From Chitinophaga pinensis (GTDB taxonomy: Bacteria > Bacteroidota > Bacteroidia > Flavobacteriales_D > Crocinitomicaceae): a stretch of DNA of 64,000 nucleotides. The number at the start of each line of letters is the position of its first letter. Position 1 is the stretch's first letter. The DNA lies in NCBI GenBank assembly GCA_945883825.1, contig CAMCYF010000007.1, positions 1-64,000 on the forward strand. The letters run 5' to 3'. The notes under the pieces are model-generated. The model was not told the origin of the DNA and ran no database searches. It was given only the letters and a program-made list of their open reading frames with translations. The translations under genes and the position numbers were made by a program. Of the stretch, positions 1 through 64,000 are shown piece after piece.

Positions 1-306
1 ACAAAAACAGATTTAACAAAATTTGGTAGTCTCTTATACATGGTTTTTATTGGAATGTTTATAGCCGGAATCGTGAATATTTTTATGAAAAGTGATGGTA
101 TGGGTTTCATTATTGCATGTTTAGGAGTTTTTGTTTTTACTGGACTTACCGCTTATTCAATGCAGCAATTAAAATCTGTGGCAACTAATACAGATTTGAC
201 TGAAGAAGAAAGAAATAAGCTATCGCTAATTGGTGGACTTCAACTTTATATTTTATTTATTAATTTATTCCTTTCATTGCTTAGACTTCTAGGAAATAGA
301 AATTAA
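1..306 (+). CDS. Bax inhibitor-1/YccA family membrane protein, C-terminal part
   Basis: The reading frame is open from base 1, so the gene begins before the window and only its last 101 residues are seen. The visible part has three hydrophobic stretches, and the preserved stretch TKFGSLLYM followed by a TM helix and a short polar linker (TDLTEEERNK) resembles the C-terminal half of BI-1/YccA/YbhL proteins. These are seven-TM inner-membrane proteins; the family is linked to calcium leak and to control of FtsH-type proteolysis, but nothing here shows a specific role. A clear terminator follows 25 bases after the stop. Family call is fairly sure; function is not. Confidence 0.8.
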   Translation, partial: TKTDLTKFGSLLYMVFIGMFIAGIVNIFMKSDGMGFIIACLGVFVFTGLTAYSMQQLKSVATNTDLTEEERNKLSLIGGLQLYILFINLFLSLLRLLGNRN

Positions 307-330
307 AACAAATTTTAGATCTCTAATTTA

Positions 331-364
331 AAAACCGAAGAAAATTATCCTTCGGTTTTTTTTT
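331..364 (+). terminator. Rho-independent terminator after the BI-1 family gene
   Basis: A 10-bp stem (AAAACCGAAG with CTTCGGTTTT) closes a 9-base loop and runs straight into a T tract. It ends the transcript of the BI-1 family gene and isolates the small gene that follows. Confidence 0.88.
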
Positions 365-368
365 GCGT

Positions 369-402
369 TTTGATTTTTAAAAGAAAACATTTTCTAACTT
401 TG
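369..402 (+). promoter_or_regulatory. Bacteroidota-type promoter for the 32-residue ORF
   Basis: TTTG at 369-372 and TAACTTTG at 395-402 match the -33 and -7 elements of the Bacteroidota housekeeping sigma factor, with a 22-base spacer, slightly longer than the ideal 19. The -7 box ends 14 bases before the ATG at 417. It lies just after a terminator, so it probably starts a new transcript that could also cover the GH3 gene. Confidence 0.6.
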
Positions 403-416
403 AAAAAAATATTTTT

Positions 417-515
417 ATGTCAGATAACTTTTTTGAGGAATCAACTGCTGCTGTAGGAACAATCTACACTATTGCTATTCTTGCTATTATTGTTTCTATT
501 CTTATTTGGGGTTAA
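417..515 (+). CDS. Small membrane peptide, 32 residues, unknown function
   Basis: A 32-residue frame begins with ATG at 417 and ends with TAA at 515. It has a short acidic N-terminus (MSDNFFEES), a small linker, and about 18 strongly hydrophobic residues (IAILAIIVSILIW) ending two residues before the stop, so it looks like a single-span membrane peptide with its N-terminus on one side and no soluble tail. A terminator upstream, its own TAnnTTTG promoter, and the coherent amphipathic-then-hydrophobic layout argue that it is a real gene. It sits 26 bases before the GH3 gene. I do not recognise the family. Confidence 0.55.
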   Translation: MSDNFFEESTAAVGTIYTIAILAIIVSILIWG

Positions 516-541
516 GCTAAAACAAACTTCATACTTTTAGC

Positions 542-2047
542 ATGCCTTTCAATTCGCTATTTTCTTGGTACATTGGAAAGCGCATGAAACGGATCGCTGA
601 TTATAAAAATAATCCGCATGAGAACCAAGAGAAAATATTCCATTATTTAATCTCTCAAATAAGTAAAACAGAATTTGGTCTTGAAAAAGAGCTAAATATA
701 AATACTCATTACTCAGAATTTAAAGAGAAAATTCCATTACAAGATTACGGCACCTTAAAATCGTTAATTGATTTATCAATAGAAGGCAAAACAAATTTAC
801 TATGGCCAGGTAAAACTAAATGGTTTGCGAAATCTTCCGGCACTACTGCAGATCGCGTAAAAAAATTGCCAATAACTAAAGAACTTCTTGAATTCAATCA
901 TTATGCTGGAGGGAAAGATTTATTAGCGCAATACTATGCAAATCATCCAAAAAGAAAATTATACAATGTAAAAAATTTAATTATTGGTGGAAGTGGAAAA
1001 ATAACTAAAAAAGCTGGAGGTGTATTCATTGGAGATCTTTCTGCTATTATTATTAATAACCTGCCAGCATGGACTGAGGTCCGAAGAACACCTAAAAAAG
1101 AAATCGCGCTATTAGGAAATTGGGAGGAGAAACTAGAAAAAATGGCGCATTCCGTTATTCATGAAAATATTGGTATTCTTGCCGGTATTCCTAGTTGGAC
1201 CTCCCTCCTACTTAAAAAAGTGTTAGAGATTTCTGGAAAAAATACAATTCACGAAGTTTGGCCAAATTTAGAATTATACATTCACGGAGGCATGAATTTT
1301 AATCCCTATCGTGCGACTTTCTCTAAATTAATAGGGAAAAATATAAACTATGTAGAATCGTATAATGCATCAGAAGGATATTTCGGAATGCAAGATCAAA
1401 CCGACAAAGATGAATTATTACTCTTAACGAATTCACAGATTTTTTATGAGTTTATTTCTATGAACGAATTTAAAAATTTAGAATCTGAAACAATAAGCCT
1501 TCAAGAAGTTGCTGTCGATACAGAATATGCATTAGTTATTAGTACATCCGCTGGTTTATGGCGTTATCTCATAGGCGATACAATACGTTTTACATCTATT
1601 AATCCTTATCGATTTAACGTAAGCGGACGTATTTCACATTACATGAATGCCTTTGGAGAAAAAATGATTGTTGATCATGCAGAAAAAGCAATTGCAAAAG
1701 CGAGTTCTGCAAACAATGCGCGTATTCAAGATTACACAGTTGCGCCGTTTTTTAATTTTGAATCAGCAACTGGCGGACACGAATGGATCATTGAGTTTGA
1801 GGAGGAGCCAAAAGACTATAATCGCTTTAAAATAGCTTTAGATGATGAATTGAAAATTGCCAATGCAGATTATGAAGCAAAACGGATCAAGAATATTAAC
1901 ATTGAATTTCCACGATTTGTTTTTGTACCAAAAGGTACTTTTTATGAATGGTTTAAAAAGCAAGAAAAGCTGGGTGGTCAACATAAAATTCCTCGATTGA
2001 CAAATGATCGAAAAGTTATTGAACAGCTATTGGAAATCATTTCGTAA
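542..2047 (+). CDS. GH3-family acyl-adenylate/amido synthetase
   Basis: At 501 residues this matches bacterial GH3 (auxin-responsive promoter-like) proteins of the ANL adenylating superfamily. Visible marks are the phosphate-binding SSGTT near residue 98, the YNASEGYFG motif near residue 275 that contacts substrate and nucleotide, and SGRISHYMNAFGEK near residue 360, the usual hinge before the C-terminal lid. Plant members join amino acids to acyl hormones; the substrate of the bacterial ones is generally not known, and nothing in this gene fixes it. No signal peptide is present, so it should be cytosolic. It is followed 22 bases later by a secreted protein gene and may share its transcript. 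Confidence 0.88.
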   Translation: MPFNSLFSWYIGKRMKRIADYKNNPHENQEKIFHYLISQISKTEFGLEKELNINTHYSEFKEKIPLQDYGTLKSLIDLSIEGKTNLLWPGKTKWFAKSSGTTADRVKKLPITKELLEFNHYAGGKDLLAQYYANHPKRKLYNVKNLIIGGSGKITKKAGGVFIGDLSAIIINNLPAWTEVRRTPKKEIALLGNWEEKLEKMAHSVIHENIGILAGIPSWTSLLLKKVLEISGKNTIHEVWPNLELYIHGGMNFNPYRATFSKLIGKNINYVESYNASEGYFGMQDQTDKDELLLLTNSQIFYEFISMNEFKNLESETISLQEVAVDTEYALVISTSAGLWRYLIGDTIRFTSINPYRFNVSGRISHYMNAFGEKMIVDHAEKAIAKASSANNARIQDYTVAPFFNFESATGGHEWIIEFEEEPKDYNRFKIALDDELKIANADYEAKRIKNINIEFPRFVFVPKGTFYEWFKKQEKLGGQHKIPRLTNDRKVIEQLLEIIS

Positions 2048-2069
2048 CTTTCTACTAGAATTTGTCAGA

Positions 2070-2894
2070 ATGAAAATCAGAGTTACAATCCTTTTTGTTT
2101 ATTTTATTTTTTTTGTAAATCACAGTCAAATTATCATTGAAGATACTGAAGAAAAAAACTTTACCTTCTTGAAAGCTGTTTCTGTATGGAATATAGACGA
2201 ATTACAGAACTTGTACTTAATTCAAGGAAGCACAATAATTAAATGTGATTCAAGTGGAAAACAACTATTCTCCCAAAGTATTAAATCAATCGGAAATGTA
2301 GCACAAATTGAACCGATAAATGCACTTAAAATCGCAGTTTTTTCTGAAGAACAACAAAGTATTTGCTTGTTTGACAATACTTTAACACTAAATAGTGAAT
2401 GCAACTATTTAGATAAATTCGGGATTCGTAATGCAAAATTCATAGCCCGTTCAAATCGGCCAAATCTATTCTGGATTTACGATCAATTTAATTCAACACT
2501 ACTTCTAATTGATATTATTTCTAACAAAACAATTCAAAAAGTTGATAATATCAAAGGTCTAATATTAAAAGGTGATGAAGAAAATGAAGTTGAAAAAATT
2601 CAAGAATTTAACAATCACCTGTATCTTTTTGATTCAAAAGAAACAATCTACGAATTTGATCAATTAATGACCTTTAGTAGCGAATTTAAATACCACTCGA
2701 AAAAAATAGCATTTTGGGAAAATCAACTAATTGAAATGGAAGGAAATAAAACATGGATTACAACTTTGATCAATAAAGAAATTAAGACTTTTACAAGTAC
2801 AAATAGAAATCCTAAGGACATAAAAATCAAAGGGAAATTTCTCTACATGAACACAGAAAATAAAATTTTGAGATTCGCACTAAAAAGCCTATAA
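2070..2894 (+). CDS. Secreted or periplasmic protein of unknown function
   Basis: I chose the ATG at 2070 because it gives a clean signal peptide (MKIRVTILFVYFIFFVNHSQ); a longer frame from 2004 would put charged residues ahead of it and overlap the GH3 gene. The mature part of about 255 residues is rich in beta-strand patterns and asparagine, with short repeating phrases such as LYLIQGSTII and LYLFDSKETIYEF that resemble blades of a beta-propeller. No catalytic motif is visible. Proteins of this look are found in Bacteroidota as small six- or seven-bladed sensors, but that is inference. Confidence 0.72.
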   Translation: MKIRVTILFVYFIFFVNHSQIIIEDTEEKNFTFLKAVSVWNIDELQNLYLIQGSTIIKCDSSGKQLFSQSIKSIGNVAQIEPINALKIAVFSEEQQSICLFDNTLTLNSECNYLDKFGIRNAKFIARSNRPNLFWIYDQFNSTLLLIDIISNKTIQKVDNIKGLILKGDEENEVEKIQEFNNHLYLFDSKETIYEFDQLMTFSSEFKYHSKKIAFWENQLIEMEGNKTWITTLINKEIKTFTSTNRNPKDIKIKGKFLYMNTENKILRFALKSL

Positions 2895-2937
2895 ATTAGC
2901 TTTGCTTTTTGTATTTTAGCATTCTAAATTTTAAATC

Positions 2938-3552
2938 ATGCACATTGCAATTGCCGGAAATATCGGAGCAGGTAAAACAACATTGACAAATCTCTTGTCA
3001 AAACATTATGGTTGGGAAACACATTACGAAGATGTAGACCAAAATCCTTATCTAAATGACTTTTACGACGATATGCAACGTTGGTCCTTCAATTTGCAAA
3101 TTTATTATTTGAACAGTCGTTTTACACAAATTCAGGAATTCAAAGAAACAAAGCATACGGTTATTCAAGACAGGACTATTTACGAAGATGCATTTATTTT
3201 TGCTCCAAATCTTCATTCTATGGGATTAATGACCACCCGTGATTTCGAAAATTATTTTTCGCTGTTTAATCTTATGGACACATTTGTATCCGCTCCAGAT
3301 TTACTTATTTATTTGCGAGCAAGTGTTCCCACTCTAGTAAATCAAATTCAGTTAAGAGGTCGAGATTACGAAGAAAGTATTCGTTTAGATTATTTGAAAC
3401 GCTTAAATGAACGTTATGAAGCTTGGATCTCAACTTACGATAAAGGCAAATTATTAATTATTGATATTGACAACAATCGTTTTCCAGACAGTCAAGAAGA
3501 CTTAGGTAAAATAATTAACGCGATTGATGCTGAGATCAACGGATTATTTTAA
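2938..3552 (+). CDS. Deoxynucleoside kinase
   Basis: The 204-residue protein opens with a Walker A P-loop (GNIGAGKTT, residues 7-15), has the DRT motif of deoxynucleoside kinases near residue 81, and a LID region with RGRDYEESI near residue 141. It would phosphorylate deoxynucleosides for dNTP salvage, probably deoxyadenosine or deoxyguanosine as in related bacterial enzymes, though the substrate cannot be read off with certainty. Length is usual for the family. A TAGCTTTG -7-like box lies at 2897-2904. The next gene, hldD, starts 7 bases after the stop. Confidence 0.88.
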   Translation: MHIAIAGNIGAGKTTLTNLLSKHYGWETHYEDVDQNPYLNDFYDDMQRWSFNLQIYYLNSRFTQIQEFKETKHTVIQDRTIYEDAFIFAPNLHSMGLMTTRDFENYFSLFNLMDTFVSAPDLLIYLRASVPTLVNQIQLRGRDYEESIRLDYLKRLNERYEAWISTYDKGKLLIIDIDNNRFPDSQEDLGKIINAIDAEINGLF

Positions 3553-3559
3553 TCATCCT

Positions 3560-4513
3560 ATGATTGTTATTACAGGAGCTGCAGGCTTCATCGCTAGTTA
3601 TCTTGTTGGACATTTAAATGAATTAGGTTATGAAAACTTAATCTTGGTAGATGATTTTTCGAGAGCCGATAAAATTTCTAATTATAGCACAAAGAAATTC
3701 TTAAAAAAAATAGAAAGAACAGAATTTGTTGCTTGGCTTGAAAATACGCATGAAACGATAGACATTGTATTTCACTTAGGAGCAAGAACAGATACAACAG
3801 AAATGAGTGTGGAAATTTTTGATGAACTAAACTTATTTTTCTCTCAAAAAATCTGGACAGTTTGCTCTAAAAAAAATATACCTTTAATTTATGCTAGCAG
3901 TGCAGCAACTTATGGCCTAGGTGAATTTGGCTATGAGGATAAGCACGAAATAATCTCTAAATTAGTTCCCTTAAATCCTTATGGTGAATCAAAAAATAAT
4001 TTTGATAAATGGATTTTAAAGCAAATGGAAAAACCGCCTTTTTGGGCTGGACTTAAATTCTTTAATGTTTATGGTCCTAATGAAAACCATAAAGGAAGAA
4101 TGGCAAGTGTGATTTTTCATGGATTTAAGCAAATAAAATTAAACGGAGAAATTAAACTTTTTAAATCTCATAATCCAAATTATTCGGATGGCGGTCAATT
4201 ACGAGACTTTGTATATGTAAAAGATGTAGCAAATGTTTGTTCCTATTTAATGACCGAGAAACCAGCATCTGGAATTTACAATCTTGGTTCTGGTAAAGCG
4301 CGAACATTTTTAGATTTAGCAAAGCTAACTTTTAAATCACTTGGATTAGAAGCCAATATATCATTTATAGATACTCCAATTGATATTCGTGATAAATACC
4401 AGTATTTTACTGAAGCCAACATGTCTAAATTGCTTGAAACTGGCTACAATAAAGATTTTTATAGTTTAGAGGAGGGAATTCACGATTATATAACAAATCA
4501 CCTGAATTCTTAG
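3560..4513 (+). CDS. hldD: ADP-L-glycero-D-manno-heptose 6-epimerase
   Basis: This 317-residue short-chain-type epimerase starts best at ATG 3560, where MIVITGAAGFIAS supplies the Rossmann TGxxGxxA at the very N-terminus; an earlier in-frame start would overlap the kinase gene. Further marks are YASSAATYG and the catalytic YGESK. The length, the DFVYVKDVA motif and the NYSDGGQLRDF region match HldD, which inverts C6 of ADP-heptose for the lipopolysaccharide inner core. A general UDP-sugar epimerase is less likely. It lies outside any LPS cluster here. Confidence 0.87.
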   Translation: MIVITGAAGFIASYLVGHLNELGYENLILVDDFSRADKISNYSTKKFLKKIERTEFVAWLENTHETIDIVFHLGARTDTTEMSVEIFDELNLFFSQKIWTVCSKKNIPLIYASSAATYGLGEFGYEDKHEIISKLVPLNPYGESKNNFDKWILKQMEKPPFWAGLKFFNVYGPNENHKGRMASVIFHGFKQIKLNGEIKLFKSHNPNYSDGGQLRDFVYVKDVANVCSYLMTEKPASGIYNLGSGKARTFLDLAKLTFKSLGLEANISFIDTPIDIRDKYQYFTEANMSKLLETGYNKDFYSLEEGIHDYITNHLNS

Positions 4514-4546
4514 CAAAAAAAATCCCCTCAATTTCTTGAGAGGATT
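4514..4546 (-). terminator. Terminator of the rpsF-rpsR-rplI operon
   Basis: An 11-bp stem with one mismatch (4521-4531 with 4536-4546) and a TTTC loop is followed, on the minus strand, by a T run read from the A tract at 4514-4522. It sits just beyond the rplI stop and also lies after the hldD stop on the other strand. Confidence 0.78.
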
Positions 4547-4569
4547 AAATAATCTTTATTTAAGCAAAA

Positions 4570-5016
4570 TTATTCGCTTACTACTTCAAATTTAAAAGCT
4601 TGCTTTACACCTCTAAAAAGATTTGCTTCAGCTTCAAATGTTCCGATTTCCTTAATTGGTTCGTCTTTAATTTTTAAAGATTTACGATCGATATCAAAAC
4701 CTTCTTTTCGAAGCGCTTCAGCTAACTGAACTGTATTAACTGAGCCAAATATTTTTCCGTTCTCACCAGCTTTTGTTACAATAGAAACAGTAACATCAGC
4801 AAGTTTGGCAGCAATTTCTTGTGCTTCAAGCTCCAATTTATTTTCTTTGTGGGCTTTCTGCTTCATCATTTCCTCGTGCGCTCTTTTTGCACTTGCAGTT
4901 GCCAATGAGGCATAGCCTTGAGGAATGAGAAAATTACGACCATATCCAGGCTTTACGTTTACTATTTCGTTTGCGTAACCTAATTTATCTACATTTTTCT
5001 TTAGAATAACTTCCAT
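4570..5016 (-). CDS. rplI: 50S ribosomal protein L9
   Basis: The 148-residue protein has the L9 N-terminal signature (MEVILKKNVDKLGYANEIVNV then KPGYGRNFLIP), a long charged connecting helix at about residues 45-75, and the C-terminal RNA-binding lobe. Length is normal. It is the last gene of the rpsF-rpsR-rplI operon, 33 bases after rpsR, and a terminator follows. Confidence 0.97.
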   Translation of the reverse strand: MEVILKKNVDKLGYANEIVNVKPGYGRNFLIPQGYASLATASAKRAHEEMMKQKAHKENKLELEAQEIAAKLADVTVSIVTKAGENGKIFGSVNTVQLAEALRKEGFDIDRKSLKIKDEPIKEIGTFEAEANLFRGVKQAFKFEVVSE

Positions 5017-5049
5017 GATTTTTTTACTTATTAAAGTTCAACAAACAAC

Positions 5050-5310
5050 TTATTTCAACATATCACTTACATAAGGCAATACAGCAATGTGACGTGCACG
5101 TTTTATAGCCTTATTAACTCTTTTTTGGTATTTTGCTGAAGTACCAGTGATACGACGAGGAAGTATCTTTCCTTGCTCATTGAGTAATTTCAATAAAAAA
5201 GCAGGGTCTTTGTAATCGATAAAACGAATACCACTTTTTTTGAAACGGCAATATTTATCTTTGGTGATATCAATATTTATCGGTGTTAGATAACGAACAT
5301 CATTTGACAT
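5050..5310 (-). CDS. rpsR: 30S ribosomal protein S18
   Basis: The 86-residue protein shows the S18 core (YCRFKKSGI, then the [19 protein letters not shown]-binding turn, and the [11 protein letters not shown] tail). S18 pairs with S6 on the platform of the small subunit, matching the neighbouring rpsF. It lies between rpsF (26 bases) and rplI in the conserved order, with no ssb or priB inserted between them. Confidence 0.97.
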
Positions 5311-5336
5311 TTTTTGATTTTTTTAGGGTTAATAAA

Positions 5337-5687
5337 TTAAGCTTCTACTTGTGCTCCTTTTCCAGCTTTAACTCGGCGCTTTTCAGCATAAGCTAAATGG
5401 TCAACATCCATTTTCATGGTGAGAAAACGCAAAACACGTTCATCTCTTTTCATCGATAATTCATAAGGAGCAACACAGGTGCCATCTCCATCAAATTGAA
5501 TTAAAAAATAAAAACCTGTCGATTTTTTTTGGATTGGGTAAGCTAGCTTTCGCAAACCCCAATTTTCCGAATGCGTGATTTTTGCTCCTGTAGCTTTAAT
5601 CTCGCCTTCGAATTTCTGCACTGCTTCCTTTGCCTGATCATCAGACAAAACGGGAGTTAAAATGAAAACAGTTTCGTAAGAATTCAT
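5337..5687 (-). CDS. rpsF: 30S ribosomal protein S6
   Basis: The 116-residue protein carries S6 features: MNSYETVFILTPVLSDDQ at the start, the WGLRKLAYPIQKK strand-turn, and FLTMKMD near the end. It is the first gene of the operon and has a perfect promoter 36 bases upstream. The C-terminal tail beyond the S6 core is short and basic. Confidence 0.97.
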   Translation of the reverse strand: MNSYETVFILTPVLSDDQAKEAVQKFEGEIKATGAKITHSENWGLRKLAYPIQKKSTGFYFLIQFDGDGTCVAPYELSMKRDERVLRFLTMKMDVDHLAYAEKRRVKAGKGAQVEA

Positions 5688-5722
5688 ACGTTATTAAATT
5701 AAAATTAGTATTATTAAGGGTG

Positions 5723-5753
5723 CAAAGATAAGTATTTATTTCATAGAGACAAA
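5723..5753 (-). promoter_or_regulatory. Consensus promoter of rpsF-rpsR-rplI
   Basis: On the minus strand TTTG (5753-5750), exactly 19 bases, then TATCTTTG (5730-5723). This is the ideal Bacteroidota -33/-7 arrangement. It predicts a start near 5716 and a leader of about 30 bases before rpsF. Confidence 0.88.
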
Positions 5754-5803
5754 CTGATTTTAAGATTTTCTTTGTGCTTATTAGCGTTTAAACCATAAAT
5801 GTT

Positions 5804-5811
5804 TATTTTTG
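5804..5811 (+). promoter_or_regulatory. -7 element of the DPP-IV-like peptidase gene
   Basis: TATTTTTG matches TAnnTTTG. The base pattern 19 upstream is TTAG rather than TTTG, so the -33 part is imperfect. It is placed about 63 bases before the ATG and fires away from the rpsF promoter. Confidence 0.5.
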
Positions 5812-5873
5812 ACATTCAATTTTTAATAAATTTTAAATTAAAATCATTATTTTAAGTAAAAAATATCAAAACC

Positions 5874-8000
5874 ATGAAAATTTATTTAGTATTAATCTCA
5901 GTTATTTTCGGCACTTTTTCATATACATTATCTCAAAAGAAAGAGCTTTCTTTAAAAGATGCTGTTATGTTGCAAAGAAGTCTTTCTCCCGAAAGAATCA
6001 CAAATTTTCTATGGATTTCAGATACTGAATATTCTACGTGCAGTAAAGATTGGAAAACACTTTTTAAGAACAATGTTAATGCCGATAAAGATGTAGAATT
6101 ATTAAAAATTGAAAATCTTAATCTTGCTCTTCAAACATCCTATCAAAATTTTGGTGGAATGGAATGGATCAATGAAACCACAATACTTCTTAATGATGGT
6201 CAGACAATCTCTGAATACAATGTTGTAAACAAAACTGGAAAAATCTTAAAAAAAGTAGGAGTAGATTCTGAAAATTTGAATTACCATTCTAAAAGCAATC
6301 AGTTAGCTTACACGATTGCTAATAATATCTATGTTGATGAGAAAGCAATCACAAAAAACATTGATAAAAACATCGTTTCAGGTCAAAGTATTGCTCGAAA
6401 TGAATTTGGAATTTCAGCTGGTATTTTTTGGTCTATTAATGGTTCTTATTTGGCATTCTATCAAAAAAACGAGCGCAATGTTCACGATTATCCTTTATTG
6501 GATATCAATTCAACTCCTGGTGAATTAGTGTCAATTAAATATCCCATGGCGGGACAAAGATCAGAGGAACCAAAAATTGGCATTTACTCACTCAAAAACC
6601 ACAAGACTGTTTATATTAATCCTCGTGGAAATAAAGATGATTATTTTACGAATTTGTGCTTCACTCCAGATGAAAAATATATTCTTGTTGCTGAAGTAAA
6701 TCGCGATCAAAATCACATGCACTTGAATGTTTACGATTCAAAAACTGGAAAATTTGTAAAAAAACTCTTTGAAGAAAAAAATGATAAATGGGTAGAACCT
6801 GAACATGCTGCTTTTTTTCCTGATGCAAAATCAAATATTTTTATTTGGATTTCAGAAAGAGATGGATTCAATAATTTGTATGCTTATACTTTCAATTTAG
6901 AAAGTGAAACTGATTTTCCTGTGCAACTAACGAAGCACCGTTTTGTAATTAAAGATATTCTCAGCGCAAGTAGTGATGGCAAAGAAATCTACTACTCTGC
7001 AACTGGAGAAAACCCAACAAACACTGTTTTCTATCGCTGTAATATGAATGGTGAAAATGAGCTTTTAACAAAAGAATCTGGAACGCATTCATTGTTAATA
7101 TCAAAAAACGGCAACTATTATATGGATTCATACACAAGTTTGAAAGTTCCTCATTCAGCAAAAATCCTTACTCGAAATGCTGAAATAAGGAAAGAATTGA
7201 TCAATTCAAAAGAAAAATTAGATGAATACTCGATTGGAACTACAGAAATAGGAAAAATAAAGGGCGTAGATGGCTCCGATTTGTATTATCGTTTTATAAA
7301 ACCTCAGAATTTTGATGCTACAAAAAAATACCCTGTTTTAGTTTATGTTTATGGCGGACCGCATGCTCAAATGGTAACAAATTCATGGTTAGGTGGCGCT
7401 AATCTTTGGATGCATTGGATGGCAAATCAAGGTTACTTAATCTTTACTTTAGATAATCGAGGGTCTGGAGAACGAGGTTTTGAGTTTGAATCACAAATTC
7501 ATAGAAATTTAGGTGATTACGAGATTGAAGATCAACTTTCAGGAATAAATTTCTTAAAATCATTTCCTTTTGTAGATTCCGAAAGACTTGCTGTTCATGG
7601 TTGGTCTTATGGTGGATTTATGACAAGTTCCTTGATGCTTCGAGAACCAGATGTTTTTAAAGTTGGTGTTGCTGGTGGTCCAGTTACTGATTGGAAGTAT
7701 TATGAAATCATGTACGGAGAAAGATACATGGATCGCCCGGAACAAAATAAAGAAGGTTATGAAAAAGCTTCCTTGATGACACACGCAAAAAATCTAAAAG
7801 GCGATTTGCTTTTAATTCACGGAACAATTGATGATGTTGTGGTAATGCAAAATAATTTAGCCCTTGTCAAAAAGTTTATTGATCTAGGCATTCAAATGGA
7901 CTTCTTTCCTTATCCAATGCATAAGCACAACGTAAGCGGAAAAGACCGCGTGCATTTAATGGAGAAAATTTTAAGCTATATTATTGAAAAGAACAAATAG
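5874..8000 (+). CDS. Secreted prolyl dipeptidyl peptidase (S9B, DPP-IV family)
   Basis: A 708-residue exported peptidase with a signal peptide (about residues 1-20), a long N-terminal beta-propeller region, and a C-terminal alpha/beta-hydrolase domain. The catalytic triad is visible as Ser578 in GWSYGGF, Asp653 in GTIDDVV and His685 in HKHNV. The order and spacing fit S9B dipeptidyl peptidases, which remove Xaa-Pro (or Xaa-Ala) pairs from peptide N-termini in the periplasm or at the surface. The usual double-Glu substrate-binding motif is not something I could place with confidence, so a related S9 aminopeptidase activity remains possible. Monocistronic by its surroundings. Confidence 0.9.
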   Translation: MKIYLVLISVIFGTFSYTLSQKKELSLKDAVMLQRSLSPERITNFLWISDTEYSTCSKDWKTLFKNNVNADKDVELLKIENLNLALQTSYQNFGGMEWINETTILLNDGQTISEYNVVNKTGKILKKVGVDSENLNYHSKSNQLAYTIANNIYVDEKAITKNIDKNIVSGQSIARNEFGISAGIFWSINGSYLAFYQKNERNVHDYPLLDINSTPGELVSIKYPMAGQRSEEPKIGIYSLKNHKTVYINPRGNKDDYFTNLCFTPDEKYILVAEVNRDQNHMHLNVYDSKTGKFVKKLFEEKNDKWVEPEHAAFFPDAKSNIFIWISERDGFNNLYAYTFNLESETDFPVQLTKHRFVIKDILSASSDGKEIYYSATGENPTNTVFYRCNMNGENELLTKESGTHSLLISKNGNYYMDSYTSLKVPHSAKILTRNAEIRKELINSKEKLDEYSIGTTEIGKIKGVDGSDLYYRFIKPQNFDATKKYPVLVYVYGGPHAQMVTNSWLGGANLWMHWMANQGYLIFTLDNRGSGERGFEFESQIHRNLGDYEIEDQLSGINFLKSFPFVDSERLAVHGWSYGGFMTSSLMLREPDVFKVGVAGGPVTDWKYYEIMYGERYMDRPEQNKEGYEKASLMTHAKNLKGDLLLIHGTIDDVVVMQNNLALVKKFIDLGIQMDFFPYPMHKHNVSGKDRVHLMEKILSYIIEKNK

Positions 8001-8061
8001 GAAATCTTTTTCCACTCAAAAAAGTAACATTTGAAGTAATTTTAATTCTTGAGATATTTAC

Positions 8062-8069
8062 TAAATTTG
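8062..8069 (+). promoter_or_regulatory. -7 element before the subtilase operon
   Basis: TAAATTTG fits TAnnTTTG and ends 23 bases before the subtilase ATG. I see no well-spaced TTTG upstream, so only half of the promoter is supported. Confidence 0.5.
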
Positions 8070-8092
8070 TATATTAAATTAAAAAAAAATCT

Positions 8093-9481
8093 ATGTATCT
8101 TAAAAACAAACTAATTGCAGGTTTTGGTCTAAGTCTGCTTTTCAATGCAACTATTTTTTCACAAGCACTTCCTGGAACACTTAATTGGTATAACGGAGAA
8201 GGAACTGGAATGCAAACAGATAAAGCATATAAATTACTTAAAAGCAAAAAACCTAAAGCAGTTATTGTAGCTGTAATTGACTCTGGTGTGGATATTGAAC
8301 ATGAAGACTTACAAGGAAAAATATGGACTAACGAAAAGGAAATTCCAAAAAATGGAATTGACGATGATAAAAACGGCTATATAGACGATGTACACGGCTG
8401 GAATTTTCTCGGAAATAAAAAAGGTCAGAATTTAGAGGCAGCTAGACTTGAAAAAACTAGGATATTAGCAAAATTAATGTTGAAATATGACGGTATTGAT
8501 CCTTCAAGCATAAAGAAAGATGCTGAATATGAATTGTACCTAAAAGTAAAATCAGAAGTTACTGAGGCGCGCGCTGAATTTGAACCATATATGGAAATGT
8601 TAAAGCAATTTGATGCTGAAACTAAAAAATATATTGAAGACCAAATGAAATATAATCTGAATGTAGATTTTAATGACCGAGCTTTAATTGGTGATAATCC
8701 TGATGATTTTAATGATATACATTATGGAAATCCAGATGTAGAAGGCCCAGATGCACTCCATGGAACACATGTTGCAGGAATTATTGCGGCAATTAGAGGA
8801 AATGATAAAGGTGGTGATGGTGTTGCAGACAATGTAAAAATCATGTCAATTCGTACCGTTCCAAATGGCGATGAATTTGATAAAGATATTTATTTAGCTA
8901 TTCGGTACGCAGTTGATAATGGTGCAAGTGTAATAAATATGTCATTTGGTAAAGCCTATTCACCTCACCAACAAAAAGTATACGAGGCATTTCAATATGC
9001 CGACTCTAAAGGTGTATTATTAATTCATGCAGCTGGAAACGATGCGAAAGACATTGATATTGAACCGAATTACCCAACATCTATGTATTCATTTCAAGAA
9101 GCACTACTTGATCATTTTTTAACAATTGGAGCATCTACAATTAAAAAAGATTCTTTAACTGCTTCTTTTTCAAATTTTGGTAAAAAAGGAGTTGATATTT
9201 TTGCTCCAGGATTTCAAATTTACAATTCTGTTCCCCAAAGTGAATATAAAAATTTACAAGGTACTTCGATGGCAGCTCCAATGGTTGCAGGAGTTGCAGC
9301 TCTTCTTAAATCTTACTTCCCAAGCTTGTCTATGTCTGAAATAAAAAGCATAATTTTATCTTCTGGAACAAAATACAAAGGTGATTTTGAGAATTTATCG
9401 GCTACTGGAAAAGTTGTAAACGTTTACAATGCAGTAAAATCTTGTCAAAAGCTTGAGGCTAAAAAAAATAGTAAAAATTGA
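8093..9481 (+). CDS. Secreted subtilisin-like serine peptidase (S8)
   Basis: A 462-residue exported peptidase. The signal peptide covers about residues 1-24. The triad is Asp63 (VIDSGVD), His223 (HGTHVAG) and Ser392 (GTSMAAP), with the oxyanion Asn316 in AAGND. About 110 residues separate the end of the Asp motif from the start of the His region (residues 105-215), far more than in subtilisin; this insert is helical and charged, and is common in a Bacteroidota subgroup of S8 peptidases. There is no obvious prodomain and no T9SS tail, so release into the periplasm is likely. Its stop overlaps the next gene by four bases (TTGA). Confidence 0.93.
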   Translation: MYLKNKLIAGFGLSLLFNATIFSQALPGTLNWYNGEGTGMQTDKAYKLLKSKKPKAVIVAVIDSGVDIEHEDLQGKIWTNEKEIPKNGIDDDKNGYIDDVHGWNFLGNKKGQNLEAARLEKTRILAKLMLKYDGIDPSSIKKDAEYELYLKVKSEVTEARAEFEPYMEMLKQFDAETKKYIEDQMKYNLNVDFNDRALIGDNPDDFNDIHYGNPDVEGPDALHGTHVAGIIAAIRGNDKGGDGVADNVKIMSIRTVPNGDEFDKDIYLAIRYAVDNGASVINMSFGKAYSPHQQKVYEAFQYADSKGVLLIHAAGNDAKDIDIEPNYPTSMYSFQEALLDHFLTIGASTIKKDSLTASFSNFGKKGVDIFAPGFQIYNSVPQSEYKNLQGTSMAAPMVAGVAALLKSYFPSLSMSEIKSIILSSGTKYKGDFENLSATGKVVNVYNAVKSCQKLEAKKNSKN

Positions 9482-9933
9482 GAGTAGTTATTTTCTTTTT
9501 TATTGCTTTAAATGCACACTATTTTAGTGCACAACAAGATGTAAAAAAACTAAATGAATTAATTCAAAATTGGCACAAAGCCGCCAGTGATGCACAATTT
9601 GATTCCTATTTTAAATGCTTAACAGACGATTTTATTTTTTTAGGAACCGCACCCGGTGAACGCTGGACAAAAAAAGAATTTCAAGCATTTTCAAAAACAT
9701 TTTTTGATAGAGGAAAAGCATGGGATTTTAAAGCCTCAAATAGAATATGGAACTTCTCTAAAGACGGAAAAACAGCTTGGTTTGATGAAGATCTTGCAAC
9801 ATGGATGCAAGGATGCCGAGGAAGCGGGGTTTGTATAAAAATCAAAGGTTTATGGACAATATCTTACTACAACCTTACCGTGCTAATAGAAAATGAAAAG
9901 ATAAAAGAATTTATTGAACTTCGGAAAAACTGA
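9478..9933 (+). CDS. Secreted SnoaL/DUF4440-like protein with a TTG start
   Basis: The frame starts at TTG 9478, overlapping the subtilase stop by four bases, and gives a good signal peptide (MRVVIFFFIALNAHYFSAQ); no in-frame ATG exists before mid-protein, so TTG is the only reasonable start. The mature 130 residues match the small alpha+beta barrel of NTF2/SnoaL-like proteins: LIQNWHKAASDAQFDSYF, then FLGTAPGERWTKKEF and a closing strand with WTISYYNLTVL. Such domains in Bacteroidota usually bind small ligands or act as enzymes with unclear substrates. The overlap suggests translation coupled to the peptidase. Confidence 0.8.
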   Translation: MRVVIFFFIALNAHYFSAQQDVKKLNELIQNWHKAASDAQFDSYFKCLTDDFIFLGTAPGERWTKKEFQAFSKTFFDRGKAWDFKASNRIWNFSKDGKTAWFDEDLATWMQGCRGSGVCIKIKGLWTISYYNLTVLIENEKIKEFIELRKN

Positions 9934-10793
9934 TGTTTGTAATCGACAATCAACTTAAAACCGCAAAAAACTATTTCTCTGAACAGCTTAAAAACTTGTT
10001 CACATCCACTGAAATAAATTCAATGTGGAAAGAAATTATTTGTTTCCGTTTTAATTGGAATGCAAGTGATTTTATTTTAAATACTACTTTTCGACTTTCA
10101 GAATCAGATTTACTTTTCATTAGATACTATGTACATCGACTTCAAAATAATGAGCCCTTTCAATACATTCATGGGACAACTACTTTTTTTGGACTTGAAT
10201 TAAAGTGTGACAAACGTGCCTTAATTCCACGTCCTGAAACAGAAGAATTAGTAGCTTGGGTAGTAGAATTTGGTCCTTATAAAACAATTACAGACTTATG
10301 TACAGGCTCTGGCTGTATTGCACTAGGACTCAAATCAAAATTCTCTGAATCAAATGTTACAGGCCTTGATATTTCTTCGGATGCTTTGAGTCTTGCAAAA
10401 GAAAATTCTGAGCTTACCAATCTAGATGTCAAATTCAATCTTGCAGATGTACTTAATATCAATGGGGATTTATTAGTTAATAAATGGGATTGTATTATTT
10501 CAAATCCACCATATATCCCATCTAATGAAAGAGAAAGTATTGCAGAAAATGTGCTCAATTTTGAGCCTGAAGTAGCCTTATTTGTGGAAAATGAAAATCC
10601 TATCATCTTCTACGAAGCAATTGTTAAATATGCCAAATTAAATCTTTCAGAAAATGGTTTTTTGTTTTTTGAAATACACCCTGATTTTTCAGCAGAAATA
10701 AGTGACTTATTAAAACTTAAGGGATTTATAAACATAGAACTGAGGAAAGATTTACAAGGTAAAAATCGCATGATAAAAGCACAAAATGAGTAA
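9933..10793 (+). CDS. prmC: Peptide chain release factor N5-glutamine methyltransferase
   Basis: 286 residues, with an N-terminal helical domain (about 1-85) and a SAM-dependent methyltransferase domain. The family-specific NPPYIP motif, which holds the glutamine of the GGQ loop, is at about residue 191, and the SAM-binding glycine motif is DLCTGSGCIALGL near residue 114. It methylates the GGQ glutamine of release factors RF1 and RF2. Start ATG at 9933 shares one base with the previous stop (TGATG), so the genes are translationally coupled. Confidence 0.94.
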   Translation: MFVIDNQLKTAKNYFSEQLKNLFTSTEINSMWKEIICFRFNWNASDFILNTTFRLSESDLLFIRYYVHRLQNNEPFQYIHGTTTFFGLELKCDKRALIPRPETEELVAWVVEFGPYKTITDLCTGSGCIALGLKSKFSESNVTGLDISSDALSLAKENSELTNLDVKFNLADVLNINGDLLVNKWDCIISNPPYIPSNERESIAENVLNFEPEVALFVENENPIIFYEAIVKYAKLNLSENGFLFFEIHPDFSAEISDLLKLKGFINIELRKDLQGKNRMIKAQNE

Positions 10794-13274
<2,481 letters not shown>

Positions 13275-13282
<8 letters not shown>

Positions 13283-14165
13283 TCCATTTTCGGGAGTAGG
13301 AGTTGCTCTTGTAACCCCATTCAAGAAAGATATGTCTGTAGATTTTGAAGCACTTCGAAAATTAGTTCAACTACAAATTCTCGGAGGTACAAATTTTTTA
13401 GTTGTTCAAGGCACAACCGGTGAATCCCCTACCCTTTCTCAAGAAGAAAAAATGGAGATTCTAAAAACTGTTATTGACGAAAACTCAGGAAAATTAAAAG
13501 TCGTTTATGGTCTTGGTGGCAACAACACGCATGCGCTTGGTGAACTTCTAAAAAGTTTTTCTTTCAATTCAAAAGTTGATGGTATTCTTTCTGTTTCACC
13601 ATACTACAATAAACCAACACAAAATGGCATTATTGAGCATTTTAAATACATTTCAAGCTGTACAGAATTGCCAATTATCTTGTATAATGTTCCTAGTCGA
13701 ACAGGTTCAAATATCTTAGCTGAAACAACACTTGCTTTAGCTGAAATCCCAAACATTGTTGCTATAAAAGAAGCATCCGGAAACATGGATCAAATAATGG
13801 AAATTATTCGCTTACGAAAGCCTGATTTTGGTGTAATTTCTGGTGATGATGCCATTACAATGCCTTTAATTGCTGCAGGTGCTGATGGAGTAATTTCAGT
13901 AGTTGCAAATGCATTCCCTGAAAAATTTTCTAAAATGGTTCATGCTTCAATAAATGGAGATCTTGATAGTGCCCGAAAAGAGCATTATGATTTATTAGCA
14001 ATCACAAGAATGTTTTTTGAAGAAGGAAATCCTGGTGGAGTAAAAGTAGCACTTTCAAAACGCAATATAATTCAGGAATTTATGCGTCTTCCGCTAATTC
14101 CTGTATCAGAAAAACTTAGAGAAAGAATTCTAAAACAAACGGATGTAATATTGAAAAACCCATAG
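13275..14165 (+). CDS. dapA: 4-hydroxy-tetrahydrodipicolinate synthase
   Basis: 296 residues, the usual length of this TIM-barrel aldolase. The Schiff-base lysine is Lys165 (IAIKEASGN), the tyrosine that relays protons is Tyr137 in ILYNVPSRTG, and the GTTGESPTLS motif near residue 47 binds pyruvate. It condenses pyruvate with aspartate semialdehyde in the lysine/diaminopimelate pathway. Its start overlaps the preceding unknown gene by eight bases. No terminator was recognised after the stop, but a 480-base noncoding stretch follows. Confidence 0.95.
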
Positions 14166-14646
14166 TGTTTTAATATTTTTAATAATTTATTCCAACAATA
14201 ATTTTCTGTGGTAATTCCTTAGTGTTAAATCTTTCTATGCGCTAAATTAAGGTCTTTACCTAAAATAAGAAACCGAAGGAATTTAATTTAAATTTAAAGC
14301 GCATTTAAAAACAACACTTATGTTTTCCTCGGAAAAACCTGAGATATATAATCTTTGAATTACTACATTTGCTCGAATTTAGTTAACTATGAAATATCTA
14401 TCTGACACTAATTTTAAAACAACAACTATATTTTATTTATTACAATTGGAAAAACAGTAGCTAAATTGTTTTTAAGAAAATATTCTATCTGAAATAAAAA
14501 CACCAATTAAATCGAATATAAACGCAAACCTTAACTTTGCTCTTTCAGTTTGGGCTTTTCAACTATTTTTTTGTATAAAGAGATGTCGACTTATGTGATT
14601 ACCTCTTTTTTTTATATATTCGCAAAATACTTTAAAATTATTTAAT
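14166..14646 (+). other. Intergenic stretch of about 480 bases
   Basis: Very A+T-rich, with no open frame of useful length, no hairpin terminator of good quality and no RNA I recognise. Two TAnnTTTG-like boxes occur (TACATTTG at 14364-14371 and TAACTTTG at 14532-14539); the second could serve the gene at 14647 with a leader of about 100 bases. A weak inverted pair flanking a large loop precedes a T run at about 14577-14615. It may hold a decayed gene, but I cannot show it. Confidence 0.5.
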
Positions 14647-15033
14647 ATGAAAATTTTATTATTTATACCATTCTTATTTATGTGTAGTATCGTGTTTGGA
14701 CAATCCTACAATTCAGATTCAATAATAGGTAAGCCAAAAAAAATAGGGAATCTTGAGATAGCACAGAATGATTTTCCAAGAAAATTATATTGGTATGATA
14801 TCGAAAAGGCTCTTACAGATTTGGGAAATGGATGGAGGCTTCCAACTAAAGATGAACTTAATATTATGTTTCTCAACAAGGACAAGATTAGCGGTTTTGC
14901 TAATAGCCGCTATTGGAGTTCAACGGATGGAGGTGACAACAGTGCATGGGGCCAGGGTTTTGAAAGTGGTAATCAGAAGTTAGCCAATAAGTTCAATAAC
15001 AACTACTTTGTACGTGCTGTTAGGGCTTTCTAG
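14647..15033 (+). CDS. Small secreted DUF1566 (Lcl C-terminal-like) protein
   Basis: 128 residues with a signal peptide (about 1-18, ending CSIVFGQ). The rest is one compact domain with the marks of DUF1566/Lcl-C modules: a WYDIEKAL strand-helix, GWRLPTKDEL, YWSST and the closing FVRAVRAF. These C-type-lectin-like domains usually occur as part of larger surface proteins; here it stands alone with about 45 residues before it. It is set in an AT-rich accessory patch with long noncoding flanks. Function unknown; ligand binding is plausible. Confidence 0.78.
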   Translation: MKILLFIPFLFMCSIVFGQSYNSDSIIGKPKKIGNLEIAQNDFPRKLYWYDIEKALTDLGNGWRLPTKDELNIMFLNKDKISGFANSRYWSSTDGGDNSAWGQGFESGNQKLANKFNNNYFVRAVRAF

Positions 15034-15053
15034 AACTGAGCCTGTCGAAGGTT
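15033..15053 (+). repeat. Short dispersed element, copy 1
   Basis: Contains CTGAGCCTGTCGAAGG. It agrees with the copy at 16477-16492 in 12 of 16 positions (CTGAG at the start and TCGAAGG at the end), in the same orientation. Similar short CTGAG...TCGAAGG sequences are common between genes of many bacteria, which I recall rather than show here. Confidence 0.55.
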
Positions 15054-15488
15054 TAACCATTTAACTATTTAATTTCGCTCACCGCTTAAGCTGTCAATTT
15101 ATGAGAAAAAGCTATAAAAAAAACCAGTAGGCTCGTACTTTTTTTTTTTGGTCTCCACTGACCTATTTTTGAACACTTTTTTGGAGGATTTGGAAAGTAT
15201 TATTAGCTTGTAAAACTAGTTCCAGTAGTAGCAGATCAAATAAACAAATCAGTACAAAAAAGGTTTCAAAATATAAAAAGCTTTTTTATGATTTGTAGAA
15301 AAATTATTTGTTTGTAATAGTATGCGCATTTCTAATATCGTATAACTAAAGTTAAGTTTATTTTATATCGATTAAAAAGCCATCAAGAACCATTATTGAG
15401 CATCGCAATTTTCTATATTAATTTACGCTATTTTACGTGAAAATATGTATTTTTGAAGGTATTTTCACGGTAAATATAGCCTCTTATA
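15034..15488 (+). other. Intergenic stretch of about 455 bases before fic
   Basis: AT-rich, with a 12-base T run near 15129-15140. No gene or RNA is recognised. It contains the first short dispersed element at its left end and the inverted repeat with embedded promoter at its right end, both described separately. Confidence 0.5.
15428..15479 (+). promoter_or_regulatory. Inverted repeat enclosing the -7 element of the fic promoter
   Basis: The left arm at 15428-15445 and the right arm at 15460-15479 are near-perfect inverted copies, sharing a GTGAAAATA/TATTTTCAC core; only two small base insertions separate them. A TATTTTTG -7 box at 15448-15455 lies exactly in the 14-base space between the arms. 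The predicted transcription start (about 15460) falls in the right arm, 30 bases before the fic ATG. This layout is that of an operator where a bound dimer would block RNA polymerase. Confidence 0.7.
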
Positions 15489-16376
15489 ATGATAAACCAG
15501 ACAACAAAAGATAAAATTCAGGCACTGCACCTTCAATATTTGAACTTGGCAAAGGGAAATAAATCAGTATTAAAGGAAATAACCCTTGCTGAAATTCCGG
15601 AGTTGGTTTATAACTCAAACGCTATCGAAAATTCAACCCTTTCATTGGAAGACACAGAAAAAATTCTTGCTGGAGGTATTTTAGCTCGAAAAGTAAATGT
15701 AAGGGAAGTTTATGAAGCCAAAAATTTGGCTAAACTTACTGAATCCATATTAGAAAAAAACAAATCGAGAATAAACATAAAACTAATTTTAAGCTTGCAT
15801 AAAACTTTGCTTACCAACATTGACGATAATATTTCAGGTCGTTTTAGAATTGGCAAAGAATGGGTGCGTGTTGGCAATCACTTAGGTGCAAATCCACAGT
15901 TTGTTCCTACACTTATACAAGAACTAGTTGATAGTTACAACCAGAATAAAATCAGTTATTTTTTAGATGCTGTGTCACATTTTCACGCGGAGTTTGAAAC
16001 CATTCACCCATTTGTTGACGGAAATGGAAGAATGGGTAGAGCGCTTATTAATCTGCAGTTAATAAATTTAGGTTTCCCTCCAATTATCATTCAAAATAAA
16101 AGCAAACATACTGAATACTATACGCTGTTTACACAGTACCAGTCAACATTTAAATTTGGAGGTTTTACCGAGTTATTTGCACTACTATTGCAAGAATCTT
16201 TACACAAAAGAATAAGCATACTTACGGCAAAAAAAATAATTCCACTTGCACTATGGGCATCGCAAAAAGGAGTAAAACCAAACGTTGCAGCCAATAAAGC
16301 CAAAAGGCAAACGATTCCTGCCTTCCGTCTGCGAGAAAAATGGATGATTGCAGAAGAATTTACATCAAGCAAATAA
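15489..16376 (+). CDS. Fic-family AMP-transferase (class II) with C-terminal helix-turn-helix-like region
   Basis: 295 residues. The Fic core motif HPFVDGNGRMGR starts at His173, and the inhibitory alpha-helix motif S43-NAI-E47-N48 is at the N-terminus, which marks class II Fic proteins that restrain themselves in cis. They transfer AMP from ATP onto a hydroxyl of a target protein. The last 45 residues (LALWASQKGVKPN, then TIPAFRLREKWMI) resemble an excisionase/MerR-type winged helix, so the protein may bind DNA; the palindrome over its promoter would be the obvious site. Target protein unknown. No partner antitoxin gene is adjacent. Likely an accessory gene. Confidence 0.88.
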   Translation: MINQTTKDKIQALHLQYLNLAKGNKSVLKEITLAEIPELVYNSNAIENSTLSLEDTEKILAGGILARKVNVREVYEAKNLAKLTESILEKNKSRINIKLILSLHKTLLTNIDDNISGRFRIGKEWVRVGNHLGANPQFVPTLIQELVDSYNQNKISYFLDAVSHFHAEFETIHPFVDGNGRMGRALINLQLINLGFPPIIIQNKSKHTEYYTLFTQYQSTFKFGGFTELFALLLQESLHKRISILTAKKIIPLALWASQKGVKPNVAANKAKRQTIPAFRLREKWMIAEEFTSSK

Positions 16377-16456
16377 TTATTGAATTAGCTAAAAAAAAGC
16401 AATTCCTAGAAAAGAGTGAGAATGAGAATAAAAATGAGAGTGAAGTAAAACAAAGT

Positions 16457-16507
16457 AGAGTATATCTCTTTTACCCCTGAGTTCATCGAAGGGTAGCTCT
16501 ATACTCT
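16457..16507. terminator. Nested hairpin between fic and ssrA, possibly a shared terminator
   Basis: An outer AGAGTAT/ATACTCT pair (16457-16463 with 16501-16507) surrounds an inner TACCC/GGGTA pair (16472-16476 with 16491-16495). It lies after the fic stop on one strand and beyond the ssrA 3' end on the other. T tracts are short on both sides, so termination is a guess. The inner part is the second copy of the short dispersed element. Confidence 0.4.
16472..16495 (+). repeat. Short dispersed element, copy 2
   Basis: Contains CTGAGTTCATCGAAGG, matching the copy at 15037-15052 in 12 of 16 positions and in the same orientation. Its ends CCCT and AGGG can pair. The two copies bracket the fic gene. 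Confidence 0.5.
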
Positions 16508-16519
16508 CACTCTGTTTTG

Positions 16520-16919
16520 TGGAGTCGGAGGGGTTCGAACCCTCGTCCAAACGACGAATACTCTAGCTTTCTACATGCTTATTTCTTGATTGGTTTTAGA
16601 TTGTGAGACGGACAAGAACACCCAAGCTCCCAACTTAGCTTCTAAAGTTTCACCAGCGCTTAGAAACATCACACCGGCTAGCCTGATGGGATGAACTTCC
16701 GATTGGTAAATCTAACAGGCAGAAATTTACCGGAAGTACTCGTCCAACCTACTATACTTCGATCGGATAAAGCCAACTAACTATCAGTTAATTAAGCAGC
16801 AAGTGCGTATGACGTATTGTCAATTATTGTTCGAGACAAGATATTTAAGAGGTTCATCTCAACCCTCTGCATGCTGACACTTGACTACCGCTATCGCTGT
16901 CAAATCCAATGTCGACCCC
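16520..16919 (-). ncRNA. ssrA: tmRNA (ssrA)
   Basis: The 5' end GGGGTCG pairs with the 3' end CGACTCC to form the tRNA-like acceptor stem, and the T arm GGGTTCGAACCC lies just inside the 3' end. The gene is about 400 bases, does not encode CCA, and ends with discriminator A. The tag frame ends ...DNTSYALAA followed by TAA at about 16792; the resume codon cannot be fixed by eye, so only this end is certain. tmRNA with SmpB rescues stalled ribosomes and marks the product for proteolysis. A TATCTTTG promoter lies upstream. Confidence 0.93.
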
Positions 16920-16946
16920 AAAGAACGTTTTCTTTATTAGGAAATA

Positions 16947-16979
16947 CAAAGATAGCTGTTCTCGCTCAATCTTTTCTGC
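16947..16979 (-). promoter_or_regulatory. Promoter of ssrA
   Basis: On the minus strand TTG at 16979-16977, 22 bases, then TATCTTTG at 16954-16947. The start would fall near 16940, so a short 5' trailer is removed by RNase P to give the mature 5' end at 16919. Confidence 0.7.
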
Positions 16980-17090
16980 ATAAAAGCAATTTTTATTTTC
17001 AAAAAATACCTCGTATTGGTTCATAAGAAACTATTCTCAATCTGAGTTTCCTATCAGAGAGTCTATTTTTGAGCTAATTTTCCTATTTCC

Positions 17091-17121
17091 TTTGGGATTC
17101 TTACTGAAAAAGCTATCTTTG
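17091..17121 (+). promoter_or_regulatory. Consensus promoter of thrS-infC-rpmI-rplT
   Basis: TTTG at 17091-17094, exactly 19 bases, TATCTTTG at 17114-17121. The leader before thrS is only about 20 bases, which leaves no room for a T-box or other riboswitch. Confidence 0.88.
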
Positions 17122-17147
17122 CAAATTCAATTTTCTAATAAAGTAAA

Positions 17148-19094
17148 ATGATTCAAATTACCTTGCCAGATGGCAGTGTGAGGGATTACAATAAAGGTGC
17201 TTCTGCAATGGATGTTGCCTTGAGCATATCCGAAGGTTTAGCACGAAATGTATTAGCAGCAAAAGTTGATGGCTTTGTTCAAGATGCAAATTTACCCATT
17301 AATCAAAATTCACATCTTCAGCTACTTACATGGTCTGACTTAGAAGGCAAATCTACTATGTGGCATTCTTCTGCGCACATCATGGCTGAAGCTTTAGAAT
17401 TTTATTATCCAGGTATTAAGTTGGCTATCGGTCCACCAATTACAAATGGTTTTTACTACGATATTGATCTTATGGATTATTCTATTAAGGAAGAAGATTT
17501 AGCAAGAATTGAAGAAAAAATGAAAGCATTAGCGAAAGAAAGAAACCCTTTTATTCGCAAAGAAATATCAAAAGCAGAAGCTCTTGCTTATTTTGATAAG
17601 AAACAAGATCCATATAAATTAGAATTGCTGTCGGAATTGGAAGATGGGACAATTACTTTTTATACTCAAGGGAATTTTACCGATTTATGCCGTGGCCCAC
17701 ATATTCCTGATACTGGATTTATAAAAGCAGTAAAATTAACCGCTATTGCAGGCGCATATTGGCGAGGAGATGAAAAAAATAAGCAGCTAACTCGTATTTA
17801 CGGAATTACTTTTCCCAAGCAAGCAGAGTTAACGGAGCATCTTGAGAAATTAGAAGAAGCAAAAAGAAGGGATCACCGAAAATTGGGGAAAGAATTGGAT
17901 TTATTTACCTTTTCACAAAAAGTTGGTCAAGGTCTTCCTCTCTGGCTTCCAAAAGGCGCAGCTTTGCGAGAACGCTTAGAAAATTTCTTGAAAAAAGCAC
18001 AGCGAAAAGCTGGCTATCAACAGGTAATTACGCCCCACATTGGAAATAAAGAATTGTACGTTACTTCCGGTCACTACGAAAAATATGGAGCAGATTCTTT
18101 TCAGCCTATTAAAACTCCAGATCCAAATGAGGAGTTTTATTTGAAGCCAATGAATTGCCCGCATCATTGTGAGATATTTAAGTCTAGACCTCGTTCATAC
18201 AAGGATTTACCTGCACGCTTCGCGGAATTTGGGACAGTTTACCGTTACGAGCAGTCAGGAGAATTACACGGACTTACAAGAGTTCGCTCTTTTACCCAAG
18301 ATGATGCGCATATTTTCTGTACGCAAGAACAAGTAAAAGACGAGTTTAAAAAAGTAATCGATATTGTTCTTTACGTTTTAAAAACATTGGATTTCCAAAA
18401 TTTTACAGCTCAAATTTCTTTGAGAGATCAAAAAGATCGTTCGAAATATATTGGTTCTGAAGAAAATTGGGAGAAGGCAGAAAATGCCATCATAGAAGCA
18501 GCTGCAGAAAAAAATCTTACTACAGTTGTAGCATACGGAGAAGCTGCATTTTATGGTCCGAAACTAGATTTCATGGTGCAAGATGCACTCGGAAGAGAAT
18601 GGCAATTGGGCACAATTCAGGTTGATTACAATTTGCCAGAGCGTTTTGAATTGGAATTTACAGGCGCTGACAATCAAAAACACCGACCTGTTATGATTCA
18701 CCGAGCTCCATTTGGTTCGATGGAACGTTTTGTTGCAGTATTATTAGAACATTGTGCCGGAGATTTCCCACTTTGGCTGACTTCAGATCAATTTATTATC
18801 CTTCCAATTTCAGAAAAATTCAACGACTACGCAGAAAAAGTTTCAGATTTCCTAAATAATTCCGATATTCGCGGACTTGTTGATGACCGAAATGAAAAAA
18901 TAGGCAAGAAAATACGAGATGCGGAGCTTGCGAAAATTCCATTTATGCTCATTGTTGGAGAAAATGAATTTGCGAATAATCAAGTATCAGTAAGACAAAG
19001 AGGAGGAGGAGGAGACATGGGTGTTGTTTCTTTAGAAGAATTTAGAAAAATCGTACAGGAAGCTATTAATAAGGAATTGACAGTAGAACTTTAA
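17148..19094 (+). CDS. thrS: Threonyl-tRNA synthetase
   Basis: 648 residues, full length. Domains in order are TGS (about 1-62), the SAD/editing domain with [10 protein letters not shown] near residue 77 (zinc-ligand HxxxH), the class II catalytic core (motif 2 near [11 protein letters not shown], motif 3 with GSMERF), and an anticodon-binding domain in the last 100 residues. The editing domain removes mischarged serine. It heads the usual thrS-infC-rpmI-rplT operon; infC begins 8 bases after its stop. Confidence 0.97.
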
Positions 19095-19102
19095 ATATAT
19101 TA

Positions 19103-19648
19103 ATGAGAAGAAATTCAAAACCGTTTGTAAAAAGAGAAGAGGAAGCGCAACACCGCATAAATGATAAAATTAGCGCACAAGAAATCCGCTTGGTAAATGA
19201 AGGTGAAGAACCTAAAGTGTTGACGCTAGCTGCGGCACTTGAAATGGCAGAAGCACAAGATATGGATTTGGTAGAGATTTCACCAAATGCTAAACCACCG
19301 GTTTGTAAGATTATGGATTACAAGAAATTCTTGTACAACCAAAAAAGAAAACAAAAGGAATTAAAAGCAAAACAGAGTAAAATAGTTGTAAAAGAAATAC
19401 GTTTCGGACCTAACACAGACGATCACGATTTTAACTTTAAATTGTCACACGCAAGGAAATTCCTTGAAGAAGGAAGCAAAGTAAAAGCTTTTGTTTTTTT
19501 TAGAGGTCGCTCAATTGTTTTTAAAGACCGAGGAGAAATATTATTATTGAAATTCATGCAAGAATTAGCAGATGTTGGGATAGTAGAGCAGTTGCCGAAA
19601 TTAGAAGGAAAGAAAATGATCGTAATGATCAACTCAAAAAAGAAATAA
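19103..19648 (+). CDS. infC: Translation initiation factor IF-3
   Basis: 181 residues with an N-terminal domain (about 12-82), a lysine-rich linker ([11 protein letters not shown]) and the C-terminal domain ([17 protein letters not shown]). It starts with ATG, not the rare AUU used for autoregulation in enterobacteria. The C-terminus ends with a lysine run. IF-3 prevents subunit joining and checks initiator tRNA pairing. Confidence 0.97.
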
Positions 19649-19689
19649 AGAAGCTGATATAGTTGTTTAACTCAAAAAAAGAAGAAAAA

Positions 19690-19887
19690 ATGCCTAAAAT
19701 GAAAACTAAATCCAGTGCTAAGAAGCGATTCACAATCACTGGGAGTGGAAAGATAAAGCGTAAGCACGCTTTTAAAAGCCACATCTTAACTAAAAAGGCT
19801 AAGAAGCGCAAACGTAATTTGACGCACGCAGGGCTTGTACACAATGCAGACCTTTCGAATATCAAATTACAATTATGTATGAAATAG
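19690..19887 (+). CDS. rpmI: 50S ribosomal protein L35
   Basis: 65 residues. I chose ATG 19690 because [14 protein letters not shown] is the standard L35 N-terminus; the frame is open further upstream without a matching start. Strongly basic, with the [16 protein letters not shown] signature. Middle of the thrS operon, 41 bases after infC. Confidence 0.95.
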
Positions 19888-19978
19888 TCCTTTAGAGGTT
19901 TATCTATTGTTTAACCAAATAACGAGTATACAAGTCTTCTGAAACAATGTTGCACTCCTTATTAAAAAACTTAAAATT

Positions 19979-20326
19979 ATGCCAAGATCAGTAAATCACG
20001 TCGCATCAAGAGCTAGAAGAAAGAACTTGATGAAATTAGCCAAAGGATACTTTGGTAGAAGAAAAAATGTCTGGACTGTTGCAAAAAATGCAGTTGAAAA
20101 AGGACTAGTTTATGCCTACTCAGGTCGTAAGCAAAAGAAAAGAAATTTCCGTTCTCTTTGGATTACCCGTATAAATGCAGGAGTTCGTCAATACGGAATG
20201 AGTTATTCTCAATTTATGGGTGCTGTGCACAAAAGTGGTGTTGAGTTAAATCGTAAGGTTCTTGCAGATTTAGCGATGAATCACCCTGAAGCTTTTAAAG
20301 CTGTTGTGGACTCTGTAAATAAATAA
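19979..20326 (+). CDS. rplT: 50S ribosomal protein L20
   Basis: 115 residues with the L20 N-terminal extension ([16 protein letters not shown]) and the core [19 protein letters not shown], ending in the usual globular part. It is an early 23S rRNA-binding assembly protein. A 91-base space from rpmI may hold regulatory structure, but I could not define one. A strong terminator follows. Confidence 0.97.
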
Positions 20327-20343
20327 GTGTAAAAAGTATCAGC

Positions 20344-20379
20344 AAAAGCCATTAGTCCTTGATTAATGGCTTTTTTTTT
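20344..20379 (+). terminator. Rho-independent terminator after rplT
   Basis: An 11-bp stem (AAAAGCCATTA with TAATGGCTTTT) around a 9-base loop runs into nine T residues. It ends the thrS-infC-rpmI-rplT transcript. Confidence 0.9.
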
Positions 20380-20425
20380 GTTGAAAAGTATTCAGTTCCT
20401 ATTTATTTCTTCCTTTATTTGAATG

Positions 20426-20433
20426 TAATTTTG
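20426..20433 (+). promoter_or_regulatory. -7 element of the oxidoreductase gene
   Basis: TAATTTTG matches TAnnTTTG, 11 bases before the ATG. A matching -33 box is not evident. The terminator just upstream makes a new start here reasonable. Confidence 0.5.
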
Positions 20434-20444
20434 AAAAAAAAGTC

Positions 20445-21431
20445 ATGTTAAAAATTGGTCTTATTGGTGCAGGGCATTTAGGGAAAGTTCACCTTAAACT
20501 TATCTTGGAATTATCAGATTACTTCAACTTAGTCGGTTTTTATGATGAGGACAAAGAAAATTCCGCTAAGGTTTCTGCTCAATTTAATGTGAGATCTTTC
20601 GGCAGTATTAATGAATTACTTCAGCAGGTAGATTGTGTTGATATAGTTACTCCAACGCTAGTTCATTATTCAACAGCTACCGAAGCTTTGCGAATGAGAA
20701 AACATGTGTTTATCGAAAAACCCTTGTCAGAAACAATCGCTGAAGCCCAAAAATTGGTCTCGCTAACAACAGAGGCAGATGTTAAAGTTCAAGTTGGACA
20801 TGTAGAGCGTTTTAATCCGGCATTCCAAGCAGCTCTTCCTTATTTTGATAATCCCATGTTCATAGAAACTCATCGCTTGGCACAATTTAACCCACGTGGG
20901 ACAGATGTGCCAGTGGTTTTAGATTTAATGATTCACGATATTGACATTGTGCTTAGCGTTGTTAAATCTCGTATTAAAAAAATATCAGCATCTGGAGTAG
21001 CAGTTATTAGTGATACGCATGATATTACAAATGCGCGCTTAGAATTTGAAAATGGAACAGTAGCAAATCTTACAGCTTCTAGGATTTCATTGAAGAACAT
21101 GCGGAAATCAAGGTTTTTTCAAAAAGATGCTTACATAAGTGTCGATTTCTTGACAAAAGAATTAGAGGTTGTAAGAATGCAAGATGTTATTGGTGAAGCT
21201 GACCCTTTTGATATTGTCCTAGATTTAGGGCCAAACAAAGCACCAAAAAAGATATTTATAGATAAGCCAGAATTGCAAGAAATAAATGCTATTAAAGAAG
21301 AATTAAAATCTTTTTATGATGCCATCACTCAAAATGTAAGTCCTAAAGTTACTGTGGAAGATGGTTGTGCTGCAATGGAAGTGGCAATTGAAATAATTGA
21401 AAAATTAAAGAAAAATCAAATTCATTTTTAG
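20445..21431 (+). CDS. Gfo/Idh/MocA-family NAD(P)-dependent oxidoreductase
   Basis: 328 residues. The N-terminal Rossmann fold has GAGHLGKVHL near residue 8, and the family motif EKPLSET is near residue 93, where the lysine aids hydride transfer. The C-terminal alpha/beta domain follows with VGHVERFNPAF and DLMIHDIDIVLS, carrying the histidine-aspartate pair expected for a sugar or cyclitol dehydrogenase. Substrate cannot be told. The genes after it are envelope-related, so a nucleotide-sugar or lipid-sugar substrate is worth testing. Confidence 0.88.
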   Translation: MLKIGLIGAGHLGKVHLKLILELSDYFNLVGFYDEDKENSAKVSAQFNVRSFGSINELLQQVDCVDIVTPTLVHYSTATEALRMRKHVFIEKPLSETIAEAQKLVSLTTEADVKVQVGHVERFNPAFQAALPYFDNPMFIETHRLAQFNPRGTDVPVVLDLMIHDIDIVLSVVKSRIKKISASGVAVISDTHDITNARLEFENGTVANLTASRISLKNMRKSRFFQKDAYISVDFLTKELEVVRMQDVIGEADPFDIVLDLGPNKAPKKIFIDKPELQEINAIKEELKSFYDAITQNVSPKVTVEDGCAAMEVAIEIIEKLKKNQIHF

Positions 21432-21465
21432 GCAATAATTTATCTTTTACTTCGTTTTTTTTTCA

Positions 21466-22329
21466 ATGAGTCGTTTATCCTTTTTCTTACTCCTTTTTCT
21501 CGGTTTTACAGCTTGTGTTAAAAACAATCCAGATCCATCTTGGTTGGAAGTAACAGCATGGACGCTACAAAGTAATATTGATCTTTCAGGTGATGAAGGA
21601 GAATTAAGCCATAACATTACTGAGGCTTGGGTTTTAATAGACGATAAAGTAATTGGTGTGTTTCAAGTCCCGTTTAAAATACCAATTTTAAAGGATGGAA
21701 TGTGCAACATTAAGATTTATCCTGCAATAAAAAACAATGGGATTTCAGCAACCAAAAAAATCTATCCTTTCCTAGAAGTTTATGAAGTAAATCAAACATT
21801 GACTAAAAACCAAACACTTACTCTAAATCCTGTTACGAAATATAAGTCAGTAACTCAATTTTGGATTGAAGATTTTGAAGGAGTTAACATTTCACTAACA
21901 GATGATCCAAATACTTCAATAGCAGTTTGTGAAACAGTAAACGAAAATTTACAGCCCTTTAATGGTAGTTTCTACGGGAAGATAAGTTTGAATTCTATTG
22001 ATTCATTATGGGTTGCGTATACGGAACAGCTTTTTATCGCAAAGGGAAAGGAAGCCTATTTAGAAATTGACTACCATAATACAAATTCCTTAACGACCGG
22101 CTTAATTTATGCCTCTCCTACTGGTGTTACTAACAATATAAATATTCGCTTAAATGCTCAAAACCCTGAAACAGCTGTATGGAAAAAAATATATATTGAG
22201 TTAAAAGAGTTAATTACGGCATCTCCCAATTCAAGCAACTTTCAACAATCTTTTTCCTGTTATTTAGACCCCGGGCAAATCTCGACAGAAATTTTAATTG
22301 ACAATATTAAAGTTGTATATTTTAATTAG
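21466..22329 (+). CDS. Predicted lipoprotein of unknown function
   Basis: 287 residues. The N-terminus MSRLSFFLLLFLGFTAC ends with a lipobox-like cysteine, so it should be lipidated and anchored to a membrane. The mature chain is beta-rich, with WVLIDDKVIGVFQVP and FWIEDFEG stretches and a late domain (about 140-287) that looks like a jelly-roll carbohydrate-binding fold. It begins 34 bases after the oxidoreductase and ends one base before the glycosyltransferase gene. I do not know the family's role. Confidence 0.78.
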   Translation: MSRLSFFLLLFLGFTACVKNNPDPSWLEVTAWTLQSNIDLSGDEGELSHNITEAWVLIDDKVIGVFQVPFKIPILKDGMCNIKIYPAIKNNGISATKKIYPFLEVYEVNQTLTKNQTLTLNPVTKYKSVTQFWIEDFEGVNISLTDDPNTSIAVCETVNENLQPFNGSFYGKISLNSIDSLWVAYTEQLFIAKGKEAYLEIDYHNTNSLTTGLIYASPTGVTNNINIRLNAQNPETAVWKKIYIELKELITASPNSSNFQQSFSCYLDPGQISTEILIDNIKVVYFN

Positions 22330-22330
22330 T

Positions 22331-23722
22331 ATGAAAGATAGATATTGGGTTGTGCTTTTTCTATTTTTTGATTTTTTAACGGCTGTAATTGCTTGGTCCT
22401 CTTTTTTCTACTTACGGCAAACAGTATTAGAAAAATCTGAATTTAAAGTAGACTCGAATTTTATTTATGGTGTTCTTTTAATTCCATTAGTTTGGGTCTT
22501 GTTTTATTATGTTCAGGGCACTTACATCTCGATTCGACAGATGTTTCGTTTGAAAATGCTAAACCTGACCTTAATTGCATCATTTTTTGGGGTAATTCTG
22601 ATATTTTTTATCTTACTTCTAGATGATGAAGTTAAGTCCTATGAGATTTATTATCAGTCTGTCATCTTGCTTTTCTCTTTGCATTTCATGCTAACAATAA
22701 TTCCTCGCCTAATTATAAATTCCATTATGATTTGGTCTATTCGTAAACCAGGTAATGGTTTTAAAACAATTATTCTTGGTGGAAATGAAAAAGCCCTAGA
22801 AATTTATAACGAAATGATTTCTCATCCACTAAATGTTAATTCAATTATCGGCTATGTAAATCTAAATGGAAAAGATTATCTCTTAAGTGAACACATAAAT
22901 TATTTAGGTCATGAAACTGATCTAGAGCGCATTCTAAGTGAGCATAAAGTTGAGGAAGTGATTATTGCTATTGAAAGCTCAGATCACAATCGCTTAAAAG
23001 ATCTTTTGCTCCGTATAGACGACGGACATATTAGAATTAAATTATTGCCCGATGCATATGTAATATTATCTGGAAGTGTTAAGATGACGAATATTTATGG
23101 TGCACTTTTACTTGAATTAAAATCTGATATTATGCCATTTTGGCAACAAGCGATAAAACGCGTAATGGATTTTTTAATTTCATTCATTGCTGTAATTCTT
23201 CTCACTCCCTTTTTTATTTTCTCTGCGATTGCTGTGAAATTTTCTTCTCCTGGGCCTATTTTATATTTGCAAGAAAGAGTGGGACTTAAGGGTGCTATTT
23301 TTAAAATCATAAAATTCAGAACCATGTACGTAGATTCTGAAAATCTGGGACCTCAACTTTCTTCAGAAAATGATCCACGTATCACTAAGATTGGTCGTTT
23401 TATGCGCAAAACAAGGCTAGATGAATTTCCACAATTTATAAATGTTCTTTTTGGACAAATGTCGCTTGTTGGACCAAGACCTGAACGACAATTTTATATC
23501 GATCAAATTGTAAAACTTGAAGCGCAATATTTGCATCTAAATCGTGTGAGACCAGGAATTACCTCTTGGGGACAAGTGAAATTTGGCTATGCAGAAAACG
23601 TAGAACAAATGCTGCAACGAATGAAGTTTGATCTGATTTACCTGAAAAATAGAAGTTTAGCACTGGACATTAAAATAATGTTTTATACTGTAATTATCGT
23701 TTTAAAAGCAAAAGGAAAATAA
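22331..23722 (+). CDS. Polyprenyl-phosphate glycosylphosphotransferase (WcaJ/WbaP type)
   Basis: 463 residues from ATG 22331, where [15 protein letters not shown] begins a TM region; an upstream frame would overlap the lipoprotein gene. Four TM spans fill residues 5-130, then a CoA-binding-like Rossmann domain ([13 protein letters not shown]), and a last reentrant helix leads into the catalytic domain, with [33 protein letters not shown] and SLVGPRPE. It transfers a sugar phosphate to undecaprenyl phosphate, the first step of exopolysaccharide or O-antigen synthesis. No polymer cluster surrounds it. Confidence 0.92.
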
Positions 23723-23735
23723 TATCCTGATAGAA

Positions 23736-23766
23736 TTTGATAATTCAAATAGTATTTCTATCTTTG
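23736..23766 (+). promoter_or_regulatory. Consensus promoter of rpsP-rimM
   Basis: TTTG at 23736-23739, exactly 19 bases, TATCTTTG at 23759-23766. It lies in the 100-base space after the glycosyltransferase and predicts a leader of about 50 bases. Confidence 0.88.
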
Positions 23767-23822
23767 CATCCCGAATAAATTATTTATAAACCAAGGTTTC
23801 GGACCTTAAATTGTAAAAGAAA

Positions 23823-24614
23823 ATGGCAACAAGAATCAGATTGCAAAGACACGGTAAAAAAGGAAAACCGTTTTTTCACTTAGTAGCAGCAGATAGTCGT
23901 GCGAAAAGAGATGGTAAATTCATTGAAAAATTAGGAACATATAATCCAACTGCAAATCCAGCTGTGATTGATATTAATTTTGAAAGAACATTGACTTGGG
24001 TTCAAACCGGAGCAGAAATGTCCGACACAGCTCGCGCAATTCTTTCTTATAAAGGTGTGCTTTATAAAAGTCACCTAATCAATGGTGTTAAAAAAGGTGC
24101 TTTAACAATGGAACAAGTTGAAGAACGTTTTACACTTTGGGTAAATGAAAAAGAATCTAAAATAATAAACAAAATTGATGGCTTAGCTGCAAAAGCAATT
24201 GCAAGTAAAAATGCAAAAATGAAGTCAGAAGCCGATGCAAATATTGCTAAAGCAGCTCAAATTGAACTTAAAAATACAGTTGTTGAAGAAGTTGTTGCAG
24301 AGGAAACTCCAGCAGAAGAATCAGTAAATGAAGAAGTTGCATCAGAGGAAACTCCAACAGAAGAAACAGTAACTGAAGAAGTTGCATCAGAGGAAACTTC
24401 AATAGAAGAAACAGTAACTGAAGAGGTTGTTGCAGAGGAAACTCCAGCAGAAGAAACAGTAACTGAAGAAGTAGTTGCAGAGGAAACAGTAACTGAAGAA
24501 GTTGTTGCTGAGGAAACTCCAGTAGAGGAAACAGTAACTGAAGAAGTTGTAGCAGAGGAAACACCTGCAGAGGAAACACCAACAGAAGAAAAATCAGCAG
24601 ATACAGCTGAATAA
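23823..24614 (+). CDS. rpsP: 30S ribosomal protein S16 with a long acidic repeat tail
   Basis: 263 residues. Residues 1-80 are an ordinary S16 (MATRIRLQRHGKKGKPFF, then KLGTYNP and ILSYKGVLYKSHL). A lysine/alanine-rich helix follows (about 110-153), then a 100-residue acidic tail made of seven direct repeats of a 15-residue unit such as EEVVAEETPAEETVT, one copy missing five residues. S16 is normally about 82-90 residues; Bacteroidota often have some tail but this one is very long and repetitive. The tail should be disordered and highly negative, an odd fit on a ribosomal protein. The gene is followed by rimM, its usual partner. Confidence 0.95.
   Translation: MATRIRLQRHGKKGKPFFHLVAADSRAKRDGKFIEKLGTYNPTANPAVIDINFERTLTWVQTGAEMSDTARAILSYKGVLYKSHLINGVKKGALTMEQVEERFTLWVNEKESKIINKIDGLAAKAIASKNAKMKSEADANIAKAAQIELKNTVVEEVVAEETPAEESVNEEVASEETPTEETVTEEVASEETSIEETVTEEVVAEETPAEETVTEEVVAEETVTEEVVAEETPVEETVTEEVVAEETPAEETPTEEKSADTAE
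24285..24584 (+). repeat. Tandem repeat within rpsP (45-base unit)
   Basis: Six 45-base units and one 30-base unit encode the acidic tail of S16 (residues 155-254). The units differ by synonymous and small amino acid changes, yet their frame never breaks. The short fifth unit lacks five codons, as expected from slippage or unequal recombination. Confidence 0.85.
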
Positions 24615-24620
24615 GCTTAG

Positions 24621-25157
24621 ATGACTATAAAAGATTGTTTTTACTTAGGTAAAATAGCGAAACTTCACGGATTTAAAGGTGAAGTTTCCTTGTTTTTGGA
24701 CGTTACTAATCCGAGTGATTACAAAGATTTAGAATCAGTTTATGTAGATGTAGATGGCGTACTAACTCCATTTTTTATTGAGTCTGTAAAACTCAAAAAC
24801 AAAAATTTTATCGCTGTAAAATTTCAAGGAGTGAATGATGAAAGCTCAGCTCAGCGCTTACTTAAAAAATCACTTTACTTGCCTGAAGAAATTCTTCCTG
24901 ATTTAAAAGGCACTCAGTTTTATGATCACGAAATTATTGGGTTCAAAGTATTAGATGATGTGCATGGTGATATCGGAGAAGTAGAAAATGTAATTGATCT
25001 TGCTGCAAATCCATTATTACAAACTATTTGTAAAGGAAAAGAAGTGCTAGTTCCTATTTTTGATGGTTTGGTACAAAAAATAGATCGTAAAAACAAGATA
25101 CTTTACATCAAAGCACCTGAAGGTCTAATCGATTTGTACTTATCTGACAGTATTTAA
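24621..25157 (+). CDS. rimM: 16S rRNA processing protein RimM
   Basis: 178 residues. An N-terminal RimM beta-barrel (GKIAKLHGFKGEVSL) is followed by a PRC-barrel (about 95-170, FYDHEIIGFKVLDD). It helps mature the 30S head near S19. It follows rpsP by 6 bases. Its 3' end overlaps the opposing GH3-family glycosidase gene by 18 bases. Confidence 0.93.
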   Translation: MTIKDCFYLGKIAKLHGFKGEVSLFLDVTNPSDYKDLESVYVDVDGVLTPFFIESVKLKNKNFIAVKFQGVNDESSAQRLLKKSLYLPEEILPDLKGTQFYDHEIIGFKVLDDVHGDIGEVENVIDLAANPLLQTICKGKEVLVPIFDGLVQKIDRKNKILYIKAPEGLIDLYLSDSI

Positions 25158-26291
25158 AAGTCCCAAGGAAAGCTTCATTCGAATAATACGCTTTGCAGCT
25201 GCATCTACTTTCGCTCTAAACACTTTATCTGTTTTATAGCTCGCAAGTAATTCTGAGTGAGCTTTCTTTGCGTCTAAAGGCATTAAAACAATGTCACAGC
25301 CTGCTGAAATTGCTTTTGTCGCTGCATTTGGAACATTTACAACTCCTCCCATATTCATTGCGTCTGTTACAATTAAACCTTTAAAACCAAGGCTATCACG
25401 CAACAAACCTTTTACAATTATTTCAGAACAAGTTGAGGGCAAACCTTTTGTATCAAATTGGCTGTTGTTTTTAACTGCAATGTGTGCAATCATAATTGAC
25501 AAAACCCCGTTTTTTATAAGAAGAGGGTAATTTTGTAACTCTTTTAGAGGACCATCAATTACTTGAAGAGCTTTATGTGTATCACCAGAAACTAAACCAT
25601 GTCCTGGAAAATGCTTTGCTGTTGCAAGGATATTATTTCGTTGAGTTTCTTGAATAAAAGCATTTGACCATGGAATAATATTTTCGGGCTTTGCGCCAAA
25701 ACTTCTAAATCCAACAGTCTGATTTGCCGACATATCAACAACTGGAGAAAAATTATAATTAATCCCAATAGCATTTAAGTCTTTGGAAATAGTTGCAGCT
25801 ACACTGTTTACTTCTTCTATAGAAATTAATTCATTTGCTTTTTTAACCGGTACAGAACCAATTATTTTTCGGTTTACCAAACTTGGCTCAGCATCTGCGC
25901 TATATAAAAAAGGTAAATTACCTCTTTTCTTATTATTAGATTCAAATTCCTTAATCCAAGTTGTGAATTCTTCTTTCGTTCCATTTAACATCAGAACTCC
26001 ACCAATTACTCTATCTTTTATGTGCTGATCAATTGCTTCTTTTTTTTGTCCCAAACGACCAACTGCAGGCATTATTAATTGTGCTACAATAGCTGTATCA
26101 TCCATACTTTCAAAAATTCGATTCACTTCTTTATCTAAAGCATTATTGTCTTCTAGGTAATTTGATAATTGAAAAGTATAGCTAGTTAATTGCTTATTAA
26201 CTAAAGAAGGTCTTTCTGTTTTTTTTGCTTCTTGAGCACAACCCTGAAAAATTAGGCCAATAAGAATAGTAAATATTACAAAGTGTTTCAT
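25140..26291 (-). CDS. Glycoside hydrolase family 3 lipoprotein (NagZ-like beta-N-acetylhexosaminidase)
   Basis: 383 residues with a lipoprotein signal (IGLIFQGC, Cys at 18). The catalytic domain has the KHFPGHG...GDTH motif that in NagZ forms the acid/base Asp-His pair, and the nucleophile Asp is expected in VTDAMNMGGV. It would cut GlcNAc from peptidoglycan fragments, or another beta-hexosaminide, at the membrane. It lacks the C-terminal beta-lactamase-like domain of some Bacteroidota homologues. Its stop overlaps rimM tail-to-tail by 18 bases. Confidence 0.88.
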   Translation of the reverse strand: MKHFVIFTILIGLIFQGCAQEAKKTERPSLVNKQLTSYTFQLSNYLEDNNALDKEVNRIFESMDDTAIVAQLIMPAVGRLGQKKEAIDQHIKDRVIGGVLMLNGTKEEFTTWIKEFESNNKKRGNLPFLYSADAEPSLVNRKIIGSVPVKKANELISIEEVNSVAATISKDLNAIGINYNFSPVVDMSANQTVGFRSFGAKPENIIPWSNAFIQETQRNNILATAKHFPGHGLVSGDTHKALQVIDGPLKELQNYPLLIKNGVLSIMIAHIAVKNNSQFDTKGLPSTCSEIIVKGLLRDSLGFKGLIVTDAMNMGGVVNVPNAATKAISAGCDIVLMPLDAKKAHSELLASYKTDKVFRAKVDAAAKRIIRMKLSLGLLNTVR

Positions 26292-26437
26292 TATTATTTT
26301 TTTATAAAATTAAGCCATTTATTATTTCTTGTTTTTTTAATTTACTTAAATTACAAACAAATTAAATGTCAATAACTTAAAAAAGCAACCTTTCCTACAA
26401 TTTATTCGTCTTGATTTTGTAACTAAAAATTTATACT

Positions 26438-29203
26438 ATGAAAACAATTATACAACTATTGCTTTGTGTTTTAGCCTTTAACTCATTTAGCCAACTTCCT
26501 ACATTAACTATCGCATCTACATCAACTACTTCTGGTTGTAATCCGACAATTGATGGATCTATTTCTATTGGTACTATTAATTCAAGTAACACCTCTGAAA
26601 TAGACATGGTACTATCCCCAAATCAAACTACATCGACAAGTATTGTTCTTCTAATTTCTTGGGGAGATGGAAGCACAACAACTCATACGGGCACTACAAA
26701 TTTGGGAAGTATTCCTTTAGCCATGACTATAAATCCAGCAATACAACATACTTATAGTACTTACGGGACGTATTTAGTTACAATCCAATACACAATTAAT
26801 AACGCTGGATCTGGAGGCACATTATCATATATCTACGATTATAATTGCGGAGGAGGGCCAAATACTTCAAGTTTTAGTGCTTTTGCAAATGTTGATTGTG
26901 ATCAAGATGGACTAATTGATTATGAACTATTTGATAGTATTCCAATAATTATAACCAATGCAAACGGTATAAGTTATTCTAGCGTAATTAATAATGGCAG
27001 CGCAGCAGTTACTTTACCAATTGCTGGTACAGTAAGTCAATATACAGTTACAATTGATAGTACTTGGTTGCAAAATAATAATTATGCAGTAACAGGTGCG
27101 CCAAGCATTATTATCTATACACCAAATGGTTGGAATTCTATTCAATTTAATCTAATTTGTACTGGGATAATAGATTGCTCCACCACTAACACTTCTATTG
27201 TGCAGGGCTACTTAAGTGGTTCTTTAACTACATTAGTATATTCCACTTCAACCCCAAATCAAATTGCTACTTATTCATGGTCTATATCGAGTTTTGATGC
27301 CTTTGGAAATCAACTTGGAACAGCCTCAATTTCAACGCAAGCAAATGCATACATTAGTAATATTTCACAATTAAATTCTGTTGAAGCATGTTTAATTGCT
27401 GTGTTTACAAATGGTTGTATTGATACTTTGTGTGAGACTTTTAGTCTTGATAACTGTATTAGTGGCACTATATTTTGCGATGCAAATGGCAATAATATGC
27501 AAGACAGCTCTGAAACTACTATCTCCAATGCAGCAATACAAATTCAAGTTGGTGGAACTTTACAAACTGTCTACAGTAATATAAATGGCTATTATTCGTA
27601 TACTTATTCTTCTAATTCTCCAATCATCCTAAATCTAAATCCAAATTGGCTTTCTGCTTTGGGTTATACTTCAAATTTAGGAGTATGGACACTATTATCT
27701 GAAGATTGCGATTCCAATCAAACTTTTAATATAGGAATTAATTGTGGCTCAGGAAATACACAGGTGTCTCTTTGTTACTCAGGAATAGTATTTTGTGATG
27801 CCAATGGAAACGGATTAATGGAAAATAGTGAGTTACCATTGAGTGGAGCGCCAATAATGCTTTTTGGATCAACTTCTGCAGTTGGAAGTGGAAATAATAT
27901 TATTGTTTATTCAGACTCTAGTGGATATTTCACCTATTGCGGACCAATATCTGGAGGGCTTAATATGCCTCCTATAAGTTCTATCATAGCTTCTGTTTCT
28001 CCTCAGTGGTTGAGTGCAAACGGCTACAGTATGAATCAAACATACATATTTTTGTATGGATCAACAACTATTCCAAATCCAGTTATGTTTCCTGTAAATT
28101 GCGGTGGCACTACAAGTACTTGTGCTGACTTATGGACAACAGTTACACCTTGGATCGGATATTATCAAGGAACTGTTGCAACTGTAAAATTAAATTGGGG
28201 AAATTACGGACCAGGTAGTCCCGGATCGTATACATTGACATTAACGTATCCAGCTGGTGTAACAGTTAATACTTCCAGTATTCAAAATTCAAGCTACACG
28301 ATAGCAGGAAATACTATAACATGGACGCTAAATTCTGCACTATCATCTTTTAACAATTATGATAATATTACTTTCAATGTGCCAAGTGGTTTAACATCCC
28401 AAACACCTCATTACTATACTTCAACAATTACACCAACAGGAAATCTAACTGACTGTTCGAGTTTAAATAACGCAGGGTCTTTACTTCAATTACTTGGTAA
28501 TAGTTATGATCCAAATGATAAACTTGTTGCTCGTCCAAATGAAACGCAGCAGATGTTTTTTAATGATGTATCTTATTTAGATATTGATGCGATAGAGAAA
28601 TTGACCTATACAGTTCGTTTCCAAAATACTGGAACTGCACCTGCTCAAAATATCTATATTATTGACACACTAAGTTCAAACCTAAATTGGAGTAGCTTTA
28701 GTTTGATTGAATCTTCTCATCCAATGCAAGTAGTTAATTTAGGAAATGGTGTTCTTCGTTTTGAATTTTCTCAAATTTGGTTAGCCGATTCAACAACAAA
28801 TGAAGAAGAAAGCCATGGACATTTAGTTTATAGCATATCGGAAAATGCTAATGTTTTAGGTCAAGCGGGTATAGAAATTGAAAATACCGCTTATATCTAC
28901 TTTGATTGGAATGATCCAATTATTACAAATACTACATATAATGTGAATCAATTAATAGGTGGTGTTGAAGAAAGTAACAAAACAGCTTTCAAGATTTTCC
29001 CTAATCCAGCTAGTTCAGAATTAAATCTTTTGGGTGAAGGTGCTTTTAGCTATCAAATTTCAGATATGTCTGGTAGAATTTTACTTCAAGGAGAAGTTAA
29101 CAAATCTGATAAAATAAGAATAGCTGATCTTAATGCAGGTGTTTACAACATCACATGCATAACTGAAAATAAAATACAAACACTGCGATTCATGAAACAA
29201 TAA
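26438..29203 (+). CDS. Large T9SS-exported surface protein (type A sorting)
   Basis: 921 residues. A signal peptide (about 1-19) is followed by a PKD-like strand region (GDGSTTTHTG), two SdrD-B-like repeats that start FCDANGN at about residues 345 and 451, a DUF11-like stretch (about 600-685), a domain beginning SYDPNDKLV at about 689 (DUF7619-like), and the type A sorting tail near residue 850 (FKIFPNPAS, then LNAGVYNI). The tail marks export by the type IX system and attachment to the surface. The SdrD-B repeats are thought to bind calcium in other proteins. Ligand unknown; adhesin is the natural guess. Confidence 0.88.
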   Translation: MKTIIQLLLCVLAFNSFSQLPTLTIASTSTTSGCNPTIDGSISIGTINSSNTSEIDMVLSPNQTTSTSIVLLISWGDGSTTTHTGTTNLGSIPLAMTINPAIQHTYSTYGTYLVTIQYTINNAGSGGTLSYIYDYNCGGGPNTSSFSAFANVDCDQDGLIDYELFDSIPIIITNANGISYSSVINNGSAAVTLPIAGTVSQYTVTIDSTWLQNNNYAVTGAPSIIIYTPNGWNSIQFNLICTGIIDCSTTNTSIVQGYLSGSLTTLVYSTSTPNQIATYSWSISSFDAFGNQLGTASISTQANAYISNISQLNSVEACLIAVFTNGCIDTLCETFSLDNCISGTIFCDANGNNMQDSSETTISNAAIQIQVGGTLQTVYSNINGYYSYTYSSNSPIILNLNPNWLSALGYTSNLGVWTLLSEDCDSNQTFNIGINCGSGNTQVSLCYSGIVFCDANGNGLMENSELPLSGAPIMLFGSTSAVGSGNNIIVYSDSSGYFTYCGPISGGLNMPPISSIIASVSPQWLSANGYSMNQTYIFLYGSTTIPNPVMFPVNCGGTTSTCADLWTTVTPWIGYYQGTVATVKLNWGNYGPGSPGSYTLTLTYPAGVTVNTSSIQNSSYTIAGNTITWTLNSALSSFNNYDNITFNVPSGLTSQTPHYYTSTITPTGNLTDCSSLNNAGSLLQLLGNSYDPNDKLVARPNETQQMFFNDVSYLDIDAIEKLTYTVRFQNTGTAPAQNIYIIDTLSSNLNWSSFSLIESSHPMQVVNLGNGVLRFEFSQIWLADSTTNEEESHGHLVYSISENANVLGQAGIEIENTAYIYFDWNDPIITNTTYNVNQLIGGVEESNKTAFKIFPNPASSELNLLGEGAFSYQISDMSGRILLQGEVNKSDKIRIADLNAGVYNITCITENKIQTLRFMKQ

Positions 29204-29226
29204 ATAGTAGTTTGAAACTAAATAAG

Positions 29227-29248
29227 AGCGACTTCGGTCGCTTTTTTT
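29227..29248 (+). terminator. Terminator with a TTCG tetraloop
   Basis: AGCGAC-TTCG-GTCGCT followed by six further T residues, a very stable short hairpin. It ends the type A surface protein gene; the minus-strand gene that faces it could use the same stem. Confidence 0.9.
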
Positions 29249-29259
29249 GTGAAAAATAA

Positions 29260-29607
29260 TTAAGCGCCTTTTTTCTTTGTTTGGGCATATCCTTCCTTTA
29301 CTAATAAATCAAAGACTTTGTCCCTAAAAGATCCCTGAATCAATATTTCATTATCTTTTACAGTACCTCCAACTCCAAATTTCCCTTTCAGAAACTTCCC
29401 TAAGGCCATTAAATCAGATTCTGCACCTATAAATCCCTCTACAAGCGTCACTTCCTTTCCTCCTCGTTGCTTGCGATCAATTGAAATATATAATTTTTGC
29501 TGATTTGGAACAAGTGTTTCCGCACTACTTTCGTCCGCTGACTGATATTCAAAATTTGGATTTGTAGAATAGACAACATTCACAAAATTTTTATTTTTCT
29601 TCGACAT
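29260..29607 (-). CDS. SUI1/YciH-family translation factor
   Basis: 115 residues. The C-terminal 85 residues match the eIF1/SUI1 fold as found in bacterial YciH: RKQRGGKEVTLVEGF, LKGKFGVGGTVKD and ILIQGSFRDKV. The N-terminal 40 residues are polar. YciH is thought to increase start-site fidelity, similar to IF-3. It faces the surface protein gene tail-to-tail across the terminator. Confidence 0.9.
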   Translation of the reverse strand: MSKKNKNFVNVVYSTNPNFEYQSADESSAETLVPNQQKLYISIDRKQRGGKEVTLVEGFIGAESDLMALGKFLKGKFGVGGTVKDNEILIQGSFRDKVFDLLVKEGYAQTKKKGA

Positions 29608-29688
29608 AAAAAGTAAATTTAAGTGTAAAAATAGAATTTGTCAAGGAAAATAAATTTATAAGCTCATTTTTTTTCGTAACTTAAGTTA

Positions 29689-30381
29689 ATGGAACAACAT
29701 GGAATTAAATTTTGGGCGGAAGACGATAGGCCACGAGAAAAACTACTTTTAAAAGGAAAAACAGCACTTTCTGATGCAGAATTACTAGCAATATTGATAG
29801 GTTCAGGAACCCGAAAAAAATGTGCAGTAACATTAGCAAAAGAAATTTTATCAGAATTTCAAAATAATCTAACTCTTTTTTCAAAAGTGCAAATATCAGA
29901 GCTACTAAAATTTAATGGTATCGGCGAAGCGAAAGCAATTTCAATTTTGGCCGCTTTAGAACTTGGGAGAAGAAGGCAGGGTGCTGAGCAACAAAAACAA
30001 ATTAAAGTAAGCAACTCAAATTCTGTTTATCAGCACTTAAAGCCATTTCTTTCAGATTTATTTCATGAAGAATTTTATGCGATTTACCTCAATAATGCAA
30101 ATGATATTATCAAAACCAAGCAGATTTCAATTGGTGGTATGACTGGAACTGTAGCAGATGGAAAAATTATATTTCGACATGCTTTAGAATGCAAGGCAAC
30201 AGCCATAATTCTCAGTCACAATCATCCAAGCGGAAAATGTACTCCGAGTCAAACTGATATTTCACTAACAAAATCTATTAGAGAATTTGGAAAATGCATC
30301 GATCTTAAACTCCTAGATCACCTCATTTTCACAGATAATGGTTATTTTAGCTTCGCCGATGAAGGCTTACTTGTAAATTAA
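29689..30381 (+). CDS. radC: RadC-family JAB-domain protein
   Basis: 230 residues. An N-terminal helical UPF0758/HhH-like part (KFNGIGEAKAISILAALELG near residue 80) precedes a JAB/MPN domain with the metal-binding HNHPSG and the downstream Asp (PSQTD). The name radC is historical; a repair role in enterobacteria was withdrawn, and JAB proteins are metallopeptidases or DNA-binding relatives. It starts 81 bases after YciH's start region, diverging, and is one base from wecB. Confidence 0.9.
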   Translation: MEQHGIKFWAEDDRPREKLLLKGKTALSDAELLAILIGSGTRKKCAVTLAKEILSEFQNNLTLFSKVQISELLKFNGIGEAKAISILAALELGRRRQGAEQQKQIKVSNSNSVYQHLKPFLSDLFHEEFYAIYLNNANDIIKTKQISIGGMTGTVADGKIIFRHALECKATAIILSHNHPSGKCTPSQTDISLTKSIREFGKCIDLKLLDHLIFTDNGYFSFADEGLLVN

Positions 30382-30382
30382 C

Positions 30383-31528
30383 ATGAAAAAAATCATTACT
30401 GTTATTGGTGCAAGACCGCAAATTATAAAAGCTGCTGCTATTAGTCGTGAAATAAAAAATAACTTTTCTGATAAAATCATTGAGGTAATTATTCACACCG
30501 GGCAGCATTACGACGAAAACATGTCGCAAATATTTTTTGAAGAATTGGAAATCCCATTTCCTAATTTCAATTTGAATGTTGGCAGTGGATCTCACGGAGA
30601 GCAAACAGCCAAAATGCTTGAAGGATTGGAGAATATTTACCTGCAAGAAAAACCAGATGCTGTAATTGTTTACGGTGACACAAATTCAACAATTGCAGGA
30701 GCTTTAGCCGCTTCAAAAATACATATTCCCGTTATACACATCGAAGCTGGATTGAGGAGCTTTAAAAAAGCAATGCCAGAAGAAATAAATAGAATTGCAT
30801 GCGATCATATGTCGACCTTGTTATTTACTCCTTCAGAAACAGGACATAGAAATTTATTAAATGAAGGCATCAAGAACGATAAAAAAGAAGCTGCTAGCAT
30901 TGATAATCCTAAAATCTATTTATGTGGCGACATAATGTATGATAACAGTTTGTATTTTTCAGCAATGTCAGAACAAAAATCTAAGATATTAAATGAATTA
31001 GAAATTACAACAGATGAATTTATTCTGTGTACAATCCACCGAGATACAAATACAGATGATACAGCAAATCTCAATGCTATTTTCCGTGCTTTATTAAGAA
31101 TTCAAAAAACAAGTAATTTAAAAATTGTTTTGCCACTGCATCCAAGAACTAAGGAGAAGTTAAACTCTCATCTAGATGAAACTCTGCTTACAGAACTAAA
31201 TCAAAATAAAAATTTTAAAATAATTCCGCCGCTAGGATTTTTAGATATTATTAGTCTTGAAAAAAATGCAAGGCTGATAATCACTGACAGCGGTGGTCTT
31301 CAAAAAGAAGCTTTTTTCTTTCAAAAACCTTGTGTTATATTAAGAGAACAAACAGAATGGATTGAAATTGTCGAAAATGGAAATGCATTAATTGCTGGAG
31401 CCAATGAACTAAAGATTATATCTTCTGTTGAAACATTATTTAAAAGAACAGACTTTACCTACCCCAACTTATATGGAGATGGAAACGCTTCCAATTTTAT
31501 TTGCAAAAAAATTACGGAGGAACTCTAA
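30383..31528 (+). CDS. wecB: UDP-N-acetylglucosamine 2-epimerase (non-hydrolysing)
   Basis: 381 residues, the usual length. Family motifs seen are GARPQIIKAAAI at the start, HTGQHYDENMSQIFFEEL, EAGLRSF and the C-terminal GGLQKEAFF. It interconverts UDP-GlcNAc and UDP-ManNAc for envelope polysaccharide. It starts one base after radC and overlaps the next gene at TAATG. The motif set excludes the hydrolysing NeuC type less firmly than the length and order would suggest. Confidence 0.92.
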   Translation: MKKIITVIGARPQIIKAAAISREIKNNFSDKIIEVIIHTGQHYDENMSQIFFEELEIPFPNFNLNVGSGSHGEQTAKMLEGLENIYLQEKPDAVIVYGDTNSTIAGALAASKIHIPVIHIEAGLRSFKKAMPEEINRIACDHMSTLLFTPSETGHRNLLNEGIKNDKKEAASIDNPKIYLCGDIMYDNSLYFSAMSEQKSKILNELEITTDEFILCTIHRDTNTDDTANLNAIFRALLRIQKTSNLKIVLPLHPRTKEKLNSHLDETLLTELNQNKNFKIIPPLGFLDIISLEKNARLIITDSGGLQKEAFFFQKPCVILREQTEWIEIVENGNALIAGANELKIISSVETLFKRTDFTYPNLYGDGNASNFICKKITEEL

Positions 31529-32814
31529 TGATTTTAATTTATGTAGATCAAATTACTGAAAGACTAATTTACACCCTTGGATTTATTTTTAAGGATCGGG
31601 AGATTCCCTATTCCCTAACAAATGATTTTGTAAAGTTTGAACAAAGCGAAAAGGCGAAATTCAATTATTCCGATCGAATATTTGAAAACTGTATAAACAT
31701 AAATCCAAGTTCTGTTATTTTTGATGAAAATATCGGAGTTTATGAAATTGATAAATGTCAGTTTTTTGAGGAAGAATGTCTGTCATTTAATGGAAAAGTA
31801 GATCCTCTAGCAAGTATATTTTATGTGCTTTCAAGAATGGAAGAATACACTTCTGTTGATTCAGATAGCCACAGTCGTTTTGAAGGAAAAAATAGTGTAT
31901 TATTTCGTTTTAAATGGAATGAAAAAGCAAGCTGTGATCTTTGGTGTGAAGACATAATTAATTACTTACTAAAGCACCGACTTCTAAGCAATAAAGGTGT
32001 TAAACCAAGTTTAAGTTTGCTGCCAACGTTTGATATTGACAATGCATATGCCTATAAATACAAAGGTTTTAGTAGAACTGTTCTTGCAACTTTAAAAGAT
32101 TTGTTATTTGGAAGAAAAAAAAGATTAATTGAACGCCAAAGAGTTCAGACTGGAATTTTAAAAGATCCATACGATACATTTGATAAAATTACTTCATTAA
32201 AAGATAAGAATATTGACTTCAAATTATTTTGGCTTTTAGGAGATTTTGCAAAATACGATCGAAATATTTCTGTAAAAAACAGTAAACAGAAGCAATTAAT
32301 TAAAAAAATGAGTGAAGTTGCAGATATCGGAATTCATCCAAGCTATAAATCAAATAGCTATGAATATTATTTACACAATGAAATTGAACGCCTAGAAGCT
32401 ATTATTAATAAGAGAGTACATTTTAGTCGCCAACATTTTTTAGTTCTAAAATTTCCCTATACATACAAAACCCTTATTGAGCAAGAAATTACAGATGACT
32501 ATTCAATGGGTTATGCTGATATCTGCGGATTTAGAGCAGGAACTTCTAGGCCTTTTAAATGGTTTGATTTGACGAAGAATGAAACAACAAAATTAAACAT
32601 TCATCCATTTGCTTTTATGGACGGAACTCTAAATGAATATTTGAAATTAACACCGAAGGAAGCGATTAAAAAAATTCAGTTGCTCTTTGATGAGGTCAAA
32701 AAATATGGTGGCCAGTTTAGTTTTATTTGGCACAATGAAACCATTGGAAACTACGGAATTTGGAAGAACTGGTCAGAAGTTTTTGACTTTAGTATCGATC
32801 TTAACATAAAATAA
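31528..32814 (+). CDS. Polysaccharide deacetylase-like protein (DUF7033-type N-terminus)
   Basis: 428 residues from ATG 31528, which shares a base with the wecB stop (TAATG) and has an unusually good GGAGG 7 bases upstream. The first 130 residues resemble the domain called DUF7033, then comes a NodB-like barrel: LPTFDIDNAYAY as motif 1 (an Asp pair for metal), and DIGIHPSYKS near residue 265 as the HxxxS-like motif 2. Deacetylases of this group act on GlcNAc or related sugars. Pairing with wecB suggests ManNAc/GlcNAc polymers. Whether it is catalytically competent is uncertain. Confidence 0.82.
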   Translation: MILIYVDQITERLIYTLGFIFKDREIPYSLTNDFVKFEQSEKAKFNYSDRIFENCININPSSVIFDENIGVYEIDKCQFFEEECLSFNGKVDPLASIFYVLSRMEEYTSVDSDSHSRFEGKNSVLFRFKWNEKASCDLWCEDIINYLLKHRLLSNKGVKPSLSLLPTFDIDNAYAYKYKGFSRTVLATLKDLLFGRKKRLIERQRVQTGILKDPYDTFDKITSLKDKNIDFKLFWLLGDFAKYDRNISVKNSKQKQLIKKMSEVADIGIHPSYKSNSYEYYLHNEIERLEAIINKRVHFSRQHFLVLKFPYTYKTLIEQEITDDYSMGYADICGFRAGTSRPFKWFDLTKNETTKLNIHPFAFMDGTLNEYLKLTPKEAIKKIQLLFDEVKKYGGQFSFIWHNETIGNYGIWKNWSEVFDFSIDLNIK

Positions 32815-32834
32815 AAAAGACATTCTAAATTTGC

Positions 32835-32842
32835 TAACTTTG
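32835..32842 (+). promoter_or_regulatory. -7 element of the response regulator gene
   Basis: TAACTTTG, 14 bases before the ATG. No matching TTTG 19 bases upstream. Suggests the regulator is not only read through from wecB. Confidence 0.5.
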
Positions 32843-32856
32843 TTTAAAATGTTTGT

Positions 32857-33525
32857 ATGGCTTCAATCTTAATTGTTGACGATGATGAAGATATCCGAGA
32901 ATTGTTAAAATACAATTTAGAAAGACATAATCATTCGGTTAGAGCTGTTGAAAATGGTCTTAGATGCATTGAGGCCGTAGCTTCTGAAAAACCAGATTTA
33001 ATTTTATTGGATGTCATGATGCCACAAATGGATGGAATTGAGGTCTGCGAACAACTTAAAGCTAATGAAGCATACAATTCTATACTAATTTGTTTTTTAA
33101 CCGCTAGAAACGAAGATTATAGTCAAATAGCAGGCTTAGAGGCTGGTGGCGATGATTACGTTTCAAAACCAATAAAACCAAAAGTTTTAATTAGTAGAAT
33201 AAATGCTTTGTTGCGAAGATTAGATCTAAATAAATCGAAAGATATCATTGACACTTGCACAGTAAAAATCAATCGCGAAAATTATACCGTTGAAAAAAAT
33301 GGAGATACATTTCATCTTCCACGCAAAGAATTTGAATTACTTGCACTGTTAATTTCACAACCAAATTTTGTTTTTAAAAGAATTGTAATTTTAGAAAAAG
33401 TATGGGGGACTGATATTGTTGTTGGCGATAGAACGATTGATGTTCATATTCGAAAATTACGCGAAAAAATTGGGCCGCAATATATTACTACTATAAAAGG
33501 AATTGGCTACAAGTTTAACAACTAA
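32857..33525 (+). CDS. OmpR/PhoB-family response regulator, no partner kinase in the window
   Basis: 222 residues. Receiver domain (about 1-115) with acidic pocket DDD near residues 8-10, phospho-Asp in LLDVMMP near residue 52 and the conserved Lys in SKP near residue 105; winged helix at about 130-222 (DRTIDVHIRKLREKIG). A typical DNA-binding two-component regulator. No histidine kinase is adjacent, so partner and regulon are unknown; neighbours are a polysaccharide gene upstream and a VWD-domain gene downstream. Confidence 0.92.
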   Translation: MASILIVDDDEDIRELLKYNLERHNHSVRAVENGLRCIEAVASEKPDLILLDVMMPQMDGIEVCEQLKANEAYNSILICFLTARNEDYSQIAGLEAGGDDYVSKPIKPKVLISRINALLRRLDLNKSKDIIDTCTVKINRENYTVEKNGDTFHLPRKEFELLALLISQPNFVFKRIVILEKVWGTDIVVGDRTIDVHIRKLREKIGPQYITTIKGIGYKFNN

Positions 33526-33565
33526 AATCGGCTAGGTTTTTGATATAATTTTTTAAACTAAAAAT

Positions 33566-35071
33566 ATGAAAAAAAGAACCCTACTTTTTTATCTAACATT
33601 CCTAAGTAATGTTGTTTTTTCGCAAGATGTATTTTCTTCTGCTTTTTCAGAGATAAAAAATGACCTTGTCTCCTGGGATCCAATTCGTGGAGAATGGTTA
33701 GCAACAAGTATTCTTGCAATGAAAGACAATGCAACTATTCCAGATAGGACATTTCCTGAAGAGTTTACACCATATGAAATGTTGACGATGATTCCTCTGC
33801 AAAAAAGAAAGGAAATCGCAGAAAAAGTTGCAAGTCAGCAAAGCACACAGATAACGCAGTTCAATCGAGAATGGAATTTCGTAAATTTATTTTTTAATCA
33901 TAGTTTTTGTGAGCCTTCAATTGGCAGAAGTTATGGTGATCCACACTTAAATTCTTTTGATAATGCAAGTTATTCTTTTCAAACTGTCGGAGAATTTGTG
34001 CTCTCTAAATCTAAGGCAATACCGTTTGAAGTTCAAGTACGTCAAATGCCTCAAGATCAAAGTTTCTCTCTTAATAACGCTGTTGCTATGAATGTTGGAG
34101 GCGATCGCTTGAGTTTTTATACAGATGAAAAACCCGATAATCAAAAACAGGCCTTTAGATTAAATGGAGCTGGAACGCAGCTATCTGGCAGAACATACTT
34201 CTTGCCAAAAGGAGGGACGATCCGTTTAGAGGGTAGAAATTATATTGTTTCTTGGCCTACAGGTGAATCGGTAATTATTGACAATCGTTCGACCGGAAAA
34301 ATGAAGTTTGTAAATATCACTGTACAAGTTTTTAAGTGCGATAAAAATCAATATGAAGGTCTATTAGGGAATTTAAATGGAAATCAAAATGATGATTTTA
34401 ACGGGCGTGATAATAAGGGACAAAGGCCTGTTTTTATTTCAAGCTACGGGAATTTTGGACTTGAGCAAGCTACTGCAATTGCTGAAAAAGAATATTTAAA
34501 TTTTTTGGCAAGAGATTTTGCAGATGATTGGCGTGTTAATGACCAAACAACACTCTTTGATTATAGCATTGGTGAATCTACTGCTTCATTTACAGATAAG
34601 TCTTTTCCAAATATTCATTACACCCTGTATGATCTTCCCCTAGACCGTCAAAATAGTGCTAGGAGAAGATGTGAAGAAATGGGGATTTCTCAAGCAGAAA
34701 TGAATGGCTGTATTTACGACCAAGGATTTCTAAATATTCCACCAAATCCTATTCCAAATCCTAGTAGACCAACAAGCGGAGGAACATTACAAAAATTAAA
34801 TTATCCTGCGCTAAATACTAACCAAGGACTTATAATGAACAAGGGCGATAAAGGAGATGAAAATACCAAGCCATCAACTATTGAAAAACCGAGTGAAATT
34901 GAGAGGGAAATAAACCAAAATGAAAGAGGGAATGAAGAAGAGATCATAAAAGTGCCGAATGTGATTACAATTCCAAAACCTGTGAGAACTGAGCCTTCAA
35001 AACCAGTTTCTCCTTCAAAACCAATTCAAAATACAACACCTATCAAAAAAGAAATAAAAGGAAAAGGGTAA
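33566..35071 (+). CDS. Secreted protein with a von Willebrand type D-like domain
   Basis: 501 residues. A signal peptide (about 1-18) precedes about 90 residues of helix, then a region from GDPHLNSFDNASYSFQ (about residue 125) through GLLGNLNGNQNDDFNGRDN (about 270-290) that has the opening and closing marks of a VWD domain. After it come a cysteine pair and a low-complexity Pro/Lys/Glu-rich tail (about 390-501). There is no T9SS tail, so it may stay periplasmic or be released another way. VWD domains polymerise or bind lipids in animals; in bacteria they are occasional and of unclear role. Its stop touches queG's on the other strand with no gap. Confidence 0.78.
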   Translation: MKKRTLLFYLTFLSNVVFSQDVFSSAFSEIKNDLVSWDPIRGEWLATSILAMKDNATIPDRTFPEEFTPYEMLTMIPLQKRKEIAEKVASQQSTQITQFNREWNFVNLFFNHSFCEPSIGRSYGDPHLNSFDNASYSFQTVGEFVLSKSKAIPFEVQVRQMPQDQSFSLNNAVAMNVGGDRLSFYTDEKPDNQKQAFRLNGAGTQLSGRTYFLPKGGTIRLEGRNYIVSWPTGESVIIDNRSTGKMKFVNITVQVFKCDKNQYEGLLGNLNGNQNDDFNGRDNKGQRPVFISSYGNFGLEQATAIAEKEYLNFLARDFADDWRVNDQTTLFDYSIGESTASFTDKSFPNIHYTLYDLPLDRQNSARRRCEEMGISQAEMNGCIYDQGFLNIPPNPIPNPSRPTSGGTLQKLNYPALNTNQGLIMNKGDKGDENTKPSTIEKPSEIEREINQNERGNEEEIIKVPNVITIPKPVRTEPSKPVSPSKPIQNTTPIKKEIKGKG

Positions 35072-36004
35072 TTAGATTTTTTTTTGAATAAACTGAATAT
35101 TTCTTTTTAAGCCTTCAAATTTTGTTCGTTTTACAGCACTTTTCTGAAACAAGAGATCAAAAGTTTCCAATTGTAAATTTTTCCAATCATTATTTGTTAA
35201 ATCTAAGAGTGATAATGCAGGCTTAAACCGCGCTTCTTTTGTAACTTTTGAAAAACGATTCCAAGGACAAACATCCTGACACACGTCGCAACCAAACATC
35301 CAATTATCCATTTTACCTTTAAATTCCGAGGGAAGCAACTCATCTTTCAATTCAATGGTAAAATAAGAAATACATTTTGAACCATCAACTACATAAGGTT
35401 GCACAATCGCTTCAGTTGGACAAGCATCAATGCATTTTGTACAGGTCCCACAATAATCTTGGATAGGACCGTCTGGTTCAATAACTAGATCAATAATTAA
35501 TTCTGCAATGAAAAAAAAACTGCCATTTTGAGGATGGATTAAATTTGTGTGTTTCCCAATCCAACCCAAACCTGATTTTTTTGCCCAAACCTTATCCATT
35601 ACTGGTGCAGAATCCACAAAAACACGACCACTCACCTCCCCTATTTCCTGCTTTATATGCTCTAGTAATTCTGTTAATTTATCTTTGATTACAAAATGAT
35701 AATCCTCACCATAAGCATATTTGGATATTTTTGGAGCTAAAGAATCTGCTTGTTTCTCCTCTGGAAAATAATTTAGCAACAAGGAAACTACTGTTTTTGC
35801 ATCATCCACTAATAAGCGTGGATCAAGTCTTTTGTCAAAATGATTTGACATATAAGCCATTTTCCCGTGGTAATTATTATTTAACCATTGATCCAATCGA
35901 GGTGCTTCCTCTTCTAGGAAATTTGCTTCTGAAAATCCACAATGAAAAAAACCAAGCGCTGTTGCTTTATCTCTGATTACTTTTTTATAATCTGCTTTTT
36001 GCAT
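35072..36004 (-). CDS. queG: Epoxyqueuosine reductase
   Basis: 310 residues. Two [4Fe-4S] clusters are visible as [12 protein letters not shown] near residue 186 and [10 protein letters not shown] near residue 240, and the N-terminal domain that holds the cobalamin is present (about 1-170). It makes queuosine from epoxyqueuosine in tRNA. It is 5 bases downstream of ruvB, its transcription partner. Confidence 0.95.
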
Positions 36005-36009
36005 GAGAA

Positions 36010-37032
36010 TTAGAACAAGTCACCTTGAGAAAAGCCAATATCTCTTCCAAGATGCTTATAGCTTCTTTCTGTTGCTTTTCTTCCGCGGGGAGTTCGCATT
36101 AAAAACCCCTCTTGAATTAAGAATGGCTCATATACTTCCTCTAAAGTCCCAGTATTTTCTCCAATTGCTGTTGCAATAGTCGATAATCCAACTGGACCAC
36201 CATTAAACTTATCGATTATCACTTTTAAAATACGAATGTCCATTTCATCTAAGCCGTTTGCATCTACATTTAATGCTTTCAATGCAAATTCAGTAATTGC
36301 GTCATCGATGGAACCTGTTCCTTTTATTTGTGCAAAATCCCGAACGCGACGCAACAAAGCATTTGCAATTCGAGGTGTACCTCTACTTCTACTTGCAATT
36401 TTAAAAGCAGCATCTTCATCAATCGAAATATTTAGTAATCCGGAAGAGCGTTCAACAATACTTGTGAGTGTTTTAGAATCATAATATTCTAAGCGAGAAT
36501 TAATTCCAAATCGAGCACGTAAAGGTCGCGTTAACAAGCCCGAACGAGTTGTAGCACCAATCAATGTAAATGGATTCAGGTTTATCTGTACGCTTCTTGC
36601 ATTTGGTCCTGTATCAATTAAAATGTCAATCACATAATCTTCCATGGCAGAATACAAGTATTCCTCTACAACAGGGCTTAAGCGATGTATTTCATCAATA
36701 AATAAAACATCTCCATCTCCTAAATTCGTCAGCAAACCAGCTAAATCTCCTGGCTTATCCAAAACAGGTCCACTTGTGACTTTAAATCCTACTCCCATTT
36801 CATTGGCAATAATATGTGCTAAAGTTGTTTTTCCAAGTCCTGGAGGCCCATGAAGCAAAACATGATCCAAGGGTTCCTTTCGTAATTTAGCAGCTTGAAT
36901 AAAAACTTCAAGATTTTCTACAATCGCAGGTTGACCTGAAAAATCAGCTAAATATTTGGGACGTAAAACTTTATCAATTTCCTGATCAAGATTCTCATCT
37001 AAATTTTCTCTATAATCAAAAGATTCTTCCAC
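36010..37032 (-). CDS. ruvB: Holliday junction branch-migration ATPase
   Basis: 340 residues. AAA+ marks: Walker [12 protein letters not shown] near residue 60, Walker B LFIDEIHR near residue 108, and [18 protein letters not shown] near residue 160. A C-terminal winged helix follows. RuvB drives branch migration with RuvA, which is not in the window. A CAAAAATA site at 37047-37054 reads TATTTTTG on this strand and could be an internal promoter. Confidence 0.97.
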
Positions 37033-37076
37033 TTAGCTATTTTATACAAAAATACAAAAGCAAAGCAGAAAAGTGA

Positions 37077-37745
37077 CTAATTATTTTTAATCTCCAAGTA
37101 AAAATCGCTCATGGAATCAAAGCTAAAATCTGCAAGTTTAAGTTTTGAATTAATAATATGTGTTTTTTCAGGAATACATACCACTTTCATCCGTGCAGCA
37201 AGCCCAGCAATTACGCCGTTGTATGAATCTTCTATAACCAAGCATTTAGTTGGAGAAACCATCAATTCTTCAGCAACTTTTAAATAAACTGCTGGATGAG
37301 GCTTGCCATAATTTTCTGTCTCAGCAGAACAAGTAACATGAAAGTAATGCTGAATTTTTAATTCTCTTAAAACAATGGCGATTAAACGAGAAGATGAAGA
37401 TGTTGCTAATCCAATTTTTAGCTTTTGCTGCTTTAAAAAATCCAGAGTTTGACAAACTCCATCCAAAGCTTGTGCATTTTGCGAGATCAAAACTTCCATT
37501 TTAGAGATAATCTTTTCAGCAATTTGATTTTCATCTACAAGCCCCCAATTTTCGTGTTTATTCCAAAAATGAATAACCTCATCAATACGTAAACCAACTG
37601 TTTTCTCGAAATCTTTTTTTAAAAGCTTTGAACCTAAAGATGCAAAAACTTCTTCCATTGCAATTTTCCAAAGTGGTTCAGAGTCTATTAAAACCCCATC
37701 CATGTCAAATATTACAGCTTCAAAGTCAGATAAATTTATCTTCAA
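37077..37745 (-). CDS. HAD phosphatase, HxpB/beta-phosphoglucomutase-like
   Basis: 222 residues. Motif I FDMDGVLIDSEPLW supplies the nucleophile Asp and its partner, motif II is ATSSSSRL, motif III the GKPHPAVYL lysine, and motif IV LVIEDSYNG. The cap domain lies between I and II. The closest known group removes phosphate from sugar phosphates (2-deoxyglucose-6-P, hexitol phosphates); beta-phosphoglucomutase is the alternative. It is 13 bases from the CNNM gene and in the purQ-purD operon direction. Confidence 0.85.
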   Translation of the reverse strand: MKINLSDFEAVIFDMDGVLIDSEPLWKIAMEEVFASLGSKLLKKDFEKTVGLRIDEVIHFWNKHENWGLVDENQIAEKIISKMEVLISQNAQALDGVCQTLDFLKQQKLKIGLATSSSSRLIAIVLRELKIQHYFHVTCSAETENYGKPHPAVYLKVAEELMVSPTKCLVIEDSYNGVIAGLAARMKVVCIPEKTHIINSKLKLADFSFDSMSDFYLEIKNN

Positions 37746-37758
37746 CCCAAAATAATTT

Positions 37759-39015
37759 TTATGATTCAGTATTAACTCGAACTTTTATAATTCGTCGATC
37801 GCTTACTTCTTCTATTGTAAGGATATAGTTGCTAATTTCACAGACTTTTCCATTTTCTGGAATACTCTCTAAATGATGAATAATTAAACCACCTAAAGTA
37901 TCATACTCATCAGATTCTTCGAATTTTAAATGATACTTTTCATTGAGATAATCAATATCCATTCTAGCAGAAAAAAGAAATTCCGTATCGCTAATTTGCT
38001 CTTCCAATAAATTATCTTTGTCATGCTCGTCTTCAATTTCTCCAAAGATTTCTTCAATAACATCTTCCAAAGTAACAATTCCAGCAGTTCCTCCATATTC
38101 ATCTGTAACAACAGCAACATGACCACCTTCTTTTGTAAATTTCTCTAGTAATTCTTTTCCTGACATCACAAAAGGTATAAAACTGATAGGTTTTATTACT
38201 TCACTAATTTTCTTTGGTTTTTTAAATAATTCATAGGAATGAACATAGCCAATAATATTATCAATGGAATCTCGAAAAATCATGATTTTTGACAAGCCTT
38301 TTTCAACAAATAGTTTATTTAATTCATCGATATCTGTCTCAAAATCAACAGCAATAATTTCAGTTCTTGGAATCATGCAGTCACTTGCACGAACATTTGT
38401 AAAATCTAGCGCATTGCTGAGAATATTCATTTCATTGCTTAACTGCTCTTTTGAATTAATACGCGAATTTAAATCATCCACATAATGCTCTAAATCGACC
38501 TTTGAAAAAACCTTATCTGAATTTTCATTTTTAGCACCAAAAATTCGCAAAACAAACCAACTTATAAATAGTATGATTTGAGTTGGGATAAAGAGTAAGA
38601 TAAAACAAATAAACATTGGTGAAAGACCAATATTTAAAAATTTATTCGGATTAATCTGAACAATTGCTTTTGGAAGAAATTCTGCTGTAATAAGAACAAG
38701 TAATGTTGAAACAACAGTCTGAATAACCAAAACAGCACCTTCAGAAGTTAAACCCATTGAGATTAAATAAGGATTTAATATTTGAGCTGCAGAAATTCCA
38801 TAAATCACTAATGAAATATTATTTCCCAATAAAAGCATGGCAATCATGGTCGATTCTTTTTTGTAGAATAGGGAAATTATTTTGCTTTTTAGAGTTCCTT
38901 GACTTTTTTGAACTTCAATTTTTAAACGATTAGAAGCCAAATAAGCAAGTTCCATTCCAGAAAAAAAAGCAGAGAAGAAAAGCGAGAGAAATATCAATAA
39001 ATAATCAGTATTCAT
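37759..39015 (-). CDS. CNNM/HlyC-family membrane protein with CBS domains
   Basis: 418 residues. Four TM helices and a small loop (about 1-180, DUF21) are followed by a CBS pair (MIPRTEIIAVD then GYVHSYEL, and AVVTDEYGGTAGIVTLEDVIEEIFGEI), then a CorC/HlyC transporter-associated domain (about 340-418). The family is linked to magnesium or cobalt efflux; hemolysin names are historical. GldE, a Flavobacteriia gliding factor, belongs to the same superfamily, but gene context does not support that name. Confidence 0.87.
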   Translation of the reverse strand: MNTDYLLIFLSLFFSAFFSGMELAYLASNRLKIEVQKSQGTLKSKIISLFYKKESTMIAMLLLGNNISLVIYGISAAQILNPYLISMGLTSEGAVLVIQTVVSTLLVLITAEFLPKAIVQINPNKFLNIGLSPMFICFILLFIPTQIILFISWFVLRIFGAKNENSDKVFSKVDLEHYVDDLNSRINSKEQLSNEMNILSNALDFTNVRASDCMIPRTEIIAVDFETDIDELNKLFVEKGLSKIMIFRDSIDNIIGYVHSYELFKKPKKISEVIKPISFIPFVMSGKELLEKFTKEGGHVAVVTDEYGGTAGIVTLEDVIEEIFGEIEDEHDKDNLLEEQISDTEFLFSARMDIDYLNEKYHLKFEESDEYDTLGGLIIHHLESIPENGKVCEISNYILTIEEVSDRRIIKVRVNTES

Positions 39016-39030
39016 TTACGAGATGTTGAA

Positions 39031-40314
39031 TTATTTTTGGGATAAAACATCTTGACCTAAATCTTTTCGGTAATATGCACCTTCAAAACTAATTTTAGAG
39101 ACTGCTTCATACGCTTTTTCAATTGCTACTTCTATATTTTTTCCATAAGAAGTTACCGCTAAAACTCTTCCCCCTGAAGTTAAAACAGAAGGGCCATCAG
39201 CAATTGTACCTGCATGAAAAACCAAGCTATCAACAACAGAATTCAAGCCATAAATCTGTTTGCCTTTCTCATAAACATCGGGATAACCTCCAGCAACCAT
39301 CATAACTGTTGCAGCACTTTTATCAATAAATTGTATATCTCTTTCAGATAAAGTATTGGAAGCAATTCCTTCAAAAAGATCTAAAATATCTGATTTTAAG
39401 CGTGGAATAACCACCTCTGTTTCTGGATCTCCCATTCTACAATTGTATTCAATAACATATGGATCTCCCTTCACACAAATAAGTCCAAAAAAGACAAATC
39501 CTTTGTAAACAATTCCCTCAGATTTTAAACCCTTTACAGTTGGGACAATGATTCGATTGTGAACTTTGTCCATAAAAGCTGCATCTGCAAAAGGGACAGG
39601 AGAAATTGCACCCATTCCGCCGGTATTTGGACCTGTGTCACCTTCACCAATTCGCTTATAATCCTTCGCTTCAGGAAGTAATTTAAATGAATGTCCATCC
39701 GTTACTATAAAAACTGATAATTCAATTCCATCTAAAAACTGTTCAATTACAACTTTTTTGGAAGCTTCGCCAAATTTTTCATGTTGCAGCATGCTTTTTA
39801 ATTCAGCTTGCGCTTCATCCAAATCTTGTATTATTAAAACTCCCTTTCCAGCAGCTAGTCCATCAGCTTTTAAAACATATGGAGACTTCATGTTTTTTAG
39901 AAAAAGTAAGCCCTCTTCAAGATTATCAATTGTAAAAGTGGCGTATTTTGCAGTTGGAATATTATGTCTATTCATAAATTCCTTGGCAAAATCTTTACTT
40001 CCTTCTAATTGCGCTCCATATTTACTTGGACCTATAACTGGTATCTTATAGAGATCTGGATCAGCGGTAAAAAAATCATAAATCCCTAAAACTAAAGGTT
40101 CTTCAGGACCAACAACGACCATTTCAATACTATTTTCAAGTACAAAGAGTTTTACTGCATCAAAATCAATTGGAGAAATTGGAATATTCTTTCCAAATTG
40201 ACGAGTCCCAGCGTTTCCTGGTGCAATGTACAATTCATCAAGAATCGAGCTTTGTGCTATTTTCCACGCCAATGCATGCTCACGACCTCCTGAACCTAAC
40301 AACAATACTCTCAT
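39031..40314 (-). CDS. purD: Phosphoribosylamine-glycine ligase
   Basis: 427 residues from ATG 40314, which overlaps the purQ stop by one base (TAATG); a TTG two codons earlier is possible but less usual. MRVLLLGSGGREHALAW is the typical N-terminus, and the ATP-grasp core has AAGKGV and GGMGAISP. The EYNCRMGDPETE motif near the end is characteristic. Third step of purine synthesis order, here directly after purQ. Confidence 0.97.
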   Translation of the reverse strand: MRVLLLGSGGREHALAWKIAQSSILDELYIAPGNAGTRQFGKNIPISPIDFDAVKLFVLENSIEMVVVGPEEPLVLGIYDFFTADPDLYKIPVIGPSKYGAQLEGSKDFAKEFMNRHNIPTAKYATFTIDNLEEGLLFLKNMKSPYVLKADGLAAGKGVLIIQDLDEAQAELKSMLQHEKFGEASKKVVIEQFLDGIELSVFIVTDGHSFKLLPEAKDYKRIGEGDTGPNTGGMGAISPVPFADAAFMDKVHNRIIVPTVKGLKSEGIVYKGFVFFGLICVKGDPYVIEYNCRMGDPETEVVIPRLKSDILDLFEGIASNTLSERDIQFIDKSAATVMMVAGGYPDVYEKGKQIYGLNSVVDSLVFHAGTIADGPSVLTSGGRVLAVTSYGKNIEVAIEKAYEAVSKISFEGAYYRKDLGQDVLSQK

Positions 40315-41000
40315 TAACAATGATTTAAAATCGATTCAAATAATAATTTACCATCTATGTTCAGAAGTTTTTCGTCTGCTGCTCTTTCTGGATGTGGCAT
40401 CATACCAAAAACATTTTTTCTTTTATTAGTAATCCCAGCAATATTCAAAATTGAACCGTTTGGATTAGAAGTATCCTCTACTGAAGCAAGTTCATTGCAA
40501 TATTGAAAAAGTATTTGGTCATTATCTAGTAGTGATTTGAGAACATCATCTGCAGCAAAAAAACGGCCTTCTCCATGAGCAATTGGTATTTTTAAAGCTC
40601 TATTATTATCTAAATCCATAGAAATAGCTGCAGATTTAGAAACGGGCTTTAAAAAAACATTTTTACAAATAAATTTTTGAGTATGATTATGAAGTAATGC
40701 GCCTTCTAGTAATCCTGATTCGGTCAAAATCTGAAATCCATTGCAAATCCCTAGTACGTAACCACCATTATTAGCATGTTTAACAACTTCTGACATAATT
40801 GGGGAGAATTTTGCAAGAGCACCAGAACGCAAATAATCCCCAAAGGAAAATCCTCCAGGTAAAATAACCATATCAACATCTTTTAAATCAGTTGACTTAT
40901 GCCATAATTTCTCAACTTTTTGTCCAAGTAAATCCTGAAGGACATAAATCATATCTTGATCGCAATTGGATCCGGGAAAAGTTACAACTCCAAACTTCAT
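40314..41000 (-). CDS. purQ: Phosphoribosylformylglycinamidine synthase glutaminase subunit
   Basis: 228 residues, class I glutaminase: the nucleophile Cys is in GICNGFQ, and the His/Glu pair is expected in MMPHPERA. GGFSFGDYLRSGALA is the family signature. A separate PurQ predicts the three-part enzyme (small PurL plus PurS), not the single long PurL found in many relatives; those partners are not in this window. It starts the tightly linked purQ-purD pair. A CAAAATTA site at 41022-41029 reads as a TAATTTTG -7 box on this strand. Confidence 0.95.
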   Translation of the reverse strand: MKFGVVTFPGSNCDQDMIYVLQDLLGQKVEKLWHKSTDLKDVDMVILPGGFSFGDYLRSGALAKFSPIMSEVVKHANNGGYVLGICNGFQILTESGLLEGALLHNHTQKFICKNVFLKPVSKSAAISMDLDNNRALKIPIAHGEGRFFAADDVLKSLLDNDQILFQYCNELASVEDTSNPNGSILNIAGITNKRKNVFGMMPHPERAADEKLLNIDGKLLFESILNHC

Positions 41001-41021
41001 TTATTTCATTTAAAATATTAG

Positions 41022-41029
41022 CAAAATTA
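41022..41029 (-). promoter_or_regulatory. -7-like element of purQ
   Basis: TAATTTTG on the minus strand, 22 bases before the purQ start and just after the stop of the membrane protein gene. No paired -33 box seen. Confidence 0.4.
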
Positions 41030-41033
41030 ACAT

Positions 41034-42005
41034 TTACAAGCTTTGATAGGGATTTAATGTAAAAAATTTAATAACAGAATAAATAATTGTTAAATAAAAA
41101 AAGATTGTAGCTATAATTCCATAGTTTTTATCAAGAAAAGAATAACTCAATAGAAGAGAAATAGGAATCATCAAAAGACTAAAGTGCTCAATTTCTAGGA
41201 AATAGTAAAAATTTAAACCACCTAATATAATTGTTATGAAAATAAAAACCCATATGAGCCGAACTTGATTCTTTAAACGAAGTGATGATTTTTGAAGACG
41301 TGAAGGCAAGCTAAAAATACTTAATGAAAAAAGAAAACTGATTACAATAAGCGTAATTACAAAATCAGCATGTAATTTAGGTTGTTCAAAATAAGTAAAA
41401 AAAGAAAAAGCTAAACTGTTTTTTTGGAACAAGAGATTAACAAAACCATATACTAAGGGAAGTCCAAAGCCAACAATACCAATGAAAAATTCTCGAAAAT
41501 TAAAAGAACGTATTATAATTGGCATTGCAATAAAAAATGGTAAGGCTAGCATCATTGGAGGATGAAAAGTAGATGATAACCCAGCAAGAAAGCAGCCATT
41601 AAAAACATAGATTCTTGCATCTGAAGTTTGTTTAATTTGAAGAAACTGAACAAACATTAAAATAAAAAATAAATGAGCTAATAATAAACCGTCCATTATA
41701 TAAAATGAATGATAGAAACTCATCGTAACTATATATAAAAGCGAGACTATATATGAATTTCTTTCTAAAAATTCATTTTTATTAAAAACCCAATTTAAAG
41801 AGATTGCATTTAAAGTAATTATTATAAAACTGAGAAAACTATATATCCACGAATCTCCAGAAAAAAAATTACTCCATAATCCAAAATTATGTACTGGAGA
41901 TTGGACATAATAACCAGTCTGGAAATTTAAAAGAAAATAAATGCCAACAATAAAAGGTAAGAATAATAGAACGAGAACTCTATTCTCTAAAAACATACGA
42001 ATCAT
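41034..42005 (-). CDS. Multipass membrane protein (DUF6427-like)
   Basis: 323 residues with about nine hydrophobic spans and short polar links; the sequence begins MIRMFLENRVLVLLFLPFIVG, and an ATG three codons in is an alternative start. Many phenylalanine-rich helices and a lack of charged catalytic motifs suggest a lipid-embedded scaffold or flippase-like protein, and the overall look is of DUF6427 proteins, which I recall from Flavobacteriales near similar genes. Role unknown. Confidence 0.72.
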   Translation of the reverse strand: MIRMFLENRVLVLLFLPFIVGIYFLLNFQTGYYVQSPVHNFGLWSNFFSGDSWIYSFLSFIIITLNAISLNWVFNKNEFLERNSYIVSLLYIVTMSFYHSFYIMDGLLLAHLFFILMFVQFLQIKQTSDARIYVFNGCFLAGLSSTFHPPMMLALPFFIAMPIIIRSFNFREFFIGIVGFGLPLVYGFVNLLFQKNSLAFSFFTYFEQPKLHADFVITLIVISFLFSLSIFSLPSRLQKSSLRLKNQVRLIWVFIFITIILGGLNFYYFLEIEHFSLLMIPISLLLSYSFLDKNYGIIATIFFYLTIIYSVIKFFTLNPYQSL

Positions 42006-42134
42006 AATGCGAATTTATTTAATAAAAAGCGGCAAGAGATAAATTGTGGATAACTACTTTAATTTGTTAAAATTCAAATTTGAAATCAAAAAATTAATGA
42101 AATTAAATTAACATGTCGATTTGGACAAAAATTA

Positions 42135-42142
42135 TATCTTTG
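42135..42142 (+). promoter_or_regulatory. -7 element of the DksA-like gene
   Basis: TATCTTTG, a perfect -7 box, 38 bases before the ATG. A TTTG lies at 42120-42123 but only 11 bases away, so the -33 part is not convincing. Confidence 0.55.
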
Positions 42143-42180
42143 TTAATTAAGTTAAATGATTTAATTTTTAAATTTAAGTA

Positions 42181-42561
42181 ATGGCTACAGAGAAAAATAA
42201 ATTTTCGGATTCTGAATTGGAAGAATTCAAAGTGCTTATAAATAAAAAACTTCTAGAGGCAAACGAAGATTATGCCCTTCTAATTGGTTCATTATCCCAT
42301 GCTGACGATCATGGCACAGATGATACAGGAAGGACATTCAATATGATGGAAGATGGTTCTGAGACATTATCAAGAGAGGAAGTTGCACAACTTGCAGCAC
42401 GACAAGAAAAATTTATTCAGAGTTTACATGCTGCATTGATAAGAATAGAAAATAAAACATATGGTATATGTCGTGTTACTAGCAAATTGATACCAAAAGA
42501 ACGTTTGCGTTTGGTTCCACATGCTACCATGAGTATTGACGCAAAAAACGCTCAAAAATAA
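42181..42561 (+). CDS. TraR/DksA-like protein without zinc-finger cysteines
   Basis: 126 residues. A coiled-coil N-terminal half with an acidic tip (DDHGTDDTG near residue 45) is followed by YGICRVTSKLIPKERLRLVPHAT, the position of the DksA zinc finger. Only one cysteine exists in the protein, so the four-Cys zinc site is lost. Known Bacteroidota relatives share this trait. DksA-type factors enter the RNA polymerase secondary channel; the acidic tip is kept, so that role is possible. It runs into lspA. Confidence 0.85.
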   Translation: MATEKNKFSDSELEEFKVLINKKLLEANEDYALLIGSLSHADDHGTDDTGRTFNMMEDGSETLSREEVAQLAARQEKFIQSLHAALIRIENKTYGICRVTSKLIPKERLRLVPHATMSIDAKNAQK

Positions 42562-42568
42562 ACTCAAA

Positions 42569-43246
42569 GTGAAAAGAAAAGTATTAATTATTGGGTGTAT
42601 TATATTTTTTTTATTACTAATCGATCAACTCACCAAAATTTATATTAAATCATCATTTTCCTCAAATGAAACAAATTTTATTCTTGGAGATTGGTTTGCA
42701 TTACATTATATCGAGAATCCAGGAATGGCTTTTGGGACTACATTTGGCTCCGAAATTTGGCATAAATTAGCCTTAAGTTTACTTCGTGTTGTTGCAATAA
42801 TTTTTATAGGAATATTTATATACAAAGAAATAAAAAAAGATGCTAAAATAGAATATTTAATAGCAATAAGTCTAATTTTTTCTGGAGCCACAGGTAACTT
42901 AATAGATTCAATGTTGTATGATTTTATCTTTCCGTTTAATCCCTGTGAAGGCTTTAATCAACTTGCTGGTTCAGGAATAAAAATGAACTGCATGGATTAT
43001 GGATTTAAACAAACTTTAGAAGTCCGACACCAGGGTTTTTTATTAGGCAATGTTGTTGATATGTTCCAATTTAATTTTTATTGGCCAAAATGGGTTCCTT
43101 ATTTTTCTGGTGAAGCAGTTTTTCCAGCGATTTGGAATATAGCTGATGCATGTATTACCTCTGGTGTAATACTTATTATAATTCGTCAAAAAAAGTATTT
43201 CCCTAAAAAAGTATTGCAAGATAAAGAAGAAGAAAAAACTATTTGA
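42569..43246 (+). CDS. lspA: Lipoprotein signal peptidase (signal peptidase II)
   Basis: 225 residues from GTG 42569; a TTG at 42536 inside the previous gene gives a longer N-terminus, so the start is uncertain. Four TM spans with NPGMAFG, GNLIDS and the two catalytic Asp regions GNVVDMF and NIADACI. A 45-residue insert between spans 3 and 4 (about 130-175) is typical for this phylum. It cuts the signal peptide from lipid-modified prolipoproteins. The stop lies 10 bases from the opposing DUF5686 gene. Confidence 0.93.
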   Translation: MKRKVLIIGCIIFFLLLIDQLTKIYIKSSFSSNETNFILGDWFALHYIENPGMAFGTTFGSEIWHKLALSLLRVVAIIFIGIFIYKEIKKDAKIEYLIAISLIFSGATGNLIDSMLYDFIFPFNPCEGFNQLAGSGIKMNCMDYGFKQTLEVRHQGFLLGNVVDMFQFNFYWPKWVPYFSGEAVFPAIWNIADACITSGVILIIIRQKKYFPKKVLQDKEEEKTI

Positions 43247-43256
43247 TATTTTTTTA

Positions 43257-45728
43257 CTAGAAGTTCCATTTCATGCTTCTGTCATTTAAAATAGCAAAAG
43301 ATACTTTATAATTAATTCTAGATTCCACTTTATTCCCATCTGAAAAAACTGTGTATACACCAACTCTCAATCTTCTTTTAAAAATTTTAAAGTTACGTTC
43401 TAAGCCAGCTAGCAACTCGTAATGCTGCCAATTATACTCTTTAATATACATTGCTCCACCTCCAAATACAAGGCCAATTCGTGTTTTTTTCATAAAGGGG
43501 ATTTTGTTAATTATTGCGCCATTATCGTGATGCACAAAGTGCGCTTCAAAAACATAATCAATAGTTGGTAAAGTTGAATCTAAACCCTGAAATGAATATA
43601 AAGGATTAGAAAACCAAATAGGATCACTTCTTCTTTGGTATTTCATATCAGGATCATATAATTTTTTTGAACTCAAAAACTTTCCTCCAGATAATCTGTA
43701 AGAACTTGTTCCTAAAGTTCCTATTTTAAAAGTTTGACGTATATCCATTTGTAAATATTCATGATCGACATCACTGCCAAATAAACGAGGGATTCCTCGT
43801 TCATAATTCAAACTAAAAGTTGGCCATTTTGAACCAAGAACAACTTTTCGATATGGTTCTCGCATGTATTTTTGCTGTGGTGTATAGCTGAATGTCACAT
43901 TTGTAATCAAAGTTTGATAACTTTTAAAATCTAAGGGCTCGTCATTTGGAAGATATTCGTCAAAACTTCTTATGAATTTAAAATCTTTTAATGATCTTCG
44001 CTCGGAAAAATCTAGACTAAGACCTCCATAAAATCCATTAAATAATTCATATTCAATTGAAGACCCCATTTTTGTAGCTTCAATCAAATTATTACGTCTA
44101 TAAATTTGATTAATGGCGTCTGCATAGCGAATCGCATCAAAATCGTGGTTGATTGAAAGACGAATGAAGCCAAAATGAAAAGGATCAAACTTAAATCGCC
44201 ACCATGAGCCACCTTTTAAATCCTTGTTTAAAAATCCATAAGAAAGTCGAGACCAAGATTCTAAAGCTCGTTCATTCTTCCACTTCTTAAAATAATCAAA
44301 ACTAGGAGACAAGCGTGGTCCCCCAATCGATACAGGCTGTACAAAAAGTGCTAAAGGACTAAATCCCAATTGATAACGCTTTACTCTATTTCGGTGGTCT
44401 ATTCCATACCATAAAACTTTTAAAAAAGTTATCTTATTAAAAATTTTATCAACGGAATCAAGGTATTCTTTACGGTTGTGGGCATCTCTAATACTATCCT
44501 TTAGTAGTATAAATTTACGTTCATCATTGCTCAATTCTATCTGTCGCCTTGTTGACCAAAATGCAGTGTCTTTCTCAAAGGCTTCTTTTTCAGTTACAGC
44601 TAATTCTGTACTGAAAAATTTATTTACAAATTTAGGATTGAAATCATAGTTCGAAAAAACAGCTTTAGTGTAAGACTTAGATGTTTCGTTCTTGTATTTT
44701 ACACCATAACTTAAGTTTTGTTCAGCTAATATGCAAATTGAATCTCCTAAATGAATGAAGTTTTGTTCAATAGTAAAATTATCATACACTAATAAATTCC
44801 CTTTATTCATCGTTAATTCAATTTTTTGAATTAACCAAAGTGAATCAATCACCCAAATGTACCCCTCTAAAGTGGATGTGGAAATATTTCTTGGTATGAT
44901 TTTTATTTTTGAAATTACCTGTCCATTTTCCTCTATTTTTTTTTCCAAGCGATATTTGTAAGAAATTATACCCGGAGCAGAAATCGGAGAAATTACAGGA
45001 GTTTGATGTAAATCATCAAGATAAAGCAGATTTTCGAAGAAATTAAAATTTGATTTAATTGTGGTTGTATAGTACAAGTTCTTTTCACTACCTCGAAGAG
45101 TAACAGCATTTCTAATTTCTTTCACCTTATCTTTAGAAGCATAATAACGCATTAATTCAACTTCTAATAAATTCATTTGATTTGATAATTTTAGCAATTC
45201 ATCGTTTTTTTCATCTAAAGGATCATACGATTTATTATTGTCATCTTCTGATTTTTTTTGCTTTGCTTTAGGATCAATTTTTTCAGCAGCTTTAATATAT
45301 ACAGATACAGAATGAGGATAATTCCATGGATTAATTGCATCTCGTTTCTTAACCACTTCCAAAATTATATCTCGTCCAGGATTACTTTTCTTAACTTGAA
45401 CATCAATGTTATCGAGTTCAAGAACTTTACTCGGAAAAAGCTGAATATTTCTAATAATATTTGCAGAACCAATAGAAACATACGTTTCTCTTTCATCATA
45501 CCCTTTGGCAGAAAAGACTAAAAAATATTCACCTGGCATTAAGGAAAGTTCATACTTTCCATTAAAATCTGCTAGTGTACGTTGATCGGAAAAAGTTTTT
45601 ACATATACTGTAACGGAAGGAATTGGAATATTTCGCTCATCAGTAATTACTCCATTTACAAATTGTTGAGAAAAGGAATTTAATTGAGACAGAAAGAAAA
45701 AGAAAAGAAAAAAAAGAAATCTAAGCAT
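43257..45728 (-). CDS. DUF5686-type outer membrane protein with carboxypeptidase-like domain
   Basis: 823 residues. A signal peptide (about 1-20) leads to a carboxypeptidase regulatory-like domain (FVNGVITDERNIPIPSVTVYV, GKYELSLMPGEYFLVFSAKGY; about 22-95), then a mixed region and a long C-terminal part (about 470-823) of amphipathic strands that ends with an aromatic residue (WNF), as in outer-membrane barrels. DUF5686 proteins are widespread in Bacteroidota. A surface or barrel role is likely; substrate unknown. It is the last gene of the lptC operon. Confidence 0.85.
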   Translation of the reverse strand: MLRFLFFLFFFFLSQLNSFSQQFVNGVITDERNIPIPSVTVYVKTFSDQRTLADFNGKYELSLMPGEYFLVFSAKGYDERETYVSIGSANIIRNIQLFPSKVLELDNIDVQVKKSNPGRDIILEVVKKRDAINPWNYPHSVSVYIKAAEKIDPKAKQKKSEDDNNKSYDPLDEKNDELLKLSNQMNLLEVELMRYYASKDKVKEIRNAVTLRGSEKNLYYTTTIKSNFNFFENLLYLDDLHQTPVISPISAPGIISYKYRLEKKIEENGQVISKIKIIPRNISTSTLEGYIWVIDSLWLIQKIELTMNKGNLLVYDNFTIEQNFIHLGDSICILAEQNLSYGVKYKNETSKSYTKAVFSNYDFNPKFVNKFFSTELAVTEKEAFEKDTAFWSTRRQIELSNDERKFILLKDSIRDAHNRKEYLDSVDKIFNKITFLKVLWYGIDHRNRVKRYQLGFSPLALFVQPVSIGGPRLSPSFDYFKKWKNERALESWSRLSYGFLNKDLKGGSWWRFKFDPFHFGFIRLSINHDFDAIRYADAINQIYRRNNLIEATKMGSSIEYELFNGFYGGLSLDFSERRSLKDFKFIRSFDEYLPNDEPLDFKSYQTLITNVTFSYTPQQKYMREPYRKVVLGSKWPTFSLNYERGIPRLFGSDVDHEYLQMDIRQTFKIGTLGTSSYRLSGGKFLSSKKLYDPDMKYQRRSDPIWFSNPLYSFQGLDSTLPTIDYVFEAHFVHHDNGAIINKIPFMKKTRIGLVFGGGAMYIKEYNWQHYELLAGLERNFKIFKRRLRVGVYTVFSDGNKVESRINYKVSFAILNDRSMKWNF

Positions 45729-45753
45729 TGATGATTTTAGAATTAAAAATATT

Positions 45754-45975
45754 TTATTTAACCGTATTTTTTTCTTTTAAAAACTCATTATGACGCACCA
45801 TTCTTTTCATCATCCATTTTTTAAAGAAATAAACAGCAAGTGTAGTAAATACAAAAATATAGTAATATGCCCATTTATTGAAACCTTCTATAATTGACAT
45901 ATAAGTTACAATTAAAAAAATAATAATCGCTGAAAATAGCCAGAAATAGGACATAATTTGATTATACATTTTCAT
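45754..45975 (-). CDS. Small membrane protein of the lptC operon
   Basis: 73 residues with two hydrophobic helices (about 8-30 and 35-52) and a basic C-terminus (KKWMMKRMVRHNEFLKEK), so both ends should be cytosolic. Its start overlaps the lptC stop by four bases, and it precedes DUF5686 by 25. A small helper of the LPS-export pathway is a guess. No family known to me. Confidence 0.75.
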   Translation of the reverse strand: MKMYNQIMSYFWLFSAIIIFLIVTYMSIIEGFNKWAYYYIFVFTTLAVYFFKKWMMKRMVRHNEFLKEKNTVK

Positions 45976-46544
45976 TCTAATTTAATTTCTTTTTCTAATT
46001 GAATACTTCCTTTTGGATTTATAATTTCGTAGTAACTAAAATCTTGCTTTGTTCGAATGCCATCACCATAAAAGATTCCTTTTGGAGTCCTAACAATTAC
46101 CTGAGAAACAGAATATATTGTACTGTCATTTTGATTCCAAATTAGCGCTTCTGTTTCCAATGTCTGGTTTTTAGCAAAATTTGTCAAGCGAACTGAATCT
46201 CTTACCATTATTTTACTTGCAGTATGATCAATTTCGCCATAAAGAGCAGTTAATCTTGATACCACTACACCATCATTCGAAAAGAAATTTACTCTTATGC
46301 TATCATACATTTTTGTAATATGCTTTTTATTTCTAAAAGTTTCAGATTTCGCTGCAAAGATTTCTACACGAGCAAAGCCATAATCAGAATAAATTAAATG
46401 TAAATCTTGTGTGCTTTCATCTGGATTTGAAGAATTGTAGGATACTCTTTGAACTGATGACATATCATTTTCACACGAATAGATAAGTGCGAAAGAAAAA
46501 AAGAAAATTGTTATTCCCAAAATCCTCTTAGAAAAAAAAATCAC
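45972..46544 (-). CDS. lptC: LPS export periplasmic protein LptC
   Basis: 190 residues. The N-terminus (ILGITIFFFSFALIYSC) looks like a lipoprotein signal ending at Cys24. The mature part has the repeating strand pattern of LptC's beta-jellyroll: ARVEIFAAKSETF, INFFSNDGVVVSRLTALYGEID and YGDGIRTKQDF. It receives LPS from LptBFG and passes it to LptA. It abuts the preceding gene with no spacing. Confidence 0.87.
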   Translation of the reverse strand: MIFFSKRILGITIFFFSFALIYSCENDMSSVQRVSYNSSNPDESTQDLHLIYSDYGFARVEIFAAKSETFRNKKHITKMYDSIRVNFFSNDGVVVSRLTALYGEIDHTASKIMVRDSVRLTNFAKNQTLETEALIWNQNDSTIYSVSQVIVRTPKGIFYGDGIRTKQDFSYYEIINPKGSIQLEKEIKLE

Positions 46545-47837
46545 TTAGCGAACATTTACTGTAACTCCCCAGCAAGATAAAGAAACAGTACTAGGATTCT
46601 TATTATTAAATTTATCTTCAGCATTTGGTGCATTAGAACGATAACGTGAAGCTGCACCAGAATCACCAGCGCGTTCTGCTAATTCAGCTGCGTAATAATA
46701 ATTGCATTTTCTATCAAAAGTACTAGACCCACAAGAATTAGCAGAATTTGCAACACATTTAGCTGCTATTTGCAATGCTTTATTTTTATTTGAGCCTGAA
46801 ATCCCTAATGCAAGTCTATAGGCAGTTTGATAATTATTTAGATTATGAAATTGAACTTCTAATATCTGAAAGTCAATATCCTCCAATTGAACTGCATCTT
46901 TTGTGATAGCTTTCGCAGAATTTAGACTAGAAATAGCCTCGTTATAGCGCTTTTTTACAATTAGAAGTTCAGCTTTTGCTATAATTGTAGCAGTTGTTTT
47001 ATCAAACTTTATGAGAGTATCAACAAGCATTTCATATTCTTTACTATCCGTGCAGGACTTCTCTTTTAATAAGCTTATGAAATTTGTTGTAGTCTTTATT
47101 TTTAGGTCAATATCTTTGGGTAATTCAGAAATAAACACATTTAAATCAGGTAATAAATCCTCACAGTTTTTAATTGTTCCGTTAAATATATTACTTATGG
47201 ATTCTTGGGTTTTTGAGCTTAATTTTTTTACACTGATTAGTCTAGAAAGCATGAAATAATCGCTTATCAATCGCTTTTTATACACATTTTTTACTGCAAC
47301 ATCTACTTCAGAGGAGTATAATAAATACAGATTAGAATAATAATTCGTAAGGTTTTCACTTGTAAACTTTAAAGATGTATCCTTAAAAGCTCTTGTATAA
47401 TAAGCATCTGAAACTGTTCGCTCTATTTCAGATTTTAACAAAGCATAATCTGCTAATTTCAGAACGATATTTTTATCCCCAAACTTTAGTAAATCTATTT
47501 TTTTATTGATTAAAAACAAGGTATCAATATAGCGCGATTTTATTTTTTGGTCTTTTTCTAATTTTAAAATATCTTGTCCTGATCGTATAATGTAGCTATA
47601 ATTATTTTTTGTGTAAGTACCACAAATAGCCTCACCTTTTAACAAATAGGTGAATTCATTTTTAAAATGCATGAGTTTTAAGGTAACTGAAGTATCAATT
47701 TCGATTGATTTTCGCTCTTCTTGGGCGAGAAATTTTATTCTATTGCATTCGCGCATTTTTATTGAATCATTTTGAGACATAAATGCAAATGCATTCAAAA
47801 CTAGAAGAGAAATTAGTAGAAATTTTTTAAGCAACAT
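46545..47837 (-). CDS. Secreted helical-repeat protein of unknown function
   Basis: 430 residues with a signal peptide (about 1-22). Most of the mature chain is helical with TPR-like pairs near residues 290-400 (YNEAISSLNSAKAI, YYYAAELAERAGDSGAASRYRS), then a short strand-forming tail ending SLSCWGVTVNVR. The neighbours, outer-membrane protein and lptC, suggest an envelope scaffold. No enzymatic motif. Gap to lptC is zero. Confidence 0.78.
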   Translation of the reverse strand: MLLKKFLLISLLVLNAFAFMSQNDSIKMRECNRIKFLAQEERKSIEIDTSVTLKLMHFKNEFTYLLKGEAICGTYTKNNYSYIIRSGQDILKLEKDQKIKSRYIDTLFLINKKIDLLKFGDKNIVLKLADYALLKSEIERTVSDAYYTRAFKDTSLKFTSENLTNYYSNLYLLYSSEVDVAVKNVYKKRLISDYFMLSRLISVKKLSSKTQESISNIFNGTIKNCEDLLPDLNVFISELPKDIDLKIKTTTNFISLLKEKSCTDSKEYEMLVDTLIKFDKTTATIIAKAELLIVKKRYNEAISSLNSAKAITKDAVQLEDIDFQILEVQFHNLNNYQTAYRLALGISGSNKNKALQIAAKCVANSANSCGSSTFDRKCNYYYAAELAERAGDSGAASRYRSNAPNAEDKFNNKNPSTVSLSCWGVTVNVR

Positions 47838-47866
47838 AGCAGTAATTTTTATTTTAACATATCTAT

Positions 47867-49186
47867 TTAATCAAGTTTTCTTTTTCTGAACCAACGGTCA
47901 AAAAATGGAGGCGAAAGAATTATTCCAAAATTCATAGCAAAATACTTTTCAGCTAATGAAGTGCTAATTGAATCTGTATTTTTTCCAAATGTAAAACCTA
48001 TATTTAATGATGATAAAGACTGTTGCACCAATATTGGAAGGCCAAAACCAAAAGTAAGTCCACTAATATTAATACTTTTATCTATAACGCTAGAAATGGA
48101 ATTTTGTTGCTGAAAATATCCAATTCTATACTGAACTTTTTCTAAAAATTTTAAATTAGTGCTATTCTCAAAAAGTTTTGTTTCAGGAATAAATTGAATT
48201 CCAAAACCCAAATGACTCATTATTTTTTTTGAATCTAGCAAAGTCATACTTGAACTTGAATAAGAACCAACAAGCATAATACTCGGATGTAATTGACGCA
48301 TATTTCTTTGCCAATTAGGTAAATTTAGAGTATAAGAAAACCCTGCCTTCGTACTTGAACTCACCATTGATGCTGAACTTACAGAATATGAAATTGTATC
48401 ATAAGCAATTGTACCACTTAGTAATTTAGCATAAAAAATTTCGTCCTTCAATGATAGTCTTTGGAGTAATAAATTTGGAGTATAAACTGCACTTAGCATT
48501 AGATTATGTCTTTTTGAGAAGTTACGATTAAATGAAACTCCAAAATCAACATTTATTGCGCTTAGTTTAATCGTAGAATTGGAAATGCCAGATGGATAAT
48601 CAGAACTAGTAGAAAACATTTTTGATATACGGGAATTTGTAACAGATCCAAAAATTGATTCAGCATTAACTCCAAATGCTAACTTACTTTTTTGCTTATT
48701 TATAACTCGGATTGATGTTCCTAAAAAAAATGTGCGAATCCCTCCAGTTCCTTGATACTTATTAGTTAATGAATTTAATGAATCATACTCTGTAATCTCA
48801 TAACCTCTACTAGAATATGGTTTTATTCCAAAAGCTAAGCCAATAATTTTACTTAATTTAAAGCCCATTGCAAAATGATCGGGCATTACTGCAACTTGTG
48901 AATTTGTATTCTTTAACTCAGAAAATTGTGATCTACGAAAATCTATTCCAAGTGAAACAAGCGTATTTCCTGAGCTCAAAGATGCGTATGAAGCAGGATT
49001 AAAAATATTTAATTGACTTGAATCAAAATAAGAAATAGTATTTTGACCCAGCGCATTGTATATGGCATTACTTCCAAAAGACTGTTCGCCAATACCATAG
49101 TATGACAAAGGATTATTTGTTATTGATTGCGTAAAAACATTAATATTCGCAAAAAGGATAACTAAAAGACAAATTGTTTTATACAT
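47867..49186 (-). CDS. Outer-membrane beta-barrel protein
   Basis: 439 residues with a signal peptide (about 1-20) and a series of amphipathic strands ending in a charged tail (FFDRWFRKRKLD). The opening (NNPLSYYGIGEQSFGSNAIYNALGQ, with NPASYASL later) resembles the plug-and-barrel start of FadL/PorV-like Bacteroidota porins. It overlaps the coaX stop by eight bases. Transport of small hydrophobic molecules is possible but not shown. Confidence 0.78.
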   Translation of the reverse strand: MYKTICLLVILFANINVFTQSITNNPLSYYGIGEQSFGSNAIYNALGQNTISYFDSSQLNIFNPASYASLSSGNTLVSLGIDFRRSQFSELKNTNSQVAVMPDHFAMGFKLSKIIGLAFGIKPYSSRGYEITEYDSLNSLTNKYQGTGGIRTFFLGTSIRVINKQKSKLAFGVNAESIFGSVTNSRISKMFSTSSDYPSGISNSTIKLSAINVDFGVSFNRNFSKRHNLMLSAVYTPNLLLQRLSLKDEIFYAKLLSGTIAYDTISYSVSSASMVSSSTKAGFSYTLNLPNWQRNMRQLHPSIMLVGSYSSSSMTLLDSKKIMSHLGFGIQFIPETKLFENSTNLKFLEKVQYRIGYFQQQNSISSVIDKSINISGLTFGFGLPILVQQSLSSLNIGFTFGKNTDSISTSLAEKYFAMNFGIILSPPFFDRWFRKRKLD

Positions 49187-49898
49187 TTAACAGATAAATT
49201 TCAAGTATTCCTTTTAATGTTAAAATTTCGTCTGCAAAGATGTTGTTTTTTTGCGCCAAATCAAAATAATGTGCATCTCCACCCGTAATATAAATACTTA
49301 AATCTTGATATTTTTCTCTATATTTTGAAATTAGTCCCTTAATTTCAGATTCAATTCCATTTTGTACACCAGATTGCATAGAACTTCCAGTAGAATTTCC
49401 AATGAGATTTACTTTTTCAGAAATTTCTATAAGCGGTAATTTATCTGTAAATAAATTAAGTGCTTTGAAGCGAAGTTTTAAGCCAGGAGAAATTGATCCT
49501 CCTTCATACTCATTTTTGTCATTTAAGAAATCAAATTTTATACATGTACCAATATCAATTATCAACCTATTAGTAAACTGATTTGTTTTAGAAATGGCAG
49601 CAACATTACAAATCCGATCAATACCGAGAGTCGAAGGAGTCAAGTAATTTATTTTAAATGGAAGTTTTACTTGATGACTTACCAAAAAAACAGGATTTTG
49701 AACGTTTTTTAAATCTTCCTTAAAATTAGAATTTAAAACAGAGGATAGTGCTATTGGGACATGGGGCTCTAGCTCTTGTTTTAATAATGCTAAACTATTA
49801 AATGAGCTCATGGAAACAATTTCTCCCTTTATACAAACTCCAAGTTTTATAAGAGAATTACCTGCATCAATTATATAGAGATCAATTTTAGAGTTCAT
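49179..49898 (-). CDS. coaX: Type III pantothenate kinase
   Basis: 239 residues, an ASKHA-fold kinase. Motifs DAGNSLIKLG at the N-terminus and DIGTCIKFDFL near residue 116 hold the phosphate and metal sites, and GGSISPGLKLR follows near residue 131. It phosphorylates pantothenate in the first step of coenzyme A synthesis. It heads an operon with outer-membrane and LPS-export genes, an arrangement common in the phylum. Confidence 0.93.
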   Translation of the reverse strand: MNSKIDLYIIDAGNSLIKLGVCIKGEIVSMSSFNSLALLKQELEPHVPIALSSVLNSNFKEDLKNVQNPVFLVSHQVKLPFKINYLTPSTLGIDRICNVAAISKTNQFTNRLIIDIGTCIKFDFLNDKNEYEGGSISPGLKLRFKALNLFTDKLPLIEISEKVNLIGNSTGSSMQSGVQNGIESEIKGLISKYREKYQDLSIYITGGDAHYFDLAQKNNIFADEILTLKGILEIYLLNV

Positions 49899-49904
49899 TT
49901 ACAG

Positions 49905-49937
49905 CAAAGATACATTCCCTTTTTTAAGAATTTTCAA
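49905..49937 (-). promoter_or_regulatory. Promoter of the coaX-lptC operon
   Basis: On the minus strand TTG at 49937-49935, 22 bases, then TATCTTTG at 49912-49905. The space to the coaX ATG is 6 bases, so the transcript would be nearly leaderless. Confidence 0.6.
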
Positions 49938-49968
49938 TTTGAATATGATATTTAAAAGAAAAAAATGT

Positions 49969-49976
49969 TAAATTTG
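49969..49976 (+). promoter_or_regulatory. -7 element of tRNA-Phe
   Basis: TAAATTTG, with a predicted start about 8-10 bases before the mature tRNA 5' end. The region between it and the coaX promoter is a compact divergent control zone. Confidence 0.55.
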
Positions 49977-49991
49977 CACCCACTAACGGCT

Positions 49992-50064
49992 GGTACCTTA
50001 GCTCAGTTGGTAGAGCAAAGGACTGAAAATCCTTGTGTCCCTGGTTCGATTCCTGGAGGTACCA
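49992..50064 (+). tRNA. tRNA-Phe (anticodon GAA)
   Basis: 73 bases with a 7-bp acceptor stem (GGTACCT with AGGTACC), D arm, anticodon loop CTGAAAA (GAA), T arm CCTGG-TTCGATT-CCTGG and discriminator A. CCA is not encoded. A terminator-like hairpin follows. Confidence 0.97.
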
Positions 50065-50068
50065 CAAT

Positions 50069-50097
50069 AAACCCACTAAGAAATTATTGGGTTTTTT
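50069..50097 (+). terminator. Terminator after tRNA-Phe
   Basis: AAACCCA pairs with TGGGTTT around a partly paired inner region, followed by a T-rich run. It lies 5 bases after the tRNA. Confidence 0.72.
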
Positions 50098-50233
50098 ATT
50101 TTTTTGTAAAGTCAAACTATTTAGAATTTAATTACAGGTTGATTAAAAAAATCACATTGAATTATTAAATTTATTGATTATTCAAAAAAAAAGTTGACCT
50201 TTAAACCTCTTAGATTAATTAAAACCTATTACT

Positions 50234-50845
50234 ATGAAAAATTTACTTTTTTTACTTTCAATGGTTATACTAAACACTTCATTCGGACAAACCGCACAAG
50301 AGTTCTTTGATCGTGGTTTTGCTAAATCCAATTTAGGAGACTATTCTGGTGCAATAGTAGATTACAACAAAGCTATTGACAAAAATAATACTGAAGCAGA
50401 TTATTATAACTATAGGGGACTTGCAAAAAGTTATTTAAAAGATTACACTGCAGCTATAAAAGATTATAATAAAACGATTGAGTTAGATCCTAATAATTTG
50501 AAAGCCTATAATAATAGAGGTAATATTATGAGAAATTTAGAAGACTATAGAGGAGCAATAGCAGATTACACTAAAGTTATTGATAAAAATAGTAATGATG
50601 CAATTATGCAAGACTCATATAATAATAGAGGGCTTGCAAACATATATTTAAAAGAATATACCAGTGCAATCGAAGATTACAACAAAGCTATTGAGCTAGA
50701 TCCTTATGATGCAAGAGTTTTTACTAATCGGGGTGATGCCAAACAATATCAAGGTAAAATCACTGATGCTTGCATGGATTGGAAAAAAGCACAAGAATTA
50801 GGTGATCCTAATAATGATGAAAAGATAAAAAACTTATGTGAATAG
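50234..50845 (+). CDS. Secreted TPR-repeat protein
   Basis: 203 residues with a signal peptide (about 1-18). Roughly five tetratricopeptide repeats follow, each of the type DYSGAIVDYNKAIDKN and YNYRGLAKSYLKD, from about residue 22 to 190, ending in a short helix (LCE). TPR superhelices bind peptides; here probably a periplasmic scaffold. The repeat spacing is regular (34 residues) except for one unit with three extra residues. Partner unknown. Confidence 0.85.
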   Translation: MKNLLFLLSMVILNTSFGQTAQEFFDRGFAKSNLGDYSGAIVDYNKAIDKNNTEADYYNYRGLAKSYLKDYTAAIKDYNKTIELDPNNLKAYNNRGNIMRNLEDYRGAIADYTKVIDKNSNDAIMQDSYNNRGLANIYLKEYTSAIEDYNKAIELDPYDARVFTNRGDAKQYQGKITDACMDWKKAQELGDPNNDEKIKNLCE

Positions 50846-50861
50846 CTAAATAGTTTTTTTA

Positions 50862-53459
50862 TTACCTCAATAAATTAATGTGACCAGAAATAATTTTAAA
50901 TCTGTCAATTTCTGGATTTTTGTATTTGATAGTATAGGTATAAACTCCTTCTTTGCATATTTTATTATCAAAAGAACCATCCCAAGGTTTCAAATGGTTT
51001 TTAGATACGAAAATTATTTCTCCCCATCGATTGTAAATTGTTAACTCGTAATTAGCAGGATCAAAACCTGAGGTAAATATTGGCAAAAAGGAATTATTGA
51101 ATTCATCTCCATCTGGTGTAAAACAATTTGGAACATAATAGATATCATCGCCTTTAATTTGAATTAATTTTTCTGTAGAATCCAAACATCCATATATAGA
51201 GCTAACTATCAATTTAATTAGATAGTCTCCTTCTGTAAAAGGATAAGAATAATCAATCGTATTTAAATTATTTTCTAATTGAATATCATCGCCGAAATCC
51301 CAGAAATTAGAGACACCACCACTGCTAGTATTCGTAATTGCAATAGTAGGATCATCACTAGTCAATAAAGTACGATCTACACTAAATTCTGCTATTGGAT
51401 TTGGGTGAACAATTACCGTCGATTCAACTGTATCAGAACAAGAATAAATATTTAAGCCAATCACTTCATAAGTTGATGTTTGACTAGGAGAAACTAAATT
51501 TTGATTTGAACTACTATTAGAAACGACTGGGGAAATGCCCCATTGATAAATAGTTGCTCCACTAACGTTAATCTGAACGCTTTTTCCAGAACACATTTCT
51601 TGTTCAGGAGTAATCAATAAAACAGGCTTTGGATTTACTGTTATTGTTACTGGCTCTGAACCAATGCAACCATCAGCTAGTGTTGTTGATGTAACTGTGT
51701 AAACAATATTTTGTGGTACAAAACTTAAATTTATAAGTGTATTATCAATAGTTGAACTTAAAATTGGTAGTATACTAGCATCATTTATATTTGGATTGGC
51801 AGCAGCTACCCATGAAAAAGTACTTGGGATATTTGATGTTAGAGGAAAATTTAATGGTGTTTCAGAACAAATAACTCCGTTTAAAGGACTTGTTAGTATT
51901 GGGCTTGCATTAACTGTTACTGTTACTGCTTGTGCTTGTCCAACACAAGCATCAGCTGTTGTTATTGGTGTAATTGTATAAATAACATTTTGATTTGGGG
52001 TAGTTGTATTAATAAGTGTATTATTAATGGTGGGACTTACCGTTGGAGTTGTTGTTTCTCCAATTATAGTAGCGCTAGAAGCTGCTAACCAAGAATAAGT
52101 ACTCGGTAGATTTGATGTCAAAGCAAAATTTAAGGTTTCGCCAGAGCAAATTACTTCTGTAGAAGGACTGGTCATAGTTGGAGTAGGATTTACAGAAATA
52201 GAAACTGTTTGTGGTAATCCTAAACAAGCCCCAGGATTTGATGAAGGTGTAACAGTATAATCAACAGTTTGGGTGCTTGAGGTAGAATTAATAAGTGTAT
52301 TATTGATTGAAGGATTTGTGATTGCTGATATCGTACTTGCTCCAGTAACATCAGGATTTATCGCAGCCACCCAAGAAAATGCACTTGGTATATTGCATGT
52401 TAATGGAAAATTTAAGGGTGTTCCTGAGCAAACAGCACCTAAAGCAGGACTTGTTATCGTTGGAATTGGATTAATTGTAACAGAAATTTGATCTGTTGTG
52501 GGACAAGCACCAAAATTTGTAAGTAAGGTAGTAGAAACAGTATAAATATAGGTAACTGTTGAATTCGTTGAATTTGTTAGTGTTAAAGTAGGATTAGAAT
52601 CAGAAGTTGAACTCAAACCCAATGCAGGCGACCATGAATAAGAATAGAGTGGATTAGTCGCGACACCAATATTCAAAGGAACATCACTACAAGTTGACCC
52701 ATTAACTGGTCCAGCATCTGAAATTGCCTGCTCAGTATAAATAATAGCGTTTTTAATTGATTGTTGATCGCACCCACCTCCAGTGGAAGAAGTAAAACCC
52801 ATATAACCTGTAAAATTAGTTACAAAAGTTGCAGTTAAATAAAGTGTATTGTTTAAGTACAGGCTAATTAGACCATTAACATATGTTATTTTAACGCTTT
52901 GATAAGCTGAATTTCTAATAAAATTTAGACTTCCATTGATGTTGGTTAATTTAACCATTGCTGGAGCGCATTCTTCATATCCTATACCCGAAAAAATTTG
53001 CAACTCTGGATTAGCACCACAACCATTTTCGTATGTATCCAAAACAACCTTTAAGCCATTTGCCGTTTGTGGAATTCCTATTCCTCCACCATTAACAAAT
53101 CCAGCAGGAGGAACATCTATAAAGCAAAAAGCAAGTCCGTCAGCAATTCCAAAAGGACAAGAACCCGGACCACCCCAAAGCCTGTAATCAAACTCTACTG
53201 TCCATTTTGAACACGATGAAAGATTAATTGGATTAGTATAAAAAACTCCCCCGCTTTGGGTTTGTAAAACATTGGTTAAAATAAGCTCATCACTAAAGGC
53301 ATCAGCATCACCGGGAGTATCTCCAACAAATGCATTTCCAGTTAAATTCCAACCTGTAGTATTTAATGGATTTCCTGTTAGTTGACCAAAAACATAATTC
53401 TGAGCATATTCATATTGTGAAATTAAAATGAATAAAATGAATAAAATAATTCGGAACAT
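50862..53459 (-). CDS. T9SS-exported lectin-like adhesin (type B, gliding-motility tail)
   Basis: 865 residues. Signal peptide about 1-19, then an L-type-lectin-like domain (about 20-245: FGQLTGNPLNTTGWNLTGNA, SDELILTN, IADGLAFCF, VVLDTYENG). Next come three 93-residue PKD-like repeats (TITSPALGAVCSG type), a PKD domain (ISNFWDFGDD region near 720) and the gliding-motility C-terminal domain (CFTPDGDEFNNSFLP, YNRWGEIIF) that directs type B export. Probably a surface adhesin that binds sugars. It faces the TPR gene tail-to-tail, 16 bases apart. Confidence 0.9.
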   Translation of the reverse strand: MFRIILFILFILISQYEYAQNYVFGQLTGNPLNTTGWNLTGNAFVGDTPGDADAFSDELILTNVLQTQSGGVFYTNPINLSSCSKWTVEFDYRLWGGPGSCPFGIADGLAFCFIDVPPAGFVNGGGIGIPQTANGLKVVLDTYENGCGANPELQIFSGIGYEECAPAMVKLTNINGSLNFIRNSAYQSVKITYVNGLISLYLNNTLYLTATFVTNFTGYMGFTSSTGGGCDQQSIKNAIIYTEQAISDAGPVNGSTCSDVPLNIGVATNPLYSYSWSPALGLSSTSDSNPTLTLTNSTNSTVTYIYTVSTTLLTNFGACPTTDQISVTINPIPTITSPALGAVCSGTPLNFPLTCNIPSAFSWVAAINPDVTGASTISAITNPSINNTLINSTSSTQTVDYTVTPSSNPGACLGLPQTVSISVNPTPTMTSPSTEVICSGETLNFALTSNLPSTYSWLAASSATIIGETTTPTVSPTINNTLINTTTPNQNVIYTITPITTADACVGQAQAVTVTVNASPILTSPLNGVICSETPLNFPLTSNIPSTFSWVAAANPNINDASILPILSSTIDNTLINLSFVPQNIVYTVTSTTLADGCIGSEPVTITVNPKPVLLITPEQEMCSGKSVQINVSGATIYQWGISPVVSNSSSNQNLVSPSQTSTYEVIGLNIYSCSDTVESTVIVHPNPIAEFSVDRTLLTSDDPTIAITNTSSGGVSNFWDFGDDIQLENNLNTIDYSYPFTEGDYLIKLIVSSIYGCLDSTEKLIQIKGDDIYYVPNCFTPDGDEFNNSFLPIFTSGFDPANYELTIYNRWGEIIFVSKNHLKPWDGSFDNKICKEGVYTYTIKYKNPEIDRFKIISGHINLLR
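51640..52490 (-). repeat. Three internal PKD-like repeats (about 280 bases each)
   Basis: The adhesin gene holds three direct repeats of about 93 codons each, all with SP...VCSG/ICSG near their start, LTSNIPSTFSW or a close variant in the middle and INNTLIN before a closing strand. Bounds are estimated to about 20 bases. Some stretches are also close at the DNA level, such as AATAAGTGTATTATT read on the plus strand. Confidence 0.75.
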
Positions 53460-53552
53460 GAACTATAAATTAAATATATTTTTAAGACGTAATTAACAAC
53501 TTAAAGTTGCTAAAATTAGTTATTTTTTTTTAAATTTATAAATTACTTAGTG

Positions 53553-53560
53553 TAACTTTG
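53553..53560 (+). promoter_or_regulatory. -7 element of the zwf-pgl-edd operon
   Basis: TAACTTTG, 32 bases before the zwf ATG, in the divergent space shared with the adhesin gene. No -33 match at 19 bases. Confidence 0.5.
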
Positions 53561-53592
53561 ACACATTAAACTATCTTTTTCATTTAATTGAC

Positions 53593-55074
53593 ATGACAAA
53601 AAAAAATCGCCATACAGAAGAATTCACTCCCTTTAACCTAGTTGTTTTTGGTGGTGATGGCGACTTAGCCTTGCGCAAAATTTATCCTGCATTATTTCAC
53701 AGAGACCAAGATGGGCAGTTTTTGACAGATTATAATGTTATTGCAGTAACAAGAAAAAGTATTTCTGAATCAAGTTTTAACGAAAACCTACTAAAATTCC
53801 TCAAGGAAAGTGCAGAAAAAGACACTTCAGAGAATGACATTACCATTTTTTCTAAAAAAGTGCAATTAATACAAGTAGCAGAAGCGAATGAAGCTGCATA
53901 TTTAGAATTAGCGACTTGCCTAAATAAATTCCCTTCTTATCAAAATATTTTTTATTTTTCAACTCCCTCCTCTGCTTTTGGACCAATTGCTGAAACTTTA
54001 AAATCAACTGGTTTAATAAAAAAAAATAGCAAAGTTGTATTAGAAAAACCTTTGGGATACTCCTTGGAATCTTCAAATGAAATCAACATTCAAATCACAA
54101 AAGCATTTTCTGAAAAACAAATTTATCGTATAGATCACTACCTTGGAAAAGAAACTGTCCAAAATTTAATGGTTTTGCGTTTTGCAAATAATTTATTTGA
54201 ACGAGCATGGGATTCAGAACACATCGACAACATCCAAATTACTGTTTCAGAAAGTTTAGGAGTTGAAAAACGTGCTTCTTATTACGATAATAGCGGAGCG
54301 CTATTAGACATGGTTCAAAATCATTTGCTGCAACTACTTTGTTTAGTAGCAATGGAGCCACCACACTTATTGGAAGCTGATGAAGTTCGAAATGAGAAAT
54401 TAAAAGTCTTGAGAGCTCTGCGCCCAATTTCTAAGAAAAATATTGCTAGCCATACAGTTAAAGGTCAATATACTCGCGGTAGTGTTAAAGGAGAACAAGT
54501 TAATTCCTACTTGGAGGATATCGAGGAATACCAATCCAAGACTGAAACTTTTGTAGCAATAAAAGCTTACGTAGATAATTGGAGATGGAAAAATGTACCT
54601 TTCTATATCCGAACTGGTAAAAGAATGGTAAAACGTTATTCTGAAATCGTTATAAATTTCAAGGAAGTTCGTCACAATATATTTCCTTCAAAGGAAAAAT
54701 TAAACAATAATAAACTCATCATTCGCTTGCAACCAGAAGAAAGAATTGAGCTCGTTCAAATGACAAAAGTTCCTGGTCCTGGAGGATATCGCTACAAACC
54801 CATCGCCCTAAAATTAGATTACATTGATTCTTTTAAAGAACGATTTCCAGAAGCTTATGAGCGACTCATTATTGACGTAATTCGAGGAAATCAAACGTTG
54901 TTTATGCGCCAAGATGAACTTCAAGCTGCTTGGTCTTGGATTGAGTCAATAACTTCTAGTTGGAAATCTACTGGTCAAAACAATGTTTTATACGAAGCTG
55001 GTACTTGGGGGCCAGGAGATGATATTTTAGAGGAAAATGATTCATGGATTACAAAATCATGGAGAGATCAATGA
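53593..55074 (+). CDS. zwf: Glucose-6-phosphate dehydrogenase
   Basis: 493 residues. The nucleotide-binding GxxGDL motif reads FGGDGDLALRKIYPALF near residue 22, and the substrate-binding RIDHYLGKE near residue 179 carries the catalytic His. It oxidises glucose 6-phosphate to 6-phosphogluconolactone with NADP+ (or NAD+). Its stop overlaps pgl by ATGA. The N-terminal motif has Gly-Gly-Asp where most relatives have Gly-Ala-Ser/Thr; whether this shifts cofactor choice I cannot tell. Confidence 0.96.
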   Translation: MTKKNRHTEEFTPFNLVVFGGDGDLALRKIYPALFHRDQDGQFLTDYNVIAVTRKSISESSFNENLLKFLKESAEKDTSENDITIFSKKVQLIQVAEANEAAYLELATCLNKFPSYQNIFYFSTPSSAFGPIAETLKSTGLIKKNSKVVLEKPLGYSLESSNEINIQITKAFSEKQIYRIDHYLGKETVQNLMVLRFANNLFERAWDSEHIDNIQITVSESLGVEKRASYYDNSGALLDMVQNHLLQLLCLVAMEPPHLLEADEVRNEKLKVLRALRPISKKNIASHTVKGQYTRGSVKGEQVNSYLEDIEEYQSKTETFVAIKAYVDNWRWKNVPFYIRTGKRMVKRYSEIVINFKEVRHNIFPSKEKLNNNKLIIRLQPEERIELVQMTKVPGPGGYRYKPIALKLDYIDSFKERFPEAYERLIIDVIRGNQTLFMRQDELQAAWSWIESITSSWKSTGQNNVLYEAGTWGPGDDILEENDSWITKSWRDQ

Positions 55075-55727
55075 GACTACATGCTTCAAAAGAAGAGTTA
55101 GAAGATGCTCTTTTACAAGATATCAAGTTCATAATTAGTGAAGACATAACAAAGTTTGGAAAAGCAACAATACTTCTTTCAGGTGGCAGTACACCAAGTG
55201 GATTGTATCGTAAATTAAGTTCAACTCAACTAGATTGGTCTAAAGTAATAGTTGGTTTAGTTGATGAGCGTTTTGTGGAAAATTCAAGCGACTTTTCAAA
55301 TGAAAAATTAGTAAAAACATGCTTTTTGATTAATGAAGCAAAGAATGCAACGTTTATTCCAATGATTTTTAGTGTCGATAACGAAGCGTTAAATTTATTA
55401 AGGACAAATGAAAGTTATACAATTTTTAATGACTCAAGTGTTATCATTTTAGGAATGGGCGAAGATGGACATACTGCATCTCTTTTTCCAAACGACAGTG
55501 ATTCAAATAAAGCAATGGATTCTGAACAGAATATTTTTTTTACAAATTCTCCCTCAAATCCCACAAGAAGAATAACTTGCACTCCAAAATTGCTACTTTC
55601 TTCAAAAAATATTTTCTTAATGCTTACCGGAGAAAATAAAAAAGAAGTACTTTTCAGTGCCGCAAAAAATAAGTTGCCTATTTCACATTTTATTGGGTCT
55701 ATAACTGAAATTTATTATTCGAAATAA
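55071..55727 (+). CDS. pgl: 6-phosphogluconolactonase
   Basis: 218 residues from ATG 55071, the ATGA junction with zwf; a longer frame from 55044 would add nine residues. Family marks are ILLSGGSTPSGLY, VDERFV and GMGEDGHTASLFP. It hydrolyses the lactone made by G6PDH. Length is slightly short for the family but complete. edd follows in 7 bases. Confidence 0.93.
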   Translation: MRLHASKEELEDALLQDIKFIISEDITKFGKATILLSGGSTPSGLYRKLSSTQLDWSKVIVGLVDERFVENSSDFSNEKLVKTCFLINEAKNATFIPMIFSVDNEALNLLRTNESYTIFNDSSVIILGMGEDGHTASLFPNDSDSNKAMDSEQNIFFTNSPSNPTRRITCTPKLLLSSKNIFLMLTGENKKEVLFSAAKNKLPISHFIGSITEIYYSK

Positions 55728-55734
55728 ACCAAAT

Positions 55735-57534
55735 ATGAATCAACGAATTTTAGAAGTTACAAAACGCGTAGAAGAGAGAAGCAAAGCTACTCGAGCTAAT
55801 TATCTTGATCAGATGCAATCTGCCTATTCTGATGGAGTTGCTAGACAAGCGATGCACTGCGGTAATCTTGCACATGCTTTTGCTGCATGCGGAACTACTG
55901 ATAAAAATAATCTTTCTGAAGAAAAAGTTCCAAACATTGGTATCATCACAGCATATAACGACATGCTTTCAGCACATAAAACCTACGAAAATTATCCTGC
56001 TGAACTCAGAGCTTATGCTCAAAAACACAATGCTGTTGCTCAAGTAGCTGGCGCTGTTCCTGCTATGTGTGATGGAGTAACACAGGGTCAGCCTGGCATG
56101 GAATTATCTTTGTTTAGCAGAGATGTAATAGCACTTTCTACTGCAATTGGGCTTTCTCACAACATGTTTGATGCGGTTTTATGCATGGGAATTTGTGACA
56201 AAATTGTGCCTGGCTTGTTAATGGGTTCACTTAAATTCGGTCATCTTCCGGCTGTTTTTGTACCCGGCGGACCAATGCCAAGTGGTATAAGCAACGAGGA
56301 AAAAGCAAGTATTCGCCAAGCTTTTGCTGAGGGAAAAATTGGAAGAGCCGAATTATTAAAGGGAGAATCTGATTCTTACCATTCTCCGGGAACGTGTACA
56401 TTTTATGGAACTGCCAATAGCAATCAAATGCTAATGGAAATTATGGGCTTGCAACTTCCAGGTTCAAGTTTTGTAAATCCCAGTACTGAATTAAGAGCAT
56501 TATTGAATGAGGAAGCTGTAAAAGTAGCTGCAAATAATAGTCAATTAGGACTTGAGGGCTCACTTTCTAACTTAATAACAGAAAAAGTAATTGTAAACGG
56601 AATTATTGGCTTACTTGCAACTGGTGGATCTACAAATCATACAATACATCTTATAGCAATTGCGCGTGCAGCAGGAATTATAATTAACTGGGCTGATATG
56701 TCAGATTTATCTGATGTTGTTCCTTTAATTACAAGAATGTATCCGAATGGTGCGGCAGATGTTAATCATTTTCATGCTTCTGGAGGAATGGGATTTGTTA
56801 TTCATACACTACTTGAAAATAATTTACTTCATGAGAATGTCCATACAATTCTTGGAAAAGGCTTAAAAAAATATACACAAGAACCAAAAATTGAAAACAA
56901 ACAATTAGTTTGGAAAGAAGGTGCAAAGGAAAGTTTAAATAAATCAATAATTCGTCCGGTTAACGATCCGTTCTCCGAGCACGGGGGAATTAAAATTTTA
57001 CAAGGGAATATTGGAAGAGCTGTAATAAAAACAGCTGCAGTAAGTGAGGATAATTTAGTAATTGAAGCTGAAGCACATGTCTTTTATGAGCAAGAAGACC
57101 TTATTAAAGCATTCAAAAATGGAGAACTTGAGAAAGATTTTATTGCAGTACTTCCTTTTCAAGGACCAAAGCAAAATGGAATGCCCGAATTACATCAACT
57201 AACGCCAACCCTTACAATACTTCAAAAAAAAGGATTTAAAGTCGCCTTGGTAACTGACGGGAGAATGTCTGGCGCCTCAGGAAAAGTACCTGCAGCAATT
57301 CATTTAAGTCCCGAGGCATTTGATGGTGGAATGATTTCTAAAATCAGAACTGGAGATATCCTTCGCTTAAATGCTGTTTCTGGAGAATTAAATTGCATGA
57401 ATGAATCCGAAGTAAATAGTAGAGAAGCTACACAAATCAAAAATGACAATACTATTGGCTTTGGCAGAGAATTGTTCGGAAATCTCAGAGCATTAGTTTC
57501 TGGAAGTGAGGATGGCGCAAGTTTTTTAATTTAA
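55735..57534 (+). CDS. edd: 6-phosphogluconate dehydratase
   Basis: 599 residues, the length of Edd (dihydroxy-acid dehydratase IlvD is shorter, about 560). Three cluster-ligand cysteines are expected in CGNLAHAFAACG, AMCDGVTQGQ and GTCTFYGTANSNQ, and a lysine-containing DGRMSGASGKVPAA lies near the end. It makes KDPG from 6-phosphogluconate, the first step unique to Entner-Doudoroff. Its stop overlaps terC by four bases on the other strand. Confidence 0.95.
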   Translation: MNQRILEVTKRVEERSKATRANYLDQMQSAYSDGVARQAMHCGNLAHAFAACGTTDKNNLSEEKVPNIGIITAYNDMLSAHKTYENYPAELRAYAQKHNAVAQVAGAVPAMCDGVTQGQPGMELSLFSRDVIALSTAIGLSHNMFDAVLCMGICDKIVPGLLMGSLKFGHLPAVFVPGGPMPSGISNEEKASIRQAFAEGKIGRAELLKGESDSYHSPGTCTFYGTANSNQMLMEIMGLQLPGSSFVNPSTELRALLNEEAVKVAANNSQLGLEGSLSNLITEKVIVNGIIGLLATGGSTNHTIHLIAIARAAGIIINWADMSDLSDVVPLITRMYPNGAADVNHFHASGGMGFVIHTLLENNLLHENVHTILGKGLKKYTQEPKIENKQLVWKEGAKESLNKSIIRPVNDPFSEHGGIKILQGNIGRAVIKTAAVSEDNLVIEAEAHVFYEQEDLIKAFKNGELEKDFIAVLPFQGPKQNGMPELHQLTPTLTILQKKGFKVALVTDGRMSGASGKVPAAIHLSPEAFDGGMISKIRTGDILRLNAVSGELNCMNESEVNSREATQIKNDNTIGFGRELFGNLRALVSGSEDGASFLI

Positions 57535-58562
57535 ATTTTTTCTTTCTCGAGAAATATAAACGAAGCTGCAATCGAGCAAACCAAGACACCAAAAACGATA
57601 GCTAGTGAAAGAGTCGATGAAACATGAAGAATTGGGGCGACTAACATTTTTAATCCGATAAAAGTTAAAATTACAGCTAATCCGTATTTTAATTTTGAAA
57701 ATAGACCAAGAGAATTTGACAGCAAGAAATACATTGACCTTAGTCCAAGAATTGCGAAAATATTTGAGGAATACAAGATAAAAGGATCGTTTGGAGCGAT
57801 TGAAAAAATTGCAGGAATTGAATCTACTGCAAAAATCAAGTCCGTAGTCTCTACTATCAAAAGAACAAGAAATAATCTCGTCGCTATTAGTTTATTATTT
57901 TCGCGAGTAAAAAATTTTGAGCCATCAAACTTAGTAGAGATTCTGAAAAGCTTACTTAATAACTTTGATAACCTATTGTTATCGTAATTTTCACTTGCAT
58001 CAGAATTTGATTTTTTAAGAGATTTAACACCTGCAAAAATCAAGAAAATACCAAAAAATGTAAGTATTAAGTTTGGTTTTAAAAATGTTTTTGTCACATA
58101 ATTTATAGGTGTATTATGGTCACTTGAAAAATGACATCCTATAAAATCAAATTCAGGCAAATAACTTAGGTTAATTAATTCTACACCGGCAAATATGAAT
58201 ATCGCTCTAAAAATTACTGCTCCTATTATTCCCCACAATAAAATCTTATGTTGTAGAATTCCTTCAATTTTGAAATAGCTAAAAATTAGAATGAAAACAA
58301 ATAAATTGTCAACAGAAAGAGCTTGCTCAATCCAATAAGCAGACTGAAATTGGGTAAATTTTTCAAAGCCTGACTGCCACCATATAAAACCACTAAATAA
58401 CATTGATAAACTAATCCAAATACTTGTCCAAATTGCTGCTTCTTTATTTGAAATTGCCTTGGCTTTTTTTTTCATTATTCCTAAATCCAACAAAAACATG
58501 CCCAATACAACCAACGTAAAAATGATAATTAAAAGTGGACTTGTTGAAAGAGAAGATGCCAT
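57531..58562 (-). CDS. TerC/Alx-family membrane protein
   Basis: 343 residues with seven to nine TM spans. Conserved acidic residues occur within membrane helices: EQALSVDNLFVFIL near residue 80 and ETTDLIFAVDSIPAIF near residue 237. TerC/Alx members are linked to manganese efflux and to metalation of exported proteins. A non-helical 45-residue stretch interrupts the middle (about 170-215). Nothing here specifies the metal. Confidence 0.88.
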   Translation of the reverse strand: MASSLSTSPLLIIIFTLVVLGMFLLDLGIMKKKAKAISNKEAAIWTSIWISLSMLFSGFIWWQSGFEKFTQFQSAYWIEQALSVDNLFVFILIFSYFKIEGILQHKILLWGIIGAVIFRAIFIFAGVELINLSYLPEFDFIGCHFSSDHNTPINYVTKTFLKPNLILTFFGIFLIFAGVKSLKKSNSDASENYDNNRLSKLLSKLFRISTKFDGSKFFTRENNKLIATRLFLVLLIVETTDLIFAVDSIPAIFSIAPNDPFILYSSNIFAILGLRSMYFLLSNSLGLFSKLKYGLAVILTFIGLKMLVAPILHVSSTLSLAIVFGVLVCSIAASFIFLEKEKI

Positions 58563-58684
58563 AAAGCTTTAGATTGATTGCAAAATTAAGTAATTGATTG
58601 GGATAAAATCAGTCCTTTATTTAAAATTGTAAAACAAAATAAAATTATACTCTTTATTTTCGTAATAGATTCAAATCAATGGAT

Positions 58685-58692
58685 TATTTTTG
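58685..58692 (+). promoter_or_regulatory. -7 element of trxB
   Basis: TATTTTTG, 14 bases before the ATG at 58706. It falls within the longer possible reading frame from 58679, which supports the later start. Confidence 0.5.
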
Positions 58693-58705
58693 CAGTAAAA
58701 AAAGC

Positions 58706-59656
58706 ATGAATTCTACAGTCGAACACATCAAATGTTTAATTATTGGATCTGGTCCTGCCGGATATACAGCAGCTATTTATGCAGCACGAGCAGATATGCA
58801 ACCAGTTATGTACCAAGGTCTTCAACCAGGCGGACAATTAACGACAACAAATGAGGTAGAAAATTTTCCTGGCTATGCTAATGGGATTTCTGGTCCAGCA
58901 ATGATGGTAGAACTTGAAGAACAAGCTAAACGGTTTGATACAGATGTAAGAACTGGATTTATTAATAAAGTAGATTTTTCTGGAGATATCCATAAATGTT
59001 GGGCAGACGATGGTAAAGAAATTCATGCTGAAACAGTAATTATTTCTACTGGCGCCTCAGCAAAATATATTGGATTAGAAAGCGAACAAAAATACCTTCA
59101 ACTCGGAGGTGGTGTTTCTGCTTGTGCTGTATGTGATGGTTTTTTCTACCGCGGGCAAGATGTTGTGATTGTCGGAGCTGGAGATTCTGCTTGTGAAGAA
59201 GCACACTATTTATCAAAACTTTGCAAAAAAGTAACCATGCTTGTAAGAAAAGACGATTTTAGGGCTTCTAAAATTATGGCGCAAAGAGTAAGAAAGACGG
59301 AAAATATCGAAATCTTATTTAATACAGAAACACTTGAGGTTTTAGGGGATGGACAAGTTGTAACTGGAGCTAAAGTAATAAATTCAGCGACGAAAGAAGA
59401 AAAGGTAATTTCATGTACCGGGTTTTTTGTTGCCATTGGACATAAACCAAATACTGATGTATTTAAGGATTTTATTTATTTAGACGAAGTTGGATATATT
59501 AAGTACGAAGAACCAGGAACTAGTAAGACAAATGTTGCAGGTGTTTTCGTAGCTGGGGATGCCGCAGATAAAACATATCGACAAGCTGTAACAGCAGCAG
59601 GAACTGGCTGCATGGCAGCATTAGATGCAGAACGTTATTTGGCTGCTAAGCACTAA
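58706..59656 (+). CDS. trxB: Thioredoxin reductase
   Basis: 316 residues from ATG 58706 (an earlier in-frame ATG at 58679 would place the promoter within the gene). FAD motif IGSGPAGYTAAIYAARA, redox pair in CAVCDGFF, NADPH motif VIVGAGDSACEEA, and GVFVAGDAAD near the C-terminus. It reduces thioredoxin with NADPH. The CxxC excludes the related bacillithiol disulfide reductases (YpdA type), although bshC is next to it. Confidence 0.95.
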   Translation: MNSTVEHIKCLIIGSGPAGYTAAIYAARADMQPVMYQGLQPGGQLTTTNEVENFPGYANGISGPAMMVELEEQAKRFDTDVRTGFINKVDFSGDIHKCWADDGKEIHAETVIISTGASAKYIGLESEQKYLQLGGGVSACAVCDGFFYRGQDVVIVGAGDSACEEAHYLSKLCKKVTMLVRKDDFRASKIMAQRVRKTENIEILFNTETLEVLGDGQVVTGAKVINSATKEEKVISCTGFFVAIGHKPNTDVFKDFIYLDEVGYIKYEEPGTSKTNVAGVFVAGDAADKTYRQAVTAAGTGCMAALDAERYLAAKH

Positions 59657-59678
59657 ATCTTCAGCAAAGTTTTTTTAT

Positions 59679-59686
59679 TAAATTTG
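59679..59686 (+). promoter_or_regulatory. -7 element of bshC
   Basis: TAAATTTG, 39 bases before the bshC ATG and 23 after the trxB stop. No -33 match, so it is tentative. Confidence 0.45.
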
Positions 59687-59725
59687 TGGTGCTTTCAATT
59701 TTGAAGTTGAATTGCGCAGTTCATT

Positions 59726-61324
59726 ATGAAAATTCAAAGTACAAAAAGACAAGCCACCAATTTATTTTCAGAAAAAGATCTCTTGCTCTCTGAAAGTCAA
59801 CACGAACTATCCGACTTTATTGGAATTCCATTTTCAAAAGATGCCTTTCAAAAACAAGCACTGCTCAAATCCAATGAATTTAGTCCTCAGAAAAGAGAAT
59901 TATTGGTAAAAGTCCTACAAAAAAATTACGCTACAATTGATGGAAATGAAGCATGTCTAAAAAACATCTCTGCACTGACAAACGAAATTTGTTTTACTAT
60001 TACGACAGGTCATCAATTAAGTTTATTGACCGGACCAATTTATTTTATTTATAAAATTCTTCATGTTATAAAACAATGTGACGAGCTTAAAGTATCTTAT
60101 CCTGATTTGCAGTTTGTTCCGGTCTATTGGATGGCTTCTGAAGACCACGACTTCGAGGAAATTAAGTCATTCATGCTTTTTGGAAAAGAGATTAAATGGA
60201 ACACCGAACAAAGTGGTGCAGTCGGAAGAATGACACTCGATGGTCTTCAGGAAGTGAAAAATAAAATAGCAGATGTTTTTCAAAATAATGATAATTCTGA
60301 AGCAAAAGAATGGATTGACAAATTAAATGGTGAAACCTATGGAAAAGCTTTTTTTGAATTTATTCATCATCTATTTGGAAAACACGGATTGCTAATTTTA
60401 GACGCTGATAATCCAAACCTAAAAAAAGCGTTTTCTCCAATCTTAAAAGAGGAATTGACTTCTTTTTTTTCAATGGAAGAAGTCCTCAAAACAAATAAAA
60501 GACTATTAGCAAGAAATATTAAACCTCAAGTAAATCCGAGGGAAATTAATTTGTTTTTTCTTTCAAAAAACAAGCGGGAACGAATTATTTACGAAAATAA
60601 TAAGTACAACATTGGAGCTCAAAATTTTTCAAAAGAAGAAGTATTGCAAATGTTGGAAAAAATACCAGAATCCTTTTCACCAAATGTAATTCTAAGACCG
60701 CTATATCAGGAATATATTCTTCCAAATTTATGTTATATTGGAGGTCTTGGTGAATTAAATTACTGGTTACAACTAAAATCAAGCTTTGAAAGAGTAAATC
60801 TAACTTTTCCACTTATTCAAGTTCGAAGTAGTCTAATTTGGATTGATAGTTCAACGAAAAATAAAATGAATTCTGTTGATCTTTCAGAAGCCGATATTTT
60901 TAGAACAACTAATGAATTAACAAAGTCTTTTATTAGTAAAAATGAAAAGGATACAATTGATTTTTCAGAGATTAACGAACATGCAACTAACTTAAAAAAA
61001 GAAATTTTTACTAAGTCCTTAGCAATTGATCAAGCGCTAAATCCATTTATAGAGGCTGAAATAACTAGAATTGAAAAACAATTGGAGGTTATTCAAAGTA
61101 AATTGGAAAAATCTGTAAAATTAAAACACGAAAAAGCACTAAAAACCATTGGTCAAATTAAAGAAAAATTATTTCCGAATAATAATTTACAAGAACGCTC
61201 GCTAAATTTTTTGCAACTTTGTAAAAATGGTGAAATTTCTTCTTTTATTGAAACTATTTTTCAAACTATTGACCCATTTAACAGTGATATTTTAATTTTA
61301 ACAGAAGAACATGAAGCAAAATAA
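59726..61324 (+). CDS. bshC: Bacillithiol biosynthesis cysteine-adding enzyme
   Basis: 532 residues, the size of BshC. TTGHQLSLLTGPIYFIYKI near residue 93 is the family signature of the nucleotide-binding part, VYWMASEDHDFEE follows near residue 133, and a coiled-coil region is at about 430-490. BshC is thought to add cysteine to GlcN-malate to make bacillithiol, the low-molecular-weight thiol of many Firmicutes and Bacteroidota. BshA and BshB are not in this window. Overlaps eda by 14 bases. Confidence 0.93.
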   Translation: MKIQSTKRQATNLFSEKDLLLSESQHELSDFIGIPFSKDAFQKQALLKSNEFSPQKRELLVKVLQKNYATIDGNEACLKNISALTNEICFTITTGHQLSLLTGPIYFIYKILHVIKQCDELKVSYPDLQFVPVYWMASEDHDFEEIKSFMLFGKEIKWNTEQSGAVGRMTLDGLQEVKNKIADVFQNNDNSEAKEWIDKLNGETYGKAFFEFIHHLFGKHGLLILDADNPNLKKAFSPILKEELTSFFSMEEVLKTNKRLLARNIKPQVNPREINLFFLSKNKRERIIYENNKYNIGAQNFSKEEVLQMLEKIPESFSPNVILRPLYQEYILPNLCYIGGLGELNYWLQLKSSFERVNLTFPLIQVRSSLIWIDSSTKNKMNSVDLSEADIFRTTNELTKSFISKNEKDTIDFSEINEHATNLKKEIFTKSLAIDQALNPFIEAEITRIEKQLEVIQSKLEKSVKLKHEKALKTIGQIKEKLFPNNNLQERSLNFLQLCKNGEISSFIETIFQTIDPFNSDILILTEEHEAK

Positions 61325-61871
61325 TATTCGTGAGGTACTTTCTCATCACCCAATAATTCCTGTCATAAACTTCAATGATATAGATGAAGTTATTCCAATG
61401 ATTGAAAAATTAAAAGCAAAAAATATTTACTGTATCGAAATTACTTTACGAACTCCAATTGCTTATGATTCAATTCGCTTAGCAAAAGAAAAATTTGGGC
61501 ATGAAATCACTATTGGAATGGGGACAATTGTTTCGAAAGATCAAATTGCCAAAGCAATAGAATTAAAAGTAGATTTTTTAGTAAGCCCCGGTCTTATTTC
61601 AGGTTTGTCTTCTCATTTCGAAGACTCAGGAATTCCCTTTATACTCGGGGTTGCAACTCCCAGCGACATTATTAACGGAATACAATTTGGCTGGGATACT
61701 TTTAAATTCTTTCCAGCACATCTTTTCGGAGGTTTAAATGCCCTAAAAACATACGGGCAAGTATTTCCTGAGATAAAATTTTGTCCAACTGGAGGAATCA
61801 CAGAAGAAAGCTACCAATCCTATTTAGCATTAGAAAATGTTATTTCGATTGGAGGATCTTGGCTTAAGTGA
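61311..61871 (+). CDS. eda: KDPG/KHG aldolase, C-terminally short
   Basis: 186 residues. Class I aldolase barrel with the Glu in CIEITLRTP near residue 46, and the Schiff-base Lys in TFKFFPAHLFGG near residue 129, and FCPTGGI near residue 157. Family members are about 205-215 residues; here the stop comes directly after IGGSWLK, the last beta-strand, so the final helix is missing. It splits KDPG to pyruvate and glyceraldehyde 3-phosphate, completing Entner-Doudoroff with edd. The stop abuts the opposing gene by two bases. Confidence 0.9.
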   Translation: MKQNNIREVLSHHPIIPVINFNDIDEVIPMIEKLKAKNIYCIEITLRTPIAYDSIRLAKEKFGHEITIGMGTIVSKDQIAKAIELKVDFLVSPGLISGLSSHFEDSGIPFILGVATPSDIINGIQFGWDTFKFFPAHLFGGLNALKTYGQVFPEIKFCPTGGITEESYQSYLALENVISIGGSWLK

Positions 61872-61873
61872 AA

Positions 61874-62977
61874 TTAGTGCTTGTGATTTGGATCGCTGTG
61901 ATCATGTGCATCTTGACTTGGAGGAGTAATAGAAATAATCTCTACATCAAATACTAAGTCAGAATATGGAGGAATAGCACCTGGTCGTCCATCTTTTCCA
62001 TAAGCTTGAAAATACGGGATAATAAATCTTCCTTTGCCCCCCTGCCCTAACATTGCAATACCTTCCTCAAATCCAGGAATCATTTTTTGGTCTATAAATG
62101 TAAAGTCCATCGGTGCATTTCTATCGCGAGAGGAATCAAATTGTTTTCCATCTGCTCTAAATGTACCAACATAATGAAGTGAAACTTTCGATCCTTTAAC
62201 AGGCTTAAGTTTATCTATTCCTTTATTTTCTATAAAATATACAAGTCCTGTTTTAGAAATTTGAGCTTTTGGATTTTGTTTCTTTACTTCAGAAAACATA
62301 AATGCTGTGTAATCTGTTTCTGACATACTAGAAATCTTAGCGTATTGTTCATTATTTTTAAGTGCTGCTGCTTTTTTTAGTCCATAAATTTTATCAAACT
62401 CTTGCATTGCATTCCACTTGTTTGCTTTCGAACCATAACGCATAATTGAAACTGAAATCATCACATCTTCCTGTTCAATTTTATTTACAATGTCCATACC
62501 TTCAACCACATGTCCAAAAACAGTATGCTTTCCATCTAACCAAGATGTTTCTTTGTGCGTTATAAAAAATTGACTGCCATTTGTTGCAGGTCCAGAATTA
62601 GCCATTGATAAAATACCCGGTCCACTGTGTTTTAGATCTGCAACAATTTCATCATCAAATTTATAACCTGGATCTCCGGATCCATTTCCAAGAGGGCAAC
62701 CACCTTGAATCATAAAATCCTTGATAACACGATGAAATTTTAATCCATTGTAAAAAGGCGTAGAGATAACTTTATCATCTACTTTAAAATTCCCTTCGGC
62801 TAAACCCACAAAATTAGCAACCGTCATAGGTGTTTTTTCATATTCCAAAACACAAATAATTGAACCTTTTGACGTTAAAAAATTAGCGTAAATTCCATCA
62901 GGTAAAACATTTGAACTTTGAGCACAAATAGATAACTGAGCAACAAGAGCAGTAATAAGAGCAAAAAATGACTTCAT
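61874..62977 (-). CDS. Fused cyclophilin-FKBP peptidyl-prolyl isomerase
   Basis: 367 residues. Signal peptide about 1-18. Residues about 30-185 are a cyclophilin domain (FHRVIKDFMIQGG, FFITHKETSWLDGKHTVFGHV), a helical linker follows, and about 255-350 is an FKBP domain (VSLHYVGTFRADGKQFDSS, PMDFTFIDQKMIPGFEEGI). The C-terminus is histidine-rich (HDHSDPNHKH), as in metal-binding SlyD-type tails. Such dual immunophilins are known in some Flavobacteria and protists. It should act on periplasmic protein folding. The next gene upstream is another FKBP. Confidence 0.92.
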   Translation of the reverse strand: MKSFFALITALVAQLSICAQSSNVLPDGIYANFLTSKGSIICVLEYEKTPMTVANFVGLAEGNFKVDDKVISTPFYNGLKFHRVIKDFMIQGGCPLGNGSGDPGYKFDDEIVADLKHSGPGILSMANSGPATNGSQFFITHKETSWLDGKHTVFGHVVEGMDIVNKIEQEDVMISVSIMRYGSKANKWNAMQEFDKIYGLKKAAALKNNEQYAKISSMSETDYTAFMFSEVKKQNPKAQISKTGLVYFIENKGIDKLKPVKGSKVSLHYVGTFRADGKQFDSSRDRNAPMDFTFIDQKMIPGFEEGIAMLGQGGKGRFIIPYFQAYGKDGRPGAIPPYSDLVFDVEIISITPPSQDAHDHSDPNHKH

Positions 62978-63006
62978 AACTTTATTTTTAGAATATTTAT
63001 TTTAAT

Positions 63007-63681
63007 TTATTTTTCAATACTAAGTAATTCAACTTCAAAAACCAAAGGCATAAATGGCTCTATAATATCTCCCTGAGGACTTTCGCCATAAGCCAACTCC
63101 TGAGGAATGTATAGCATAAATTTAGACCCTACTGGCATAAGTTGAAGACCTTCAATCCAACCTGGTATTACTTGGTTCAAAGCAAATGTAATTGGTTCTC
63201 CTCTATCTACAGAACTATCAAATACTTTTCCTTCTGGAGTAGTTCCATGATAATGAACTTTTACATTCGAAGTATCTGTTGGTTTTGGTCCTTTACCCAT
63301 TGTGATAACCTTATATTGTAAACCTGATGCCGTGACTTTTACCTTTGGATCCTTTTTATTGTTCTCTAAAAAAGCTACTCCTTTTGCCTTATTTGCTTCA
63401 AATACTTTGGCATTTTCTGCTGCTTTTTGCGCAGTCTTATTTTCAAAATAAGAGGAAATCGTTTTTCCACCATCATCTACTATTAAAGATTCAACAGCAT
63501 TGATTTCATTTAATAATCCTTGTAACATTAAATCCCTATTAACTTCGGGCATTTCTCGAGCAATATTTCCGCCAATACTCTTTCCAATAAGATAAGATAC
63601 AGAATCTACTTGATTCATATTTTGGCCAAAGGTTGTTAAGCTAACAAGCGAAACAAAAAGTAAAGAAAAAGTTTTTTTCAT
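63007..63681 (-). CDS. Exported FKBP-type peptidyl-prolyl isomerase
   Basis: 224 residues with a signal peptide (about 1-19), an N-terminal helical dimerisation part as in FkpA/Mip (about 20-110: MNQVDSVSYLIGKSIGG), and the FKBP domain (about 120-224: VKVHYHGTTPEGKVFDSSVDRGEPITF, LMPVGSKFMLYIPQELAYG). Periplasmic folding helper. Lies 29 bases upstream of the fused isomerase on the same strand, so probably one transcript. Confidence 0.95.
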   Translation of the reverse strand: MKKTFSLLFVSLVSLTTFGQNMNQVDSVSYLIGKSIGGNIAREMPEVNRDLMLQGLLNEINAVESLIVDDGGKTISSYFENKTAQKAAENAKVFEANKAKGVAFLENNKKDPKVKVTASGLQYKVITMGKGPKPTDTSNVKVHYHGTTPEGKVFDSSVDRGEPITFALNQVIPGWIEGLQLMPVGSKFMLYIPQELAYGESPQGDIIEPFMPLVFEVELLSIEK

Positions 63682-63704
63682 TTTATTTTATTTTTAATTA
63701 ATAT

Positions 63705-64000
63705 TTAATTTCTAGTGTCTATTCCCCACATCATTTTATTTCGGATAGTATCAAGAAAATTATTGTCTTCAAATTTAATGACATTTATCATAAATTCCGC
63801 TTTTTTGATGATAACTTCTTCACCCTGCTTGATACTTTTTGAATTTCCATCCAAGCTCAAGAGATAAGTTCTATCTCTTCCTTCTACAGAAAGTGAAATT
63901 GGCAAATGGTCAGGAACTACAACAGGACGAACATTTAGATTATGAGGTGCAATTGGAGTAAGAATGTGTACTTGACAACCAGGTGTTATAATCGGTCCAC
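63705..64000 (-). CDS. nadK: NAD kinase, C-terminal part
   Basis: The frame is open to the window's last base, so the gene starts beyond it and only about 97 residues are visible. GPIITPGC, LTPIAPHNLNVRPVVVPD and SVEGRDRTYLLSLDG match the C-terminal domain of bacterial NAD kinases, which make NADP+. It runs toward the FKBP genes with 23 bases between. Confidence 0.9.
   Translation of the reverse strand, partial: GPIITPGCQVHILTPIAPHNLNVRPVVVPDHLPISLSVEGRDRTYLLSLDGNSKSIKQGEEVIIKKAEFMINVIKFEDNNFLDTIRNKMMWGIDTRN

What the first reader, a model, noticed from the sequence alone, without database searches (positions are those of the whole stretch)
15428..16376. Fic gene whose promoter sits inside a palindrome and whose C-terminus looks DNA-binding
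Seen: near-perfect inverted arms at 15428-15445 and 15460-15479 enclose a TATTTTTG -7 box exactly in their centre, just before a class II Fic gene. Seen: the Fic protein ends with an excisionase/MerR-like stretch (WASQKGVKPN, then TIPAFRLREKWMI). Inference: the Fic protein could repress its own gene through its C-terminal domain, and its AMPylation state might switch that repression, which would make a single-gene self-regulated toxin-like switch. I do not know a described system built this way, but similar Fic-HTH proteins may exist.
Basis: partly seen in the sequence, partly recalled or inferred. Interest (0 to 1): 0.62.

Follow-up and report, generated by a model that had tools for sequence, protein, structure and literature searches.

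The report
Self-repressing Fic gene with conserved operator
A lone bacterial gene for a protein-modifying enzyme carries its own DNA-binding tail and a matching, strictly spaced DNA site over its start, and this pair has been kept together across very different bacteria, so the gene most likely switches itself off.

Summary
The palindrome (15429-15476) and the -7-type box in its centre are real. The Fic protein (15489-16376) is class II; its last ~50 residues are predicted as a MerR/excisionase winged helix (BldC, lambda Xis). The decisive evidence is comparative: GTGAA-N22-TTCAC lies upstream of 67 of 78 fic genes (window and 77 homologues, 48-98% identity, several phyla; N22 in 64) against 0.19 by shuffling; five of six homologues found later have it, the sixth with one mismatch. 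The site stays while the promoter type around it differs. In this genome it occurs once. Six homologues without the upstream site carry the palindrome at the 3' end of fic; one deletion derivative keeps only operator plus winged helix. Autorepression by a dimer is the best explanation. It has precedents: CccR, a class II Fic-HTH protein, represses itself through a wide palindrome; in CbFic2, DNA binding switches AMPylase to deAMPylase. New here are the winged-helix type, the operator, its breadth across phyla and the 3' sites. That AMPylation state controls repression is untested.

The parts
15429..15476 (.). operator palindrome, two ~13-bp half-sites; core CGTGAA (15436-15441) and TTCACG (15464-15469), GTGAA-N22-TTCAC
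   Evidence: the only CGTGAA-N22-TTCACG in the 2.16 Mb genome
15448..15455 (+). TATTTTTG, Bacteroidota-type -7 box (TAnnTTTG, consensus recalled) between the two half-sites
   Evidence: same box at the same central place in 14 of 47 Bacteroidota-type loci
15489..16376 (+). class II Fic protein, 295 aa
15615..15632 (+). inhibitory helix motif SNAIEN (residues 43-48), invariant in the 53 aligned proteins
16005..16031 (+). Fic motif HPFVDGNGR (residues 173-181)
16227..16373 (+). C-terminal winged helix-turn-helix (residues 247-295), MerR/excisionase type
16278..16304 (+). predicted recognition helix (residues 264-272)
   Evidence: conservation
16517..16919 (-). tmRNA gene (ssrA) just downstream, 3' end facing fic; context, not part of the module

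Best explanation
The locus is a self-contained one-gene regulatory module. The Fic protein, as a dimer, places its two C-terminal MerR/excisionase-type winged helices on the two half-sites (about aantta-n-CGTGAAAa, 27 bp apart) that enclose or abut its own core promoter, and so blocks RNA polymerase and represses its own gene. The enzyme part is an auto-inhibited (class II) AMP-transferase that acts on an unknown target. Shown by computation: the operator, its spacing, its link to this gene, the predicted fold, and purifying selection. Inferred: dimer binding, the repressing sign, and toxin- or defence-like use of the enzyme. Only by analogy with CbFic2: DNA binding favours the deAMPylating, harmless dimer.
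For: Site upstream of 67 of 78 fic genes (window and 77 loci), N22 in 64, N21 in 2, N23 in 1; 100 dinucleotide shuffles give mean 0.19, largest 1. Homologues found later: 5 of 6 exact (N22 in four, N23 in one), the sixth N23 with one mismatch. In 150 related genomes the pattern CGTGAA-N22-TTCACG has 35 sites: 13 upstream of fic, 4 beside fic deletion remnants, 18 elsewhere, against 31 for the backwards control, so no wider regulon shows (my count). Of the 16 genomes with fic, 13 have the exact site, one has it with a mismatch, two are cut by contig ends. Where a promoter box is found it overlaps or abuts the operator: TAnnTTTG in 22 of 47 Bacteroidota-type loci (shuffles 3.3, largest 9), 14 at the palindrome centre; TATAAT in 13 of 17 other loci at +41 to +52 (shuffles 2.2, largest 7); TAnnTTTG in 0 of those 17 and TATAAT in 2 of the 47. 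Winged-helix fold. dN/dS 0.08-0.21 in 8 pairs. The half-sites change together at positions -3 to -7 (e.g. -3/34: 32 of 40 complementary against 21.7 shuffled) but not at 6-14 in the spacer (relatedness not removed). L098 is the only one of 83 readable proteins with acidic residues in the recognition helix (N269R, K270E, K272E, R273N), and it has no operator. Precedent: CccR.
Against: No binding or expression data. Six homologues (L066, L068, L070, L071, L075, L080) lack the upstream site and carry it at the 3' end of fic, where it cannot block the fic promoter. L072, L074 and L089 keep the recognition helix but show no site with at most one mismatch. 25 of 47 Bacteroidota-type loci show no TAnnTTTG and 4 of 17 others no TATAAT, so the promoter overlap is seen in part of the loci. 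The CTD matches have modest Z (6.6) and Foldseek E 0.16; Pfam finds HTH_17 in only 4 of 53 members, best E 0.0055, not in the window protein.
Confidence: 0.82

Rival explanations
1. The palindrome is primarily a recombination or insertion end of a small mobile fic unit; the winged helix acts like an excisionase and autorepression is secondary or absent.
For: Homology between the window and unlinked relatives starts in or beside the left arm and stops near the fic stop codon in many loci. The palindrome sits at the 3' end of fic with N22 in 7 of 73 loci, against 0.2 from synonymous shuffles, largest 2 in 300. L082 and L092 have it at both ends, L092 with N21 at both; L029 has an N23 match at its 3' end that may be chance. 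L080 has fic followed by two fic end-remnants, each with the palindrome, alternating with toxin-antitoxin-like genes. Lambda Xis is among the best fold matches.
Against: Apart from fic itself the commonest neighbour cluster covers 8 of 81 sources, so no shared mobility gene shows within 3 kb; recombinases were not searched for one by one, and L052 has an integrase nearby. Fic is not a recombinase. A functional operator alone would give the same edge of homology. The near-identical relative L030 shares sequence beyond both edges (window 15371-16535). Promoter boxes of two types are fitted to the site.
Confidence: 0.08
2. The palindrome is the binding site of a host regulator, and the winged helix of Fic has another target.
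For: No direct proof ties Fic to the site.
Against: One site in the own genome, beside fic; in 150 genomes sites away from fic do not exceed the control; the site accompanies the gene across phyla.
Confidence: 0.05
3. The palindrome is an RNA hairpin in the 5' leader or an attenuator.
For: Strong fold in the window; outer arm positions stay complementary.
Against: With the -7 box in the centre the transcript would start inside or after the right arm, so the hairpin could not form. Positions 6-14 inside the arms show no pairing excess. The core is kept as sequence in 67 of 78 loci; it is constant by selection of the sites.
Confidence: 0.03
4. The short inverted repeats make an invertible promoter.
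For: Promoter between inverted repeats, as in phase-variable Bacteroidota promoters (recalled).
Against: Forward -7 box in 14 of 64 spacers, reversed box in 1 of 64 (L084); a 14-nt interval is far shorter than known invertible promoters (recalled).
Confidence: 0.02

Closest known systems
CccR of Yersinia pseudotuberculosis (PMC9755527)
   Same: class II Fic with C-terminal HTH; dimer binds AGATAATCAT-N26-ATGATAATCT near -35/-10 of its own promoter and represses it (passages, and part 1 of 2 of section 10 read)
   Different: operator sequence and spacing differ; sequence match to the window protein covers residues 112-196 only (PDB 7xux, taken by me to be CccR from its length, E 9.9e-5); CccR is a T6SS effector, which was not tested here
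CbFic2 of Coxiella burnetii (PMC10628234, PDB 8cil)
   Same: Fic with C-terminal winged HTH (abstract and passages read)
   Different: DNA effect reported in the passages seen is on AMPylation/deAMPylation, not on its own promoter; sequence match weak (E 0.00021)
SoFic / PADLOC PDC-S04 single-gene defence candidates
   Same: Fic core matches PDC-S04 E 3.8e-36 and SoFic E 1.2e-27
   Different: best stretches lie within residues 16-246, without the winged helix; NCBIfam SoFic equivalog score 32 against a cut-off of 550
Human/animal FICD
   Same: closest Fic-core structures, Z 25.9, 26% identity; best sequence matches
   Different: no such C-terminal winged helix; TPR part and ER location (recalled)

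Membership tests
class II Fic proteins | Fic motif HPFx(D/E)GN(G/K)R | tested here: met
   HPFVDGNGR; H173 P174 F175 D177 G178 N179 G180 R181 invariant in the 53 aligned proteins
class II Fic proteins | inhibitory (S/T)xxxE(G/N) helix N-terminal to the Fic motif in the same chain | tested here: met
   SNAIEN 43-48 invariant in 53
class II Fic proteins | AMP transfer activity | not testable with these tools
   only active-site conservation and dN/dS 0.08-0.21
CccR-type self-repressing Fic-HTH | C-terminal HTH DNA-binding domain | tested here: met
   predicted winged helix, BldC Z 6.6, Xis Z 6.0; a prediction, not a binding assay
CccR-type self-repressing Fic-HTH | wide inverted repeat over its own promoter | tested here: met
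   promoter by consensus only
CccR-type self-repressing Fic-HTH | binding to the site and repression | not testable with these tools
CccR-type self-repressing Fic-HTH | type VI secretion of the protein | not tested
   no secretion genes were looked for
class I FicTA toxin-antitoxin | inhibitory motif on a separate small antitoxin encoded next door | tested here: not met
   motif lies in the same chain; no ORF of 60 aa or more between 15034 and 15488 on the fic strand; shorter ORFs not listed
SoFic (NCBIfam NF046030) | score above the family cut-off | tested here: not met
   32.1 against 550
MerR/excisionase-like winged helix (Pfam HTH_17) | profile match | tested here: inconclusive
   4 of 53 members, best E 0.0055, none in the window protein; fold supports it

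The most novel reading that the evidence does not exclude
The DNA site is the antidote. Binding to an operator in cis forces the Fic dimer that removes AMP, so the module is a one-gene toxin-antitoxin system whose 'antitoxin' is a 48-bp DNA address. That would explain why some homologues that sit in foreign operons still keep the same palindrome at the 3' end of fic, and why one genome kept operator plus winged helix after losing the enzyme part. Cells or phage DNA lacking the address would be exposed to active monomer.
Probability: 0.13. Interest if true: 0.87.

Novelty: new variant of a known kind. Interest (0 to 1): 0.6.

Why it matters
By the account in PMC9755527 (passage) class II makes up about 80% of Fic proteins, and almost nothing is known of their function and control. 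Here a whole subfamily comes with its likely DNA target already read out by evolution, in lineages from Bacteroidota to candidate-phylum bacteria. That gives a ready-made test of whether DNA binding, dimerization and AMPylation are one switch; the deletion derivative, the charge-changed L098 and the 3'-site homologues are natural variants for it.

Tried and rejected
Plasmids (tblastn, limit 1e-40): no match. Phage records (limit 1e-20): one distant Fic, 32% identity. So phages and plasmids do not seem to carry the module, as far as these searches reach.

A wider regulon: not seen, since sites away from fic (18) do not exceed the backwards control (31) in 150 genomes (my count).

A general link to type I restriction-modification: only 9 of 81 sources (window plus 80 loci, at most 3 kb of flank for the loci) have relatives of the HsdS or HsdM representatives by clustering. 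A controller of hsdR may hold for L041 but is not general.

Operator conserved after gene loss: between scars L106 and L123 flank 77/92, operator 47/50, remnant 56/89. The scars were found through the operator, so I make no claim; for the same reason the count of four scars is biased to those that keep it.

Covariation of recognition helix and half-site: only L098 (site absent) and L083 (K270M with GGTGAA..TTCACC, N21). Searches for more such relatives gave 3 and 0 further genomes, and the three keep helix and site. Too few to call. Loss of K272 alone (several loci) goes with no visible change of the core.

A possible dispersed repeat (CTGAGCCTGTCGAAGG at 15036) is single-copy. A Pfam scan of a 50-residue HsdS piece found nothing; repeated with the whole ORF. 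The lists do not exclude unlisted families.

Rows dropped: L047, L051, L096 (gene cut by a contig end) from the 80 named loci; the scan kept 80 of 139 relatives. One search examined 73 (frame or flank too short in the others). One search used the 64 N22 sites, 40 after removing near-copies.

Literature: in the listings I saw no description of this operator or of a Fic protein of Saccharibacteria; the library holds open-licence PMC papers only.

Full report
What is there. The window's genome (2.16 Mb in 46 contigs) is taken to be Bacteroidota from its nearest named relatives. Between a dapA-like gene (13275-14165, named by eye) and ssrA (16517-16919, minus) lies a lone fic gene, 15489-16376. 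PF02661 matches at 1.2e-19; no Pfam family is found in the C-terminal part of the window protein. The palindrome 15429-15476 is real and has TATTTTTG in its middle.

The protein. AlphaFold2 on 53 aligned proteins gives mean pLDDT 91. Residues 3-246 are a Fic core closest to FICD (Z 25.9, 2.4 A over 238 residues, 26% identity). Residues 240-295 modelled alone (mean pLDDT 87, 94-95 in the core) show strand, two helices and a two-stranded wing. The best matches are BldC bound to DNA (Z 6.6, 2.4 A over 51 residues) and lambda Xis (Z 6.0, 1.5 A over 47), followed mostly by other excisionases, phage terminase DNA-binding domains and MerR-type regulators. Foldseek E-values are weak (0.16), and Z under 8 is not proof; the agreement of the list is what persuades.

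The operator. A scan of one genome for each of 84,980 species found 139 relatives, of which the best 80 were kept, at 48-98% identity. Within 300 nt upstream, 67 of 78 genes (window plus 77 loci; three cut genes dropped) have GTGAA and TTCAC at N22 (64), N21 (2) or N23 (1); shuffles give 0.19 on average and never more than 1. L033 has it with one mismatch. In 40 non-redundant sites the consensus half-site is about aa.tta.CGTGAAA (GTGAA itself is fixed there by how the sites were found). The outer half-site positions change together on both sides (-3/34: 32 of 40 against 21.7; -5/36: 31 against 21.5; all positions outside the core 382 against 349), positions 6-14 do not, and the very centre is less symmetric than chance (6 against 18.7). 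This fits a dimer on two half-sites 27 bp apart; relatedness was not removed from that test. Six homologues found later, none used to define the motif: four with N22, one with N23, one with N23 and one mismatch.

Breadth. The tree of 84 proteins puts Saccharibacteria, code-25 phyla, Spirochaetota, Fibrobacterota, Verrucomicrobiota, Bacillota and Actinomycetota outside a group of 49 rows that is almost wholly Bacteroidota; two unnamed same-phylum rows (L256, L257) lie far off. Many contigs are metagenome bins and their names may be wrong (e.g. 'Limnohabitans' L032 inside the Bacteroidota group). The four code-25 genes need TGA read as glycine 2-7 times, which fits residence in such hosts. The gene is sporadic, query genomes included: 16 of 150 near relatives, 4 of 395 of the phylum, 1 of 198 and 4 of 245 in two other orders.

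Operator and promoter. TAnnTTTG (Bacteroidota -7 consensus, recalled) occurs in the operator-to-start stretch in 22 of 47 Bacteroidota-type loci, 14 times at the centre as in the window; TATAAT occurs in 13 of 17 other loci just downstream of the right half-site. The operator is the constant and the promoter type varies with lineage, in the loci where a box can be named. This is the architecture of a repressor site and speaks against an RNA hairpin and, with 14 forward and 1 reversed box in 64 spacers, against an invertible promoter.

Exclusiveness. CGTGAA-N22-TTCACG occurs once in the own genome. In 150 genomes there are 35 sites: 13 at fic starts, 4 at fic remnants, 18 elsewhere; control pattern 31 (counted by me).

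Decay. L103 keeps operator plus the first codons. L106 and L123 keep operator plus a decayed fic end, aligned at scores 56 and 57 against shuffled maxima of 24 and 29. L109 keeps the operator followed by an open 55-codon frame holding only the winged helix; 6 synonymous and 4 other changes from the window are too few to say whether it is still used.

Relocation. L066, L068, L070, L071, L075 and L080 lack the upstream site but have the palindrome at the end of the fic reading frame; L082 and L092 have both. Against synonymous-codon shuffles, 7 of 73 with N22 compares with 0.2. In L066 and L075 fic overlaps the upstream gene, so it probably has no promoter of its own there. A roadblock, control of a downstream gene, or a need for the site as such are all open; this is the part that simple autorepression does not explain.

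Literature. CccR (PMC9755527; passages and part 1 of section 10 read) is a class II Fic with C-terminal HTH that binds a 10-bp inverted repeat with 26-bp spacer near its -35/-10 and represses itself. CbFic2 (PMC10628234; abstract and passages read) shifts from AMPylating monomer to deAMPylating dimer on DNA. Kinch 2009 (PMC2686095; passages read) suggested that HTH fusions may regulate expression of fic. PMC12894286 (passages read) repeats the CccR account. So the kind is known; this is a new variant with its own winged helix and operator. PADLOC's Fic-based models match the core, which makes a defence role plausible but unproven.

On checking, one call was added: it confirmed L256's single mismatch and L098's singular helix, and showed no module in the viral loci.

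Noticed in passing
L080 1140-2726: fic followed by two fic end-remnants, each with the 3' palindrome, alternating with minus-strand toxin-antitoxin-like genes (HTH_3 protein with a small partner without Pfam match; PIN-domain gene with DUF6364 partner); looks like an array at the fic 3' end.
   Followed up: partly
L041 1-6197: order hsdM-like and hsdS-like (by clustering), operator, fic, hsdR (HSDR_N, EcoEI_R_C) with fic and hsdR overlapping: Fic could act as a controller of restriction, like C proteins.
   Followed up: partly
L052 1728-6080 and L062 786-6460: fic lies between two hsdS-like genes in opposite orientation with an integrase gene nearby, as in phase-variable specificity loci (integrase by Pfam in L052 only).
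   Followed up: partly
window 15371-16535; L030 3980-4180: L030 (98% identical fic) carries fic plus the last bases of the ssrA 3' end away from its own ssrA, and a second copy of GTGGAGTCGGAGGGG follows: fic may have moved with an ssrA-end attachment site.
   Followed up: partly
L109 1325-1534, minus: deletion leaves the operator and an open 55-codon frame that is only the winged helix.
   Followed up: yes
L021 4006-4642, L026 2215-2523 and 4201-4785: other toxin-antitoxin-like genes (HepT-like, nucleotidyltransferase, zeta toxin) next to fic in the window's genus (Pfam run on the two L021 genes and the L026 zeta gene only).
   Followed up: no
window 16430-16525: stem-loop between fic and ssrA, moderately stronger than shuffles (z -2.0), possibly a terminator.
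   Followed up: no
L256, L257: two same-phylum homologues on a long branch, with N23 spacing (L256 with one mismatch) and NAARRQ recognition helix: spacing may be lineage-specific.
   Followed up: no
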